From Actinomycetota bacterium (GTDB lineage Bacteria; Actinomycetota; Actinomycetes; Nanopelagicales; Nanopelagicaceae), in assembly GCA_009698675.1 (NCBI GenBank), contig WLPT01000004.1, positions 1 to 64,000 on the forward strand: a stretch of DNA of 64,000 bases, in the 5' to 3' direction. How positions within the stretch are numbered: the stretch's first letter is position 1; each line of letters opens with the position of its first letter. The notes under the pieces are model-generated. The model saw only the letters and a program-made list of their open reading frames with translations. It was not told the DNA's origin and ran no database searches. This document shows positions 1 through 64,000 of this stretch, one piece after another. Position numbers and translations under genes: made by a program.

Positions 1-47
1 CACTGAGTCTCGAGCTTGGTTTGGCATTGGAAAAGTCTAGGCCACTC

Positions 48-776
48 CTACTTTTTTCTGCTGGTAAGCCATGATTGAAACGCATATGAAAATGAATCAG
101 GCAGAGCATTGGCCCCAAGCAAATTCGCTGTCACGTCTCGCATGTGCTTTGCCAATACGGGAATCACAAAGATGTTGAGAAGTATGAATATCACGCAGAC
201 TGCGATGGTCCAGCCAGAGGTGTATGCCCATATCATTTGATTGGGGATTTCAGAATCAATACTTTGCGTTCCGTTGAATGTGATTTGAACTTTGTCAGGA
301 TCAATTAGAAATGAAAGTTTTCCAGTTGCTTCTTGTTCGTTGAGGTTAAATACCCAGCTCCAATTAGATGGAGTTATGAAGCCCATAACAAAGATTAAAA
401 CTGCAACTGAAAGCCAAAAGAATGCAAGAATCGTTACTCCAATACTTGAAAAGAAGATTGCAGCAAAGACATAGACAACTGCAAACCAAGCTTTACTTGA
501 TGTGAGGCGCTGTTTAGCGCCATCCCAACTCCAGAATGGAGTTGAAAACCAAGGTCTCTCTGGCTGCTGAATCTCCGAGTTCATGATTTTGTTTGTTCGG
601 CGAATCTCAAACGCAGCAAAGTATTCGGCTACCGTCAGTAGCACTAAAAGCATGAGTCCCATAAAGGGGAGAAAACCTCCACCCCAGAAAGTTAACTTAA
701 CAAGCCAGAATGACAACAAAGCAATTGGGAATGTGGAAAGTATGAACAATCTATCGTGAAACATCTTCTTTATCAT
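48..776 (-). CDS. Sensor-like multi-span membrane protein
   Basis: A 242-aa membrane protein with hydrophobic segments at about residues 12-50, 95-135 and 185-212. The arrangement (two N-terminal helices, a basic linker, a W-x-W-rich stretch around residue 82, then paired helices) resembles the putative sensor domain (PF13796 type) that forms the N-terminus of many actinobacterial histidine kinases. No kinase domain is present here, so it would be a free-standing sensor or membrane partner. The gene ends at 48, and an ATG on the same strand at 27 may begin a neighbour beyond the window edge. I recognise the fold only loosely, and the function is unknown. Confidence 0.6.
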   Translation of the reverse strand: MIKKMFHDRLFILSTFPIALLSFWLVKLTFWGGGFLPFMGLMLLVLLTVAEYFAAFEIRRTNKIMNSEIQQPERPWFSTPFWSWDGAKQRLTSSKAWFAVVYVFAAIFFSSIGVTILAFFWLSVAVLIFVMGFITPSNWSWVFNLNEQEATGKLSFLIDPDKVQITFNGTQSIDSEIPNQMIWAYTSGWTIAVCVIFILLNIFVIPVLAKHMRDVTANLLGANALPDSFSYAFQSWLTSRKK

Positions 777-833
777 GAATCAATCCTCCTCCTATGAATG
801 GAGAAGTCCACAATCATTCCAAAGATATAAGTG

Positions 834-1322
834 CTAGTCCCCAACGACCATTGGCTTTGCACCAGTGCACTCAATTAACTCTGCATAACTCGTTGGATAC
901 ACCGCATGGGGATGTCCAGCAGCAGCCCAAACAACCTCGTAATCGTTTAACGCTTCATCAATGAGAATTATTTCTGGCTTTGAAATCCACCCCAGTGGGC
1001 TCACGCCCCCAATGGAGAATCCCGAAGCGTTTTTAACAAAGTCGGCATCGGCACGGTGAAGTTTTTCAACACCCAAGTTCTTTGCTACCAACTCGGTATC
1101 AACTCTGTGCCGCCCGCTAGTAATAATCAATAGCGGATTACCACTCGGAAGTTTAAAGACGATCGAGGATGCTACTTGTCCAGCTTCAATGCCTAAAGCC
1201 ATTGCCGCATCAAGGGCGGTACGAGCTGAGTCAGAGAGAATCGTGACTTCGCCGGGACAACTTAACTCTCTTAGAAGTGCAGTTACGCGAATAACCGAAG
1301 GGTTAGTCAGTACCTCTTCCAC
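834..1322 (-). CDS. YbaK/ProX-type aminoacyl-tRNA deacylase
   Basis: A 162-aa protein of the YbaK/prolyl-tRNA synthetase-associated editing family. It carries the family hallmarks: a lysine in the S-x-V-F-K motif (K57, equivalent to the catalytic Lys of YbaK), the R-H-R-V-D strand, and the glycine-rich IGGVSPLG loop at about 104-111. Such proteins hydrolyse mischarged tRNA (for example Cys- or Ala-tRNA-Pro) in the cytoplasm. The exact substrate cannot be read from the sequence. It lies 3 bp downstream of the alcohol dehydrogenase homologue on the same strand, so the two are probably co-transcribed. Confidence 0.85.
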   Translation of the reverse strand: MEEVLTNPSVIRVTALLRELSCPGEVTILSDSARTALDAAMALGIEAGQVASSIVFKLPSGNPLLIITSGRHRVDTELVAKNLGVEKLHRADADFVKNASGFSIGGVSPLGWISKPEIILIDEALNDYEVVWAAAGHPHAVYPTSYAELIECTGAKPMVVGD

Positions 1323-1325
1323 TAG

Positions 1326-2504
1326 TTATGCAACACGGCTTTCTAATTTAAGCGCCGACATAAATGCATCGACCACCTCTTGCTTGCTCCAAGGCTTCGG
1401 AGCTTGTGTAATAAAGAAGTCATTTAATGCGATCTCTGCCAGCTCGTCGATATCACCTTCGACAAAGCCAAGGGATGAGAGAACGGGGAATTCAAGCTCG
1501 GCCAAAATCTTTTTCACTGCATTAACGCAGCGGGATCCATCCTTTGTCCCATCTTGTGGAACGCCCATTGCATCTGCAACGCGCTCCATTTTTTCAGGAA
1601 CAATTTTTGCTTCTCGAGTCAGAGTTTCAACTAGAACTAGACCAATTGTTAAGCCGTGGGGAACATGTTTGAGTCCACCGATTGCTTGACCTAAGGAGTG
1701 CTCTGCAGTGCAGTCAGAGATATTCATGGTTAGGCCAGCCATCATGCTGCCTGATGCCATTCCAGCGCGAGCAACTTTGTTAGTGCCATCTTTAAATGCT
1801 GCAACTAACGCCGGAGTCATTATCCGTACTGCCTCATAGCCAATTGCATCACCGATTGGTGTAGAACACTTAGCAATGATGCCTGCAATCGCTTGAGCGA
1901 GTGCATCGATACCGGTATTGGCAGTCATCGATGGTGGCATTGAATATGTAAGCACTGGGTCTACAAGTGCAATTTGAGCACGTAGGTTTCCATTTGCAAT
2001 TCCAGCTTTACGTCCAGCTTCTGGATCTGAGATTACTGAACCGCCAGATACTTCAGAACCCGTACCTGCCGATGTCGGAAGTGCGATGAGTGGAAGTGTT
2101 GGTGATGGATAAACTGGAGCCTTCGATTGGAATTCACCGAATGTGCAGTTGAGCTGGGCACATAAGCGGGCGGCCTTTGCAGTATCAATTACCGAACCAC
2201 CTCCCAGGGCGACAACAACGTCCGAGCCTGCGGTTTTTAACGCTGCAATTGCATCATTGACCATTTGAATAGTTGGTTCACCTGCCGGCTTTTCAAAGAG
2301 AGTAACTGTGATTCCAGGGGCGGCCGTCATCTGATCGATTAACTTTGCCGCTGCTGGATTAAATTTTTCAATATCTTTATCGACCATTAAAAATACTTTG
2401 CTCGTCCCAAGCTCGGCAATAACCGCCGGAAGAGTCTCTGCCACGCCTTCACCAAAGCGAACTTTGACTGGGAGATGGTTATTAAAGGCTGAGATGTTGT
2501 CCAC
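1326..2504 (-). CDS. Iron-containing alcohol dehydrogenase family protein (metal site altered)
   Basis: A 392-aa group III (Fe-dependent) alcohol dehydrogenase or maleylacetate-reductase-like protein. The N-terminal nucleotide-binding half shows the GGGSVIDTAK loop (101-110), and the P-T-S-A-G-T-G-S motif sits at 143-150. In FucO the iron is held by D196, H200, H263 and H277. The aligned residues here are D200, Q204, H269 and H283, so one of the three His ligands is replaced by Gln. The fold is clear. Metal dependence and substrate are uncertain. It probably heads an operon with the YbaK-like gene. Confidence 0.85.
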   Translation of the reverse strand: MDNISAFNNHLPVKVRFGEGVAETLPAVIAELGTSKVFLMVDKDIEKFNPAAAKLIDQMTAAPGITVTLFEKPAGEPTIQMVNDAIAALKTAGSDVVVALGGGSVIDTAKAARLCAQLNCTFGEFQSKAPVYPSPTLPLIALPTSAGTGSEVSGGSVISDPEAGRKAGIANGNLRAQIALVDPVLTYSMPPSMTANTGIDALAQAIAGIIAKCSTPIGDAIGYEAVRIMTPALVAAFKDGTNKVARAGMASGSMMAGLTMNISDCTAEHSLGQAIGGLKHVPHGLTIGLVLVETLTREAKIVPEKMERVADAMGVPQDGTKDGSRCVNAVKKILAELEFPVLSSLGFVEGDIDELAEIALNDFFITQAPKPWSKQEVVDAFMSALKLESRVA

Positions 2505-2538
2505 GAGTACTCCTTGGTGAGTTGGTATTGGTTAGATT

Positions 2539-3795
2539 CTATATCGCTAAAGGCTTTTTGGAGTAGCGGCTCAGAATCACATGAAGTGCGATGCCTATAG
2601 CCATTCCCCAGATTAAATCGATTGCAACAGTACTTATGGCCGTCACGATTAGGGTGGCCGCTTCATTTTTTGTTGTGCGCAGTGATTCCATAACTGAAAC
2701 AGGGTTGAGGATTCGATAGCTCGTGCCCAGCAATAAACCTGCAATAACTGCCGTTGGAATTGCACTCACTAGCGGTGCGGCGACGAGGGCGATAAATAGA
2801 AGTACTATCGCGTGAAAAACCGAGGCCATTCGTGATTGTGCATGAGAGCGAACATTGACGCTGGTACGTGCAATGGCGCCAGTTGCCGGCATTCCGCCGA
2901 AGATTGAGGCGGCCACGGTGGCTAATCCTTGGCCGAAGAGCTCGCGGTTAGGTTCGAATTTCTCCTTGCTGTGGGTTAGGCCATCGGCAACGCGCGCCGA
3001 CAATAAAGATTCAACTGCAGCAAGCAAAGCGATCCAAAGCGCTGGGATGAGCAGTGAAGTTAAGTTGTCAAAGATTGGCTTTTGATAGGTTCCAAGTGTG
3101 CGGGGGATATTGCCGATAGTTGCTACATCGATTGAGAGCGCTTTGACAATTAGCGTAACAACTAGCAAAGCAATAAAGCTTGCGGGAATATGAATTTTGA
3201 ATTTCAAACGATGGACAAGATGTGGCCAAGAAAACTTAATTGCTAAAGTTAAAGCGACCACAAAAAGAGATGAATAGTTGAGTCCTGCGTCCAATGCATT
3301 CTTTAAAGTATTCCAAGCAACGATATAGCTCTTCTCGCCTTCGCCTTTTGGCAAACCAAGTGCTAATGGAATCTGCTGTAGCGAGATAATAAAAGCGATT
3401 CCAACGGTGAAGCCTTCAACCACGGTCCATGGCACACGATTTATCACAGCTCCAAGTTTGAAAATCGCCATCAAAATCACAATCGCACCTGCCATTAAGC
3501 CAAGTGCTGGAATCGCGGCGGCACCAAAACTATGAATTACAGGAATTAAAATAACGGTCATCGCACCAGTTGGTCCACTGACTTGGAATTTGGAGCCACC
3601 AAAAACGGCAGCTAGGAACCCAGCGATTATTGCCGTTGTTAATCCGGCCGCTGCCGACATCCCAGACGTAATTCCAAAACCGATTGCTAGTGGCAAAGCA
3701 ACGATGGCAACGGTTAAGCCAGCGATGAGATCGGTAAGTAAGTCTTTGCGGTTTTTAGAAAACTCGCTTCTGCGGGGCCAGAAGGAGAAGAACAT
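2539..3795 (-). CDS. SulP-family anion permease without STAS domain
   Basis: A 418-aa integral membrane protein of the SulP (SLC26-like) family, which moves sulfate, bicarbonate or other anions. The N-terminal family pattern (L-I-A-G-L-T-V-A-I-V-A-L-P-L-A-I-G) is at about 22-40, and G-P-T-G-A-M at 74-79 is the typical helix-3 signature. The protein stops right after the last membrane helix, whereas most SulP proteins continue into a cytoplasmic STAS domain of about 100 residues. It is transcribed divergently from the MFS gene. Substrate unknown. Confidence 0.88.
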   Translation of the reverse strand: MFFSFWPRRSEFSKNRKDLLTDLIAGLTVAIVALPLAIGFGITSGMSAAAGLTTAIIAGFLAAVFGGSKFQVSGPTGAMTVILIPVIHSFGAAAIPALGLMAGAIVILMAIFKLGAVINRVPWTVVEGFTVGIAFIISLQQIPLALGLPKGEGEKSYIVAWNTLKNALDAGLNYSSLFVVALTLAIKFSWPHLVHRLKFKIHIPASFIALLVVTLIVKALSIDVATIGNIPRTLGTYQKPIFDNLTSLLIPALWIALLAAVESLLSARVADGLTHSKEKFEPNRELFGQGLATVAASIFGGMPATGAIARTSVNVRSHAQSRMASVFHAIVLLFIALVAAPLVSAIPTAVIAGLLLGTSYRILNPVSVMESLRTTKNEAATLIVTAISTVAIDLIWGMAIGIALHVILSRYSKKPLAI

Positions 3796-3846
3796 ATAGG
3801 TATGAAAGCAGACTTATGGTCGGTTGTCAGTTACCGTTATCACGTT

Positions 3847-5037
3847 ATGAGCAAAGATTTACTAATAATTGCAACGCGCGCGCGTAATGGGCTTTGGGCG
3901 ACCTTCTTTTTTATGGGAGTTGTCTCGATGGCATGGGTTGCACGCATTCCTGAGATTCGAGATGCCAACGGCCTCAACAATGCACAGTTAGGCTTGATTT
4001 TATTAGCCAGCACAATTGGTGCAATCATTGGTGCCCAACTAGCAGGTCGCCTCATTCATACCTTTGGAACTAAGCCAGTTATCAGGGTCGCAATTGTCAT
4101 TATGCCAACGGGACTTGTTTTGATGGGCCTATCGGTCTCGCCAATTACTTTAATTGCAGGTCTCTTTGTAATGGGGTTGGGATATTCAAGTATGGATATC
4201 GCATCTAACACGCAGGCTGTTGTGATTGAGAAACTACTTAATAAGAGAGTGATGTCATCTTTTCATGCGCTCTGGTCGACTGGCGCATTTGCAACAACGG
4301 TTTTGGGAGGTGCTATCGCAAAGCATGTTTCACCCCGCGATAATTTAGTGGGAGTTGGGATTGCTTGCTTTTTCTTTTTTATCCCCGCCTCACTTGAGTT
4401 GTTGCCTTCTCACCTAGATAATCACAGCGGTGAAGACACAAAGGCCAAGATCCCCTTTTTCGGTAAAAGCGTATTGCCGCTTTGGGGGATTGGCATTGGC
4501 TTACTGGGTGGACTGATTGCAGAAGGAGCAGTTAGTGACTGGGGCGCAATTCTCCTACGTGACGATATGGGTTTTAGTAAAGGGATAAATGCTTCGGCAT
4601 TTGCATCCTTTTCACTTGCAATGATCACCGCCCGCTTTCTCGGAGACAGAGCCCTTGACTACTTTGGCCCTAGAAAGACGGTGTTGCTCGGGGGATATGT
4701 AGGTGGTTTTGGAATGGGCGCGGCAATTGCAATAAGCGTTCCGCTATCTAGCTCACACCCAGTACTTGCACTTGTTCTCGTTAATATCGGTTTTGCATGT
4801 GCAGGACTTGGAATTGGCCCGATGTTTCCGGCCTATATTTTGGCAGCATCACAAGTATCCGGTATTGCTCCATCTGTTGCTATCGCACGGGTAGGCGTAA
4901 TTGGTCTTGCCGGTTATTTCATCGGTCCATCGATTACTGGTGCAATCGCACAGTTAACATCACTGCCAATCGCTATGACCTATCCGATTTTGATGTTATT
5001 ACTTGCCGGCTATCAATCTCATATTATTAAGAAATAG
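3847..5037 (+). CDS. MFS transporter
   Basis: A major facilitator superfamily permease of about 396 aa with 12 predicted helices. It resembles the FucP/YbjJ-type group: motif G-R-L-I-H-T-F-G-T-K-P after helix 2, and a second-half repeat with A-R-F-L-G-D-R. I chose ATG 3847 because it directly precedes the first conserved segment. An upstream in-frame ATG at 3802 would put the two divergent starts only 6 bp apart. Substrate is not readable, with sugars or small organic solutes possible. A strong terminator follows at 5038. Confidence 0.85.
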   Translation: MSKDLLIIATRARNGLWATFFFMGVVSMAWVARIPEIRDANGLNNAQLGLILLASTIGAIIGAQLAGRLIHTFGTKPVIRVAIVIMPTGLVLMGLSVSPITLIAGLFVMGLGYSSMDIASNTQAVVIEKLLNKRVMSSFHALWSTGAFATTVLGGAIAKHVSPRDNLVGVGIACFFFFIPASLELLPSHLDNHSGEDTKAKIPFFGKSVLPLWGIGIGLLGGLIAEGAVSDWGAILLRDDMGFSKGINASAFASFSLAMITARFLGDRALDYFGPRKTVLLGGYVGGFGMGAAIAISVPLSSSHPVLALVLVNIGFACAGLGIGPMFPAYILAASQVSGIAPSVAIARVGVIGLAGYFIGPSITGAIAQLTSLPIAMTYPILMLLLAGYQSHIIKK

Positions 5038-5069
5038 AAAAGCCCCGCAGCTTTCACCACGGGGCTTTT
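5038..5069. terminator. Bidirectional rho-independent terminator
   Basis: A perfect 10-bp stem, AAAAGCCCCG (5038-5047) pairing with CGGGGCTTTT (5060-5069), and a 12-nt loop. A-run on one side and T-run on the other let it serve both the MFS gene and the converging doxX-like gene. Confidence 0.92.
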
Positions 5070-5081
5070 CTTACTAAGTAG

Positions 5082-5495
5082 TTAGAAGTTAAAGAATGCG
5101 TTTGTAATGCTTGGCCCAAAATCAGCACCAGCACCTACGAGTGCGAAGATTATTAATGCAGCCCCTGCAAGAGCTAAATCTTTGAAGAATCCAATTGTCT
5201 CATTCTGCTTTGCGGTTGCATCAGTTTCTTTCCAGAATGCATGCATTAAGAAAGCCGTTGGGATTAAGAAGATCGCGATAAGAAGTGCCCCTAAATCTGC
5301 ATAGACACCGAAGACGATATATAGACCGCCAACTAGGATCATCAGACCTGAAACGATTACGCCAAGCTTTGCAGCTGGCACTTTCTTGTACTTGGCATAG
5401 CCAGTCATTGCCTCAAGTTTGGTTAAGTGGCTAACGCCTGAATTGATGAAGATCAGTGCAAAAAGCACGCGACCGATGACGAGTACTGCGTTCAT
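5082..5495 (-). CDS. DoxX family membrane protein
   Basis: A 137-aa, four-helix membrane protein of the DoxX family: N-terminal V-L-I-G-R-V-L-F-A-L-I-F-I-N-S-G-V-S-H, followed by the usual helix pairs. DoxX proteins occur in redox-linked membrane complexes and are often induced by oxidative or electrophile stress through MarR-type regulators. The start has a good AAGGAG ribosome site. A 42-bp perfect palindrome lies 30 bp upstream of the start codon and is a good candidate for its operator. Specific role unknown. Confidence 0.85.
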   Translation of the reverse strand: MNAVLVIGRVLFALIFINSGVSHLTKLEAMTGYAKYKKVPAAKLGVIVSGLMILVGGLYIVFGVYADLGALLIAIFLIPTAFLMHAFWKETDATAKQNETIGFFKDLALAGAALIIFALVGAGADFGPSITNAFFNF

Positions 5496-5524
5496 GGAGC
5501 TCCTTATTGTGGTTGGTTACCGTA

Positions 5525-5566
5525 CGGCGGAGATAATAGTTGAAATTTCAACTATTATCTCCGCCG
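5525..5566. promoter_or_regulatory. 42-bp perfect palindrome, probable operator
   Basis: Twenty-one consecutive base pairs of self-complementarity centred between 5545 and 5546, with no loop. The core reads TAGTTGAAATTTCAACTA. The core is like the inverted repeats bound by MarR-family redox regulators such as corynebacterial RosR (established for that family from memory, inferred here). It sits between the divergent doxX-like gene and the SOS operon, nearer the former. Confidence 0.75.
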
Positions 5567-5581
5567 ACACGCCTGACTCAC

Positions 5582-5611
5582 TTGCCATCTGTCGGTGCAA
5601 GGGGCTATTTT
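5582..5611 (+). promoter_or_regulatory. Promoter of the dnaE2 operon
   Basis: A -35-like TTGCCA (5582-5587), an 18-bp spacer and a -10-like TATTTT (5606-5611). The LexA box begins on the last base of the -10, so bound repressor would cover the start site. The assignment is by pattern only. Confidence 0.5.
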
Positions 5612-5628
5612 TCGAACATCTGTTCGAA
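5611..5628. promoter_or_regulatory. LexA-type SOS box
   Basis: TTCGAACA-TC-TGTTCGAA is an 8-bp inverted repeat around a 2-bp centre. It matches the Gram-positive/actinobacterial SOS box (CGAAC-N4-GTTCG). It lies 32 bp before the start of the DUF6504-dnaE2-dinB operon and implies induction by DNA damage. Confidence 0.9.
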
Positions 5629-5659
5629 TATCCACAGCCTCAAGGAGCGCGCCCTACCT

Positions 5660-5935
5660 ATGTCCCAGATCAACCCAGCCCACGACGTCATGATCGATGG
5701 CGCAACGACTCCAATCGAATTTACTTTTAAAGGTCGACGCTTTCGTATCCATGCAGTTTTATCACGATGGTGTGAGGCCGGCGGTTGGTGGAACCGCATC
5801 AGTGACGGCAAGCATCGCCCCGATGATGCGGCGCGGGCGGTGTGGCGTGTTGAGGCCGCGCCCATAGGCGCGCTGACAACCTTCGAACTCGAACGCGATG
5901 AACTTAGTGGTCAGTGGATTATTAGATCGATATGA
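5660..5935 (+). CDS. DUF6504-type small protein of the dnaE2 cassette
   Basis: A 91-aa soluble protein with an I-x-F-x-F-x-x-R-R-F-R-I-H strand near residues 18-30, a W-W-N-R turn, and a C-terminal E-L-x-x-G-Q-W. This matches the small proteins commonly encoded beside dnaE2/imuB genes in Actinobacteria (DUF6504 type). I chose ATG 5660 because it follows AAGGAG at 5642 and lies after the SOS box. Earlier in-frame starts would overlap the box. Its stop overlaps the dnaE2 start (ATGA). Biochemical role unknown, presumably linked to damage-induced synthesis. Confidence 0.8.
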   Translation: MSQINPAHDVMIDGATTPIEFTFKGRRFRIHAVLSRWCEAGGWWNRISDGKHRPDDAARAVWRVEAAPIGALTTFELERDELSGQWIIRSI

Positions 5936-8900
5936 GTTTTATTCACCTCAATGTTGCAAGTGCCTACTCACTCAAATATGGCACAACGCAACCACATGAC
6001 TTAGTTGCACGAGCCGCAGAGTTGGAGATGCCAGCTCTTGCGCTAACCGATCGCGATGGCCTAGCTGGTGCAGTTCGCTTCGCGCAGAGCTGTGTTGCGT
6101 ATGGCATCGCACCAATCATCGGAGTCAATCTGGGTATCGATACAGATGGCGCAAAAAACCGCATCACTTTACTTGCTCACAGCGATGGGGGGTGGAGCGC
6201 GCTGTGTCGTCTACTAACCTCATTAGCGATGGTTAGCGATAATCGCAATCCCGCTCTGACTCTTGAATTCTTAGAGCGCTTTAGTCATTACAGTTCACGT
6301 CTTTACGCCCTCCATGGCCCCGAATCAGCAGTTGGTGCATTACTTACCGATAACCGTATCGATGCCGCCTTTGCTGCATTTAATACAACCCGTGATTTAT
6401 TTGCCGGCAATGCTATTGAATGTGTTTCACACTTAGTTGCAGGTAAAGGTCCACGCTCTACATCGCACGCTGCCCGATCACTGATTTTTGCGCGAGATCA
6501 CGATATTGACGCCGTTGTTACGAACGCTGTGCGGATGCGAGATCGCAGCGATGGACCAGTGGCCGATGTCTTAGATTGTGCGCGTCAGTTAGTGCCGTTA
6601 CATCCGCGCCATGTCGAGCGCCGTAACGCTGAGGGCTTTTTAAAATCTGGTGACGAAATGATTTCACTTGCCGCCGAGATTGCACGAGCAGCTGGTGAGC
6701 GCACACCTCGCCAACTGCTGGCAACAACGAGGGCTTGGGCTGAGCGTTCTTTATTATCTCCCGCGCGCGATATTGGACTCGGGGGTGCGCACTTACCCGA
6801 ACCTCATGTAGTCGGTGCGCAATCGGCACACGAAATGCGCATGTTATTGCGTACTCGCAGCGAAGCTGGAATCAACTGGCGCTACAGCGATAGCGGCGCA
6901 ATTAAAAAGGCTCGCGCCCGTCTAGATGATGAACTATCAACGGTTGCAACGTTGGGTTTTGAATCGTATTTTTTAACTGTCGCCGATATCTGCGACATGG
7001 CACGCAAGGCAAATATTCGCGTTGCTGCACGTGGCAGTGGTGCAGGCTCATTGATCTGTCACTTACTAGGAATCTCTGGTGTTGAACCCATGAGCCACGG
7101 ATTATTGATGGAGCGGTTTTGCTCGCCTCTTCGCAGAGCTCTGCCCGATATTGATATCGATGTTGAATCCCACCGACGTCTTGAGATATATGACATGGTT
7201 TTTAAACGCTATGGCGATGCCAGTTGGGATACACCGAACAATCAATCACGCTGCGCAACCGTTGCAATGGTCGATACATATCGTGCCAGACATGCCATAC
7301 GTGATGCCGGCGCAGCTCTGGGCCTACCTGCAATAGAGATAGATATCTTGGCAAAGTCAATGCCACATGTGCGTGCTCGCAATATATCTAGCGCACTTGA
7401 AAACCTGCCCGAACTCAAATCGCTCAATATCAACTCTCCACTGACTGTGATGACCATCGCTCTGGCCGAGCGTTTAGATGGCCTTCCTCGACATTTAGCG
7501 ATGCACCCATGTGCCATAGTTTTATCTGATGGTGGTTTATTAGATCGCACACCGTTGCTGGCTAGTGCAGCTGGCTATCCAATGGTCGTCTTTGATAAAG
7601 ATGATGTCGAAGCTATCGGTTTACTAAAACTCGATGTGCTTGGTGTGCGCATGCAGTCGGCGATTACATTTGCACTCACTGAGATAGAGCGCACGCATGA
7701 GGTAAAGGTTGATATCGATGCAGTGCCACTAAATGATGAGAAAACCTATGAACTAATCCGATCAACGCGCACGCTTGGAATCTTTCAAGTCGAAAGTCCT
7801 GGCCAACGCGAACTAGTCGGCAAACTCGAACCTCAGACATTTACAGATTTAATTATTGATATCTCCCTCTTTCGACCAGGTCCAGTTAAAGGCGACATGA
7901 TTACGCCCTTTTTAAAGGCGCGGCATGGGTGGAGTAAAGCCCAGATTATTCACCCTGATCTCTATGAAATCCTGCGCGATACCGAAGGTGTTGTCGTCTT
8001 TCACGAACAGGTAATCCAAATTATTGCAACGATGACAGGTGTATCTCTAGCCAGTGCCGATGAGAAGCGCCGCGCACTGGGGGATAAGAGTGGACAGCAA
8101 GAGGTCTGTGACTGGTTTTTCCCTGCCGCGGCACTGCGCGGTTATGAACTATCGATCGTTACCCAGATTTGGGATCTCTTGCGTGCCTTTGCATCCTTTG
8201 GTTTTTGTAAAGCACATGCCGCCGCCTTTGCACTGCCAACTTATCAATCGGCCTGGCTTAAAACACACTACCCCGCCGCTTTCTTAGCCGGTGTTCTTAC
8301 GCATGATCCAGGAATGTACCCCAAGCGTTTGATAGTCGATGAGGCACGACAGATGTCGATCACGATTGCACCCTTAGATGTTAATGAATCAGATTCGGTT
8401 TATCGCGTCGAGGAACAAGGCGGTGCAATCCGTATCGCGCTCTCAACCATCTCCAAAATAAGCGCTGGTGAAATCACATCGATTATCGCCGCCCGCCCGT
8501 ATAGCGATCTAGCCGACTTCGTGTATCGATCGGGGAGCAGCTCTCCAGTTACCGAAAGTCTGATTCTTACAGGTGGCTTTGATCGCTTGCATAGCGATGT
8601 CAATCGCCGCGATCTCTTGCTGCATCTATCCGATCTACAGGGCTCGCCGAACAAAGCTATCTCGGGTGCACAGATGAACTTAGCTTTCGCGCCTCCGGCA
8701 TTAATTACTAGCGGCCTGCCCGATATGAGTCCAGCCGAAAGTGTGCGTCACGAAATCGAACGCTTAGGTATCGATATGTCGCACCACTTAATCGAGTTCT
8801 ATAGCGATTTCCTTAACGCCATTGGCGCCGTGCGCTCATCACAGTTGTTACATGCGCGTTCGCGCTCTAGTGTTCTTGTCGCCGGCATTAAAGTCGCGAT

Positions 8901-9159
8901 GCAAACCCCACCAGTGCGCTCGGGTAGGCGCGTCATCTTTTTAACTCTCGATGATGGTTATGGCTGCAGTGATTCGGCATTTTTCAGTGATGTGCAGGCA
9001 ACCTACGCCAGTACTCTGTATTCATCATCCCTGCTGCTGGTTCAAGGCCTTACACGCCGTACGGGCGCACGGGGAATTTCAATTAATGCAACAGGTGCGT
9101 GGGATTTACGCGCGGCATATGAAAATTGGCGGGCTAAAGAAAGTACGCTGGCAATATGA
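5932..9159 (+). CDS. dnaE2: Error-prone DNA polymerase III alpha subunit DnaE2
   Basis: A 1075-aa C-family polymerase. The order is a PHP domain (about 1-260), palm with PDIDID (405-410; catalytic D406 and D408) and K-L-D-V-L-G (D568), fingers, helix-hairpin-helix and a C-terminal OB domain (about 950-1030). The PHP metal site is degenerate: the usual H-x-H is N7-x-A9 and TDHD is TDRD (39-42). A possible clamp-binding hexapeptide QMNLAF is at 914-919. DnaE2 carries out mutagenic translesion synthesis. It is translationally coupled to both neighbours and sits behind an SOS box. The main replicative dnaE is separate at 33150. Confidence 0.95.
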   Translation: MSFIHLNVASAYSLKYGTTQPHDLVARAAELEMPALALTDRDGLAGAVRFAQSCVAYGIAPIIGVNLGIDTDGAKNRITLLAHSDGGWSALCRLLTSLAMVSDNRNPALTLEFLERFSHYSSRLYALHGPESAVGALLTDNRIDAAFAAFNTTRDLFAGNAIECVSHLVAGKGPRSTSHAARSLIFARDHDIDAVVTNAVRMRDRSDGPVADVLDCARQLVPLHPRHVERRNAEGFLKSGDEMISLAAEIARAAGERTPRQLLATTRAWAERSLLSPARDIGLGGAHLPEPHVVGAQSAHEMRMLLRTRSEAGINWRYSDSGAIKKARARLDDELSTVATLGFESYFLTVADICDMARKANIRVAARGSGAGSLICHLLGISGVEPMSHGLLMERFCSPLRRALPDIDIDVESHRRLEIYDMVFKRYGDASWDTPNNQSRCATVAMVDTYRARHAIRDAGAALGLPAIEIDILAKSMPHVRARNISSALENLPELKSLNINSPLTVMTIALAERLDGLPRHLAMHPCAIVLSDGGLLDRTPLLASAAGYPMVVFDKDDVEAIGLLKLDVLGVRMQSAITFALTEIERTHEVKVDIDAVPLNDEKTYELIRSTRTLGIFQVESPGQRELVGKLEPQTFTDLIIDISLFRPGPVKGDMITPFLKARHGWSKAQIIHPDLYEILRDTEGVVVFHEQVIQIIATMTGVSLASADEKRRALGDKSGQQEVCDWFFPAAALRGYELSIVTQIWDLLRAFASFGFCKAHAAAFALPTYQSAWLKTHYPAAFLAGVLTHDPGMYPKRLIVDEARQMSITIAPLDVNESDSVYRVEEQGGAIRIALSTISKISAGEITSIIAARPYSDLADFVYRSGSSSPVTESLILTGGFDRLHSDVNRRDLLLHLSDLQGSPNKAISGAQMNLAFAPPALITSGLPDMSPAESVRHEIERLGIDMSHHLIEFYSDFLNAIGAVRSSQLLHARSRSSVLVAGIKVAMQTPPVRSGRRVIFLTLDDGYGCSDSAFFSDVQATYASTLYSSSLLLVQGLTRRTGARGISINATGAWDLRAAYENWRAKESTLAI

Positions 9160-10331
9160 CTTCGGCCTCAATTCTGCATGTAGACATGGATGCATTCTTT
9201 GCCTCCGTTGCCGAACGTGATAACCCTGAGCTAAAAGGCAAGGCCGTAGTCATCGGAATGGGTGTACGAGGAGTTGTATCGGCGGCAAACTATGAAGCTC
9301 GAAAATTTGGAATACATGCAGCGATGCCAGTCGGTCGTGCGCGTCGGTTGGCACCGCATGCAATCTTTTTGCCCGTTGATATGGCGCGCTACCAAGAGGT
9401 TTCATCGCACGTTATGGAGATTTTCGATAGTTATACCCCATGGGTAGAGCCAATCTCACTGGACGAGGCCTTCTTAGATGTAAGCGGAGTAGAACGCTTA
9501 CTGGGCACTCCCCGAGAGATCGCAACAGCGATACGAGCAGAGATAGAGACCAAAGAGGGCATTACCTGTTCAGTGGGAATTGCACCATCGAAGTTCATCG
9601 CAAAGCTTGCATCTCAACATTGCAAACCCAATGGGATGTTAGAGATTACAGAGGATCGAATTTTAACTTTCTTGCATCCTCTTCCCATTACTGCAATGTG
9701 GGGGGTTGGGCCAAAAACAGCAGAGGTTCTAGAGCGATTAGGGCTTCGTACTATTGAAGATATCGCTAACTTGCCACGAGCAACTTTAATTCGTGCACTA
9801 GGACAGGCCAGTGGTGCATCGCTATATGAACTTGCGTGGGGGCGAGATTACCGCGACGTCTCACCGCAAGATGGCGAAAAAAGTATTAGCGCCGCCGAAA
9901 CTTTTGCGCAAGATTTAGATGATCCAACAGAGATTCTTACCGAGTTTTTGCGCTTAACCGAACGTGCATCGGCACGCCTGCGCGACAAGGAGCTATTTGC
10001 TAAAACAGTTTCAATCAAAGTTCGCTTTGCCGATTTTTCAACGATCAACAGATCTAAAACCCTTGGACTTCCGATTGAAGGAACTCACGAGATTTACGAA
10101 GTCGTAAAAGGGCTCTATAAGGCACTCAATATCGAGCGGGCGCGAATACGGTTGGTGGGAGTATCACTGGAGAGTTTGAGCTCATCTGCCCCCGAGCAGA
10201 TGGTTTTAGGAGCTAGAGAGAGCGGCTGGCGTCAGGCCGATGGGGCTATAGACCGGGCACGAGCGCGATTTGGGGCGGGCAGTGTGCGACCGGCCCGTTT
10301 AATCAAGCCTGAGAAAGATGAGCAAAAATAA
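9156..10331 (+). CDS. dinB: Y-family DNA polymerase IV (DinB/DinP)
   Basis: A 391-aa Y-family translesion polymerase. Catalytic carboxylates are present: D10 in H-V-D-M-D and D103-E104 in S-L-D-E-A-F-L-D-V-S-G. A little-finger domain occupies about 245-360. Because the triad is intact, this is an active polymerase and not the inactive ImuB that normally accompanies DnaE2. The start overlaps the dnaE2 stop (ATGA). The C-terminus (R-A-R-A-R-F-G ... P-A-R-L-I) resembles actinobacterial DinP ends. I see no clear clamp-binding motif at the extreme C-terminus. No imuA' homologue lies in the cassette. Confidence 0.93.
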   Translation: MTSASILHVDMDAFFASVAERDNPELKGKAVVIGMGVRGVVSAANYEARKFGIHAAMPVGRARRLAPHAIFLPVDMARYQEVSSHVMEIFDSYTPWVEPISLDEAFLDVSGVERLLGTPREIATAIRAEIETKEGITCSVGIAPSKFIAKLASQHCKPNGMLEITEDRILTFLHPLPITAMWGVGPKTAEVLERLGLRTIEDIANLPRATLIRALGQASGASLYELAWGRDYRDVSPQDGEKSISAAETFAQDLDDPTEILTEFLRLTERASARLRDKELFAKTVSIKVRFADFSTINRSKTLGLPIEGTHEIYEVVKGLYKALNIERARIRLVGVSLESLSSSAPEQMVLGARESGWRQADGAIDRARARFGAGSVRPARLIKPEKDEQK

Positions 10332-10367
10332 CTAGCACCCAGGCGCAAAATATTCTATTGTGTCTAC

Positions 10368-10715
10368 ATGCCGTTATCAGATCACGAGAAGAAGATGCTT
10401 CAGGAGATGGAGGCTGCGCTATTAACCGAGGATCCACGCCTATTTTCAGCCCTATCCGGTGAGGCTAAGCCCTTTGGTCGAAACCGTACGTTGCTTGGGC
10501 TGGCTCTGGTACTCCTTGGAGTTATCACGCTCTTCGCAGGTCTAATCGCCAAGCTAGTCCCAGTCGGCCTCCTGGGCTTTATATTTGCATTAGCCGGTGT
10601 CGTCGTAATCCTCTCATCCCTTGGAGCCCATGCCCCGCGAAAGATGCGCGCTGGCAAGGCAAAAGGCCTTAACTCACGCCTAGAGCAGCGCTGGGATAAG
10701 CGAAATAACCAGTAG
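10368..10715 (+). CDS. DUF3040 membrane protein
   Basis: A 115-aa protein beginning M-P-L-S-D-H-E-K-K-M-L-Q-E-M-E, the DUF3040 signature, followed by two membrane helices (about 44-64 and 66-86) and a basic tail. It occurs almost universally just before mraZ in Actinobacteria and is thought to act in cell envelope or division biology. Its function is unproven. It is separated from mraZ by a terminator, so it is not part of the dcw transcript. Confidence 0.9.
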   Translation: MPLSDHEKKMLQEMEAALLTEDPRLFSALSGEAKPFGRNRTLLGLALVLLGVITLFAGLIAKLVPVGLLGFIFALAGVVVILSSLGAHAPRKMRAGKAKGLNSRLEQRWDKRNNQ

Positions 10716-10736
10716 CACCTAAGATCTCAAAGCTCC

Positions 10737-10761
10737 AAGGGCCCCTAGGGGCCCTTTTTTT
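10737..10761 (+). terminator. Rho-independent terminator
   Basis: AAGGGCCCCT (10737-10746) pairs with AGGGGCCCTT (10747-10756), followed by a run of T. It ends the DUF3040 transcript before the mraZ control region. Confidence 0.88.
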
Positions 10762-10770
10762 ATGCCCTGA

Positions 10771-10850
10771 GAGTGGGGGCCAGTGGGGGATAAAGGGAGA
10801 AAAGTGGCAAAAAGTGGTGCAAAAAGGAGGGAAATGGAGTAAAGTGGGGA
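10771..10850 (+). promoter_or_regulatory. MraZ-type operator: eight phased G-rich repeats
   Basis: Eight units with a roughly 10-bp period fill this 80-bp stretch. TGG triplets fall at 10774, 10784, 10805, 10815, 10835 and 10845, with AGG/GGG variants near 10795 and 10825. The best units read AAAGTGG. MraZ proteins bind tandem TGGGN or AAAGTG repeats at about 10-bp spacing upstream of their own gene, usually three or four of them. A TAAAGT (10840-10845) inside the last unit could be the -10 element. The array is observed directly. The binding protein is inferred. Confidence 0.8.
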
Positions 10851-10904
10851 AATAAGCCGCCGAGCAGGCCGGCTTGGCGAACCTGGGGAAGGGGGCGCGA
10901 GGAG

Positions 10905-11336
10905 ATGTTTCTTGGCACCCACGAACCGCGCCTTGATGAAAAGGGCCGCCTTATTCTTCCAGCGAAGTTTCGAGATGAGTTGGCATCGGGTCTAGTCATA
11001 ACAAAAGGTCAAGAGCGCTGCCTTTATGTATTTCCATCAAGTGAGTTTGAAGTAATAACACAGACGTTAAAACAAGCACCAGTCACTGCTAAATCAGCGC
11101 GCGATTACAGCCGCGTGATGTTTGCCGGTGCACACGATGAAATTCCAGATCGCCAAGGCCGCATAACAATTCCGCAGAGTCTTCGTACATATGCAGGACT
11201 TGAAAAAGATTGCGTAGTTATTGGTGCAAATACTCGAGTTGAAATTTGGGATGCGAACTCATGGAATGAATATTTGACCGATCGTGAGAAGAGTTTCGCC
11301 GATGTATCAGAGGAGGTATTTCCAGGCCTGTTCTAA
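10905..11336 (+). CDS. mraZ: Transcriptional regulator MraZ
   Basis: A 143-aa protein with two SpoVT/AbrB-like swapped-hairpin domains. The first holds [16 protein letters not shown] (4-19). The second holds D-R-Q-G-R-I-T-I-P (about 81-89). MraZ assembles into rings and represses the division and cell-wall cluster through repeats in its promoter. The gene sits directly after such a repeat array. The start ATG follows a G-rich ribosome site (AAGGGGG at 10889-10895). First gene of the dcw cluster. Confidence 0.95.
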
Positions 11337-11337
11337 A

Positions 11338-11452
11338 TAACTCTCACTTGTGGCCACCGCCGACCTTTCGACAGTATCGGCGCCCCTTCCCCGGCGCCGA
11401 TACTAAATAGATCCGTCGGCCGGCGGTGACCAGAGGTGAGAGCAGTTATAAA
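11338..11452 (+). ncRNA. Structured leader RNA between mraZ and rsmH (mraW-motif-like)
   Basis: The whole mraZ-rsmH gap folds into a nested hairpin. The outer arms are CTCTCAC (11341-11347) with GTGAGAG (11436-11442) and CACCGCC (11355-11361) with GGCGGTG (11422-11428). The inner stem is a perfect 12 bp, 11373-11384 with 11393-11404. The apical loop CCTTCCCC can pair with the rsmH ribosome site GAAGGGG (11479-11485). A conserved structured RNA upstream of mraW operons is known in Actinobacteria (mraW RNA motif), and I infer this is one. No U-run follows, so it is not a simple terminator. Confidence 0.72.
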
Positions 11453-11490
11453 AAATATTTGAATATAGCTACTTACGTGAAGGGGGAGTG

Positions 11491-12444
11491 ATGATTGATT
11501 ACAACGCACATGTATCTGTTATGCGCGATAGATGCATCGACCTCCTAGAACCGGCGATCAATGCAAGTCAAAACCCTGTTGTAGTCGACGCAACACTTGG
11601 TTTAGGCGGCCATACTGAAGCGCTGTTGCAAAAGTTTCCAGCACTGCATGTTATTGGAATCGACCGTGATGCCGATGCGCTACAACGTGCAACTTCACGA
11701 TTAGAAAAATATAGCGATCGCCTACATACGGCTCACACCACTTTTGACTCTATTGAGGACGTTGTCGCATCTTTTGGTTATACAAATATTTCTGGAGCCC
11801 TTTTCGATTTAGGCGTTTCCTCAATGCAGTTGGATGAGACAAATCGCGGTTTTTCTTACTCACATGATGCCCCACTTGATATGCGTATGGACCGAACGCA
11901 ATCTTTGACCGCCTCTGAAATTGTAAATAACTATGAGCCAGGGCAATTAGTACGTATTTTACGTACATATGGAGAAGAGAAATTTGCAACTCGCGTTGTA
12001 GAGGCGATTGTTAAAGCGCGTGAGATTGAAACTCTAAACTCGACACTTCAATTAGCAACGCTGGTAAAAAACGCTATTCCAGCTGCAACACGACGTACTG
12101 GCGGTAACCCTGCCAAACGTACTTTTCAGGCTCTGCGCATTGAAACCAATGATGAACTCGGAGCGATCACTCGCGCGCTTCCAATCGCCCTGAATCTCTT
12201 AAGTGTTGGAGGGCGTTTAGTTGTGATGTCTTTCCAGTCTTTGGAAGATCGAATTGTGAAAGAGCTCTTCGTCGCATCTACAACCTCTGGAACTCCCAGA
12301 GATCTGCCTTTTGAACTTCCGGAATTTGCCGCAAAGTTTTCATTAGTTATTCGTGGTAGCGAAACACCTGATGCTAGAGAACTGACAGAGAACACTCGAT
12401 CTGCATCAGTTCGCCTACGCGCAATCGAGAGGGTGGCGGCGTAA
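11491..12444 (+). CDS. rsmH: 16S rRNA m4C1402 N4-methyltransferase RsmH (MraW)
   Basis: A 317-aa SAM-dependent methyltransferase that N4-methylates C1402 in the ribosomal P site. The SAM-binding loop D-A-T-L-G-L-G-G-H-T is near 33-42, with G-I-D-R-D at about 57. L-F-D-L-G-V-S-S-M-Q-L-D is near 105 and the C-terminal S-F-Q-S-L-E-D-R-I-V-K motif near 247. I prefer ATG 11491 over the adjacent GTG 11488, given the AGGGGG site at 11481. It is probably controlled by the upstream RNA hairpin. The stop overlaps the next start (TAATG). Confidence 0.94.
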   Translation: MIDYNAHVSVMRDRCIDLLEPAINASQNPVVVDATLGLGGHTEALLQKFPALHVIGIDRDADALQRATSRLEKYSDRLHTAHTTFDSIEDVVASFGYTNISGALFDLGVSSMQLDETNRGFSYSHDAPLDMRMDRTQSLTASEIVNNYEPGQLVRILRTYGEEKFATRVVEAIVKAREIETLNSTLQLATLVKNAIPAATRRTGGNPAKRTFQALRIETNDELGAITRALPIALNLLSVGGRLVVMSFQSLEDRIVKELFVASTTSGTPRDLPFELPEFAAKFSLVIRGSETPDARELTENTRSASVRLRAIERVAA

Positions 12445-12842
12445 TGGCAATGACTGCATTGGCTCCGGCGATTACACGCTCGAAGGAGATTATTGCTGAA
12501 AAGACTTCTCAGGTAGCGCTGAAGCTAGTTTCAGATGTCTCGGCAGGAAAGCAAGCAAATCGCAAGTTCTTTGCAACCTTTGTATCGGCCGTAGGAGTTA
12601 CCGGGCTACTTTTTCTACTTGTAATTAATACTGCACTTGCTCAAGATGCATTCAAGTTAACACATTTAAAACTTGAAGTTAAGATGCTCAGTGATCAGCG
12701 CGAATCAGTCGATCGGCAAATAGATAGTAAGTCGTCACCGAATGCTTTAGCCAATGCAGCTTTACTCCTTGGAATGAAACCATCTGAATCGCCAACTTTT
12801 CTAAACTTAGATTCGCCAGCAAGGAGCCTAGGAAATGGGTAA
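12444..12842 (+). CDS. ftsL: FtsL-like division protein
   Basis: A 132-aa bitopic protein with a basic cytoplasmic N-terminus, one membrane helix at about 42-65, and a short extracytoplasmic heptad-rich region (about 70-105). Sequence similarity in this family is weak. The call rests on topology and on the position between rsmH and ftsI, where actinobacterial ftsL lies. FtsL bridges FtsQ and the FtsW-FtsI synthase. Its 3' end overlaps ftsI by 8 bp. Confidence 0.8.
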   Translation: MAMTALAPAITRSKEIIAEKTSQVALKLVSDVSAGKQANRKFFATFVSAVGVTGLLFLLVINTALAQDAFKLTHLKLEVKMLSDQRESVDRQIDSKSSPNALANAALLLGMKPSESPTFLNLDSPARSLGNG

Positions 12843-14634
12843 CTTTGCATTGGCGCACAACCGAATTCGAATCTTAGTATTTGCAATCGCAATTATTCTC
12901 TTCTTATTTAGTATCAGGCTGATCCAAGTTCAAGCCGTTCAAGCTGGGGAATATCGACTGCGAGCAGTAAATGAGATGGAAAATACTCGATCTCTTCCAG
13001 CACCACGCGGGCTAATTACGGATGTCAATGGTGTTGCATTTGCTCGAAGCGTCGCGGCAACAAGTATTGTGGTTGATCAAACTCAAATAACTTATCCTTC
13101 GCGTGTAGCAGAGGTTGTAGCACCAATCTTGGGTCTACCTGTTGCCGATGTCCAAGCGAGCATTACTGGTAAACGAAAATGGAATATGGTTTATGAAAAT
13201 GCCAAGCCTGCCACTTGGCAGAAATTAGTTGCAGCGCTGGCTACTTATAATGCGCAATTTCCTACAATGAGTCCAGAACGCATTATTGGCTTCTTCCCAC
13301 AACGTGGATATATCCGTGAGTATCCATCGGGATCCCTTATTGCTTCAGTTATTGGCTTTGTCCATCGTGATGGAAAAGGCGCAACTGGCCTTGAATCGAA
13401 AATGAATTCAATTATTCAAGGAATTGATGGAAAGTACTCCTATGCCAATGGGTATGGTGCAGAAATTCCAGGTTCACAATCTGAAATTCTTCCCACTCAA
13501 GCAGGAACAAATGTGCGCTTAACAATCGATCGCGACATTCAGTGGGTTGCCTCTAAGGCTATTTCAGCTGCAGTCAAATCTTCAGGGGCAATTAGCGGCA
13601 CAGTAATTGTCATGGACCCTAAGACTGGCGAGATTTTAGCTGATGCCACAGCGCCAACTTTTGATCCAAACGAAACAACAAAGCTCTCGCTTGGTGCGAT
13701 GCGAAACCCATCGGTTCAAGACGCCTACGAGCCAGGTTCAACTGGAAAAGTTATGACGATTGCCGCTGCGATAGAGGAGAAGAAGGTAACTCCAGAAACC
13801 GTTTTCACTATTCCATATGCCCTTAAGCGCTCCGATAAGGTATTTCACGACCATGAAAAACATGCAACTCAACATTTAACGACTTCGGGAGTATTGGCAG
13901 TTTCAAGCAATACAGGCGCAATTCAAATAGGTGAGCTTTTATCAAATCAAACGCTCTATAACTACCTGGCTAAATTCGGTGTAGGCAGCAAGACTGGATC
14001 TGGCTTACCAGGAGAGTCCAAGGGAATTCTTCCAAAAGTTGCCGATTGGTCTGGAACTACTGCGCCAACAGTGGCATTCGGTCAGGGCTACTCGCTGACC
14101 TCTATGCAAGCCACAAGCATATTTGCAACGATTGCAAATGATGGAGTTCGCGTATCTCCAACTGTTGTAGCTGGAACAAGTGATGCGAGTGGAAATTTCA
14201 CTCCTGCTACAGGACGTACTAGTGAGCGCGTTATAAGCGTTGCAACAGCTCAAGCTATGCGTTTGATGATGGAGAGCGTTGTCTCTGCCGCGGGAACTGC
14301 ACCAAGTGCGGCCATTAAGGGTTATCGCGTTGCTGGTAAGACTGGAACAGCGATGCGAATCGATGATACCTGTGGTTGTTATCGCGGATATACGGCATCA
14401 TTTATAGGTTTTGCGCCGGCCGATAAGCCAGCCTACGTAATTAGCGTGACAATTCAAGATCCTAAAGGCCTGCACTGGGGTGGCGCGCTAGGCGGGCCGG
14501 TATTTAAAGAGGTTATGTCATTTGTTTTGCAAAGCCGACACATCGCTCCAACGGGAACGAGAGTCTTACCTGTTGCGCTCAATGAAAGCCAAATAAAGAT
14601 AAGAAAGGCTAGTGATGCAAAGACCTCTCTCTAG
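12835..14634 (+). CDS. ftsI: Peptidoglycan transpeptidase FtsI (PBP3, class B)
   Basis: A 599-aa class B penicillin-binding protein for septal cross-linking. It has an N-terminal membrane anchor (about 12-32), a dimerisation/pedestal domain starting with the A-P-R-G motif near 56-59, and a transpeptidase domain. Active-site motifs are S302-T-G-K305, S356-S-N358 and K501-T-G503. There is no PASTA domain. A C-G-C pair (C512, C514) lies just after the KTG motif on the outside of the cell, notable because a DsbA-like gene is in this window. The 3' end overlaps murE by about 20 bp. Confidence 0.94.
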   Translation: MGNFALAHNRIRILVFAIAIILFLFSIRLIQVQAVQAGEYRLRAVNEMENTRSLPAPRGLITDVNGVAFARSVAATSIVVDQTQITYPSRVAEVVAPILGLPVADVQASITGKRKWNMVYENAKPATWQKLVAALATYNAQFPTMSPERIIGFFPQRGYIREYPSGSLIASVIGFVHRDGKGATGLESKMNSIIQGIDGKYSYANGYGAEIPGSQSEILPTQAGTNVRLTIDRDIQWVASKAISAAVKSSGAISGTVIVMDPKTGEILADATAPTFDPNETTKLSLGAMRNPSVQDAYEPGSTGKVMTIAAAIEEKKVTPETVFTIPYALKRSDKVFHDHEKHATQHLTTSGVLAVSSNTGAIQIGELLSNQTLYNYLAKFGVGSKTGSGLPGESKGILPKVADWSGTTAPTVAFGQGYSLTSMQATSIFATIANDGVRVSPTVVAGTSDASGNFTPATGRTSERVISVATAQAMRLMMESVVSAAGTAPSAAIKGYRVAGKTGTAMRIDDTCGCYRGYTASFIGFAPADKPAYVISVTIQDPKGLHWGGALGGPVFKEVMSFVLQSRHIAPTGTRVLPVALNESQIKIRKASDAKTSL

Positions 14635-16111
14635 TCCTAGTAAAAACCTATTTGCTATCGCAGATGTCATCAACGCAACTTCAAAGCTCACCGATATTGC
14701 GTTACAGGCGTTGGAGATAACAGGTATTTCACAATCTAGTACAAGCATTCAAAAAGGGGATCTCTTTATAGCCCTTCCCGGTGAAAAATTTCATGGAGCT
14801 CAATTCGCAGCACAAGCAGTTGCTAACGGTGCAGTTGCAATACTTACCGATGTCGCTGGGTCAAAGTTGATTGCAGATGTTCCTGTAATAATCTCTGAAA
14901 ATCCTCGCCGCGCCGCCGGAATAGTCAGTGCCTGGTACTTCTCAGAGCCGATGCGCGATCTTTACAGTGTCGGGGTTACTGGCACAAATGGAAAAACCAC
15001 CGTAACAACTCTTTTGTACCAGATTATGCAGGCTGCTGGGCGTGATAGCGGCCTGATTGGGACCGTTGAAACCCGCATCGGAATTGAGGCGTTCGCTAGT
15101 AAACGGACGACACCTGAGAGCGCTGAGCTTCAATCTTTATGTGCGGTTATGCGTGAGCGACATATGCGTAGCCTCGTTATGGAGGTCTCCAGTCATGCAA
15201 TAAGTTTGGATCGTATACGTGGTAGCCACTTCGCTGTAGTCGGTTTTACAAATCTATCCCAAGATCATCTAGATTTTCACAAGTCGATGGAAGAGTATTT
15301 TCAAGCAAAAGCGGCCCTATTCACCTTCGAGTATGCCGATTTAGCAGTGATTAATATTGATGACTCATTCGGTGCACGTTTAAAGGAGATGACAGAGCTG
15401 CCAGTGGTGACACTATCGCGCACTAATACAAAAGCCTCTTGGCACTATGCATCGATAGTCAAAGATTATGCCGGTGCCACAATTGCAATCCGAGGCAGTG
15501 GTGGAATTCTCATCGAGAGTAAAACTGTTCTACATGGTGGTTTTAATTACGACAACCTTTTGATGGCGGTAGCTATCGCCAGCGAGAGCGGAATTGATCC
15601 GATTGATATTTCAGCGATAATTCCAAAATTGATTGGCGCAGAGGGGCGACTTGAAGCGGTACGTCTGGGTCAAAACTTCACAGCCCTTGTAGATTATGCT
15701 CATTCACCAGATGCAGTTGCGCGGGTTTTGGAAACTGCGCGTGAAATTACTCAAGGTAGTGTCATCGCTGTCTTAGGTTGTGGTGGCGACAGGGATAAGT
15801 CCAAGAGAGCTTTAATGGGTAGAGCTCTTCATGACGGGGCAGATATTGCAATTTACACAAGTGATAATCCAAGAAGTGAGAGCCCAGAAGAGATTTTAGT
15901 GCAAATGGTTTTAGATTTAGAAGTTACTGCGCCAAGTCAGATTAACCCAGATCGCAGCGCCGCCATTAGTAGCGCTGTTAACTCTGCTCAACCCGGAGAT
16001 GTAGTAATCATCTTAGGTAAAGGCCACGAAAAAGGACAGGAAATAAATGGAGTTATAGAGCCTTTTGATGACCGCATCGAACTTGCCCGTGCGATTGAAA
16101 ATAAGCGATGA
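14615..16111 (+). CDS. murE: UDP-MurNAc-tripeptide synthetase MurE
   Basis: A 498-aa Mur ligase that adds the third residue to UDP-MurNAc-L-Ala-D-Glu. The ATP loop G-T-N-G-K-T is at 123-128. The D-N-P-R motif at 417-420 is the signature of enzymes using meso-diaminopimelate rather than lysine, so the wall is probably DAP-type. ATG 14615 and GTG 14612 are adjacent candidate starts. The gene overlaps ftsI and the murF start, consistent with one tightly coupled operon. Confidence 0.94.
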   Translation: MQRPLSSPSKNLFAIADVINATSKLTDIALQALEITGISQSSTSIQKGDLFIALPGEKFHGAQFAAQAVANGAVAILTDVAGSKLIADVPVIISENPRRAAGIVSAWYFSEPMRDLYSVGVTGTNGKTTVTTLLYQIMQAAGRDSGLIGTVETRIGIEAFASKRTTPESAELQSLCAVMRERHMRSLVMEVSSHAISLDRIRGSHFAVVGFTNLSQDHLDFHKSMEEYFQAKAALFTFEYADLAVINIDDSFGARLKEMTELPVVTLSRTNTKASWHYASIVKDYAGATIAIRGSGGILIESKTVLHGGFNYDNLLMAVAIASESGIDPIDISAIIPKLIGAEGRLEAVRLGQNFTALVDYAHSPDAVARVLETAREITQGSVIAVLGCGGDRDKSKRALMGRALHDGADIAIYTSDNPRSESPEEILVQMVLDLEVTAPSQINPDRSAAISSAVNSAQPGDVVIILGKGHEKGQEINGVIEPFDDRIELARAIENKR

Positions 16112-17484
16112 TCACACTAACTGCAGGTGAGATCTCCCTTCTAGTTGGTGGAGAGCTCCACTGCGACCGCGATTTGCTAATCTCTAAGGCACCGGTCTTT
16201 GATTCGCGCTTAGCAACACATGGGAGTTTCTTTTTAGCCCTTAAGGGCGAAAAGAGTGATGGTCATGATTTCGTTGCACAGGCGTATCGCTTAGGTTCTA
16301 TGTTTTCACTTACAACCCGAGTTGTCGATGGTCCATGCATTGTGGTTGAAGATGTCATGGAAGCACTTGCGATATTGGCCGGCTTCATTAGAAGTAAATT
16401 GCATGGACTGACTGTGGTTGCCATTACAGGTTCTCAAGGAAAGACCAGCACAAAGGATTTATTGGCACATATGTTGAGCGCTGCTGGCCCAACAATCGCC
16501 CCTTCGGGTTCATTCAATAATGACTTGGGCCTTCCACTTACAATTCTGGACTGCGATGAACGAACTCGATTTTGTATATTGGAAATGGGGGCTCGCCATA
16601 AGGGAGATATCGCTCGCCTCTGCAGGATTGCACGACCAAATATCGGAGTAGTTCTCAATGTTGGCACTGCACATATAGGTGAGTTTGGCTCACAACAAGT
16701 GATAGCTGAAACTAAAGGTGAACTTATTGAGTCACTTGGTAGCCAAGGAATTGCAGTTCTTGGTAGTTATGATGAATTTACAACTGCGATGGCAAAACTG
16801 CACAGTGGTACAACTCTTACATTCGGCGAAAGCGGCGATGTCGATGTTCGTGCTACAGATATTGAAATTCGTGAAGGAAGACCCCACTTTGATTTAGTAA
16901 CTAAGGCTGGCCGTGATGCCGTAGGAATGCGTCTAATTGGTTCACATCAAGTCTCAAATGCACTTGCGGCGGCAGCCGTTGGAACTGCGCTCTTACTGCC
17001 GCTCGAACTTATTGCTAGCTCGCTCTCTACGGCTGAAATTTCAAGCAAATGGCGAATGGAGCTACATGAGTTTGATGATCTACTCATCATAAACGACTCA
17101 TATAACGCCAATCCAGCCTCAATGGCCGCAGCTCTTCACAGTTTGCTCTTCTTTGCCCAAGAGCGAGGTGGGCAATCCTGGGCCTTCTTAGGAAAAATGC
17201 ATGAACTCGGCGAGTCAGGTGCCACGGCAAGCGCAGATATTGGCACCCTTGCATCTGAGATTGGAATCGACCATCTGGTGGCCGTGAACGCACCGGAATA
17301 TGGATCTGGAGTTGGAGCAATGCAGTACCACCACGTTGCAACAATTGAGGCCGCTGCAGGTTTAGTTGAACATATTGCACCAGGTGATGTTGTTTTAGTT
17401 AAAGCCTCTCGTGCCGAGGGCTTTGAAATATTAGCCGCACGCATTCAAGAGCTGTGGAGTTCTAGAAACGGAGACGATCAATGA
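16108..17484 (+). CDS. murF: UDP-MurNAc-pentapeptide synthetase MurF
   Basis: A 458-aa Mur ligase that attaches D-Ala-D-Ala to the UDP-MurNAc-tripeptide. The ATP loop G-S-Q-G-K-T-S is at 108-114, N-D-S-Y-N-A-N-P near 329 is the characteristic MurF motif, and a C-terminal ligase domain follows. Overlaps at both ends (ATGA with murE and with mraY) show translational coupling. Confidence 0.94.
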
Positions 17485-18539
17485 GACAAATCTTGATCGC
17501 TGCGGCAATTGCGCTTCTTATATCTCTATTTGGCACCCGAGGTCTCATTAAAATCTTGGCAACTCGTGGCTATGGCCAGATTATTCGTGACGACGGACCT
17601 AGTAGTCATCACACAAAGCGTGGGACTCCAACAATGGGTGGAATAATTCTTATAACCGCGGCAGTGACGGGTTACTTGTTAGCACATGCACTAACAGGTA
17701 ATTCATTGACGGTCTCTGCAGTTTTAGTCTTGGGCTTAGTCATCGCACTCGGGCTTATTGGATTCTTTGACGATTGGCTTAAAGTCTCACGGCAAAAATC
17801 GCTCGGTTTAACTGGCAAGCAAAAACTTATTAGCCAAGGATTAGTTGCCGCTGTTTTTGGGAGCCTTGGCATTAGATTTGCAGACACTACTTCACTAACC
17901 CCTATTTCTTTATATCTTTCCGGTGTGCGCGAAACAGCGCTTTATCTCGGAGCCTTTATCGCCGTTGCATGGATAGTTCTCATGGTGATGTCTGCCAGTA
18001 ATGGTGTAAACCTCGCCGATGGTTTAGATGGCTTGGCAACAGGGGCATCGGTAATGACTTTCTTGGCATTTATTTTAATTGGAGTGTGGGAGTTTGGTCA
18101 GTCTTGTGCAATCAGTGCCGGCTCGGGTTGCTATCAAGTTCGAGACCCACTGGATTTAGCTGTGTTGGCCGCAGCATTTGCAGGTGCGTGTACAGGCTTT
18201 CTCTGGTGGAATGCATCGCCTGCAAAGATATTTATGGGGGACACTGGATCTCTTGCATTAGGTGGAGCCCTCGCAGGGCTTGCAGCGACTTTACGTGTTG
18301 AACTTTTATTAATACCACTCGGTGGACTCTTTGTAATTATCACAATGTCTGTAGTGATTCAGACGTTATATTTTAAAATGAGTGGCGGTAAGCGTGTATT
18401 TAAAATGGCTCCGCTGCAGCATCACTTTGAACTCTTGGGTTGGGGCGAGGTCACAATCGTTATCCGTTTTTGGATTATTGCAGGGCTCTCGGTCGCACTT
18501 GGCCTAGGTCTTTTCTATGCCCAATGGGTTGTTAAGTAG
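17481..18539 (+). CDS. mraY: Phospho-MurNAc-pentapeptide transferase MraY
   Basis: A 352-aa, ten-helix membrane enzyme that moves phospho-MurNAc-pentapeptide onto undecaprenyl phosphate to make lipid I. Visible motifs are D-D-G-P-x-x-H-x-x-K-x-G-T-P-T-M-G-G near 36-54, F-D-D-W-L-K near 95, N-L-A-D-G-L-D-G-L near 177, and the HHFE-type loop Q-H-H-F-E-L near 314. The length is normal. Confidence 0.95.
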
Positions 18540-18544
18540 TCGAT

Positions 18545-19933
18545 ATGAAGTTTGAATTTGCGGGAGAAAGAGTTCTGGTTCTGGGAGCTGGGGTTACCGG
18601 AAACTCGGTCGCAAAGGTTTTAGCAAAACGTGGTGCAGAAATCGTTATGGTCGATGAGAATTTAAATGCCTCCTCACCATTTTCACTCTCGAGTCCAGAT
18701 GCAATAGAGATTGCAGATTTTTCTGCAGTAGTGGTTTCACCTGGTTGGAGAGAAGATAATGAACTAATCCGAAGGGCCGTGGATGCAGGGATTGTAATCT
18801 TAAATGAGGTAGATATCGCTTGGAATATTGCCCAGCAGATCGCGCCTCATCAGAAATGGCTGGCGCTTACAGGAACTAATGGAAAGACTACTACGGTTGA
18901 AATGGTTGCCGCGATGCTACAACGTGGAGGGCTCAACGCCACTGCATGTGGGAATGTGGGCGATACAGTAATTGATGCTGTGACTCATACTTCACCTTTT
19001 GATTATCTTGTTGTAGAGCTTTCATCTTTCCAGCTTCATTGGATGAAACAAGCACAGTTCGTTAGTGCTGCAATTCTAAATATTGCCGATGACCACTTAG
19101 ATTGGCATGGAAGTTTTGAGTCATACTGCGCAGCCAAACTCTCAATATTGACCCACGCACCACTTGGAATTTTAAATGGAGACGATAGTGAAGTAGTCAA
19201 ACGTGCAAATAGCTGGAATGGACGAAAGGTCTTCTTCTCTCTGCAAAGCCCATCACCTGGCGAGTTAGGTGTTGTGGAAGATCTTCTAGTTGACCGAGCG
19301 TTCGTTAGCGATCCTCAAGAGGCTTCCATGATCGCTTCAATTAATGATATCCAACCGACTTTGCCGCACAGCGTCTCAAACGCTCTGGCGGCAGCGGCGC
19401 TGGCGCGAAGCGTAGATGTTTCTTACGAAGATATTCAAAGTGCGCTCATAGATTTTCACCCCGGTCGACATCGAATTGAGACGGTATTTAGCTCCGATGC
19501 AATCTCTTGGGTCGATGATTCAAAGGCCACCAATCCGCATGCCGCGGCAGCTTCATTAATGTCCCACTTGAGTGTCGTGTGGATTGCTGGAGGTCTTGCC
19601 AAGGGCGCGGATATGAACGCGCTCATTGAACGCAGTAAAGATCGTATCAAAGCTGCAATTTTGATTGGCGCCGATCGTGATGTGGTTGAAAAGGCATTTC
19701 AACTTCACTCACCGAGTACTCCTCTGGTCAAAATCGATGTTGAGCATGTTAAAGGCGCAAAGTCGAATTCGCTTATGGAATCAGTTGTGCAAGCGGCTCA
19801 AAAGATTGCAACTGCGGGGGACACAGTTTTATTAGCACCGGCATGTGCTTCAATGGATCAATTCACCTCCTACGCCGACCGCGGTGATCGCTTTGCCGCG
19901 GCAGTGTTAAAGTTGGTTGCAGATGAAAAATAA
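18545..19933 (+). CDS. murD: UDP-MurNAc-L-Ala:D-Glu ligase MurD
   Basis: A 462-aa Mur ligase adding D-glutamate. It has a Rossmann-like UDP-binding N-terminus (V-L-G-A-G-V-T-G-N), the ATP loop G-T-N-G-K-T-T at 110-116, the central N-I-x-x-D-H-L-D motif near 180, and a D-D-S-K-A-T-N-P-H segment near 322 that is distinctive of MurD. It overlaps the ftsW coding region by a few codons. Confidence 0.94.
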   Translation: MKFEFAGERVLVLGAGVTGNSVAKVLAKRGAEIVMVDENLNASSPFSLSSPDAIEIADFSAVVVSPGWREDNELIRRAVDAGIVILNEVDIAWNIAQQIAPHQKWLALTGTNGKTTTVEMVAAMLQRGGLNATACGNVGDTVIDAVTHTSPFDYLVVELSSFQLHWMKQAQFVSAAILNIADDHLDWHGSFESYCAAKLSILTHAPLGILNGDDSEVVKRANSWNGRKVFFSLQSPSPGELGVVEDLLVDRAFVSDPQEASMIASINDIQPTLPHSVSNALAAAALARSVDVSYEDIQSALIDFHPGRHRIETVFSSDAISWVDDSKATNPHAAAASLMSHLSVVWIAGGLAKGADMNALIERSKDRIKAAILIGADRDVVEKAFQLHSPSTPLVKIDVEHVKGAKSNSLMESVVQAAQKIATAGDTVLLAPACASMDQFTSYADRGDRFAAAVLKLVADEK

Positions 19934-21089
19934 TGTGCAAGTAAATTTCTTCACTAAGCCAGTTAATCTTTACTATATGCTTTTAGGAAGTACTTTAGCT
20001 TTAAGTATTCTCGGAGTGATTATGGTCTTTTCGGCCTCTTCCATTCACTCACTTGAAACTAAAGGATCGACCTATGCAATAGTCCTACGCCAATTAATCT
20101 TCCTTATTATTTCAATACCGATGGCTTGGGTCTTGTCCAGATTTACCATAGAGCGATGGAAAGTTATTGCACGTTCGGCAGTGATTGTTTCACTTACGCT
20201 CTTGATATTGGTGCAAGTTTTAGGAAAGAGCGTTAAAGGAAACCATAACTGGATTAGCTTGGGCTTTGTCGATGTTCAGCCAAGTGAGATTGTAAAGTTT
20301 TTATTAATTTTGTGGGCTGGCTATATGTTAGCCAAAAGAGAGCGCGCCGGAATGGTCAAGGCCAATGTGATTGCACTAATTGCTCCTGCCTTTGCCGTTT
20401 GCATTCTTCTGGTACTTCGTGGAAATGATTTAGGTACTGCCTCAGTAATTGCCTTTATTCTTGCCGGCCTCTTATGGGTTTCAGGTGTGGGCCTAGGAGT
20501 TTTTGCAGGGTTAATTGGCATTGGATTTGCCGGGATCGCGGCGTTAATTGTTACTGCACCCTATCGATTACTCAGATTATCAGTCTTTTTGAATCCATTT
20601 GCTGCAGACCAGTACAAAAATGCGGGTTGGCAGCCGGCCCATAGTCTTTTAGGTTTTGCAAGTGGCGGTCTCTTCGGTGTTGGCCTAGGGGCCAGTCGCC
20701 AAAAATGGGGTAATTTGGCCGAAGCACATACCGACTTCATTTTCTCAGTCATTGGTGAGGAGTTAGGTTTGTTTGGAACACTTTCAACCTTGGCCATATT
20801 GAGCATTCTGCTTTTTTCTATCTTCAGAATTGCACTACGGGCCAAAGATCCTATGGTTCGTTACGTAAGCAGTGGTGTTGGTTGTTGGATTGCAATTCAA
20901 ATAATTCTAAATATCGGTTCGGCTCTGAGCGTTTTACCTGTTGTTGGAGTTACATTACCTCTAGTTTCCTATGGTGGGTCATCGCTTTTAGCCACGTACA
21001 TGGGGATTGGCTTTGTCATCGGAGCTGCACGACGAGACCCTGAGATATTTAGTGAGTTAAAGAAGAGTGAATTTTCATGGCTACGGTAG
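19923..21089 (+). CDS. ftsW: Septal peptidoglycan polymerase FtsW
   Basis: A SEDS-family membrane glycosyltransferase of about 388 aa, partner of FtsI. Features include ten hydrophobic segments, the W-I-x-L-G-x-x-x-x-Q-P-S-E motif (about 110-122), A-H-T-D-F-I-F-S-V-I-G-E-E near 255, and the C-terminal P-L-V-S-Y-G-G-S-S. I chose ATG 19923 over an in-frame TTG six bases earlier. It overlaps murD upstream and murG downstream. Confidence 0.93.
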   Translation: MKNNVQVNFFTKPVNLYYMLLGSTLALSILGVIMVFSASSIHSLETKGSTYAIVLRQLIFLIISIPMAWVLSRFTIERWKVIARSAVIVSLTLLILVQVLGKSVKGNHNWISLGFVDVQPSEIVKFLLILWAGYMLAKRERAGMVKANVIALIAPAFAVCILLVLRGNDLGTASVIAFILAGLLWVSGVGLGVFAGLIGIGFAGIAALIVTAPYRLLRLSVFLNPFAADQYKNAGWQPAHSLLGFASGGLFGVGLGASRQKWGNLAEAHTDFIFSVIGEELGLFGTLSTLAILSILLFSIFRIALRAKDPMVRYVSSGVGCWIAIQIILNIGSALSVLPVVGVTLPLVSYGGSSLLATYMGIGFVIGAARRDPEIFSELKKSEFSWLR

Positions 21090-22156
21090 TACTAGCCGGG
21101 GGTGGAACGGCCGGACACGTTGAACCGGCGTTGGCAGTTGCACGAGAGTGGAGAGATACTTTTCCAAAAGATAGAATTATTTTTCTGGGAACCGTCGGTG
21201 GACTTGAAAATATACTTGTTCCGGCGGCAGGTTTTGAGTTAGTTCATATTCCTAAAGTGCGCATTACTCGAAAGCCATCTCTTTCTTGGCTTCGCATACC
21301 TCTAGATTTCTTTGCGGCGATTTCTCGCCTCGGCAGTATCTTAAAAGACGTAGATTTGCTCATTGGTTTCGGGGGATATGTAAGCGGGCCAGCCTATGTG
21401 AGCGCCAGAATATCTGGGATTCCAACAGTGATTCATGAAGCTAATGCTAAACCTGGCTGGGCAAATCGATTGGGTGCATTAATGACATCGTATTTAGCCG
21501 TTGCTGGCGAAGTTGATTCACGTGAGTTCACCGATGCCCTTATTACAGGTCTGCCTCTTCGCGCGGATGTCGCAAAGGCCTACGAGAGTTCGTTCACAGA
21601 TTTTGCACGCGCTAGAAGTGCAGCCAAAGAGCGTTTGGGTTTTAACAGCGATTCACCATTAATCTTTATCATGGGTGGCTCACAAGGATCGCAGGCGATT
21701 AACGCAGCAGTTGAAAAGGCCATACCTGTATTAGTAGAGAAAGGATTTTCTATTCTGCACTCTGTAGGGATGGGTAATGTATTACCGAGTGCTCAAAGTG
21801 GCTACAAACCCGTTGGCTATGTCGATGCAATGGCCGATGCATATTTAGCAAGTGATCTAGTGATAGCCCGCAGCGGTGCGGTGACGTGTAGCGAGTTTAG
21901 GACTTTGGGCCGTTATGCACTCTTCATTCCACTGCCAATAGGAAATGGTGAGCAGCGACATAACGCACGCGCTCTTGTCGAGAATCTAAGAGCGGAGATT
22001 GTCGAGCAATCTAACTTCAATGCCGAGTATTTAATCACCCATATTGATGGGCTGTTGTCCCATGCAGCCGCTGCACCTAATGGTGGGTCAGATAGTGATT
22101 TGCAAGCAGCACAGAAAATAGTAGCCCTTGGAGAGTTTGCGATGTCGAAGCGATGA
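21077..22156 (+). CDS. murG: UDP-GlcNAc:lipid I transferase MurG
   Basis: A 359-aa GT-B glycosyltransferase making lipid II at the inner membrane face. The N-terminal G-G-G-T-A-G-H-V-E-P-A-L loop (8-19), a G-G-Y-V-S-G-P motif near 98, H-E-A-N near 117 (equivalent to the HEQN of MurG), and G-G-S-Q-G-S near 198 are all present. The start lies inside the 3' end of ftsW and the stop overlaps murC. Confidence 0.94.
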   Translation: MATVVLAGGGTAGHVEPALAVAREWRDTFPKDRIIFLGTVGGLENILVPAAGFELVHIPKVRITRKPSLSWLRIPLDFFAAISRLGSILKDVDLLIGFGGYVSGPAYVSARISGIPTVIHEANAKPGWANRLGALMTSYLAVAGEVDSREFTDALITGLPLRADVAKAYESSFTDFARARSAAKERLGFNSDSPLIFIMGGSQGSQAINAAVEKAIPVLVEKGFSILHSVGMGNVLPSAQSGYKPVGYVDAMADAYLASDLVIARSGAVTCSEFRTLGRYALFIPLPIGNGEQRHNARALVENLRAEIVEQSNFNAEYLITHIDGLLSHAAAAPNGGSDSDLQAAQKIVALGEFAMSKR

Positions 22157-23538
22157 GACCAAGCCTGCAGAATTTAATCGGAAAGCGTGTTCATTTTATC
22201 GGTATTGGTGGAGCCGGGATGAGCGGGCTAGCTCGAATTGCACTCTCGCACTCGATTATTGTCAGTGGCTCGGACTCAAAAGAATCATCTATAACTAAGG
22301 CATTAGCTGCCCTTGGAGCATCCATTTCAACTCAACATCTGTCAGCAAATGTAGAGGGAGTAGATCTTCTCGTGTACTCAACTGCGATTTCAGATAGTAA
22401 TCCCGAACTACTTCGAGCAAGAGAGTTAAATATTGAAGTATTGCCTCGTGCAGCCGCTCTCTCGATTCTAATGTCTGAGTCCAAGAGTATTGCTGTGGCT
22501 GGAACACACGGGAAAACTACTACTTCGTCTATGTTGGCCGTTGCGCTACAAACGTGCGGTGCCGACCCCTCATTTGCAATTGGCGGAACTATTACAGCCT
22601 CTGGATCAAATGCTCATCGTGGAACCGGTGAGATATTCGTTGCCGAGGCCGATGAATCCGATGGCTCCTTTATCGAGTATCACCCTTTCGCTGCGATCGT
22701 AACAAATGTTGAACACGATCACGTCGACTTTTTCTCAACACCACAGGCGGTTTTGGAGGCCTTTTCCGATTTTGCACAAACTATAAATAAGGATGGATTT
22801 CTTACCTATTGTGGCGATGATCAGGCCGCGACATCTATTGCCGATGGAGTTAGCGATCTCTTGTGTATTTCATATGGCGCAAGTGAAGGTTGTGATTTAA
22901 CAATCGATTCAATTGAGCTACTGGCTATGGGTTCACGAGCGCGCGCAATTTGGCATGGAAAAACTATAGGAACAATGCAATTACAAGTGCCAGGCCATCA
23001 CAATCTCCTAAATGCCGCCGCCGTCCTTGCTACGGGCCTACAGCTGGGTTTTGGCGCAGCCGAACTAATTCAAGGTTTAGCCATATTTCGTGGCACTGGA
23101 AGGCGTTTCGAAGTAAAGGGAACGGTGCATGGAATCCGCGTGATCGATGATTATGGACATCATCCTACGGAGATTGATGTAACTCTAAAGGCTGCTCGTA
23201 GATTCGCTGGAGATGGTCGATTAATCGTTATCTTTCAACCACATCGCTACTCGCGCACTGCTGCATTTGCCCCTGAGTTTGCAAAATCCTTGTCTCAAGC
23301 AGATCGAGTGATTCTATTAGAGGTTTATGCCGCGAGTGAAAAGCCAATTAGCGGAGTGAGCTCGCACATGATTACCGATCTAATGACTAAAGGTGAGTAC
23401 ATCCCCAATTTTATTGAAGTGACCGATGACATTATCGAAACCTCTCAACCGGGCGATGTGATTATTACGTTGGGTGCAGGCGATGTCAGTTCGCTTGCAC
23501 CAATTATCATCGATGGGCTGACTCGGCGATTTAGCTAA
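22153..23538 (+). CDS. murC: UDP-MurNAc:L-alanine ligase MurC
   Basis: A 461-aa Mur ligase that adds L-Ala. It has the N-terminal H-F-I-G-I-G-G-A-G-M-S-G-L-A nucleotide site, the ATP loop G-T-H-G-K-T-T (117-123), the A-D-E-S-D-G-S-F motif near 170, and D-D-Y-G-H-H-P-T-E near 333. No murB follows it here, so that enzyme must be encoded elsewhere. ftsQ starts on the base after the murC stop. Confidence 0.94.
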   Translation: MRPSLQNLIGKRVHFIGIGGAGMSGLARIALSHSIIVSGSDSKESSITKALAALGASISTQHLSANVEGVDLLVYSTAISDSNPELLRARELNIEVLPRAAALSILMSESKSIAVAGTHGKTTTSSMLAVALQTCGADPSFAIGGTITASGSNAHRGTGEIFVAEADESDGSFIEYHPFAAIVTNVEHDHVDFFSTPQAVLEAFSDFAQTINKDGFLTYCGDDQAATSIADGVSDLLCISYGASEGCDLTIDSIELLAMGSRARAIWHGKTIGTMQLQVPGHHNLLNAAAVLATGLQLGFGAAELIQGLAIFRGTGRRFEVKGTVHGIRVIDDYGHHPTEIDVTLKAARRFAGDGRLIVIFQPHRYSRTAAFAPEFAKSLSQADRVILLEVYAASEKPISGVSSHMITDLMTKGEYIPNFIEVTDDIIETSQPGDVIITLGAGDVSSLAPIIIDGLTRRFS

Positions 23539-24180
23539 ATGAGAAAACAACGCTTTATAATTCTGCTCTTTATCGCAATCTTTGCCGCAGCAGCATATGT
23601 CTTAGGATGGTCCAACGTATTGACTGTAAGTAAAGTAGAGATAACTGGCACCAGTAAATTCATTTCATCATCCATTATTCCTGGCCAAAAATTAGCCAGA
23701 ATTGCCCCGCGAGTAGTTGCAAATTCCTATGAGAAACTGGCTTGGGTTAGAAGTGCGAGAGTATCTAGAAATTGGTTGAGCGGAAAAGTTACAATCACGA
23801 TCACCGAGCGTGTGCCAATTGCAATCTACAACGATCTGGCTATCGATAAAGTGGGCGTAAGTTTTCCACTCTCTGGTCCGAGCATTGACAATCTCGTCCA
23901 TATCCAAGCCTCTACCGTTGACTCGGCGATTGTGGCCGCAAACTTCTACTCGACTTTACCGGGTGAGTTCGCCAACGAAATCTCGATTCTCATAATCAAG
24001 GTCGATGACTCACTTGTAATGCAGATGCACCATGGCAAAAACTCCGTCGAAGTTTCTTGGGGGCAGTCGGGGGAAAATGACCTAAAAGTAAGGGTTTATA
24101 GCGCTTTAATGCAACGCCCAGAAAATATCGCCATTAAGCGAATCGATTTATCGGCGCCACATGCACCGATCGTAAAATAA
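23539..24180 (+). CDS. ftsQ: Division protein FtsQ
   Basis: A 213-aa bitopic protein with an N-terminal membrane helix (about 5-24), then a POTRA domain (V-S-K-V-E-I-T-G-T-S-K at about 30-40), and an FtsQ/DivIB segment with V-R-S-A-R-V-S-R-N-W-L-S-G-K-V-T-I-T-I-T-E-R-V-P (about 70-93), which is the most conserved part. It links early and late divisome proteins. It is short for the family (often 250-300 aa), the cytoplasmic tail being only a few residues. It ends the overlapped run of dcw genes; a 132-bp gap precedes ftsZ. Confidence 0.9.
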   Translation: MRKQRFIILLFIAIFAAAAYVLGWSNVLTVSKVEITGTSKFISSSIIPGQKLARIAPRVVANSYEKLAWVRSARVSRNWLSGKVTITITERVPIAIYNDLAIDKVGVSFPLSGPSIDNLVHIQASTVDSAIVAANFYSTLPGEFANEISILIIKVDDSLVMQMHHGKNSVEVSWGQSGENDLKVRVYSALMQRPENIAIKRIDLSAPHAPIVK

Positions 24181-24312
24181 ATATTTCGACACGAAAAAAA
24201 TAATTCGAGTCGGTGTTTGCTTAAGATGCGTACGCACTTTACGGTCGCCCTATCGAAAAGCATTGAATTATAAGGCTCAAGTTGAGGTTTATAGTTCACA
24301 AGGAGGAGAAAC

Positions 24313-25446
24313 GTGGCTTCACCACAAAACTATTTAGCGGTCATCAAAGTTGTAGGTATTGGTGGCGGTGGAGTCAATGCGATCAATCGAATGATTGACG
24401 TGGGACTTAAAGGTGTTGAATTTATAGCTATCAACACAGATGCACAGCATTTGTTAATGAGTGATGCAGATGTCAAGCTCGATATTGGTCGTAAGACAAC
24501 ACGTGGTCTTGGTGCTGGAATGGATCCTGAAAAAGGACGTGCTGCCGCACTCGATCATGCAGATGATATTGAAGAGATTCTGCGCGGAGCAGATATGGTT
24601 TTTGTAACAGCTGGTGAAGGTGGCGGAACAGGAACTGGTGCTGCACCAATCGTTGCCAAGATCGCGCGCGAACTTGGAGCACTTACTATCGGAGTTGTAA
24701 CGCGCCCGTTCTCATTTGAAGCCAAACTGCGATCAACCCAAGCCGATGCTGGAATTGAAGCGTTGCGAAGTGAAGTGGATACTTTAATTGTTATCCCTAA
24801 TGATCGCCTGCTAGCCATTTCAGATCGCACAATAACTTTGGCCGATGCCTTTAAGAGCGCCGACCAAGTGTTGCTATCAGGTGTACAAGGCATTACTGAA
24901 ATTATTACGCAACCAGGTTTAATCAATTTGGACTTTGCAGATGTGCAGGCCGTGATGTCAGGAGCCGGCTCTGCGCTTATGGGTATCGGATCTGCGCGAG
25001 GTGAAAACCGTGCTTTGCGAGCAGCCGAACTTGCTATCTCATCCCCACTTCTTGAGGCATCTATCGATGGAGCGATGGGGGTTCTACTCTCAATATCTGG
25101 AGGATCAGATCTCGGGTTATTTGAGGTTAATGAGGCCTGTGAACTTGTTCAATCGGCAGTGCATCCAAATGCAAAATTTATCTTTGGAACCACAATCGAT
25201 GATGCTTTAGGTGATGAGGTACGTATCACCGTTGTTGCCGCTGGCTTTGAAGGTGGCCAACCGAAGCGAGTTTCAACTCCCGTTATTGATGCATCAACGT
25301 TGAGCGGAAATGCAGATCCAATCGCCGCCAATGACCCAATCTCTGTAGCTCTTGAGCTTGGCGAGGAGATTACTCCACGCCGTCGCGTTACATTCGAAGA
25401 TCTCATCCCTGATGATGAAGTCGATGTGCCTGACTTTATGAAGTAA
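24313..25446 (+). CDS. ftsZ: Cell division GTPase FtsZ
   Basis: A 377-aa tubulin-like GTPase that forms the division ring. The GTP-binding signature G-G-G-T-G-T-G is at 103-109, the T7 loop N-L-D-F-A-D at about 205-210, and the C-terminal partner-binding peptide ends in D-V-P-D-F-M-K. The start is GTG with a near-consensus AAGGAGG site. No ftsA is present, as usual in Actinobacteria, where SepF (26796) is the membrane anchor. Confidence 0.97.
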
Positions 25447-25452
25447 GGGATT

Positions 25453-26115
25453 TTGCCAGCCCTTTTTACAGATAGGCGTGGTGGTAGAAGCCATCCGCCT
25501 TATGAGTGCTTGAATTTGGCGCTGCATGTTGGCGACGAGCAGACATTGGTTTTAGAAAATAGAGATCTGCTAACTCCCATAACTGGACCAATCCAATTTA
25601 TGAATCAAAGCCATGGTCAGAGATATGTTCATGTCCAAGCTCTGGAGTCAATCGAGCCCGATTGTGATGCGTTAATTACGACTACTCCTGGAATAGCGGT
25701 GGCGGTATTGACCGCAGATTGCATCCCTTTGCTTCTGATCTCCTCACAAGTAGTTGCCGCCGTTCATGTCGGACGCAAAGGTCTAATCAACAACATCACG
25801 GTAAAAGTTATCGATGAGATGAAAAGGCTTGGCGCTACATCAATTCACGCCAAGTTAGGACCATCTATATGTGGGTTATGTTACGAAGTGCCCGCGGTTA
25901 TGGCGCAAGAGGTCGCTCTTTCACATCCACAGGCATTGGCCTTAACACGTACAGGTACGCCCTCCCTAGATCTACCTAAAGCACTCATCGCAGTTCTTCT
26001 TAGCCAAGGGCTCACATTTGAAGCCTCAGAGATATGCACCTTAGAAAACTCAGATTATTTTTCATATCGACGCGAGAAAATAACGGGAAGAAATGCAGCA
26101 GTGGTATGGCTATGA
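25453..26115 (+). CDS. pgeF: PgeF/YfiH-type purine nucleoside phosphorylase-like protein
   Basis: A 220-aa protein of the former multicopper-oxidase-laccase-domain family. Members act on purine nucleosides or edit peptidoglycan precursor synthesis (removing wrong L-Ser from UDP-MurNAc in E. coli PgeF). Zinc ligand candidates are H54 (Q-S-H-G-Q), C90 (T-A-D-C-I-P) and H105 (H-V-G-R-K-G, where most relatives have HAGWRG). The start is TTG 25453 after TAAGGGA. Its place directly behind ftsZ fits a cell-wall quality role. Confidence 0.85.
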   Translation: MPALFTDRRGGRSHPPYECLNLALHVGDEQTLVLENRDLLTPITGPIQFMNQSHGQRYVHVQALESIEPDCDALITTTPGIAVAVLTADCIPLLLISSQVVAAVHVGRKGLINNITVKVIDEMKRLGATSIHAKLGPSICGLCYEVPAVMAQEVALSHPQALALTRTGTPSLDLPKALIAVLLSQGLTFEASEICTLENSDYFSYRREKITGRNAAVVWL

Positions 26116-26786
26116 ATCGCCAGCAGGAGATCTCCGAGCAATATATCTCTGTTCGCGCACGAATAGCTGCTGCGGCCATAAAGGCTGGGCGTGATCTGGC
26201 AGATCTACATTTAATCGCCGTAACCAAAAACTTTCCGATTAGTGATGTTGAAATTCTTAAGGAGTTAGGCATTAATGATTTTGGTGAAAATCGGGATGCA
26301 GAGGGAGCCATTAAAGGCGCCGAAATTGAGGCGACGTGGCACTTTCAGGGGCAGATCCAAAGCAACAAGTTAAAGTCAATCTGCACGTGGTCGCATGTGA
26401 TCCATTCGCTAGATGATGCCAGACACTTTGAATTGATCGAAAAATTTGCCACTCATCGACTTGGAATTTTTCTCCAGGTTAATCTCGACGGCGAACTTCA
26501 TCGGGGTGGGATTGGAGTTGAGGATATCTATCGTCTTGCTGAAATCGTCCAGCAGAGCCAATCGCACACATTGATGGGTTTGATGGCAGTTGCTCCGCTG
26601 ACAACTTCGCCAGAGGTCGCCTTTAATCAACTACATGAGATTCAAAGCCGGTTTTTAGAGCGGTTCCCAGCGGCCACCGCCCTCTCGGCTGGGATGAGCG
26701 GTGATTTTGAAACTGCAATTGAATATGGCGCGACACATCTGCGAATTGGCAGCCAAATCCTGGGTTCTAGACAGGTGGGCGGGTAG
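26112..26786 (+). CDS. yggS: YggS/PLPBP family pyridoxal phosphate homeostasis protein
   Basis: A 224-aa cytosolic PLP-binding barrel protein. K39 in L-I-A-V-T-K-N is the expected Schiff-base lysine. F-G-E-N-R and W-H-F-Q-G-Q-I-Q-S-N-K (about 74-84) are family hallmarks. C-terminal M-S-G-D-F-E-T-A-I-E-Y-G-A-T-H-L-R-I-G-S is typical. ATG 26112 overlaps the pgeF stop (ATGA). Earlier in-frame starts lie inside pgeF and add unrelated residues. The family buffers free PLP. Confidence 0.93.
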   Translation: MNRQQEISEQYISVRARIAAAAIKAGRDLADLHLIAVTKNFPISDVEILKELGINDFGENRDAEGAIKGAEIEATWHFQGQIQSNKLKSICTWSHVIHSLDDARHFELIEKFATHRLGIFLQVNLDGELHRGGIGVEDIYRLAEIVQQSQSHTLMGLMAVAPLTTSPEVAFNQLHEIQSRFLERFPAATALSAGMSGDFETAIEYGATHLRIGSQILGSRQVGG

Positions 26787-26795
26787 CGTTAACCT

Positions 26796-27269
26796 ATGGC
26801 TAATGCAATTAAGCGCGTCGCAAATTATTTGGGATTGATGGATGATCCAGAGTTTGATACCCCTGTGAGTTCAAAGGTTGCCGAGTTGGCAGTATCAAAT
26901 GATGTTCGAATTAAACCTCGATCCACTCGCGCAGTCTCCTCGGTAATCACATCTACTGCCGAACTCGCGCCTCAACTTGACCTACCTGTTTTGGATCGCA
27001 TCATCACTTTGCACCCACGTTTCTACAACGAGGCACGTACGATCGGTGAGCATTTTCGCGAAGGTAATCCTGTAATTATTAATTTAACCGATATGGATGA
27101 GTCTGAACACAAGCGCTTGGTCGACTTCGCAAGCGGTCTAGCCTTTGGTCTCCATGGAACAATTGAGCGAGTAACAAAGAAAGTATTTTTGATCTCTCCA
27201 GCTAATCTTCAGGTAAGTACTGAGGATAAGTCTGCAGCAGCGCAAGCGAGTTTTTTTAATCAGAGCTGA
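26796..27269 (+). CDS. sepF: FtsZ membrane anchor SepF
   Basis: A 157-aa protein with a short N-terminal amphipathic helix (residues 1-13; M-A-N-A-I-K-R-V-A-N-Y-L-G), a disordered linker to about 60, and a SepF core domain (about 66-140) with R-F-Y-N-E-A-R-T-I-G and N-L-T-D-M-D. SepF tethers FtsZ filaments to the membrane in Actinobacteria and other bacteria lacking FtsA. Confidence 0.93.
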   Translation: MANAIKRVANYLGLMDDPEFDTPVSSKVAELAVSNDVRIKPRSTRAVSSVITSTAELAPQLDLPVLDRIITLHPRFYNEARTIGEHFREGNPVIINLTDMDESEHKRLVDFASGLAFGLHGTIERVTKKVFLISPANLQVSTEDKSAAAQASFFNQS

Positions 27270-27276
27270 GTAAAAA

Positions 27277-27558
27277 ATGCGGATTGGATCGTTGCTTGCC
27301 GCAGTTTTACAGTTCTTCTTACTTGCATTACTAGCGCGGTTAATTCTTGATTACGTAAGGATGTTCGCGCGCAATTGGCGTCCAAGTGGAGTTTGGCTCT
27401 ACTTGGTAGAGGCTGTCTATGCAATCACAGATCAACCTATGCGATTTGTTGGCCGCTTTATTCCACCACTTCGTCTAGGCGCAGTTAGTCTGGATATGAG
27501 TTTCATCGTTCTCTTTTTTGGTGTGCAACTTCTAATGAGTTTTGTTAAAGGGCTTTAG
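27277..27558 (+). CDS. YggT family membrane protein
   Basis: A 93-aa protein with two membrane helices (about 5-25 and 68-90). Between them is the YggT pattern, here R-L-I-L-D-Y-V-R-M and V-Y-A-I-T-D-Q-P-M-R-F-V-G-R-F-I-P. It is the usual neighbour of sepF. In many Actinobacteria divIVA/wag31 comes next, but here ileS converges and overlaps the 3' end by 14 bp. Function unknown, linked to envelope or division. Confidence 0.88.
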   Translation: MRIGSLLAAVLQFFLLALLARLILDYVRMFARNWRPSGVWLYLVEAVYAITDQPMRFVGRFIPPLRLGAVSLDMSFIVLFFGVQLLMSFVKGL

Positions 27559-30500
27559 TAAGTTTTACCGCTAAACCAATATCACTCTCATCAATGGTCA
27601 TTGTGCTGTCACGAACCATTGAAAGCGCTAAGACTTCACTGTGAATGTGTTCCTGATCGGCCTCGATTGCATTGACCATTTCTTCAGTGCCATTCCAGGA
27701 AACGTTTATGCGATCTGAAATCTCAAATCCATCGCTCTTGCGACGCTCTTGTATAAACCTAATAACTTCCCGAGAGTTACCCGCCAAGACCAGTGCAGGA
27801 GTTAGTGCCAAATCGAGGGCGACACTCTCGCCCTCGTGAGATGCAACAGTCCATCCAGTTTTTGGAACTTCAGTGATCACCAAGTCATCGAGGCAGATCT
27901 CCCATGTCGCAACACGGGTAGTTCCCGAGCTGCGTAGAGTTTTTACGAGTGCGGTTGCATCACTTGCAGCAATCGCCTTAGCAATATCTTGAACGGCGCC
28001 ACCAAATTTAGCGCCGAGAGTTTTGAAATTGGCCTTAATAGAGATATTTACTAAATCACCATCGGCATTTGCTATATCTTCTAAATCGATGACGTTGAGT
28101 TCATCGGCAATTTGCTCACGCATTTGCGTTGGAAGAGCCGACCAGCCGCTGGCTGCGATAAGCGCCCTCCCGAGAGGTTGACGGATTTTAATGCCAGATT
28201 CAGCTCGAGATGCACGCCCGAGCTCAACAATGCGACGAGTAAGGGCAACTTGTTCACCCAGAACTGCATCTATTGAGCTCGCCTGTGCGACGGGAAAATC
28301 AGATAGATGAACCGAGATTTGTGCATCTGGATTAGTTGGGCGAACTAGTTCTTGCCAGACTTGCTCGGTTATAAAGGGCACCATCGGTGCTAGTAGTTGA
28401 GTTAGCGTTACCAAACATTCATGCAAAGTCGCCATCGCTGCTACATCTCCATCCCAAAAACGACGGCGCGAGCGACGGACGTACCAGTTGGAGAGATCAT
28501 CAATAAAACGTGCAAGTGCACGCCCTGCGATTTGAGAATCAAATTCGGTAAAGGCGTTATCAACCTCTTGGATCAATAAATTGAGTTCAGAGATGATCCA
28601 ACGATCCATCAACGGCCGATCACCCAAGGCAGGTGTTTGAGATAAATCGAAGTTTGATGCCTTCGCATAGAGAGCGTGAAAGGAAACGGTATTCCAGTAA
28701 GTGAGTAAAGTTTTACGAATAACCTCATTGATTGCATCATGTCCGACCCGTCGGGCAGCCCAAGGCGACCCGGCAGCCAACATGTACCAACGGACGGCAT
28801 CGGCGCCATGTTGGTCCATTAGCGCCATTGGCTCCAAGACATTTCCTACGTGCTTGCTCATCTTGCGACCATCTTTATCCAGAATATGACCAAGACATAG
28901 AACTGTCTTATACGAAGACTTATCAAAGACCAACGTTCCAATAGTCATTAAGGTATAAAACCACCCACGAGTTTGGTCTATGGCTTCGCAGATGAAGTCG
29001 GCCGGGTATGAGGCTTCAAATTTGGCAACGGAACCCTCAACATGTGGGTAGCCCCATTGAGCAAAGGGCATCGCACCCGAGTCATACCAGCAGTCAATTA
29101 CTTCAGGCACGCGAAACATTGTTGATTCGCACTCTGCGCAAGGGAAATTTATGTCGTCAACGAAAGGACGATGGGGATCTAGGTTGGATAACTCTTGTCC
29201 AGCTAACTGACCTAACTCCTTTAATGAGTCAACGCAGATCTCATGTTTGTTTTCACATCTCCATATTGGAAGGGGAGTACCCCAATATCGGTTGCGCGAG
29301 AGTGCCCAATCGATATTGTTATTGAGCCAATCTCCGTAACGTCCATCTTTAATAGTCTCAGGGTGCCAATCAGTTGCCGCATTTTCTCTAAGCAGTGCAT
29401 CTTTAATTGAAGTAGTTCGGACATACCACGATGGTTGTGCGTAATACATCAACGCGGTGTGGCAGCGCCAGCAATGAGGATAGGAGTGTTCGTACTGTTG
29501 ATGTTTATAGAGCGCACCACTTGCCTTTAACTCTTTAACAAGGGCCTTATCGGCATCTTTAAAAAATACGCCACCGATCACAGGTAATTCAGGTAAAAAA
29601 CATCCATCGGGGGCGATGGGATTTACTACGGGAAGTCCATAGGCGCGACAGGTAGCCAAATCATCTGCACCAAATGCGGGGGATTGATGAACTAATCCCG
29701 TTCCGTCTTCTGTAGTTACATATGAAGCCAGAACGACGAAATGTGCATCCGGGATCTCTATATAGTCAAAAGGTCGCTTGTAAGTGGTGTGCTCTAATCT
29801 CTTTCCAAGAATCTTTTTAAGAATCTTCTTCTCACCTTTGACGCTCTCGATTAGAGCTTCGGCGACCACCAAGACCTCGGTAATGTCATCAAGAGTTACC
29901 TCTACCGCGACGTATTCAACATCTGGATTTACTGCAATGGCAGTATTTGATACTAAGGTCCAAGGTGTAGTAGTCCAGACAAGTAGTGAGGCGTTGAGTT
30001 CGCAGAGTTCACCAGAGGTTATAGGAAAACGAACATAGACAGATGGATCTGTAACCGTCTCGTAGCCTTGGGCAAGCTCATGGTCGGATAAGCCAGTTCC
30101 GCAACGAGGGCAGTAAGGTGCCACTCGATGGTCTTGCACGAGTAAGCCCTTCTTCCAAATCTCCTTGAGTGACCACCACACGCTCTCAACATATTGAGGC
30201 GACATGGTCCAATAGGCCTGATCGAAATCAACCCAGAAACCCATGCGGTTTGTCATCTGACTAAATGCACTCACATGCCGCTGAACCGATTCGCGACACT
30301 TATCATTGAAGGCTGCAACACCAAATTTTTCGATGTCTCCCTTACCGGCAAATCCCAACTCTTTTTCAACTGCGATTTCAACTGGAAGCCCGTGACAATC
30401 CCATCCAGCTTTTCGGGTTACAAAGCGGCCCTTCATTGTTTGAAAGCGAGGGAATACATCTTTAAATACGCGCGCCTCAATATGGTGAGTTCCAGGCATT

Positions 30501-30658
30501 CCATTTGCAGTTGGTGGCCCCTCATAAAATGTCCACGGCTCTTGACCGGTTCGGGCCTGTACGGTCTTGTGAAAAATCTCGTTATCGTTCCAGAACTGTA
30601 GAACCTCATGTTCAACGGCAGGTAGATTGACAGCTGCTGAGATGGCACGAAATGACAT
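27545..30658 (-). CDS. ileS: Isoleucyl-tRNA synthetase, type 2 (GXHH signature)
   Basis: A class I synthetase of 1037 aa charging tRNA-Ile. The start M-S-F-R-A-I-S at 30658 is downstream of the T-box leader, and the upstream in-frame ATG at 30739 lies inside the T-box and is not used. The HIGH motif is altered to G56-T-H-H59 (in A-N-G-M-P-G-T-H-H), and the second signature is K-M-S-K-H. This is the IleRS type 2 architecture, with a CP1 editing domain (about 190-390) and an extended C-terminal region. Type 2 enzymes tolerate mupirocin. It converges on yggT. Confidence 0.94.
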   Translation of the reverse strand: MSFRAISAAVNLPAVEHEVLQFWNDNEIFHKTVQARTGQEPWTFYEGPPTANGMPGTHHIEARVFKDVFPRFQTMKGRFVTRKAGWDCHGLPVEIAVEKELGFAGKGDIEKFGVAAFNDKCRESVQRHVSAFSQMTNRMGFWVDFDQAYWTMSPQYVESVWWSLKEIWKKGLLVQDHRVAPYCPRCGTGLSDHELAQGYETVTDPSVYVRFPITSGELCELNASLLVWTTTPWTLVSNTAIAVNPDVEYVAVEVTLDDITEVLVVAEALIESVKGEKKILKKILGKRLEHTTYKRPFDYIEIPDAHFVVLASYVTTEDGTGLVHQSPAFGADDLATCRAYGLPVVNPIAPDGCFLPELPVIGGVFFKDADKALVKELKASGALYKHQQYEHSYPHCWRCHTALMYYAQPSWYVRTTSIKDALLRENAATDWHPETIKDGRYGDWLNNNIDWALSRNRYWGTPLPIWRCENKHEICVDSLKELGQLAGQELSNLDPHRPFVDDINFPCAECESTMFRVPEVIDCWYDSGAMPFAQWGYPHVEGSVAKFEASYPADFICEAIDQTRGWFYTLMTIGTLVFDKSSYKTVLCLGHILDKDGRKMSKHVGNVLEPMALMDQHGADAVRWYMLAAGSPWAARRVGHDAINEVIRKTLLTYWNTVSFHALYAKASNFDLSQTPALGDRPLMDRWIISELNLLIQEVDNAFTEFDSQIAGRALARFIDDLSNWYVRRSRRRFWDGDVAAMATLHECLVTLTQLLAPMVPFITEQVWQELVRPTNPDAQISVHLSDFPVAQASSIDAVLGEQVALTRRIVELGRASRAESGIKIRQPLGRALIAASGWSALPTQMREQIADELNVIDLEDIANADGDLVNISIKANFKTLGAKFGGAVQDIAKAIAASDATALVKTLRSSGTTRVATWEICLDDLVITEVPKTGWTVASHEGESVALDLALTPALVLAGNSREVIRFIQERRKSDGFEISDRINVSWNGTEEMVNAIEADQEHIHSEVLALSMVRDSTMTIDESDIGLAVKLTKAL

Positions 30659-30659
30659 A

Positions 30660-30850
30660 AAACCCCCGAGATAGATGAAGAACTCTGGAGGGACGAGTGC
30701 TGCAATCGCAGATCTCGCGGTACCACCCACCTTGCGCAAGGTTCACGCCACTTGAACTGCTAAATAGGCCGGTTCTAGATGAGCGCCAGCTCACTTCTTC
30801 CAGCAGGCTCGTGAGGTGATATCCCCGTCATAGCCCGTATTACTTAGCGG
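30660..30850 (-). promoter_or_regulatory. T-box riboswitch leader of ileS
   Basis: On the minus strand the leader holds the invariant T-box sequence TGGTACCGCG (complement of 30716-30725) inside GGTGG-TACCGCG. An isoleucine specifier candidate AUC, followed by A, lies in GGGGATATCACC (complement of 30818-30820). The downstream part before the start codon has a G-rich ribosome site and no poly-U terminator. This fits the translational (ribosome-site-sequestering) T-boxes of actinobacterial ileS genes: uncharged tRNA-Ile would open ileS translation. Exact leader ends are estimated. Confidence 0.9.
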
Positions 30851-30932
30851 ATTGAGTCTAGACCATCAGTTACTTTAACTTTGACCGTGGCGCAGTTGGT
30901 ATAGGTGGCGCAATCGGCATAAGGTTCGCGTC

Positions 30933-31703
30933 ATGCCCAAGAAGCCTGTAAAGAAAGCCGTCGCTAAAAAAGCGATAGCTAAGAAGGCTACGGCCAAACC
31001 CGCCTTGAAAAAACCGGCCAAAAAAGCCCCTGTTAAAAAAGCGGCCATAAAGAAAGCCGCCGTTAAGAAAGCTGTGGCAAGTAAAAGTGCGATTAAGAGC
31101 ATTCCGGTCAAAAAAGCTGGTCCAAAAACCTCTACAACTAAAACTACTTTAACAGTCGATGAGAATTCGCAGACAGTTTCAGTCTCAACAGTCAGCGCGC
31201 CCATCGCAGCACCGGTTATTGAAGAAAGACGTTTAGTGATGCCTCCACCACCACGTCCAGTTAAGAGTGGAAAAAAAGTTGCACCTTTAAAGCCAATCAA
31301 AGGCGCACCAACTCCGATTGTTGTCAGCGAAACAGAAGTGCCATGGACGGCAGCAGAGCTCAAGACAATCAGAACAGAGATTTCAAAGGAGCTTGAACGC
31401 CTGCGTCGCGAATTAGCCATTGTCGAACTTGAGATGGATTCACTAATCCAAGAATCAGGCGAAGGCGCCGGAGATGATCAAGCAGATGCTGGCACCAAAA
31501 CTTTTGAACGAGAGCATGAGATGTCACTAGTTATTAATGCACGTGACATGGTTTTACAGACCGAGCGAGCTTTAGATCGGATCGACTCAAAGCGTTATGG
31601 ATACTGCGAAGAGTGCGGCAATGCCATCGGTAAAGCGCGATTGCAAGTATTTCCTCGGGCAACTCTCTGCATGCTTTGCAAGCAGAAGGAAGAACGGCGC
31701 TAG
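30933..31703 (+). CDS. TraR/DksA-type zinc-finger protein with histone-H1-like tail
   Basis: A 256-aa protein in two parts. Residues 1-75 are almost pure K/A/P repeats (K-K-A, K-K-P) like histone H1 tails and should bind DNA or RNA. Residues about 140-256 are a DksA/TraR domain with a coiled-coil hairpin and a C4 zinc finger (C225, C228, C246, C249). DksA-family proteins act in the RNA polymerase secondary channel. The H1-like extension suggests a nucleoid- or polymerase-associated factor. It lies between ileS and lspA, as in other Actinobacteria. Exact role unknown. Confidence 0.88.
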   Translation: MPKKPVKKAVAKKAIAKKATAKPALKKPAKKAPVKKAAIKKAAVKKAVASKSAIKSIPVKKAGPKTSTTKTTLTVDENSQTVSVSTVSAPIAAPVIEERRLVMPPPPRPVKSGKKVAPLKPIKGAPTPIVVSETEVPWTAAELKTIRTEISKELERLRRELAIVELEMDSLIQESGEGAGDDQADAGTKTFEREHEMSLVINARDMVLQTERALDRIDSKRYGYCEECGNAIGKARLQVFPRATLCMLCKQKEERR

Positions 31704-31705
31704 CA

Positions 31706-32191
31706 GTGCAAAGGTGGCGAACACTTTTGAGTGTTGCCTGGTTTATCTGGATCCTCGATTTAGCTACTAAGGCCTGGGCAGTGAGCCAATTGGCCAACCG
31801 CCAACCTATTCACATACTCGGGAATTTCTTTCAGCTCACCTTTGTCCGTAACTCAGGTGCTGCTTTTTCATTTGCAACTAGTGCCACACTCTTTCTTTCA
31901 CTCTTCGGAGTAGTTGTTCTCATAGGTGTTGTCTACTTTGCGCCGCAAATAACCTCTAAAGGTTGGTCGGTGGTTTTGGGGCTAGTAATGGGCGGCATCT
32001 TAGGAAATTTAATGGATCGCATATTCCGTGACCCTGGATTTCTTCGCGGCCATGTAATCGATTGGATGCAACTGCCACATTGGCCTATATTCAATATCGC
32101 AGACTCGGCAATCGTCGCAGCTGCCGTGCTATCAATGGTTTTGTCTGCGCGCAACATTCCACCGATTACTAAAAAGGATTCAACACCATGA
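31706..32191 (+). CDS. lspA: Lipoprotein signal peptidase LspA
   Basis: A four-helix aspartyl protease of about 161 aa that removes signal peptides from lipid-modified prolipoproteins. Conserved segments are V-R-N-S-G-A-A-F-S-F, G-N-L-M-D-R (first catalytic Asp region) and F-N-I-A-D-S-A-I (second Asp). I chose GTG 31706, two bases after the TraR/DksA stop. An in-frame TTG at 31676 is an alternative. The 3' end overlaps rluD (ATGA). Its substrate-making partner lgt is at 43548. Confidence 0.9.
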   Translation: MQRWRTLLSVAWFIWILDLATKAWAVSQLANRQPIHILGNFFQLTFVRNSGAAFSFATSATLFLSLFGVVVLIGVVYFAPQITSKGWSVVLGLVMGGILGNLMDRIFRDPGFLRGHVIDWMQLPHWPIFNIADSAIVAAAVLSMVLSARNIPPITKKDSTP

Positions 32192-33129
32192 GTGATCGTG
32201 AATTAAAAACACTGGCAGTTCCGGAGGGCGTTGCCGGAGAGCGCATAGATAGTGCGCTCACACGCGTATTGGGTCTTTCTCGAACTGCAGTAGTCAAACT
32301 TCTTGAGGATGGCGACATCACAACATCTAATCGCGCCATGCTCAAATCTGAACGTGTCAGCGCTGGGCAGATTATTGAAGTACTACTACCCGCGCCTGTA
32401 AACACAGTTGCAATTCCACTTACACCGATCGAAGGCTTAGAAATTGTTTACGAGGACGAAGATATTGTTGTTATCAATAAACCAGTAGGGTGCGCCGCGC
32501 ATCCCAGCCCTGGTTGGACAGGTCCAACCGTCGTTGGCGCCTTAAGTGCGGCCGGATACATAATTTCAACAAGCGGTGCTGCCGAGCGCCAAGGGATTGT
32601 TCATCGTCTAGATGTGGGTACGAGCGGATTAATGATTGTTGCAAAGAGTGATCGCGCTTTTACAGTTTTAAAAGATGCATTTAGAACCCGTACTGTCGAA
32701 AAAATCTATCATGCATTAATTCAAGGTCACATGGATCCCACAACTGGAACTATTGACGCTCCAATTGATCGCCATCCTAAAGAAGATCATCGTTTCGCAG
32801 TAGTTGGAACTGGTAAAGACTCAATTACTCACTATGAGGTAATCGAGTTCTACCGTGCGGTTTCATTAGTAAAAGTAGAGTTAGAAACCGGTCGTACCCA
32901 CCAAATCCGTGTGCACTTCTCGGCCTTAAACCATCCCTTGGTTGGAGATACGACATATGGAGCAGATCCAGTCCTAGCTAAGAGTTTAGAGATGGCCCGG
33001 CCCTGGCTGCATGCAAAAGAACTGCGCTTTAATCACCCTATAACTGGCGCCAAACTCAACTTCATTGCACCATATCCTCCCGATCTCACAGGCTCACTGG
33101 CGTTGCTATCTGATGCTGTGCTGCCTTAA
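32188..33129 (+). CDS. rluD: RluD-family 23S rRNA pseudouridine synthase
   Basis: A 313-aa RluA/RluD-type enzyme with an N-terminal S4 RNA-binding domain (about 10-70) and a catalytic domain. H-R-L-D-V-G-T-S-G-L-M contains the catalytic D142, and R-T-H-Q-I-R-V-H near 238 is the second family motif. It would modify helix 69 of 23S rRNA or a related site. Which uridines are modified cannot be determined from the sequence. Confidence 0.92.
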   Translation: MSDRELKTLAVPEGVAGERIDSALTRVLGLSRTAVVKLLEDGDITTSNRAMLKSERVSAGQIIEVLLPAPVNTVAIPLTPIEGLEIVYEDEDIVVINKPVGCAAHPSPGWTGPTVVGALSAAGYIISTSGAAERQGIVHRLDVGTSGLMIVAKSDRAFTVLKDAFRTRTVEKIYHALIQGHMDPTTGTIDAPIDRHPKEDHRFAVVGTGKDSITHYEVIEFYRAVSLVKVELETGRTHQIRVHFSALNHPLVGDTTYGADPVLAKSLEMARPWLHAKELRFNHPITGAKLNFIAPYPPDLTGSLALLSDAVLP

Positions 33130-33149
33130 GTATTAGCCTTATAACAACT

Positions 33150-36100
33150 ATGTCATCTGATAACTTCGTCCACCTTCACGTCCACACCGAGTACTCCATG
33201 CTCGATGGTGCCGCACGCGTTGGCGATTTAATGGATGAAGTATCAAAACAAGGCATGCCTGCAATCGCCATGACTGATCATGGAAATGTTTTCGGTGCCT
33301 TTGATTTCTATAAGAGCGCTAAGAAAGCCGGCATTAAACCGATTATTGGAATTGAAGCCTATGTTGCGCCTGAGTCACGCTTTGAGAAAAAACGCGTTAA
33401 GTGGGCCGATGGTGGAGAAGATGATGTATCGGGTGGAGGCGCCTATACACATATGACAATTCTGGCCGAGAACAACGTGGGCCTTGGAAATCTCTTTAGA
33501 CTCTCTTCGCTGGCCTCCCTTGAAGGCTATTACTACAAGCCGCGTATGGATCGCGAAATTCTCGCCCAGTATTCAACTGGCCTGATTGCCACAACTGGCT
33601 GCCCTGGAGGCGAAGTTCAGACACGTCTGCGAATGGGTGCATATAAAGAGGCCTTGAAAGCGGCAAGTGATTACCGCGATATTTTTGGCGCCGAAAATTT
33701 CTATTTAGAGGTTATGGATCACGGCATTGAAATCGAATCACGCGTAAAGGCCGATCTATTAAAGCTTGGTAAAGAGTTAGGGCTTCCACTGCTTGCAACT
33801 AATGATCTGCATTACACACTTCAAAGCGACTCTGCTGCGCACGAGGCGTTGCTCTGCGTTCAGTCTGGTTCTACCTTGGCCGATCCAAAACGTTTTAAAT
33901 TCGATAACGACAGTTTCTATGTCAAGACTCCAGCGCAGATGCGTGAGCTTTTCAAAGAGATTCCTGAGAGCTGCGATAATACTTTGCTCATTGCCGAGCG
34001 TTGCAACGTGAGTTTGCGCGAAGGCGAAAACCTTTTGCCGCAGTTTGCAGTTCCAGCGGGCCAGACTGAGGATTCATGGCTTAAGGAAGAGGCCGAGCGG
34101 GGCTTAATTTCACGTATGGGTTCGCGCATTACGCCACAACACAGCGCACGACTTGCATATGAACTTGGCGTAATGCAGACAATGGGCTTTCCAGGTTACT
34201 TCCTAGTAGTTGCCGATTTAGTAGCTCACGCTAAAACCGTTGGAATTCGAGTTGGACCCGGCCGTGGATCTGCCGCCGGTTCACTTGTTGCATATGCACT
34301 TGGGATTACAGGTCTTGATCCACTTGAGCATGGCTTGCTGTTCGAGCGATTTCTAAACCCAGAGCGTATTTCAATGCCTGATATTGATTTAGATTTCGAT
34401 GAGCGCCGTCGTAGCGAAATGATTCGTTATGCAACGACCAAGTATGGCGAAGACCGAGTGGCGCAAATCATTACCTATGGAACGATTAAATCCAAGCAAG
34501 CGATCAAAGATTCAACACGCGTGCTCGGTTATCCATATGTCATAGGCGAGAAACTTACAAAAGCATTGCCGCCATCGGTTATGGGTAAAGATATTTCACT
34601 TGGGGGAGTATTCGATCCTAAAGATGAACGGTACGGAGAAGCCGGTGAGTTCCGCACATTGTATGAAACCGATGCTGATTCAAAACGTGTGGTCGATACG
34701 GCGCGTGGTCTTGAAGGTTTAAAGCGTCAATGGGGTGTGCATGCTGCTGGAGTAATCCTCTCCCGCGAGCCATTGCTCGATGTTATTCCGATTCACCGTC
34801 GTGAGGCCGATGGAGCCATAATCACTCAATTTGATATGGGTGCTTGTGAGGCGACCGGACTGCTCAAAATGGATTTCTTAGGTCTGCGAAATCTCTCGGT
34901 TTTAGATGATGCCCTTGTTAACATCAAAACTAATCAAGGTATCGAAGTAATCCTGGAGAATCTAACTCTTGATGATAAGAAAACCTATGAGCTTTTATCG
35001 CGCGGAGATACGTTAGGCGTATTCCAGCTAGATGGCGGCCCAATGCGGGCGCTTCTACGTGCCATGTCACCGGATTCATTCCAAGATATCTCTGCAGTAA
35101 TCGCCCTGTATCGCCCAGGACCTATGGGCGAAAATGCTCACAACAACTACGCCGATCGTAAAACTGGACGCAAACCAGTTGAAGCGATTCACCCCGAACT
35201 TGTAGATGCATTGAAAGAGATTCTGGGCGATACATATGGCTTAATTGTTTATCAAGAACAGGTTATGGCAATTGCGCAAAAAGTTGCAGGCTTTTCACTA
35301 GGCCGCGCAGATCTATTGCGAAAGGCTATGGGCAAGAAGGACAAGAATATTCTTGATAAAGAGTATGTTCCCTTCGAAGCGGGAATGAAAGCCAATGGCT
35401 ATTCAACGGCTGCGATTAAGCGGCTATGGGATGTTTTGATTCCCTTTTCAGATTATGCATTTAACCGTGCGCACTCAGCTGGATATGGAGTTGTTTCCTA
35501 CTGGACCGGATATCTCAAGGCCAACTATCCAACTGAGTACATGGCTGCACTATTGACAAGTGTCCGGGATGATAAAGATAAATCCGCGCTCTACCTAAGT
35601 GAGTGTCGCCGAATGGGAATTAAAGTCTTAGAGCCCGATATCAATGAATCTGATGCTGAGTACACACCGCGTGGTAAGGATATTCGCTTTGGTTTAGCTG
35701 CAATACGCAACGTCGGTGAAGGAGTAGTAGGTTCTATTAAAGCCGCTCGTGAATCTAAAGGACGCTTCACTTCATTTGGTGATTTCTTGGCTAAGGTCGA
35801 CGCACAAGTGTGCAATAAAAAGACGATCGAGTCCCTAATTAAAGCCGGCGCCTTTGGCTCGATGAATGTAACACGTAAGGGCCTTATGGCCATCTACCTT
35901 GAGGCAATTGATTCAGTAATCGAAACCAAGCGTGCCGAGTCCATTGGACAGTTCGATTTGTTTGGAGGTGAGTCGATGAGTCAAGTTGCATCCTTAGATC
36001 TAGAAATTCCTAAGGGCGAGTGGGACAAGGCGATGTTGCTTAGCTATGAACGCGAAATGCTCGGGCTCTACGTATCAGATCATCCATTGCTAGGGATAGA

Positions 36101-36647
36101 ACACGTCTTACGCGCTAGTACTGATATGACCATTAGTGAGCTCGTAGATGATGGCGCCCAAAGTGAGTCAATTGTGACAATTGGTGGGTTGATTACCGGC
36201 ATCACACGAAAAGTTTCACGACAGGGCGCATCGTGGGCAGTAGTCACCGTTGAAGATCTTGAAGGATCACTCGAAGTACTCTTCTTTTCTAAAACCTATA
36301 ACCAATATTCAATGTCTCTTACAGAAGATCGCATAGTTACAGTTCGGGGTCGCGTAGATCGCCGTGAGGATACGCTGCGTTTTACCGCCCTTGAAATGTC
36401 GATACCCGATATCTCGATGGGTCCAAAAGGGCCGCTTGTAATTTCACTTCCAATTTCACAGTGCACGCCACCGATCGTCGATCGCATTAAGGAGATTCTG
36501 CGTTCACATCCTGGCAAGCGCGAAGTCCATCTACAACTAAGTGATAATGGCAGCAGTACATTTATGAAAATCGATGCCCTGATTACCTCATCGCCTAGCT
36601 TGAGCGCGGATTTGAAATCGATTCTGGGCCCAAACTGCCTGGCATAG
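33150..36647 (+). CDS. dnaE: Replicative DNA polymerase III alpha subunit DnaE
   Basis: A 1165-aa C-family replicase. The PHP domain is intact (H-L-H-V-H at 8-12, T-D-H-G), which in Actinobacteria supplies proofreading. Palm motif M-P-D-I-D-L-D-F and K-M-D-F-L-G-L carry the catalytic Asps. The internal clamp-binding motif Q934-F-D-L-F is clear, and an OB domain follows (about 1000-1090). The intact PHP site contrasts with the degenerate one of DnaE2 in the same window. Confidence 0.97.
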
Positions 36648-36689
36648 GTTTCAGGCACTAATCTCGCTACAGGGTGCACGTTGGGCCCA
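36625..36689 (+). repeat. Nested inverted repeats at the dnaE-hisD junction
   Basis: Outer arms TGGGCCCAA (36625-36633) and TTGGGCCCA (36681-36689) enclose an inner hairpin TGCCTG (36636-36641) and CAGGCA (36652-36657). The inner hairpin spans the dnaE stop codon, and the outer right arm ends 13 bp before the hisD start. There is no poly-T, so a classic terminator is unlikely. It may be an attenuator-like or mRNA-stability structure. Confidence 0.5.
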
Positions 36690-36702
36690 TTACAATTGCT
36701 CA

Positions 36703-38013
36703 ATGATTCGCACAGTAGATTTACGTGGCCAGGCATTGAGCAAAACCGCCTATCAAAGACACCTGCCACGCGCCGATCTCAATGTTGAGGAAGCTATGGC
36801 GTTGATTGCACCGATTCTAGAGCGCGTCAAGAATGGTGATGAGGCCGATTTAATTGCACTGGCTCAAGAGTTCGATGGAGTTAAACCTGCAAGTATTCGA
36901 GTTCCACAAGCAGAATTGGCTGCAGCACTTGCTGCACTAGATCCAAAGGTGCGCGCCGCACTCGAGCTTTCAATTTCACGTGTAAGAAAAGTGCATTTAG
37001 ATCAAGTACGTGGAGATACAACTACTACTGTCGTTGATGGTGGCATGGTTAGGCAAAAGTGGATTCCAGTAGATCGTGTTGGACTTTATGTTCCTGGCGG
37101 ACGTGCTGTTTACCCAAGTAGCGTGATGATGAATGTCATCCCAGCTCAGATTGCAAAAGTCGCATCGATCGCCGTTGCCTCACCGCCGCAGAGAGATTTT
37201 GGTGGACTTCCACACCCGACTATTTTGGCAACTTGCGCCCTACTTGGAGTCACAGAGGTTTTCGCCGTTGGGGGAGCCCAGGCCATCGCACTCTTTGCCT
37301 ATGGCATGGAGGGCGTTGCAGAGAAATGCGATTTAGTTACAGGCCCTGGAAATATTTACGTTGCCGCAGCCAAGCGCGCGCTCCGTGGAGTTATTGGGAT
37401 TGATTCGGAGGCCGGACCGACTGAGATAGCGATATTGGCTGACAAAAGCGCAGTACCGGCCGATGTTGCCGCCGATCTAATAAGTCAGGCCGAACACGAT
37501 GTAATCGCCGCGGCTATTTTAGTTACAGACGATGTTGAGTTAGCTAATGCCGTAGTTGCAGAGTTACATAAAAGAGTTCCAACTTCTAAACATTCAGCCA
37601 GAATCGGCCAAGCGCTCTCAGGAATTCAATCGGCAATTGCACTCGTTGATTCAATCGAGCAGGGAATCGACGTAGTAAATGCATATGCTGCCGAACACCT
37701 TGAGATTCACACGGTCGATGCGCGAGCCCATGCAGAAAAAATTCGAAATGCCGGTGCCATCTTCATTGGCCGATTCTCACCTGTATCACTCGGAGACTAT
37801 TCGGCTGGATCAAACCATGTTCTCCCGACTGGTGGATGCGCTTGTCACTCAAGTGGATTGTCTGTACAGACATTTCTGCGCGGTCTGCATTTGATTGAAT
37901 ATGACCAGCAAGCGTTTCTGGAGATTTTGCCGACGGTCGTTACATTAGCAACGGCCGAAGATTTGCCGGCCCATGGCCAGGCGATGACGGCACGTTTGGA
38001 GAGGTTGAAATGA
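36703..38013 (+). CDS. hisD: Histidinol dehydrogenase HisD
   Basis: A 436-aa zinc enzyme carrying out the last two oxidations of histidine synthesis (histidinol to histidine). Motifs seen include [10 protein letters not shown], the [13 protein letters not shown] near 209, D-S-E-A-G-P-T-E-I and Q-A-E-H-D, and a C-terminal [11 protein letters not shown]. It opens a tightly overlapped his operon (DCBH-A-F-I). Confidence 0.96.
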
Positions 38014-39095
38014 TCTGGCCAAACTGGTTGCCGCTTCGAAAAGATTTGCAAGAGTTGACTCCTTACGGGGCTCCACAAGTTCACGCCGAGGCAGCGATGA
38101 ATACAAATGAAAACCCCTACCCACCTTCACCGACTTTACAAGCGGCCATAGTTCAGTCAGTTGCCGAAATTGCAGTAACTCTTAACCGTTACCCTGACAG
38201 AGAAGCGATTAAACTTCGCGAGGCACTAGCAGTTTATATAAGTCAGACATCTCATATTAATTGCAGAGCTGAGAATGTATGGGCGGCAAATGGGAGTAAT
38301 GAGATTATTCAATCTCTCTTTCTCGCCTTCTTCGGGCGCTCTGCGATGGGCTTCATTCCCTCGTATTCAATGCATGCACTAATTGCAAAAGTTGTGGGAA
38401 CAAAATGGATAGATGGTGAACGTAACGCAGATTTAACTTTCAATGTCGATATTGCGATTTCCGATGTTTCTAAATACAAACCTGCACTTACATTCATTAC
38501 AACTCCTAATAATCCAACGGGCGATGCGATTTCTTTCAAAGATATCTCTCGCCTTGCAGAAGCTGTAGGAGCCGAGGGCGGATTACTCATTGTCGATGAG
38601 GCCTATGCCGAGTTTTCACCTGAGAAATCAGCGACCACTTTAGTTCGCGATAATCCTCATGTTGTTGTTATCCGAACAATGAGCAAAGCATTTGCATTTG
38701 CTGGAGCACGCCTCGGTTACCTGATCGCCGATGCTGCAGTAGTTGATGCGATGAAGCTCGTACGCCTGCCTTATCATTTAAGTGCAATTACTCAGGCCAC
38801 TGCTTTAGTGGCCCTTGATCATCGCGCAGAGTTATTAGGCAATGTCACTAAGCTCATAAACGCTCGCACGGCTCTAGTTACCGAGCTGGGCGCACTCGGA
38901 TTAACCTGCCTTCCAAGTGCTGCCAACTTCATCTTGTTTTCTGGTTTTGACCGACCTGCGCCACGTCTATGGTCACAACTACTTGAAAGAGGCGTTCTGA
39001 TTCGAGATGTGGGATTATCCTCCCATCTGCGCGTGACTGTCGGCAATGAGGCCGAGAATAAAGCATTTATAGCCGCCTTAACTCAACTGCTGTAG
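38010..39095 (+). CDS. hisC: Histidinol-phosphate aminotransferase HisC
   Basis: A 361-aa fold type I PLP aminotransferase. The cofactor lysine is K226 in [23 protein letters not shown] near the N-terminus and N-N-P-T-G near 168 are typical. It converts imidazole-acetol phosphate to histidinol phosphate. Its start overlaps the hisD stop. Confidence 0.95.
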
Positions 39096-39109
39096 AAAGC
39101 GAGAAGCCC

Positions 39110-39694
39110 ATGAGAACTGCACGAATCGAGCGAAAGACGAAAGAGTCGCATGTTCTAGTCGAGGTTAATTTAGATGGACAGGGAGTCATCGATGTTTCAA
39201 CGGGGGTTCCATTCTTTGATCACATGATGTCCCAGCTCGGCAAGCACTCAGGCTTTGATTTAACAATAAAGACAACTGGAGATATCGATGTTGATTCACA
39301 CCACAGCGTTGAAGATACATCTCTTGCTTTTGGCCAAGCTCTACGTGCGGCCTTAGGGGACAAAGCGGGAATTCGCCGTTTTGGTGATTCGATGGTTCCC
39401 CTTGATGAGGTGCTTGTCCAAGCTGCCGTGGATTTATCAGGCAGGCCCTATCTCGTGCACCGCCAACCAGAGATTGTTGAACTTATCGGAACATTCGATA
39501 CAACTTTGGGTAAGCACATATGGGAGTCGATTGTTGCTGAAGCGCACATTGCCCTTCATATTCGAGTTCTGGAGGGTCGCAATGCACATCACGTCTTTGA
39601 AGCTCAGTTCAAGGCCGTAGCCCGTGCTCTTGGCGATGCAGTTTCATTAGATGGACGAGTTGCCGGAATTCCATCAACTAAAGGCACTCTTTGA
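39110..39694 (+). CDS. hisB: Imidazoleglycerol-phosphate dehydratase HisB
   Basis: A 194-aa, dehydratase-only HisB (no phosphatase domain). Metal-binding motifs F-F-D-H-M-M (near 36-41), D-S-H-H-S-V-E-D (64-71) and a second H-H-V-F-E set near 163 are present. The histidinol-phosphate phosphatase is therefore a separate enzyme not found in this window. Confidence 0.95.
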   Translation: MRTARIERKTKESHVLVEVNLDGQGVIDVSTGVPFFDHMMSQLGKHSGFDLTIKTTGDIDVDSHHSVEDTSLAFGQALRAALGDKAGIRRFGDSMVPLDEVLVQAAVDLSGRPYLVHRQPEIVELIGTFDTTLGKHIWESIVAEAHIALHIRVLEGRNAHHVFEAQFKAVARALGDAVSLDGRVAGIPSTKGTL

Positions 39695-40293
39695 TTGCAA
39701 TTCTTGACTATGGATCTGGAAATCTACGCTCTGCTGAACGGGCATTTGCAACCAGTGGCTTAGATGTCATCGTTACCTCTGATCCACAAACCGCCTTTGA
39801 AGCCCAAGGACTTGTAGTTCCAGGCGTCGGAGCCTTTGCCGCTTGTATGCAGGGACTAAATGCAATCGATGGGGCAAGCATTATCAGGAAACGATTAGCT
39901 GCAGAAAGACCGACACTTGGAATATGTATTGGTATGCAGATTCTCTTTGCATTTGGTGATGAACACTCACAAGGACAACCTCACTCCGGTGTTGGCATCT
40001 GGCCAGGAACGGTGAGCAAACTAGCAGCACCGATACTTCCGCATATGGGATGGAACACTGTGCAAGCATCAAGCCATTCACCTCTCTTTAACGGAGTTGA
40101 GGAGGAGTCTTTTTACTTCGTGCACTCTTATGCGGCAAAAGATGCGTGTGGCAAATTGCAGAGTTGGAGTACTCATGGAGAGTTATTTCTATCGGCAGTT
40201 GAAGATGGTTATGTAAGTGCTACGCAGTTTCATCCGGAGAAATCCGGCAGGGCCGGACTTGCCTTAATTAAGAATTGGAGCAGAACTCTATGA
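39691..40293 (+). CDS. hisH: Imidazole glycerol phosphate synthase glutaminase HisH
   Basis: A 200-aa class I glutamine amidotransferase that feeds ammonia to HisF. The nucleophile is C79 in L-G-I-C-I-G-M-Q, with the H-P-E-K-S-G pair near 180. The start is TTG 39691, whose last two bases begin the hisB stop (TTGA). Partner hisF is two genes downstream. Confidence 0.94.
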
Positions 40294-41015
40294 AGAGTTT
40301 GCAATTGCTGCCGGCCGTAGATGTCAAAGATGGGCAAGCTGTTCGCTTAGTTCAAGGCGAGCTTGCGCAGGAGAGTGTCTACGGCAAGCCCCTTGATGCA
40401 GCCCTTGAGTTTCAAGCCGCGGGAGCAGAGTGGATTCACTTAGTAGATTTAGATGCAGCTTTTGGTAGAGGAGATAACTCTGAATTAATAGCCCATGTTG
40501 TCGCAACCTTAGATATAAAAGTTGAGTTGTCGGGCGGAATTCGAGATGACGAGTCGTTGCGTCGCGCGATAGCTACCGGGTGTACGCGGATCAACCTGGG
40601 AACTGCCGCACTTGAAGATCCGCAGTGGACTGCACGCGTAATATCTAAGTACGGAGATTTAATCGCTGTTGGTTTAGATGTTCGTGGGCATACTTTGGCC
40701 GGCAGGGGCTGGACTAGCCAAGCCGGCGATCTCTTCGAAACTATTTCTCGTTTAGACCGAGATGGATGCGCGCGATATGTCGTTACCGATGTCGCAAAAG
40801 ATGGAACGCTTGCCGGACCAAACTTTGAACTGTTGCGTTCAGTCTGTGCTGCCACTTCAAAGCCAGTAGTTGCAAGTGGTGGCATCTCCAACCTGCAAGA
40901 TCTGAAAGATTTGCTTGCTCTGACCGATATTGGAATTGAAGGCGCAATCATCGGTAAAGCGCTGTATTCGGGCGCCTTTACTATGCAGCAAGCCCTTGAG
41001 GTTGCCAGGCGATGA
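40290..41015 (+). CDS. priA: Phosphoribosyl isomerase PriA (HisA/TrpF)
   Basis: A TIM-barrel isomerase of about 241 aa. Catalytic D11 and D171, R19 and the R139-G-W141-T loop match actinobacterial PriA, which serves both histidine (ProFAR) and tryptophan (PRA) synthesis. ATG 40290 overlaps the hisH stop and precedes L-L-P-A-V-D-V. The retained R-G-W loop suggests the dual activity is kept even though no trp genes lie nearby. A pure HisA function cannot be excluded from sequence. Confidence 0.92.
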
Positions 41016-41782
41016 CGCTTTCAGTGCGAATAATTCCATGTTTAGATGTCACAGATGGTCGGGTGGTTAAGGGTGTTAACTTCACAAACTTAATCGATGC
41101 CGGTGATCCAGTCGAGATGGCCGCCTTGTATGGAAACGAGGGAGCAGATGAACTCACATTTCTGGATATTTCTGCAAGTAGTTCGGGGCGAGAAACTACT
41201 TTAGATATCGTGCGGCGAACGGCTGAGCAAGTATTTATTCCATTGACTGTCGGAGGCGGTATACGCAGCGTCGAGGATGTTGATCGACTTTTACGTGCAG
41301 GCGCAGACAAGATTTCAATCAATACTTCGGCCATTGCCAGACCTGAGTTGATTGCAGAGATTGCAGATCGATTTGGCTCACAAGTCTTAGTGCTATCTGT
41401 GGATGCTCGTCGAGCTCGTACGGAGTCGGGTTTTGAAGTTACTACTCATGGTGGGAGAGAGAGCACCGCCATTGATGCACTCACGTGGGTTGAAAGAGCT
41501 TGCGCCCTAGGGGTCGGCGAAATACTTTTAAACTCGATGGATGCCGATGGAACGCGTGCCGGATATGACATCGGAATGATTAGTGCAGTTCGTGCGGTTT
41601 CAACGGTTCCCTTAATCGCAAGCGGCGGTGCTGGCGATCTTGCCGATTTCGCTGCAGCCCTGGATGCCGGTGCCGATGCCTTACTTGCTGCAAGTGTTTT
41701 TCACTTCGGAATTCATCGTATAGGTGATGTTAAGCGTTATTTATCGGCCAATAACTATCCCATTCGCACAGTTACCACTTGA
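41012..41782 (+). CDS. hisF: Imidazole glycerol phosphate synthase cyclase HisF
   Basis: A 256-aa TIM-barrel subunit pairing with HisH. Hallmarks are [16 protein letters not shown] at the N-terminus (catalytic D near residue 11), the phosphate site G-G-G-I-R, and N-S-M-D-A-D-G-T (second catalytic Asp region) near 173. It overlaps priA by 4 bp. Confidence 0.96.
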
Positions 41783-41799
41783 TACGGCAGAATTACCTT

Positions 41800-42147
41800 A
41801 TGACCACTTTGAATCCAGAGATCGAAATACTTCTGAAGGATTCTTCGGCGCTAATGCCTGCGATAGTTCAAGATTACACAAGCGGTGAGGTTTTGATGTT
41901 GGCCTACATGAATACAGAGTCTTTGGCGCTAACTTTATCTAGCGGCAAAGCTACATTTTGGAGCCGCAGTAGGAACCAGCTGTGGGTTAAGGGGGCAACA
42001 TCGGGCCATTTCCAAGAGGTTCACTCCATATCTTTGGATTGCGATGGTGATGCACTCTTGTTAAAGGTCACTCAAACAGGTGTTGCCTGCCACACTGGGA
42101 ATGCAACCTGTTTTCATCTGCCAATCAAACTCACAACTCAAGAATGA
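41800..42147 (+). CDS. hisI: Phosphoribosyl-AMP cyclohydrolase HisI
   Basis: A cyclohydrolase of about 115 aa without the HisE pyrophosphohydrolase domain. [12 protein letters not shown] and the zinc site D-C-D-G-D-A ... C-H-T-G-N-A-T-C-F are clear. I chose ATG 41800. A TTG at 41779 overlapping the hisF stop is possible. HisE must be encoded elsewhere. Confidence 0.93.
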
Positions 42148-42308
42148 GCCAGAACGTGGCTACATTAATAAGCGGAGTAGTTGTTCTCCTTTCGATATTT
42201 CTTATCGGTCGAAAACTGCGGATCTCCCCACGGTATGAACGGCGTCCGCGAGAGTTAAATTTATGGAGCTCACTTGATAAGGGCATCGATCCAAGCGATG
42301 TTGATTAA
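42144..42308 (+). CDS. Small membrane protein of the his locus
   Basis: A 54-aa protein whose ATG overlaps the hisI stop (ATGA). One membrane helix at about 5-22 is followed by a basic stretch ([16 protein letters not shown]) and an acidic tail with [12 protein letters not shown]. Tight coupling, a clean helix and a structured tail argue for a real gene. Small proteins with W-x-x-L-x-x-G-x-D-P tails occur at this spot in other Actinobacteria, to my recollection. Function unknown. Confidence 0.75.
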
Positions 42309-42332
42309 GGGCCGAGCCGATAGGATATGGAT

Positions 42333-42830
42333 ATGAACGCCTTCAATAGGAGATATCAAAACCGTATAACTTTCCTCGCACGTATGCTCCTTGGCGGAGT
42401 ACTCCTTGTGGCCGGCGCCCTGAAAGCCTTTTCACCGGCCAAAGCCGCTAGCGCAGTTGCAGCTTATAAGATTCTTCCAACCGAGCTGGCGCACATTGTT
42501 GGTTACGCACTTCCGTGGTTAGAGATTGCTATCGGCGCATTACTCATAGTTGGTATCTCAATTCGCTTTGCCGCAATTGTAGGCGGTGCGGTAATGATTC
42601 TTTTTATTGCCGCAATTATTAGCGTCTGGTCCCGTGGCCTTCTCATCGATTGTGGTTGCTTTGGGGGAGGCGGGGCCATTGATCCATCCAAGGCGGCAGC
42701 TGTGCACCGTACCTATGCCCTTGAGATATCTCGCGATTTGGGCTTGGCATTAACGGCTCTTTATCTATACTTTTTCCCTTATGGATTATTCTCAGTTGAG
42801 AAGTCGGCTACAACAAACGAGGAGAGCTAG
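42333..42830 (+). CDS. MauE/DoxX-like membrane protein
   Basis: A four-helix membrane protein of about 165 aa. The loop after helix 3 carries I-D-C-G-C-F-G-G-G-G, the cysteine pair found in MauE-type proteins that support disulfide chemistry outside the membrane. ATG 42333 is better spaced from TAGGAT than ATG 42327. It abuts the DsbA-like gene (stop, then start at the next base), so the two probably form an electron-transfer pair: MauE-like as the reoxidase, DsbA-like as the oxidase (inference). Confidence 0.8.
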   Translation: MNAFNRRYQNRITFLARMLLGGVLLVAGALKAFSPAKAASAVAAYKILPTELAHIVGYALPWLEIAIGALLIVGISIRFAAIVGGAVMILFIAAIISVWSRGLLIDCGCFGGGGAIDPSKAAAVHRTYALEISRDLGLALTALYLYFFPYGLFSVEKSATTNEES

Positions 42831-43544
42831 ATGTCAAAGCAAGTAAAGGCCAAGAGCGGTGGAGATCATTTCACCCGTTGGTTAGTAATCGGAATGGTTG
42901 CCCTAGTTGTAATTACCGGAGTTGTTTTCTCAATCATGAGTTCGACCAATAAAGCTAACGAGTCTTTTACGGCTCTTAAAAATTACCCATTAGGTGCGCA
43001 GGTTGCTGGAACTATTGATCCCGCACAGGGTTCCGGGTTGGTTTTAAATCCGGGAGCTAACGTTAAAATCGATCTCTGGGAAGACCCACAGTGTCCGATT
43101 TGTAGAACATTTGAAGAGTCAAATGGTGCCTACATCGATGAGTTAGTTCGCACTAAGAAGGCAACTCTGGTCTATCACGTCCTATCTTTCTTAGGAGATG
43201 AGTCGATACGTGCAGCAAATGCAGCGATGTGCGCTGCCGATGAGGGGCACTACCTTGATTTTCATAAAGCGCTTTATATAGTTCAACCAGCTTTGGAGAA
43301 CTCTGGATTTTTCACTGGGCCAAATTTACTGAAAATAGGTGGCTATCTTGGTCTCAAAAGTAAGAGTTTTACCGATTGCGTCACAAAGGGTTCAAAGGCC
43401 GATGTAGTTAAAGCGCAAGAGGATGCGATGCCGACGTATAAAGTAACTGGCACTCCCACAATATTTATTAACAATAAATTATGGGTTCGCAAATCAAGTA
43501 ATTTTGATCCTGTGGAGTTTCGCCTGGCTGTAGAGGCTGGCTAA
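42831..43544 (+). CDS. Membrane-anchored DsbA-like thiol oxidoreductase
   Basis: A 237-aa protein with one N-terminal membrane helix (about 17-36) and an extracytoplasmic thioredoxin-fold domain. The active site is C88-P-I-C91, and the cis-proline loop T-G-T-P-T-I-F-I-N is near 212. It would introduce or handle disulfide bonds in exported proteins. Its partner is the upstream MauE-like protein. Candidate clients in this window include FtsI (C512/C514). Confidence 0.88.
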   Translation: MSKQVKAKSGGDHFTRWLVIGMVALVVITGVVFSIMSSTNKANESFTALKNYPLGAQVAGTIDPAQGSGLVLNPGANVKIDLWEDPQCPICRTFEESNGAYIDELVRTKKATLVYHVLSFLGDESIRAANAAMCAADEGHYLDFHKALYIVQPALENSGFFTGPNLLKIGGYLGLKSKSFTDCVTKGSKADVVKAQEDAMPTYKVTGTPTIFINNKLWVRKSSNFDPVEFRLAVEAG

Positions 43545-43547
43545 GAA

Positions 43548-44366
43548 TTGTTACGTTCGATTCCATCACCATCTTTTTCGGTGGTGGAAATCGGACCGCT
43601 CACAATTCATATGTATGCCTTATGCATTATTACAGGCATAGCAATAGCAATTTGGCTGGGGGATAAGCGCTTCAGAGCTGTTGCAAATGATGGAAAATCA
43701 GTGGTTGCAGAGGTGGCAATTACCGCCGTTCCCGTAGGAATTATTGGTGGGCGCATCTATCACGTTCTCACATCACCCGATGCCTACTTTGGAAGCAATG
43801 GCCACCCTTGGAACGCGTTTAAAATCTGGGAGGGGGGCCTTGGTATTTGGGGGGCGATCGCTCTAGGAACAGTGGCTTCCTGGCTCAGATATCGCAGCAT
43901 TTCCAATCGAGTTGCACTTCCATCATTTGCCTTTTTTATGGATGCTCTGGCACCTGGAGTGCTGCTGGCTCAAGCGATCGGACGATTTGGGAATTGGTTC
44001 AATATCGAACTTTTCGGCCGACCCCTTAATGCGCCGTGGGCTTTATCGGTTCCGCTATTTAATCGCCCCAATGGATTTAGCCAATACGCAACTTTTCATC
44101 CGGTCTTTTTGTACGAGGCTCTTTGGAGTAGCGCACTTGCTATAGCGCTAATTCTCATTGGTAGAAGGTTGAAACCAGGGCAGGTTTTTGCGCTCTATAT
44201 TTTTGGATACTGCCTTGGACGTACCGGCATTGAGAGCATACGTATAGATGAGGCACATCACATACTGGGCCTACGGCTCAATATTTGGGTCGGAACGATT
44301 ATTGGTTTAGGCGCACTGACACGTTTTCTGCAACTAAATAAAGATGATAAGCCAAATCTCGGATAG
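43548..44366 (+). CDS. lgt: Prolipoprotein diacylglyceryl transferase Lgt
   Basis: A 272-aa polytopic enzyme attaching diacylglycerol to the lipobox cysteine of lipoprotein precursors. The signature G-R-F-G-N-W-F-N-I-E-L-F-G-R-P is near 144-158, with G-G-R-I-Y-H-V near 66 and the terminal R-x-x-E-S-I-R-I-D. The start is TTG 43548, three bases after the DsbA-like stop. Confidence 0.95.
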   Translation: MLRSIPSPSFSVVEIGPLTIHMYALCIITGIAIAIWLGDKRFRAVANDGKSVVAEVAITAVPVGIIGGRIYHVLTSPDAYFGSNGHPWNAFKIWEGGLGIWGAIALGTVASWLRYRSISNRVALPSFAFFMDALAPGVLLAQAIGRFGNWFNIELFGRPLNAPWALSVPLFNRPNGFSQYATFHPVFLYEALWSSALAIALILIGRRLKPGQVFALYIFGYCLGRTGIESIRIDEAHHILGLRLNIWVGTIIGLGALTRFLQLNKDDKPNLG

Positions 44367-44375
44367 GCTCCTGTT

Positions 44376-45083
44376 ATGGCTCTAGAAGATGTTCATGCCC
44401 GTAATATGCAGCACCGAACCCACCGAGCAGGGTGGTTGCGCGCGGCGGTACTAGGTGCAAATGATGGATTGGTTTCAACTGCCTCGCTGATGATTGGTGT
44501 AGTTGCAGCTGGCAAGAATGATTTTCTAGTTACTGCAGGTCTTGCTGGAATTACAGCTGGTGCGATGTCAATGGCAGTTGGGGAGTACGTCTCTGTCCGC
44601 TCCCAAAACGATGTCGAAGAGTCTGATCGAGTATTAGAGATTGAACATTTAGCAACAGATCCTGAAGGCGAGCTCTTAGAGCTCCAACACATATACATCA
44701 ATCGTGGGTTAACTCCAGAGTTGGCCCTTGAAGTTGCAACAGCGATGCATGAGAAGGATCCACTAGCGGCACATCTGCGCGATGAACTCGGGCAACATCC
44801 ACATACAAAGGCCCGCCCAGTTCAAGCCGCTCTTGCCTCGGCAACTTCATTCACCTTAGGGGGGCTGATTCCATTTGCGGGCGCCTTCGCTCCAACTTTA
44901 GGAGCAAAGGCGTGGAGCATCGTGGCCTTTACCGTTGTTGGTCTTGTTCTCACCGGCATCGTAAGCGCGCGTACAGCAGGGGCCAAAGTAGTTGGGACAA
45001 CTTTGCGAGTCATTATTGGTGGCTGCCTCGGAATGCTGATTACGGCTGGAATTGGCCAGATTGCGCAAGTTGCCGGCATATAG
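44376..45083 (+). CDS. VIT1/CCC1-family iron or manganese transporter
   Basis: A 235-aa VIT-family membrane protein. The N-terminal H-R-x-G-W-L-R-A-A-V-L-G-A-N-D-G-L-V-S-T-A-S-L segment is the family signature. A central cytoplasmic acidic helical domain (E-rich, about 85-145) would bind metal, and C-terminal helix pairs follow. Members export Fe2+ or Mn2+ from the cytosol. In a prokaryote this suggests metal detoxification. Metal specificity is not readable. Confidence 0.88.
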   Translation: MALEDVHARNMQHRTHRAGWLRAAVLGANDGLVSTASLMIGVVAAGKNDFLVTAGLAGITAGAMSMAVGEYVSVRSQNDVEESDRVLEIEHLATDPEGELLELQHIYINRGLTPELALEVATAMHEKDPLAAHLRDELGQHPHTKARPVQAALASATSFTLGGLIPFAGAFAPTLGAKAWSIVAFTVVGLVLTGIVSARTAGAKVVGTTLRVIIGGCLGMLITAGIGQIAQVAGI

Positions 45084-45085
45084 GC

Positions 45086-45115
45086 TTTAACCAAAACCGC
45101 TTTTCTTGCTACTCT
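45086..45115 (+). promoter_or_regulatory. Possible gltB promoter
   Basis: A TTTAAC (45086-45091), an 18-bp spacer and a TACTCT (45110-45115, TANNNT pattern) lie in the only gap before gltBD. A near-identical -10 precedes livK. Pattern match only. Confidence 0.3.
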
Positions 45116-45185
45116 TTACGCCGTTGCTTGTTCAAAGGGCCAAGGTTGTCCCGCACATTTCATCGACAATCGGAGCCCAAGAATT

Positions 45186-48100
45186 ATGGTTTTGTCTTCC
45201 AACTTTCCGCAGGCACAAGGGCTCTACAACGCTGCCAATGAACATGATGCATGTGGAGTTGCGATGGTTGCAACTCTTAACAAGAAAGCAACACATGAGA
45301 TCGTTGAGAAAGCGCTAACTGCGCTGCGCAATCTCGAACATCGAGGTGCCTCAGGCGCCGAACCTGATAGCGGAGATGGTGCTGGAATTTTGATTCGAAT
45401 CCCGGATCAATTTTTTCAGGATGTTACGGAGTTCAATTTACCTGTTGCAGGTTCCTACGCAACGGGCATCGCCTTTATTGAAAAGGGTGCGGATGTACAC
45501 TCCAAGATTGCCGAGATTGCAGCAGAAGAAGGGCTACAGATTCTTGGCTGGCGCGAACTACCAATAAATTCTCAATCACTTGGTAAGACTGCGCTTTCAG
45601 TTATGCCAGATTTTCAACAGCTATTTATCGCTGGTTTAAATAATGAAAGCGACTTAGTGCTTGAGCGTATGGTCTTTTGTTTGCGCAAGCGTTTAGAACA
45701 TTCATTGCCGCTCTATTTTCCCTCTCTATCTAGCCAAACTATTGTGTATAAAGGAATGCTCACGACTGGTCAGCTAGAGGAGTTTTTCCCAGATTTAAGC
45801 GATGAGCGAGTTGTATCTCCATTGGCCGTAGTCCACTCCCGCTTTTCGACAAATACTTTTCCTTCTTGGCCACTTGCACACCCCTACCGTTATATCGCCC
45901 ACAACGGAGAAATCAATACTGTAAAGGGAAATCGCAACTGGATGCGCGCACGCGAATCACTGCTTGAGAGTGATTTGATTCCTGGAGATCTAAAACGTCT
46001 ATTTCCGATTGTTGAAATCTCCGGAAGTGACTCAGCCTCCTTTGATGAAGTTCTCGAACTGCTCTACCTCGGTGGACGTTCACTTCCTCACGCCGTATTG
46101 ATGATGATTCCCGAGGCGTGGGAAAACCATGCATCAATGTCAGATTTACGTCGCGATTTCTACGCTTTCCATGCCTCGCTAATGGAGCCATGGGATGGAC
46201 CAGCCTGTGTGACTTTCACCGATGGTCACCAAGTAGGTGCGGTGCTAGATCGCAATGGTCTTCGTCCTTCGCGATTCTGGGTAACTAAAGATGGCCTAGT
46301 CGTCTTGGCCTCTGAAGTTGGGGTTCTAGAGATTGCACCAGATCAGATTGTTCGTAAGGGACGTTTACAGCCTGGAAAAATGTTCTTGGTAGATACACAG
46401 GCCGGACGAATCATTGAAGATGAAGAGATTAAGGATTCACTTGCCAATGCAGCACCCTACGGTGACTGGCTCCACGCTGGAATGATCAAACTAAGTGAAC
46501 TGCCTGCGCGCGAACATATTGTCTATCCACACTCCTCGGTAGTACGACGCCAACGCGCCTTCGGCTATACCGAGGAAGAGCTGCGCATACTAATTACTCC
46601 AATGGCCAGAAATGGCATGGAGGCGCTTGGTTCGATGGGTACTGATACTCCAATCGCAGCCCTTTCAAGTAAACCACGTCTTATCTTTGACTACTTCTCA
46701 CAACTATTTGCTCAGGTAACAAATCCACCTTTAGATGCAATACGTGAAGAGTTGGTAACGAGTTTAGGTACTGCAATGGGCCCAGAGCATAATCTTTTAG
46801 ACCCTGGCCCTTCCTCATGTCGGCAGATCTCATTGGCATTTCCAGTAATTGACAATGATGAACTTGCAAAGATTATTCACGTAAATGCAGATGGCGATCA
46901 TCCAGGATTAAGTGCTCATGTTGTGCGCGGTCTTTTCTTTGTTGGCGATGGTGGTGACTCACTGCGCGCGCGTTTGGATGAGATTAAGGTTGAAGTTTCG
47001 CAGGCGATTAACAATGGCGCTCGTATCATCGTTCTATCAGATCGTGATGCAGATACAGAAGAGGCTGCGATTCCTTCGCTATTGCTTACATCAGCCGTAC
47101 ATCACCATTTAATACGTGAGAAAACCCGTACCAAAGTTGGTTTGGTGGTTGAGGCTGGTGATGTGCGTGAAGTTCATCATGTTGCCCTACTAATCGGATA
47201 TGGCGCCGCTGCAGTCAACCCATATCTTGCGATGGAGAGCGCCGAAGATTTAGTTCTGCAGGGAGTTATTACCGGGATAACTCCGGAAAAGGCCGTGCGC
47301 AACTTAATTAAATCCCTTGGCAAAGGTGTACTTAAAGTCATGTCGAAGATGGGTATTAGTACAATCGCCTCATATACGGGCGCACAAGTTTTTGAAGCAA
47401 TTGGTTTAAGTGCAGAGGTTGTAGATGAATTCTTCGTTGGCACGACCTCACGTTTAGGCGGGGTATCACTAGATGTGATTGCGCAAGAGTGCATCGCTCG
47501 TCATCACGTCGCATATCCACCAGGGGGAGAGGTTCCAGGAACTAAGCGCCTACCAATCGGCGGCGACTATCAATGGCGCCGCGAAGGCGAGCCGCATCTA
47601 TTTGATCCCGAAACCGTCTTTGCTCTTCAACACTCCACCAGAACTAAGCGTTACGATATTTTCAAGCGCTATACAGACAGAGTAAATGATCAGAGCACAC
47701 GTCTGATGACTTTGCGAGGTCTATTTGAGTTTAAAAGCCAGGCGGCCATCTCTATCGATGAAGTCGAATCTGCTACCTCCATCATTGCGCGCTTTTCCAC
47801 TGGGGCCATGTCCTACGGCTCGGTTTCACAAGAGGTGCACGAAACATTAGCGATAGCTATGAATCGACTCGGTGCTAAATCAAATACTGGTGAAGGTGGA
47901 GAGGACTCTTCACGCTATATAGAGATGGAGAACGGTGATTCAAAGCGCTCGGCAATTAAGCAAGTTGCCTCTGGGCGTTTCGGTGTTACCAGTGAATACT
48001 TAGTTAGCGCCGATGATATTCAAATTAAAATTGCCCAGGGTGCAAAGCCTGGTGAGGGTGGTCAGCTGCCCGGTAACAAGGTCTATCCATGGATTGCAAA

Positions 48101-49697
48101 GGTCCGCTACTCAACTCCTGGCGTCGGATTAATCTCTCCTCCGCCACACCATGATATTTACTCAATTGAGGATTTAGCGCAGTTAATCCATGATTTAAAG
48201 AATGCCAATAGGAATGCTCGCGTACACGTAAAGCTCGTAGCGCAGGTTGGAGTCGGAACGGTTGCAGCAGGAGTCAGCAAAGCTCACGCCGATGTTGTTT
48301 TAATTTCCGGGCACGACGGTGGAACTGGTGCATCTCCGCTTACCTCATTAAAACATGCAGGAGCGCCCTGGGAGTTGGGATTAGCAGAGACACAACAGAC
48401 GCTATTGCTAAATAATCTTCGCGATCGAATTGTTGTACAGACCGATGGTCAATTAAAAACTGGTAGAGATGTAGTTATCGCCGCACTCCTTGGTGCCGAA
48501 GAGTTTGGTTTTGCAACTGCGCCATTGGTAGTTTCAGGCTGTGTGATGATGCGAGTCTGTCATTTGGATACCTGTCCAGTTGGGGTTGCAACGCAGAATC
48601 CAGAGCTACGGGCACGTTTTAGTGGCAAACCAGAGTTTGTTGAAACCTTCTTCGAATACATCGCCCAAGAGGTCCGTGAGATTTTAGCAAGCCTAGGCTT
48701 TAGAACATTGCTAGAGGCGATTGGCCATGTTGAGTATTTAGAAACTAGACGAGCGATCGATCACTGGAAAGCAAGTGGTTTAGATCTATCGCCACTCTTG
48801 GTTCGCCCTGAGGGATCTGGTGCATTACATAACACTGCCGCCCAAGATCACGGATTAGATGCCGCCCTTGATAATCAACTTATCGCCTCATCACAACCGG
48901 CATTAACAAAACAAGAGTTAGTACGCATTGATCTTCCTGTTCGAAATGTAAATCGCACAGTTGGAACGATGCTTGGTGCCGAAATAACACGTGCTTTTGG
49001 CGGTAACGGATTACCTGATGGAACGATTGATATAACTTTGCGAGGCTCTGCAGGCCAATCACTTGGTGCATTCATTCCCTCAGGTATAACGCTGAGATTG
49101 ATCGGCGATTCTAATGACTACGTAGGAAAGGGAATCTCTGGCGGGCGTGTGATTCTTAGACCTGATGAAACATCGACATTTAAATCTCACGAAAATGTAA
49201 TCGCTGGAAATGTCATCGGATATGGCGCAACATCTGGTGAGATACTAATTCGCGGAGTAGTTGGAGAGCGATTCTGCGTACGAAACTCTGGAGCAACGGC
49301 GGTCGTTGAGGGAATTGGCGATCACGGCTGCGAATATATGACGGGCGGAACGGTAGTTGTCCTTGGTCAAACTGGACGAAACTTCGCCGCAGGCATGTCA
49401 GGTGGTCGGGCATTTGTATTAGATGTTGATGCCGCTAGCGTAAATACGGATATGGTCGACATTCTTGCCGTACCTGGTGATCAACGTGATGCATTGAAGG
49501 CAATCATCTCTAATTTCGCCTCCCATACTGATTCGATTGTTGCCACGGCGCTGCTAGATAATTGGGATGAATCGATAAAACGTATTTCACTGGTCATGCC
49601 ACGTGACTACGCACGAGTTCTGGAAGCGATGGCCCGTGCCGATCGTGAAGGCTTACCAGTTGATGCTCTAGTGATGGAGGTGGCAGCACATGGCTGA
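45186..49697 (+). CDS. gltB: Glutamate synthase large subunit GltB
   Basis: A 1503-aa NADPH-type GOGAT large subunit. After a 22-residue propeptide the N-terminal nucleophile would be C23 (D-A-C-G-V-A). A glutaminase domain (to about 430), a central domain, an FMN-binding synthase barrel (about 800-1200) with the 3Fe-4S cysteines [16 protein letters not shown] near 1120, and a C-terminal beta-helix with G-x-x-G repeats follow. With GltD it makes two glutamates from glutamine and 2-oxoglutarate. It overlaps gltD by 8 bp. Confidence 0.97.
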
Positions 49698-51144
49698 TCC
49701 AAAGGGATTTATTACGACACCCCGCCAAACACCGGTGCGTCGTCCAGTAGATGTACGAATTCAAGATTGGCGTGAAGTGTATGAGCCGCAGAGCTTTGAG
49801 CATTTACAGAAGCAGGCTGGCCGTTGCATGGATTGTGGAATTCCCTTCTGCCACTCCGGCTGTCCTTTGGGTAACTTAATTCCGGAATGGAATGGATTAA
49901 TCTGGAGCGGAGATACGCATGAGGCCATTGATCGTCTACATGCAACAAATAACTTCCCTGAATTCACCGGACGTCTATGTCCTGCACCCTGCGAAACTGC
50001 CTGTGTTGTTGGAATCAATCGCGAGGCCGTCACAATCAAGCAAGTTGAACTTCGCACAGTTGAAGAGGCATTTGCAACTGGGGATGTAAAGCCATTAATA
50101 CCCGATCGTTTAACTGGTAAGACTGTTGCCGTTATCGGCTCTGGCCCTGCCGGATTAGCGGCTGCTCAACAGTTAACCCGTGCCGGACATACCGTTGCAG
50201 TCTATGAACGCGCACCTAAAATTGGTGGCTTACTTCGATATGGAATTCCAGAGTTTAAAATGGAGAAACATATTTTAGATCGTCGTCTTGAGCAGATGGA
50301 GAAAGAGGGAACTCGTTTTCGCCCAGGAATAGATGTCGGGGGAGAGCTCACAGGTTCATCGCTTAGAAAAAAATATGATGCAATCGTTGTGGCTGTGGGA
50401 GCAACGCAATGGCGCGACCTAGATGTTCCAGGACGTAATTTGAATGGCGTTTATCAGGCGATGGAGTTTCTTCCATGGGGCAATAAGCAGGCTCTTGGGG
50501 AAGTTGAAAGCCCAGATATAAACGTTGCGGGTAAGCACGTTGTAATTTTAGGAGGAGGAGATACCGGGGCCGATTGTTTAGGAACATCTATTAGACAAGG
50601 TGCCGCCAGTGTTACCCAGTTAGAGATCATGCCGATTCCAAGTGATGAGCGACCTGCCAATCAACCGTGGCCGACATATCCGATGATTTTTCGCGTCTCT
50701 AGTGCGCATGAAGAGTTGGATAATCGAATCTTCTCGGTGAGCACACAAGAGTTTCTTGGCGATGGTAATGGCAATCTATGTGCGATGAAGATCGTTGAAA
50801 CTAAACTCAAAGATGGAAAATTTGAAACGGTACAGGGGAGTGAACGCGAGATTCCAGCAGATTTTGTCTTCCTTGCAATGGGTTTTACTGGTCCAGAGCA
50901 ATCTCCACTGCTGACTCAATTAGAGGTAGAAGTCGATGAGCGCGGCAATATCAAGCGAGATGCAAACTTTGCTGCCAATGAAGATGGCGTTTTCGTTGCA
51001 GGCGATGCTGGCCGTGGACAGTCATTAATCGTCTGGGCAATCGCTGAGGGAAGAAGCGCCGCTTCAGCCGTTGATAGGTATTTAACTGGGGATACACAAC
51101 TTCCTTCGCCTATCGAACCTACTACTCGACAGCTAATGGTTTAA
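49690..51144 (+). CDS. gltD: Glutamate synthase small subunit GltD
   Basis: A 484-aa NADPH-oxidising subunit. An N-terminal Fe-S domain with C46, C49, C54 and C58 and a second set (C-P-A-P-C-E-T-A-C) is followed by an FAD loop (G-S-G-P-A-G-L-A-A) near 150 and an NADPH loop (G-G-G-D-T-G-A-D-C) near 290. It passes electrons to GltB. Confidence 0.97.
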
Positions 51145-51153
51145 GGTTGCATC

Positions 51154-52593
51154 ATGCGTAGAGCGAAAATAGTGTGCACAATGGGTCCAGCTGTTGAATC
51201 ACCGGAGAAAGTTAAAGAGTTAATCGATGCCGGCATGAACATGGCTCGGCTCAATCTCTCTCACGGCTCATACGAGGAGCATCAACGTCGCTTCGACCAA
51301 GTTCGTGCTGCGGCGAAAAACGCTGGTCGTCCAGTCTCGATTCTTGTAGATCTTCAAGGCCCAAAGATTCGATTGGCCCGCTTTATTGCAGGTCCACATG
51401 AGTTGGCACGTGGTGACATATTTACAATAACTACCGATGAGGTTGAGGGCACAAAAGAGCGAGTGGGCACGACGTATAAGGGCCTTCCCGGGGATTGCAA
51501 AGTCGGTGATCATATTTTAATCGATGATGGAAAAGTCACTGTCCAGGTAGTTGAAGTAAAGGGCAATGACGTTGTTACTAAGGTGATTGAGCCTGGAGCT
51601 GTTAGCAATAACAAAGGTATCAACCTACCCGGTGTTGCAGTTTCAGTACCTGCAATGTCAGAGAAGGATATTGAGGATTTGAGATGGGGATTACGCGCAG
51701 GTGCAGATTTCATTGCACTCTCATTTGTCCGCAACGCTGCCGATATTAAAGATGTTCATAAGATTATGGATGAGGAGGGCATACGCCTTCCAGTTATCGC
51801 CAAGATCGAAAAGCCACAGGCAGTTGCAAACATAGCTGAAATCGTTGATGCCTTCGATGGCATCATGGTCGCGCGAGGAGATTTGGGAGTCGAACTTCCA
51901 ATAGAAGATGTTCCTCTTGTACAAAAGCTTTGCGTAGAACTTGCGCGCGATATGGCCAAGCCAGTAATTGTTGCAACGCAGATGCTCGACTCGATGATTA
52001 TTAATTCACGTCCAACTCGCGCCGAGGCCACAGATTGTGCAAATGCAGTCTTAGATGGTGCAGATGCGTTAATGCTCTCAGGAGAGACAAGCATTGGAGA
52101 GTTTCCAATAGAGGCGGTGCAGACAATGGCCCGCATTATTCAAAAGACTGAAGAGGGTGGACTCGATCGAATCCGCCCAATAAAAACGGCGCCACGTACA
52201 AAGGGTGGAGCAATTACTAAGGCGGCTACTGAAGTTGGTGCAATCGTTGATGCAAAGTATTTAGTCGCCTTTACTCAAAGTGGAGATTCCGCACGTCGCA
52301 TGTCCAGACTTCGCTCGCCAATTCCAATCCTTGCCATGACTCCTGAAGTCGGAACTTATAATCGCTTAGCTCTTTCGTGGGGAGTTGAATCGATGTTGAC
52401 TCCAGTCGTTGGCGCAACCGATGAGATGGTAAAGCTCGTCGATGCCGCTCTTATCGACTCGGGGCGCGCCGTAATTGGCGATAACGTAATAATTGTGGCC
52501 GGTTCACCACCAGGAATTCCAGGATCTACCAATGCGATGCGAGTTCACCGCGTGGGAGATGCTGTTGGTGGCGCCGCTCCCGCCTACCGCTAA
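51154..52593 (+). CDS. pyk: Pyruvate kinase
   Basis: A 479-aa glycolytic enzyme converting phosphoenolpyruvate and ADP to pyruvate and ATP. Motifs include the N-terminal A-K-I-V-C-T-M-G-P-A, N-x-S-H-G near 39, D-L-Q-G-P-K-I-R near 67, I-A-K-I-E-K-P near 212 (catalytic Lys), M-V-A-R-G-D-L-G-V-E-L near 236, and the P-T-R-A-E-A-T-D signature. Synteny (gltBD-pyk) is as in other Actinobacteria. Confidence 0.97.
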   Translation: MRRAKIVCTMGPAVESPEKVKELIDAGMNMARLNLSHGSYEEHQRRFDQVRAAAKNAGRPVSILVDLQGPKIRLARFIAGPHELARGDIFTITTDEVEGTKERVGTTYKGLPGDCKVGDHILIDDGKVTVQVVEVKGNDVVTKVIEPGAVSNNKGINLPGVAVSVPAMSEKDIEDLRWGLRAGADFIALSFVRNAADIKDVHKIMDEEGIRLPVIAKIEKPQAVANIAEIVDAFDGIMVARGDLGVELPIEDVPLVQKLCVELARDMAKPVIVATQMLDSMIINSRPTRAEATDCANAVLDGADALMLSGETSIGEFPIEAVQTMARIIQKTEEGGLDRIRPIKTAPRTKGGAITKAATEVGAIVDAKYLVAFTQSGDSARRMSRLRSPIPILAMTPEVGTYNRLALSWGVESMLTPVVGATDEMVKLVDAALIDSGRAVIGDNVIIVAGSPPGIPGSTNAMRVHRVGDAVGGAAPAYR

Positions 52594-52607
52594 GATTGAT
52601 CAGTAGC

Positions 52608-52680
52608 GCCTCGGTACTCCAACGGTAGAGAGGGCAGTCTCAAACACTGCATAGTGTCGGTTCGAATCCGACTCGGGGCA
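52608..52680 (+). tRNA. tRNA with Leu (CAA) anticodon, class I shape
   Basis: A 73-nt cloverleaf. The acceptor GCCTCGG (52608-52614) pairs with TCGGGGC (52673-52679, two G-U pairs). The D-arm is CTC/GAG only, and three unpaired bases AGG precede the anticodon arm GCAGT-CTCAAAC-ACTGC (anticodon CAA at 52641-52643). The variable region has 5 nt, the T-arm is GTCGG-TTCGAAT-CCGAC, and the discriminator is A. Canonical tRNA-Leu has a long variable arm, so this is atypical. CCA is not encoded. Confidence 0.88.
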
Positions 52681-52681
52681 C

Positions 52682-53263
52682 ATGTCATTACCCATTCGTA
52701 TTCTCGTAGCCGAAGATGAGGCTTTGATCCGTATGGATCTTGTAGAGATGTTGCAAGGTGCTGGATATGAGGTTGTAGCCGAGGCCACGAATGGCCAAGA
52801 GGCCGTTGAGTTAGCCCAACTACATAGGCCCGATTTAGCTATCTTGGATGTCAAGATGCCGGTGATGGATGGAATTACCGCCGCCGAAAAGATAATTGAT
52901 CTAGCGCCCGTTCTGATGCTTACTGCTTTTTCTCAAAAGGAGCTCATTGATCGCGCCCGCGATGCAGGGGTAATGGCATATGTAGTCAAGCCATTTACAA
53001 TCGGCGATTTAATTCCCGCTATCGAGATTGCAATTAGTAGGCATCTGCAAATGAGATCACTCTCTGAGGAGGTGGCCGATTTACATGATCGTCTTGAAAC
53101 TCGAAAACTGATCGATAGAGCTAAAGGGATTTTAATGAAGGCGTTGAATCTCTCCGAGCCCGAGGCCTTTTCCTGGATTCAACGGGCAGCTATGGATCGG
53201 CGCATGAGCATGAAGGCCGTGGCTGAGGCCGTCATTAACCCAGATGCAGTACCGGAGAGTTAA
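52682..53263 (+). CDS. pdtaR: ANTAR-domain response regulator (PdtaR-like)
   Basis: A 193-aa regulator with an N-terminal receiver domain (phosphoacceptor D56 in L-D-V-K-M-P, acidic pocket E11-D12-E13) and a C-terminal ANTAR RNA-binding domain (about 125-190, with R-A-K-G-I-L-M). ANTAR proteins bind twin-hairpin RNAs and prevent transcription termination. The ATG starts one base after the tRNA discriminator, so there is no room for a normal ribosome site unless the message extends through the tRNA. The synteny pyk-regulator-polA matches mycobacterial pdtaR. Confidence 0.9.
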   Translation: MSLPIRILVAEDEALIRMDLVEMLQGAGYEVVAEATNGQEAVELAQLHRPDLAILDVKMPVMDGITAAEKIIDLAPVLMLTAFSQKELIDRARDAGVMAYVVKPFTIGDLIPAIEIAISRHLQMRSLSEEVADLHDRLETRKLIDRAKGILMKALNLSEPEAFSWIQRAAMDRRMSMKAVAEAVINPDAVPES

Positions 53264-53328
53264 GCGGGGCATTCCCAGTATTTGACCTGTTTTATAACGA
53301 ACCGTCACATATGTGGAGCAAACCCGCC

Positions 53329-53358
53329 TTGTTATTAGGGTTACTGAGCCATTACTCT
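53329..53358 (+). promoter_or_regulatory. Possible livK promoter
   Basis: TTGTTA (53329-53334), an 18-bp spacer and TACTCT (53353-53358) lie 46 bp before livK. Another -35-like TTGACC is at 53282. Pattern match only. Confidence 0.35.
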
Positions 53359-53403
53359 ATCCGTCTCCCTGTCCCGGGACACACAGAACAGGAAAGGCAC
53401 AAC

Positions 53404-54552
53404 ATGAAGAAGAGTTTTAATGTAGCCGCAGCAATTGCTGCAGCTGGCGCACTTATTCTAGGTGTAACTGCTGCAACTACAGCTTCAGCTGCAGTTAAAG
53501 AAGTTACGATCGCCTACCAAGGTCCACTTACTGGAGATGCTGCACAGACTGGTATTGATGAACTCAATGCAGTTAAGTATGCAATCAAGAAGTACAACGC
53601 AACAAACCCAGCCGTTAAGGTTAACCTAGTTGCTATCGATGATCAGGGTGCAGGAGCAGTTGCTTTGACTGTTGCTCCAGGTGCTGCTGCAAACAAGAAG
53701 ATTATTGCAATCGTTGGACCAGCATTCTCAGGTGCAACAATCGCGTCCCTTCCTTATTACAAGGCTGGCCGTTTGCCAATGATCTCTCCATCAGCAACTA
53801 ACGTGACTTTGACAAATCCAAAGTCAGTTAACTATGGCTACCCAGTATTCCACCGTGTTCCATCGACGGATGCATTCCAGGGTCCAGCTCTAGCTGTTTG
53901 GGCTGTACAGAACCAGAAGTCACCTAAGGTTTACATTGTCGATGACAAGTCTCCTTACGGTACTGGTCTTGCAGCATTCACTAAGAAGGGTCTAGCTGCA
54001 GGAACATGGGCTGGATCAGATTCAACTCCAGATGACACTAAAGATTTCTCAGCTACGATCATCAAGATCAAAGCTTCAGGAACTAACGTTGTTATCTACA
54101 CTGGTTACTACAGCCAGGCAGCAATCTTGATCAAGCAGCTTCGTACAGCTGGTTACACCGGCGATTATGCAGCTGGCGATGGCGTACTTAGCCAGTCATT
54201 TATTGACAACGCTGGTAAGGATGCAGAAGGCGCACTTATGGTTGCACCTACAATTCCTCTAGCAGTTGGTAACCCAGAAATGGAAGCCGATTACGTCAAG
54301 TTGATGGGCGAGGCATCTGGTGAGTACTCAGGCGAGACAATTACAATCACCAACGTATTCCTAGAGGGCATCAAGGCAGGTAAGTTGACTCGTTCAGCAA
54401 TGTTGAACTGGATCAATGGATACCATGGAACAACATTTGCTGGCACAAAGCTCTCATTCGACCGCAATGGTGACAACAATGGTGCAGCTGCCATTGGTGG
54501 ATTCATTGTCAAGAGTGGCAAGAATGTGGCTGTAAAAGCTGTTAAGTGGTAA
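53404..54552 (+). CDS. livK: Branched-chain amino-acid ABC transporter substrate-binding protein LivK
   Basis: A 382-aa periplasmic-type binding protein (type I fold, Leu/Ile/Val family). It has an N-terminal signal sequence (M-K-K, hydrophobic 8-22, A-S-A near 27-29) but no lipobox cysteine, although monoderm binding proteins are usually lipoproteins. ATG 53404 follows GGAAAGG. An earlier in-frame ATG at 53311 would add a non-signal extension. Codons are visibly biased (AAG for Lys, C-ending choices), which suggests high expression. It is followed by a strong terminator before livH. Confidence 0.93.
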   Translation: MKKSFNVAAAIAAAGALILGVTAATTASAAVKEVTIAYQGPLTGDAAQTGIDELNAVKYAIKKYNATNPAVKVNLVAIDDQGAGAVALTVAPGAAANKKIIAIVGPAFSGATIASLPYYKAGRLPMISPSATNVTLTNPKSVNYGYPVFHRVPSTDAFQGPALAVWAVQNQKSPKVYIVDDKSPYGTGLAAFTKKGLAAGTWAGSDSTPDDTKDFSATIIKIKASGTNVVIYTGYYSQAAILIKQLRTAGYTGDYAAGDGVLSQSFIDNAGKDAEGALMVAPTIPLAVGNPEMEADYVKLMGEASGEYSGETITITNVFLEGIKAGKLTRSAMLNWINGYHGTTFAGTKLSFDRNGDNNGAAAIGGFIVKSGKNVAVKAVKW

Positions 54553-54578
54553 ATCTCTAAACCAAATATAGAAGTACA

Positions 54579-54612
54579 AATGACCCGGCAGATTCTCTGC
54601 CGGGTCATTTTT
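54579..54612 (+). terminator. Terminator between livK and livH
   Basis: A perfect 14-bp stem, 54579-54592 with 54596-54609, a 3-nt loop and a T-run. It would let livK be made in excess over the permease genes, with read-through or a separate promoter for livHMGF. Confidence 0.93.
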
Positions 54613-54693
54613 CTAACGCTTTTGTGTAGATTTCGTGTAATCTGGCACCTTGTTTGGTAAGCCAGGCTTTCCTTGAGAGGGAGTATTAACGGC

Positions 54694-55644
54694 ATGTTTG
54701 ACATTTTAAGAACGCAGTTTTGGTCACTTACTCTATCTGGCATCGCCTTGGGCTTTATCTACGTATTGATCTCTATGGGCTACACGATGGTTTACGGTGT
54801 TTTGCGCATGATCAACTTCGCTAACTCTGAAATCTTTATGGTGGGAGCCTTTGCCAGTCTTCTCGTTGGAAGAGATGTTTTCCATTACACAATGGATACG
54901 ATTCCGCCTACTGGTGCGAAATTAGCGTTGGTCCTTACTTGCTCACTAATAGCCTCGATGCTGACCTCTTCGCTCGTTGCATTTTTAGTTGAGTTAATCG
55001 CCTATAGAAATCTTCGTAATCGCACATCTAATCGAATTGCACCGTTGATCACGGCTATCGGAATGTCGATTGTTATTTCAGAGACGGTTCGCATAATAAC
55101 TAAAGCTAGGGCTATCTTCGCGCCGAGAATTTTAGAGAAGCAGACTCTTTTTGTTTTTCATGGGGCCGATATTCGACTTGATAGCATGATCACTATTTTC
55201 GCAGGTTTAATTCTCTTTATTGCACTAGAGCGTTTTATTAAACTTTCAAGGCTCGGAAAAGGCATTCGAGCCGTTTCGATGGATGAGGACTCGGCCAAGC
55301 TCATGGGTGTTAACCTCAATCGCGTTATCTCCCTAACCTTTATTATCGGTGGCTTAATGACGGGCGCGGCTGGCTTCTTCTATGTCAATGTCTATGAAAA
55401 CGTTAAATACAACATGGGCTTTAGTCTGGGTCTGGCCGCTTTCACAGCTGCAGTTATCGGAGGAATCGGAAATATTCGAGGCGCCTTCTTTGGAGGTATA
55501 TCTTTGGGCCTTCTTGAGATTTATGCCTCAGCCGTTGTCGGTACCCAGTGGAAGCCAGTCACAGTTTTCGTCGTCTTGATTCTTATTTTGCTTTTGAAAC
55601 CAAATGGTCTCTTTGGCGAAGCTGTTCAGAAAACGAGGGTCTAA
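54694..55644 (+). CDS. livH: Branched-chain amino-acid permease LivH
   Basis: A 316-aa membrane permease with eight or so helices. A-L-G-F-I-Y-V-L-I-S-M-G-Y-T-M-V-Y-G-V-L and I-N-F-A-N-S-E at the N-terminus are LivH signatures, and the cytoplasmic E-D-S-A-K-L-M-G-V-N loop (about 205-214) contacts the ATPases. I chose ATG 54694 after GAGAGGGAG. The stop overlaps livM (TAATG). Confidence 0.93.
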   Translation: MFDILRTQFWSLTLSGIALGFIYVLISMGYTMVYGVLRMINFANSEIFMVGAFASLLVGRDVFHYTMDTIPPTGAKLALVLTCSLIASMLTSSLVAFLVELIAYRNLRNRTSNRIAPLITAIGMSIVISETVRIITKARAIFAPRILEKQTLFVFHGADIRLDSMITIFAGLILFIALERFIKLSRLGKGIRAVSMDEDSAKLMGVNLNRVISLTFIIGGLMTGAAGFFYVNVYENVKYNMGFSLGLAAFTAAVIGGIGNIRGAFFGGISLGLLEIYASAVVGTQWKPVTVFVVLILILLLKPNGLFGEAVQKTRV

Positions 55645-56672
55645 TGATAAATCTACGAGATAAAGGCGCGGAGTTCTGGGATCGTTCAAATCGTCCCGTT
55701 CGTGTTCTGACAGTCTTTGTAATGCTTGCGGCAATCGCAGCACTTCCTTATGCATCGAACTCATTTCTTCAGACACCTATCGCCGCCTTTGATGCCGTCT
55801 TGGTATACCCGATGGGCATCTTCATCTTGATGGCGATGGGTCTAAATGTAGTTGTGGGCAAGAGTGGACTTTTGGATTTGGGGTATGTGGCCTTCTTCGC
55901 AGTAGGTGCTTACACAATGGCCCTACTCGGAACACATACGGGACTAAATACTTGGGAGATCATGCCCTTTGGTATCGGTTTTGCAATGTTGGCCGGTCTG
56001 ATTCTGGCAATACCAACTTTGCGTTTACGTGGTGACTACCTAGCCATTGTTACTTTAGGTTTTGGTGAGATTGTGAGAATTATCGCGGTTAATACTGAGA
56101 AGATCGGTGGAGCATTAGGAATCGCAGGAATTCCCTTTCCTCCAGGGCTTGGATTTGAATATCAACTTTTAGATCAAAAATATTTCTACTGGACTGTGTT
56201 GGTTCTTATCCTCATCGTTATTTGGATTGTTCGTCGCTTGTCGGCTCGTCGCCCAGGTCGCGCTTGGGAGGCAATTCGCCAAGATGAAGATGCCGCCGAA
56301 CTCATGGGGGTTTCGACGTATAAATACAAGATTTGGGCCTTTGTTTTCGGTGCTGCAATCGGCGGGGGAGCGGGCGTGTTTTATGCCTCTCGCTCAATGG
56401 TTATAGCACCAGATAACTTCACATTGAACACTTCGATTCTTATCCTGGCCTGCGTTGTATTTGGCGGAATGGGAAATATCTGGGGCGTAATTGTTGGAGC
56501 TGCGATTTTGGGATATCTACCCGATAGATTTAGATTCCTCTCCGATGCGCGCCTGCTTCTATTTGGAGTAGTACTCGTAGTCTTTATGAATCTTCGCCCA
56601 GAGGGAATTCTTCCGCGAAAGAAGCGCGAGAAAAAGTTTACGAGCTTGCAAACAGAGGAGGGCGCTAAATGA
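55644..56672 (+). CDS. livM: Branched-chain amino-acid permease LivM
   Basis: A 342-aa membrane permease. V-G-K-S-G-L-L-D-L-G-Y-V-A-F-F-A-V-G-A-Y near 70 and the coupling loop I-R-Q-D-E-D-A-A-E-L-M-G-V near 212 are typical of LivM. ATG 55644 overlaps the livH stop. It overlaps livG by 4 bp. Confidence 0.93.
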   Translation: MINLRDKGAEFWDRSNRPVRVLTVFVMLAAIAALPYASNSFLQTPIAAFDAVLVYPMGIFILMAMGLNVVVGKSGLLDLGYVAFFAVGAYTMALLGTHTGLNTWEIMPFGIGFAMLAGLILAIPTLRLRGDYLAIVTLGFGEIVRIIAVNTEKIGGALGIAGIPFPPGLGFEYQLLDQKYFYWTVLVLILIVIWIVRRLSARRPGRAWEAIRQDEDAAELMGVSTYKYKIWAFVFGAAIGGGAGVFYASRSMVIAPDNFTLNTSILILACVVFGGMGNIWGVIVGAAILGYLPDRFRFLSDARLLLFGVVLVVFMNLRPEGILPRKKREKKFTSLQTEEGAK

Positions 56673-57445
56673 GTAAGCCACTCTTGGAGTTAAAAGATCT
56701 CACGATAAAGTTTGGTGGCGTAACAGCCCTCGATGGCGTCAATATTTCTCTTAATAAAGGAGAGATTTTGGCTTTAATCGGCCCCAATGGTGCCGGAAAG
56801 ACTACTGTCTTCAATTTGATCACAGGGGTTTATAAGCCAACGTCGGGCGAGGTTGTTTTTAATGGCAGCCGAATCTCTGGACGCAAACGCCACGCGATTA
56901 CCAAGCTTGGAATCGCCCGCACCTTCCAGAACATTCGACTTTTCGGCGATATGACCACTTTAGAGAATGTTATTACTGGAACCGACGTTCAAAATAAGGT
57001 TGGCTTCATTGGCTCAATGTTTGGTACTCCTCGCTCACGGCGCGAAGAGAAGGCCAGTGCAGTTAAAGCTCATGAGATTCTTAAGTTCATTGGAATCGAT
57101 GAGTATGCCGATCGCTTAGCCAAGAATCTTCCCTATGGAGTACAGCGACGCCTGGAAATCGCACGCGCCCTAGGAACTCAACCTCAAGTTCTTTTGCTAG
57201 ATGAGCCCGCAGCCGGTTTTAATCCAGCCGAGAAGGTTGAACTTGCGGCAACAATTATTAAGATTCGCGATGCGGGTTATACGGTTTTGCTTATTGAACA
57301 TGACATGTCGTTGATTATGGGGATCTCAGACCGTGTTGCAGTTCTAGACTTCGGAGTAAAGATCGCCGATGACCTACCTTCCGTTGTTCAAAAAGATCCA
57401 CGTGTAATTGAAGCCTATTTAGGAGTACCCGCAGATGCGTCTTGA
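56669..57445 (+). CDS. livG: Branched-chain amino-acid transport ATPase LivG
   Basis: A 258-aa ABC ATPase. The Walker A is G-P-N-G-A-G-K-T-T near 37-45, the signature loop is the LivG-type L-P-Y-G-V-Q-R-R-L-E-I-A-R-A-L, and the Walker B is V-L-L-L-D-E-P-A-A-G. Pairs with LivF. Confidence 0.95.
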   Translation: MSKPLLELKDLTIKFGGVTALDGVNISLNKGEILALIGPNGAGKTTVFNLITGVYKPTSGEVVFNGSRISGRKRHAITKLGIARTFQNIRLFGDMTTLENVITGTDVQNKVGFIGSMFGTPRSRREEKASAVKAHEILKFIGIDEYADRLAKNLPYGVQRRLEIARALGTQPQVLLLDEPAAGFNPAEKVELAATIIKIRDAGYTVLLIEHDMSLIMGISDRVAVLDFGVKIADDLPSVVQKDPRVIEAYLGVPADAS

Positions 57446-58157
57446 AATTAAGGATCTACATGTTCATTACGGAAAGATTGAGGCCATAAAGGGCATATCG
57501 GTCGTCGTTAATCAAGGCGAGATCGTCACGTTAATTGGTGCTAATGGAGCTGGTAAAACTACGACCCTTAAAACAATTTCAGGGCTGCGCAAAGTTTCAA
57601 GCGGTGCGATTATTTTTGATGGTCAAGATATCTCTAAAGTACCTGCCCATGAACGAGTAGATCTGGGTATATCCCAAGCACCTGAAGGTCGAGGAATCTT
57701 TCCTGGAATGACAGTTCTAGAGAATCTTGAAATGGGTAAGTTTCACCGTAAAAATCGACGTCATGAGATGGATGAGGATCTGGACAAGATTTATGCCCTC
57801 TTTCCACGGTTAAAGGAGAGAACTTCGCAGTCGGGTGGCACATTATCTGGTGGCGAGCAGCAGATGTTGGCGATTGGACGCGCACTAATGGCACGTCCGA
57901 AAGTCTTGTTGCTCGATGAGCCTTCTATGGGACTTGCACCTCAAATGATCGCAAATATTTTTAGGATTATTACCGAGATTAATAAGACTGGCGTGACAAT
58001 TCTTCTTGTTGAACAAAATGCCCAGCAGGCCCTTCAACGTGCCGATCGAGCATATATTCTGGAAACAGGAAACATTGTTAAAGAGGCTAAAGCATCTGAT
58101 CTACTCAATGACCCGGCCGTGCGTGAGGCGTATCTAGGAACTGGAGCTCATAGCTAA
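57435..58157 (+). CDS. livF: Branched-chain amino-acid transport ATPase LivF
   Basis: A 240-aa ABC ATPase. Walker A G-A-N-G-A-G-K-T-T, signature L-S-G-G-E-Q-Q-M-L-A-I-G-R-A-L, Walker B L-L-L-D-E-P-S-M-G-L-A-P. It starts inside livG (11-bp overlap) and its stop overlaps the converging thioesterase gene. Confidence 0.95.
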   Translation: MRLEIKDLHVHYGKIEAIKGISVVVNQGEIVTLIGANGAGKTTTLKTISGLRKVSSGAIIFDGQDISKVPAHERVDLGISQAPEGRGIFPGMTVLENLEMGKFHRKNRRHEMDEDLDKIYALFPRLKERTSQSGGTLSGGEQQMLAIGRALMARPKVLLLDEPSMGLAPQMIANIFRIITEINKTGVTILLVEQNAQQALQRADRAYILETGNIVKEAKASDLLNDPAVREAYLGTGAHS

Positions 58158-58570
58158 TTTGGGCGTTCGGCCAAAATTAGACAGGTAATTCGCGCGGTAC
58201 AGATCCTTTCATTCTTATCATTGGTGATTGAAATATCGTACGAGCACATCGTTTTGCCAAGTGATAGTGCCGTGGCTACTGCCGTTACTAATCCACTGGT
58301 GGCCGACTTATGATGCGTGGCGTTGATATCGACCCCAACGATCATTCGTGTAGGACCGGCGTGCAATGCAGTACCAACAGATCCTAAAGTCTCAGCTAGT
58401 ACAACACTGGCACCACCATGGAGAAGCCCAATTGGCTGAGTGTTTCCTTCAACCGGCATCGTTGCGACCAGGCGTTCGGGAGAGGCTTCGATGATTTCGA
58501 TTCCCATTTTGCTGCCAAGTGCGCCGCCGCCACGCTCTCGAATAATCTCTAAGAATTTTTCATTGCTCAT
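58154..58570 (-). CDS. Hotdog-fold thioesterase (PaaI/MenI-like)
   Basis: A 138-aa acyl-CoA thioesterase. The hotdog motif N-T-Q-P-I-G-L-L-H-G-G-A-S-V-V-L-A-E-T-L-G-S near 42-63 contains the catalytic E60 region, and V-G-V-D-I-N-A-T-H-H-K-S near 78 is the usual CoA-binding strand. The closest functional relatives are phenylacetyl-CoA and DHNA-CoA thioesterases. The substrate is not determinable. It lies between liv and polA, divergent from polA. Confidence 0.87.
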   Translation of the reverse strand: MSNEKFLEIIRERGGGALGSKMGIEIIEASPERLVATMPVEGNTQPIGLLHGGASVVLAETLGSVGTALHAGPTRMIVGVDINATHHKSATSGLVTAVATALSLGKTMCSYDISITNDKNERICTARITCLILAERPN

Positions 58571-58606
58571 AAGGCCAGAGTCTAACCAGCAAACTAAGAT
58601 GAACCA

Positions 58607-61195
58607 ATGAGCAAACGCCTACTACTTATCGATGGGCACTCCATGGCTTACAGGGCCTTTTTTGCCCTGCCGGCCGAAAACTTCACCACTGCAAATGGAC
58701 AACACACGAATGCTATTTATGGATTTGCAACAATGCTTTTGTCCTTACTCACTAGCCAGAAGCCCACACACGTAGCCGTCGCATTTGATGTATCTAGAAA
58801 GACTTTTCGCTCGGAGATTTTCCCCGAGTACAAAGCTAATCGAGCTAAGACTCCCGATGAATTTCGATCACAAATGGCCTACCTGCATGAGTTAGTAACG
58901 GCCTTTGGGATTGCTAGTTTTGAAATTGAGGGATATGAGGCCGACGATATCTTGGCAACTATTGCTAAACGGGCCGAGCGCGAAGGCGCGCAAGTGCTCA
59001 TTTGTACTGGCGATCGAGATTCATTTCAGTTAGTTAACGAGTTGACGACCGTTCTTTATCCAAAACGGGGTGTAAGCGATCTGGTTCAAATGACCCCTGA
59101 TGCCGTTGCAGACAAATATGGAATGTCGCCGGCACAGTATCCAGACTTTGCAGCTTTGCGCGGGGACCCAAGTGATAATTTGCCCTCGGTTCCAGGCGTT
59201 GGTGAGAAGACTGCAGCTAAGTGGATCGTTGAGTACGGATCACTGAAAGAGTTGATTTCCAATGCTGACAAGCTGCCTGGCAAAGCCGGCCAATCCTTAC
59301 GAGACTCAATCGATAATGTAATCCGCAATAGCGAGTTGACTGCATTAGTTTGCGACGTTCCAATTAACTTTGAAATTGATGAATTGCAGTGGATTGGTGT
59401 CGATGAAACGAAGACAAATCCGCTTTTCGATCTGCTTGAGTTCAAAACTTTGAAAGATCGAATGAAACCGATAATTATTCGAACCTCAAGTGAAAAAACC
59501 GTAGATAGCGAGTTTGTTCTATTTGTCGACGAAATGAGTGAGGGAGCCCTCACTCCTAAGCAGGCCGATGCAAAAATCGCTGCCCATACAGGTCCCATTG
59601 CACTCACCTACAAGCTTGTTGATGAGAAGCTCCATCGTTATGCGATCGCGCTTTCAACCGAGGACGTCTTTTTAGTTCATGCCAGCACAATGGGTGAATG
59701 GGCGGCAGATGAAAAAGTTAAGAAAATTATTCATGATTCCAAATCCTTGGCACGTGGTACTGAGTTATCTGGTGTGGAGTTTGATTCTGCAATAGCTGCC
59801 TACTTAGTCAACCCAGGAGTACGAGCTCAGGAGTTTAGCGATTTGCAAGAGCGGTGGGGAGATGGCTCTGTGATTAATGCTTCAACCCCTGAACAAGAGT
59901 TATTGACCTCGGCCAGAGCGCTATTTTTCCTGCGTGACTCGCTATCACGTGAGTTGAAAGAGAGAGGGCTATTAGTTCTCTTTGTCTCTATGGAGCTTCC
60001 AATCTGCGAACTTTTAGCGCGTATGGAGCGTATTGGTGTTGCCGTTGACCGAGGAGAGTTGGAGAACCTTCATGCATTTTTTGAGGCAGAGGTATCGCGC
60101 GAAACTAAAGCCGCACATGAGAGCGCAGGCCACGAGTTCAATGTAGCCTCACCGAAGCAACTGCAAGTCGTGCTCTTTGATGAGCTAAAGCTGCCTAAAA
60201 CAAAGAAGATTAAGACAGGGTATACAACCGATGCCGAAAGTCTGGACTGGCTGCATGAGAAAACGGGCCACCCTTTATTAAGACATCTGCTGCGCATTCG
60301 AGAAACTAAAAAACTCTCGACAACCATCGATGGGTTAATATCGGAGATAGCCAAAGATGGTCGGATTCATACCCATTTTGGACAGACGGTAACATCTACG
60401 GGACGTCTTTCATCGATCGCGCCGAATCTTCAAAATATTCCCGTTCGTACAGAAGAGGGCCGCAGAATTCGAAATGCATTTATTCCAGGCAAGGGTTATG
60501 CCGCCCTTTTAACGGCCGATTACAGTCAAATTGAAATGCGCATCATGGCTCATCTCTCTCATGACGAAAAACTACTAGCGGCCTTTGAATCAGGTGAAGA
60601 TCTGCATGCCACCATCGCCGCTGTAATTTTTGGAGTCAAAGCACAGGATGTGGATTCAGAGATGCGAAGACAGATTAAGGCTATGTCATATGGGCTAGCT
60701 TATGGTTTGTCATCATTTGGACTATCGGCGCAGTTAGATATTAGCCCGGCTCAGGCTCAGGGATTAATGGATACCTACTTCCAACGCTTTGGTGGGATAA
60801 GAGATTACTTAAAGACGGTAGTTGAGGATGCTCGTAAAGTGGGATACACGCAGACAATCATGGGTCGCCGCCGCTATCTTCCAGATTTGATGAGTGATAA
60901 TCGTCAGCGCCGTGAAGTGGCAGAGCGTATGGCATTGAACGCACCGATTCAAGGCTCGGCCGCCGACATCATCAAGTTGGCTATGTTGAAAGTTCAGGGC
61001 GCTATCGAGAGCCAGAAACTACAATCTCGATTGCTACTTCAGATTCATGATGAGTTAATTATTGAAGTTGTTAAAGGCGAAGAGGAAGAGATAACTGAAC
61101 TTGTCACTCGAGAGATGGGATCGGCATATCCCCTCAGAGCACCGCTTAATGTCAGTGCAGGTTTAGGCCTGACCTGGCACGAGGCTGCGCATTAA
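58607..61195 (+). CDS. polA: DNA polymerase I
   Basis: An 862-aa A-family polymerase for repair and Okazaki fragment maturation. The 5' nuclease domain (1-290) has L-L-I-D-G-H-S-M-A-Y-R-A-F-F, Y-E-A-D-D-I-L-A-T and G-V-G-E-K-T-A-A-K-W. The middle domain (about 300-450) lacks the DEDD carboxylates (A-L-T-Y-K-L replaces the usual D-x-E strand), so it should not proofread. The polymerase domain has D-Y-S-Q-I-E-M-R (motif A), the R-R-Q-I-K-A-M-S-Y-G-L-A-Y-G O-helix and I-H-D-E-L (motif C). Confidence 0.96.
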   Translation: MSKRLLLIDGHSMAYRAFFALPAENFTTANGQHTNAIYGFATMLLSLLTSQKPTHVAVAFDVSRKTFRSEIFPEYKANRAKTPDEFRSQMAYLHELVTAFGIASFEIEGYEADDILATIAKRAEREGAQVLICTGDRDSFQLVNELTTVLYPKRGVSDLVQMTPDAVADKYGMSPAQYPDFAALRGDPSDNLPSVPGVGEKTAAKWIVEYGSLKELISNADKLPGKAGQSLRDSIDNVIRNSELTALVCDVPINFEIDELQWIGVDETKTNPLFDLLEFKTLKDRMKPIIIRTSSEKTVDSEFVLFVDEMSEGALTPKQADAKIAAHTGPIALTYKLVDEKLHRYAIALSTEDVFLVHASTMGEWAADEKVKKIIHDSKSLARGTELSGVEFDSAIAAYLVNPGVRAQEFSDLQERWGDGSVINASTPEQELLTSARALFFLRDSLSRELKERGLLVLFVSMELPICELLARMERIGVAVDRGELENLHAFFEAEVSRETKAAHESAGHEFNVASPKQLQVVLFDELKLPKTKKIKTGYTTDAESLDWLHEKTGHPLLRHLLRIRETKKLSTTIDGLISEIAKDGRIHTHFGQTVTSTGRLSSIAPNLQNIPVRTEEGRRIRNAFIPGKGYAALLTADYSQIEMRIMAHLSHDEKLLAAFESGEDLHATIAAVIFGVKAQDVDSEMRRQIKAMSYGLAYGLSSFGLSAQLDISPAQAQGLMDTYFQRFGGIRDYLKTVVEDARKVGYTQTIMGRRRYLPDLMSDNRQRREVAERMALNAPIQGSAADIIKLAMLKVQGAIESQKLQSRLLLQIHDELIIEVVKGEEEEITELVTREMGSAYPLRAPLNVSAGLGLTWHEAAH

Positions 61196-62418
61196 GTTGT
61201 AGTAGGAGAGTTGCTTTCCATAGCTTTTACATCCTCTTCGTCGGTAGGAATGCGATTAGCAGCCTTTAACCGCTCTCGTCCAACTCTTAATACAATATTT
61301 CCTAATCCAATTGAAACGGCAGTTAGGGCCAGACAGAACTGAGGAGAGATTCTTTCAGAAAGAACGCCACCAACTGCAGCTCCCAGTGACATGACACTTC
61401 CTTCGACAGTCCAGAGCCATGCCATGTAAGAAACCGCTGAACCTTTAGGTCGCACAGCCTCCATTACCTCCCAATAGAACACTTGAATCGCGCCTCCTAC
61501 GAAACCTAAAAGCGCTCCAGCGATAGCCATAGACCAGCCAGGATATGTAAAAGCCATAGGAATGGCGACTAAGAACCAAATGAAATAAGTTGTACGCATC
61601 GCCGAAAGCGATGAGGTGCGTTTAGATATTAACCCCGCCACTAGGCCGCCGATAATGCTAGATATTCCCATTGCGGCGAAGACCCAGGCGGTGCGATGAG
61701 GGAGTTTTTCTATTGTTGCAAAAGACGGAACTGCAACATCAAAAAGCCCCCAGCCAAATCCTATGAATGATCCTTCTAACATCATCAATCGCAGTGCTGG
61801 ATTTCGCCAAAGCGATTGCGCCCCACTCTCTTTCTTCTCTGGCTTCCAATCTTTAGATACTTTGGCGATCGCTAAAGCGCCTCCACCAACGCTCATGAAA
61901 AGTGCGGCAGTGATCAGTGCACTTGCAGGATGTGAAGATAGGGAGAGTGATGTAGCGATCACTGGCCCGATTACTCCAGCAGTATTCATAACAGATGTAT
62001 CGACTGCGTAGGCCGTACGTAAAAAATCTCCGCTGACGATTGTTTTCCATAGCGGACGGACCGATAGATTAATTGGTGGTGCACTTAGTCCCATAACTGT
62101 GGCCATTATGAGAATGAAAGTTGCCGAGTGTGAGATATTTACGAGAATCATCATCGCCGCATAGCCAGGAACGAGGATGCGTAGTGGCCACTTCTGGCCG
62201 TACTTATCAATGAGTGAACCACGGATTCCTGCTGTGAATGAACCCGCTAATGAGTTAACACCGATAACTAATCCAGCTAGCGCGATAGAACCCGTCTCTT
62301 GTTGAGCTTTAAAGAATAAGGACAGCCCCACCATCCCATAGGCAACACGGGCGGGAAAGGCTGCCAAAACCAGCACCCAAACGTTGGGGAGTGCAAATAA
62401 CTCTCGATAGCGATTCAT
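61192..62418 (-). CDS. MFS transporter
   Basis: A 408-aa, 12-helix major facilitator protein. The G-S-L-I-D-K-Y-G-Q-K-W-P loop after helix 2 is the MFS signature, and the helix 7-12 half repeats it weakly. The family resembles efflux-type permeases. The substrate is unknown. It is convergent with polA (4-bp overlap) and divergent from rpsA. Confidence 0.85.
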   Translation of the reverse strand: MNRYRELFALPNVWVLVLAAFPARVAYGMVGLSLFFKAQQETGSIALAGLVIGVNSLAGSFTAGIRGSLIDKYGQKWPLRILVPGYAAMMILVNISHSATFILIMATVMGLSAPPINLSVRPLWKTIVSGDFLRTAYAVDTSVMNTAGVIGPVIATSLSLSSHPASALITAALFMSVGGGALAIAKVSKDWKPEKKESGAQSLWRNPALRLMMLEGSFIGFGWGLFDVAVPSFATIEKLPHRTAWVFAAMGISSIIGGLVAGLISKRTSSLSAMRTTYFIWFLVAIPMAFTYPGWSMAIAGALLGFVGGAIQVFYWEVMEAVRPKGSAVSYMAWLWTVEGSVMSLGAAVGGVLSERISPQFCLALTAVSIGLGNIVLRVGRERLKAANRIPTDEEDVKAMESNSPTTT

Positions 62419-62547
62419 GATGGTTATGAGTCTAATGATTGAGCCTAGTTTTATCTGCGGATTTGCCCTAATAGAGCTTGGAACCCTACCCTTGGCCTCC
62501 AGCCACGAAAGTGGAAACTACTACTCATCTATCCCTACGGAGCTCAC

Positions 62548-63927
62548 TTGTCTACAACAACACCAGTAATTGCAGTAAATGACATTGGATCAGCGGCTGA
62601 TTTCTTAGCTGCAATCGAAGGAACAATCAGAAATTTTAATGACGGAGATCTCGTCATCGGAACAATCGTTCAAGTTGGTCGCGAAGAAGTACTCGTTGAC
62701 ATCGGATATAAAACTGAGGGTGTTATTCCCTCTCGCGAACTTTCAATTCGCCACGATGTAGACCCAAATGAGATTGTGAAAGTAGGCGAAAGCATTGAAG
62801 CTCTCGTTTTGCAAAAGGAAGATAAGGAAGGACGCCTAATTCTCTCCAAAAAGCGCGCACAGTATGAGCGCGCTTGGGGCGATATCGAAGGCAAGAAAGA
62901 GCGCGATGAAGTTGTCATCGGAACTGTTATTGAAGTTGTTAAGGGTGGACTCATCGTCGACATCGGGCTTCGGGGCTTCTTGCCAGCATCCCTTGTTGAA
63001 ATGCGTCGCGTTCGCGACTTAACGCCATACATTGGCAAGCAGGTTGAAGCCCGCATCATCGAGCTAGATAAGAATCGCAACAATGTTGTTCTTTCGCGTC
63101 GTGCATTCCTTGAGCAGACTCAATCTGAATCACGCACTACTTTCCTCAACCAACTTCAAAAGGGTCAAGTTCGCACAGGTGTTGTTTCATCTATCGTGAA
63201 CTTCGGAGCTTTCGTAGATCTTGGTGGAGTTGACGGCCTAGTTCACGTCTCTGAACTTTCATGGAAGCACATCGATCACCCAGGTGAAGTTGTTGAAGTT
63301 GGCGACGAAGTTACCGTTGAAGTTCTCGAAGTTGATTTTGAGCGCGAGCGTGTATCACTATCACTTAAGGCCACACAGGAAGATCCTTGGCAGGCCTTTG
63401 CTCGCACACATACAATCAATCAGGTTGTTCCAGGTGTTGTGACAAAGCTTGTTCCATTCGGTGCATTTATCCGCGTACACGAGGGCATTGAAGGCCTTGT
63501 TCACATCTCAGAGTTGGCCGAACGCCATGTTGAGATACCAGAGCAGGTTGTTGCAGTTGATGACGAGCTCTTCGTAAAGATTATCGATATCGATCTAGAG
63601 CGTCGTCGCATCTCACTTTCATTGAAGCAGGCAAATGAAGGACATGAGATTGAGATTGAAGCATTTGATCCAACGCAATATGGAATGGCTGCGCGCTATG
63701 ACGCAGAAGGAAACTTCATCTATCCAGAAGGTTTCGATTCAGAGACTCAAGAGTGGAAGCCAGGACATGAAACTCAGCGCGAAGAGTGGGAGCGTCAATA
63801 CGCCCAAGCTCAAGAGCGTTTCATGGCACATAAGAAACAAAAGGCTGAAGCCAAAGCCGCTGATGCTGCAGCAACTCCAGAAGATGGTGCACTTGAGTCA
63901 GCTGTTGAGGCCGTGATCGCCGAATAA
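62548..63927 (+). CDS. rpsA: 30S ribosomal protein S1
   Basis: A 459-aa protein with four S1 RNA-binding repeats at about 35-105, 120-188, 203-275 and 290-362, followed by an acidic/Q-rich tail. The last two repeats are the most canonical (G-V-V-S-S-I-V-N-F-G-A-F-V-D-L-G and V-P-F-G-A-F-I-R-V). The start is TTG 62548 after ACGGAG. S1 brings mRNA to the ribosome. Actinobacterial S1 typically has four repeats rather than six. Confidence 0.96.
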   Translation: MSTTTPVIAVNDIGSAADFLAAIEGTIRNFNDGDLVIGTIVQVGREEVLVDIGYKTEGVIPSRELSIRHDVDPNEIVKVGESIEALVLQKEDKEGRLILSKKRAQYERAWGDIEGKKERDEVVIGTVIEVVKGGLIVDIGLRGFLPASLVEMRRVRDLTPYIGKQVEARIIELDKNRNNVVLSRRAFLEQTQSESRTTFLNQLQKGQVRTGVVSSIVNFGAFVDLGGVDGLVHVSELSWKHIDHPGEVVEVGDEVTVEVLEVDFERERVSLSLKATQEDPWQAFARTHTINQVVPGVVTKLVPFGAFIRVHEGIEGLVHISELAERHVEIPEQVVAVDDELFVKIIDIDLERRRISLSLKQANEGHEIEIEAFDPTQYGMAARYDAEGNFIYPEGFDSETQEWKPGHETQREEWERQYAQAQERFMAHKKQKAEAKAADAAATPEDGALESAVEAVIAE

Positions 63928-63942
63928 ATTCTCTACGACATG

Positions 63943-63967
63943 GGCCCGGCATAACTGCCGGGCCTTT
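63943..63967 (+). terminator. rpsA terminator
   Basis: GGCCCGGCA (63943-63951) pairs with TGCCGGGCC (63956-63964) across a TAAC loop, then TTT. The short T-run may make it leaky into the next gene. Confidence 0.85.
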
Positions 63968-63992
63968 GTCATTCCCACACTATCCTTAACCC

Positions 63993-64000
63993 ATGCGCGT
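63993..64000 (+). CDS. Probable start of coaE (partial)
   Basis: An ATG with M-R at the window edge. The actinobacterial order rpsA-coaE (dephospho-CoA kinase) predicts what follows. Only eight bases are visible, so this rests on synteny. Confidence 0.35.

Follow-up and report, generated by a model that had tools for sequence, protein, structure and literature searches.

The window analysed here, a 64,000-nt stretch of actinobacterial DNA, carries on its forward strand a pyruvate kinase gene (pyk, 51154-52593; Pfam PF00224 and PF02887), a tRNA gene (nt 1-73, 52608-52680) and a gene for a PdtaR-like response regulator with an ANTAR domain (52682-53263; Pfam PF00072 and PF03861). The tRNA gene was called as tRNA-Leu(CAA) by ARAGORN (52608-52681) and matched the Rfam model RF00005 over its full length (52608-52680) with 52.1 bits against a gathering score of 29 (E 6e-9), identifying it as a tRNA. 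Bacterial tRNA-Leu is, by the textbook rule, a class II tRNA with a long variable arm. The initial annotation had nevertheless described a class I shape with a 5-nt variable loop, A73 and a CAA anticodon in a 7-nt loop, located between pyk and the ANTAR regulator, and each of these features was borne out by the structure described below and by the Pfam matches of both neighbours.

Structure of the tRNA and register of its D-arm

All parts of the cloverleaf were mapped on the forward strand. Covariation placed the 5' strand of the acceptor stem at 52608-52614 with its partner at 52673-52679 (G1-C72 to G7-U66, followed by U8 and A9), the 5' strand of the D-stem at 52617-52619 (CUC, nt 10-12) and the T-arm at 52656-52672. 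The anticodon stem (27-31/39-43) closes the 7-nt loop CUCAAAC with U33 and the leucine anticodon C34 A35 A36 (52641-52643), on which ARAGORN and the family alignment agreed. The variable loop AUAGU (A44, U45, A46, G47 and U48; 52651-52655) occupies the site of the class II long arm, with U48 opposite A15, and its 5 nt place the gene outside class II, defined by a variable region of at least 10 nt. The discriminator A73 is found at 52680, and CCA is absent from the encoded sequence. An alternative fold with a long variable arm was rejected, as the anticodon stem and the T-stem are only 5 nt apart and leave no room for such an arm.

In a comparison of 51 distinct homologues, 99.4% of cloverleaf cells were paired, and the helices showed two-sided changes in 279 cells versus 69 in shuffles. 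The tRNA is also 96-100% identical across most genomes of the same genus while its flanks are variable, which together with the covariation indicates that the cloverleaf at 52608-52680 did not arise by chance.

The D-loop (nt 13-22, 52620-52629) contains the leucine-type bases A14, A15, G18, G19, A20a, G21 and A22. Because the sequence GAGAG follows, the CUC strand can pair with either of two GAG registers, and a single-sequence minimum-energy fold chooses the first, so that the two extra unpaired bases initially described before the anticodon stem are a register artefact. Homologous D-stems (GCC/GGC, GUC/GAC and GGC/GCC) put the 3' strand at nt 23-25 (GAG, 52630-52632), and in this second register 100% of cells are paired and two of the three D-stem pairs show two-sided changes, first in 17 and later in 51 homologues. 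As the D-stems of the homologues pair only in the second register, the D-stem consists of 3 bp (C10-G25, U11-A24 and C12-G23, next to a C13/A22 mismatch) and base 26 alone is unpaired. A D-stem of 3 bp had been noted correctly, yet it is not odd, as the class II tRNA-Leu in these genomes have it too. The leucine-type D-arm pattern matched 4 of the 41 tRNAs in G014, a complete genome of the same genus (one contig, 99% complete), and 4 of the 34 distinct tRNAs obtained from the genome to which the window belongs. In both genomes the matches are exactly the four tRNA-Leu, divided equally between class I and class II. The D-arm of this tRNA is that of ordinary leucine tRNAs.

The class I tRNA-Leu family and its neighbourhood

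A covariance model, R1, was built for class I tRNA-Leu, with full-length matches scoring approximately 69-97 bits and other tRNAs approximately 60 bits or less. The gene scored 91.4 bits in comparison to at most 59 for the non-leucine tRNAs of G014, above the gap of approximately 60-69 bits, which places it in the class I tRNA-Leu family of actinobacteria and phages delimited in this analysis. Of the 396 Actinomycetota genomes sampled, 122 had an R1 match at E 1e-15 or better, and named records possessing the family included Streptomyces, Micromonospora, Frankia, Cellulomonas, Nocardioides, Ca. Planktophila versatilis and Ca. Planktophila lacus. Nearly every genome of the window's genus had a class I tRNA-Leu; the partial genomes G027 and G028 (65% and 75% complete) gave lower-scoring R1 matches only.

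All 51 distinct cellular members carried leucine anticodons (UAA 22, CAA 17, UAG 10, GAG 1 and CAG 1), and no class I scaffold with the anticodon of another amino acid was seen among them. ARAGORN calls of Phe(AAA) for L384 and L413 were rejected as loop miscalls, since the loop CUUAAAA holds the anticodon UAA. Class I tRNA-Leu with UAG, CAG or GAG anticodons occurred in other actinobacterial lineages (L373 in G037, L399, L400, L402, L403, L405 and L407), so lineages differ in which of their isoacceptors are armless.

Leucylation in E. coli was previously found to need A73, the A15-U48 pair, G18G19 and A20a, the long arm and the anticodon being dispensable (PMC9976931), and the gene at 52608-52680 has all of these identity bases. 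Within the family (n = 51), A73, A14, G18, A20a and U48 were invariant, with A15 in 50 and G19 in 47 members, an invariance that is partly due to selection because R1 was seeded with members already carrying the leucine identity bases. A73 and U8 were also invariant in 80 loci picked with a pattern in which these two positions were left free; bases fixed by that pattern are conserved by design and were given no weight. In comparison to canonical class II tRNA-Leu, the gene shares the 3-bp D-stem, the 13/22 mismatch, A14 and A15, G18G19, A20a, G21 and A22, in addition to U48, A73 and a leucine anticodon, but differs in that class II members have the long arm and 82-88 nt, whereas the variable loop of the family is 5 nt, with 6 or 8 nt in a few members.

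Family relatives were found in phages of Streptomyces, Mycobacterium, Gordonia, Lactobacillus, Synechococcus and enterobacteria, and many viral contigs with class I tRNA-Leu were among the matches listed. Such genes were common in phages, those infecting enterobacteria and cyanobacteria among them, and mostly had UAA (L080-L083 and viral contigs L235-L314, among the matches listed). Mycobacteriophage attP sites hold the 3' half of the mycobacterial class I tRNA-Leu(CAA), and in Mycobacterium phage Dove (L415:1501-1545) this half lies next to a tyrosine integrase, in keeping with an attachment site. Phage Gaia supplies its own tRNA-Leu-CAA when its integration disrupts that of the host (PMC10865867), which fits a tRNA that the host needs. 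Class I tRNA-Leu may have been transferred between phages and cells in the distant past.

Of 80 class I CAA loci taken from named records, covering many actinomycete families, 75 have an ANTAR regulator next to the tRNA gene. The ANTAR gene is divergently oriented in most lineages; in the window's genus it follows the tRNA downstream on the same strand. All three class I UAA loci checked lacked an ANTAR neighbour, and the neighbourhood of the CAA gene accordingly looks inherited rather than functional. In the window, A73 is followed by C and the ANTAR start codon (A73-C-ATG, 52680-52684), with the ATG 2 nt after A73, and the same arrangement was observed in same-genus loci such as L033, L035, L038-L040, L043-L056 and L058-L060; no ATG occurs at this distance in L032, L037 and L041 of the same genus. 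Such an arrangement gives a Shine-Dalgarno site no space outside the tRNA, and the ANTAR mRNA may be leaderless and freed by tRNA 3' processing.

Leucine isoacceptors, LeuRS and the reading of UUG

The leucine set of G014 comprises two class II tRNAs, GAG and UAG (84-85 nt), and two class I tRNAs, CAA and UAA (74 nt). No class II copy with CAA or UAA was found in this complete genome, where a single gene has the CAA anticodon and UUR codons are read solely by the class I CAA and UAA tRNAs. The same four tRNA-Leu were present in the window's own genome (78% complete). Further sets were read from the long tRNAs and R1 matches of two genomes: G054 (9.2 Mb, one contig) has class II UAG, two GAG, CAG and UAA with a class I CAA, and G037 has class II UAA, GAG and CAG with class I CAA and UAG, with no second CAA gene in either among these tRNAs. 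The CAA isoacceptor is class I in all lineages compared, and the other class I isoacceptors vary by lineage. One tRNA-Leu(CAA) gene each has been listed for six Streptomyces genomes (PMC4932002). Odd, low-scoring tRNAs, some of them duplicated, were also called as Gly(ACC), Ala(CGC) or Ala(TGC) (L062:2129-2203 and 2514-2588, both on the reverse strand; L065:1462-1536; L099:12017-12090; L100:115-189, reverse strand), and are perhaps decayed or phage-derived.

A single LeuRS above the TIGR00396 cut-off was present in each of ten genomes searched, and this one bacterial-type enzyme appears to handle leucine tRNAs of both classes within a cell. The LeuRS of G014 (L104) is a one-piece TIGR00396 match; in G015 (L107) and several other genomes the match breaks near profile positions 569-604, and different LeuRS types may occur within the same genus. 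In a codon comparison limited to a few genes of the genus (pyk, the ANTAR gene and leuS), TTG codons aligned with leucine in 75% of the cells of distant homologues, with 73% for TTA and 69% for CTT.

Function of the tRNA and the class II rule

The initial annotation had left open whether this gene is a divergent leucine tRNA or a tRNA-like RNA with a regulatory role, a non-ribosomal use or charging by another synthetase. The first option proved right, given the leucine D-arm, the retained identity bases and the family's anticodons. Judged from sequence, the gene at 52608-52680 is very probably the ordinary elongator tRNA-Leu(CAA) of its actinobacterial lineage, which belongs to the Nanopelagicaceae and probably lies close to Ca. 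Planktophila; for this tRNA we infer expression, charging and use by the ribosome. Although without a long variable arm, it retains the D-arm and core contacts recognised by bacterial LeuRS; the single bacterial-type LeuRS is predicted to load it with leucine, and it would decode UUG. UUA would be decoded by the other class I isoacceptor, tRNA-Leu(UAA), which may reach UUG by wobble too. The rule is broken and the tRNA is most likely still ordinary and working, as the same armless tRNA-Leu occurs widely among actinobacteria and phages.

A regulatory or non-ribosomal role, perhaps linked to the adjacent ANTAR regulator, could be read from the conserved adjacency and from the ATG 2 nt past A73 in many same-genus loci. 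This interpretation is very improbable, as the complete cloverleaf has all core bases, the ANTAR gene is divergent in most lineages, the UAA loci checked do not share the neighbour and the CAA gene is the sole one of its anticodon in complete genomes; if it had no translational use, UUG would rest on wobble by the UAA tRNA alone. Charging with a non-leucine amino acid by another synthetase, with UUG recoded or ambiguous, might be suggested by a class I shape unusual for tRNA-Leu; the leucine identity bases are kept, anticodons vary among those of leucine only and TTG positions align with leucine, making such recoding exceedingly doubtful. The abundance of the same family in phages and viral contigs could likewise point to a recently acquired phage or mobile gene that is not the regular tRNA of the cell, a reading with hardly any likelihood in view of the constant place beside the ANTAR gene across many actinomycete families, the near-identity across the genus and the failure to find a replacement copy in G014.

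Beyond the ordinary elongator reading, the loss of the arm in UUR and some other tRNA-Leu could be a trait shared by actinobacteria and phages that was selected rather than fixed by drift. It might, for instance, help other enzymes to tell leucine tRNAs from serine tRNAs, or let the tRNAs evade nucleases or toxins that take hold of class II arms. We regard such selection as unlikely.

No published account of a conserved short-arm tRNA-Leu family in Actinobacteria was found in the open-access papers searched, which offered only hints. A short variable loop was noted for a tRNA-Leu(TAG) within a cluster of tRNA genes in M. mucogenicum/phocaicum (PMC6582537), and tRNA-Leu-2, -3 and -5 of M. tuberculosis were named as long-loop (PMC11541572), implying that its other tRNA-Leu are without long loops. 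These mycobacterial reports are passing remarks on single genes, whereas the CAA gene described here is unique of its anticodon and its place is conserved across many actinomycete families. Human mitochondrial tRNA-Leu(UUR) accepts leucine despite having no long arm, with its identity in A73 and A14 (PMC9976931), and resembles the present tRNA in the missing arm, leucylation being a prediction here. The mitochondrial tRNA is organellar and has its own LeuRS, in contrast to the one LeuRS that would serve both classes in these bacteria.

In summary, the class II rule for bacterial tRNA-Leu is broken in much of a major phylum, a clear exception to the textbook that involves no new mechanism. Tools relying on the rule may mark real tRNA-Leu genes as doubtful, and class I and class II isoacceptors in one cell provide natural pairs for probing the purpose of the long arm.
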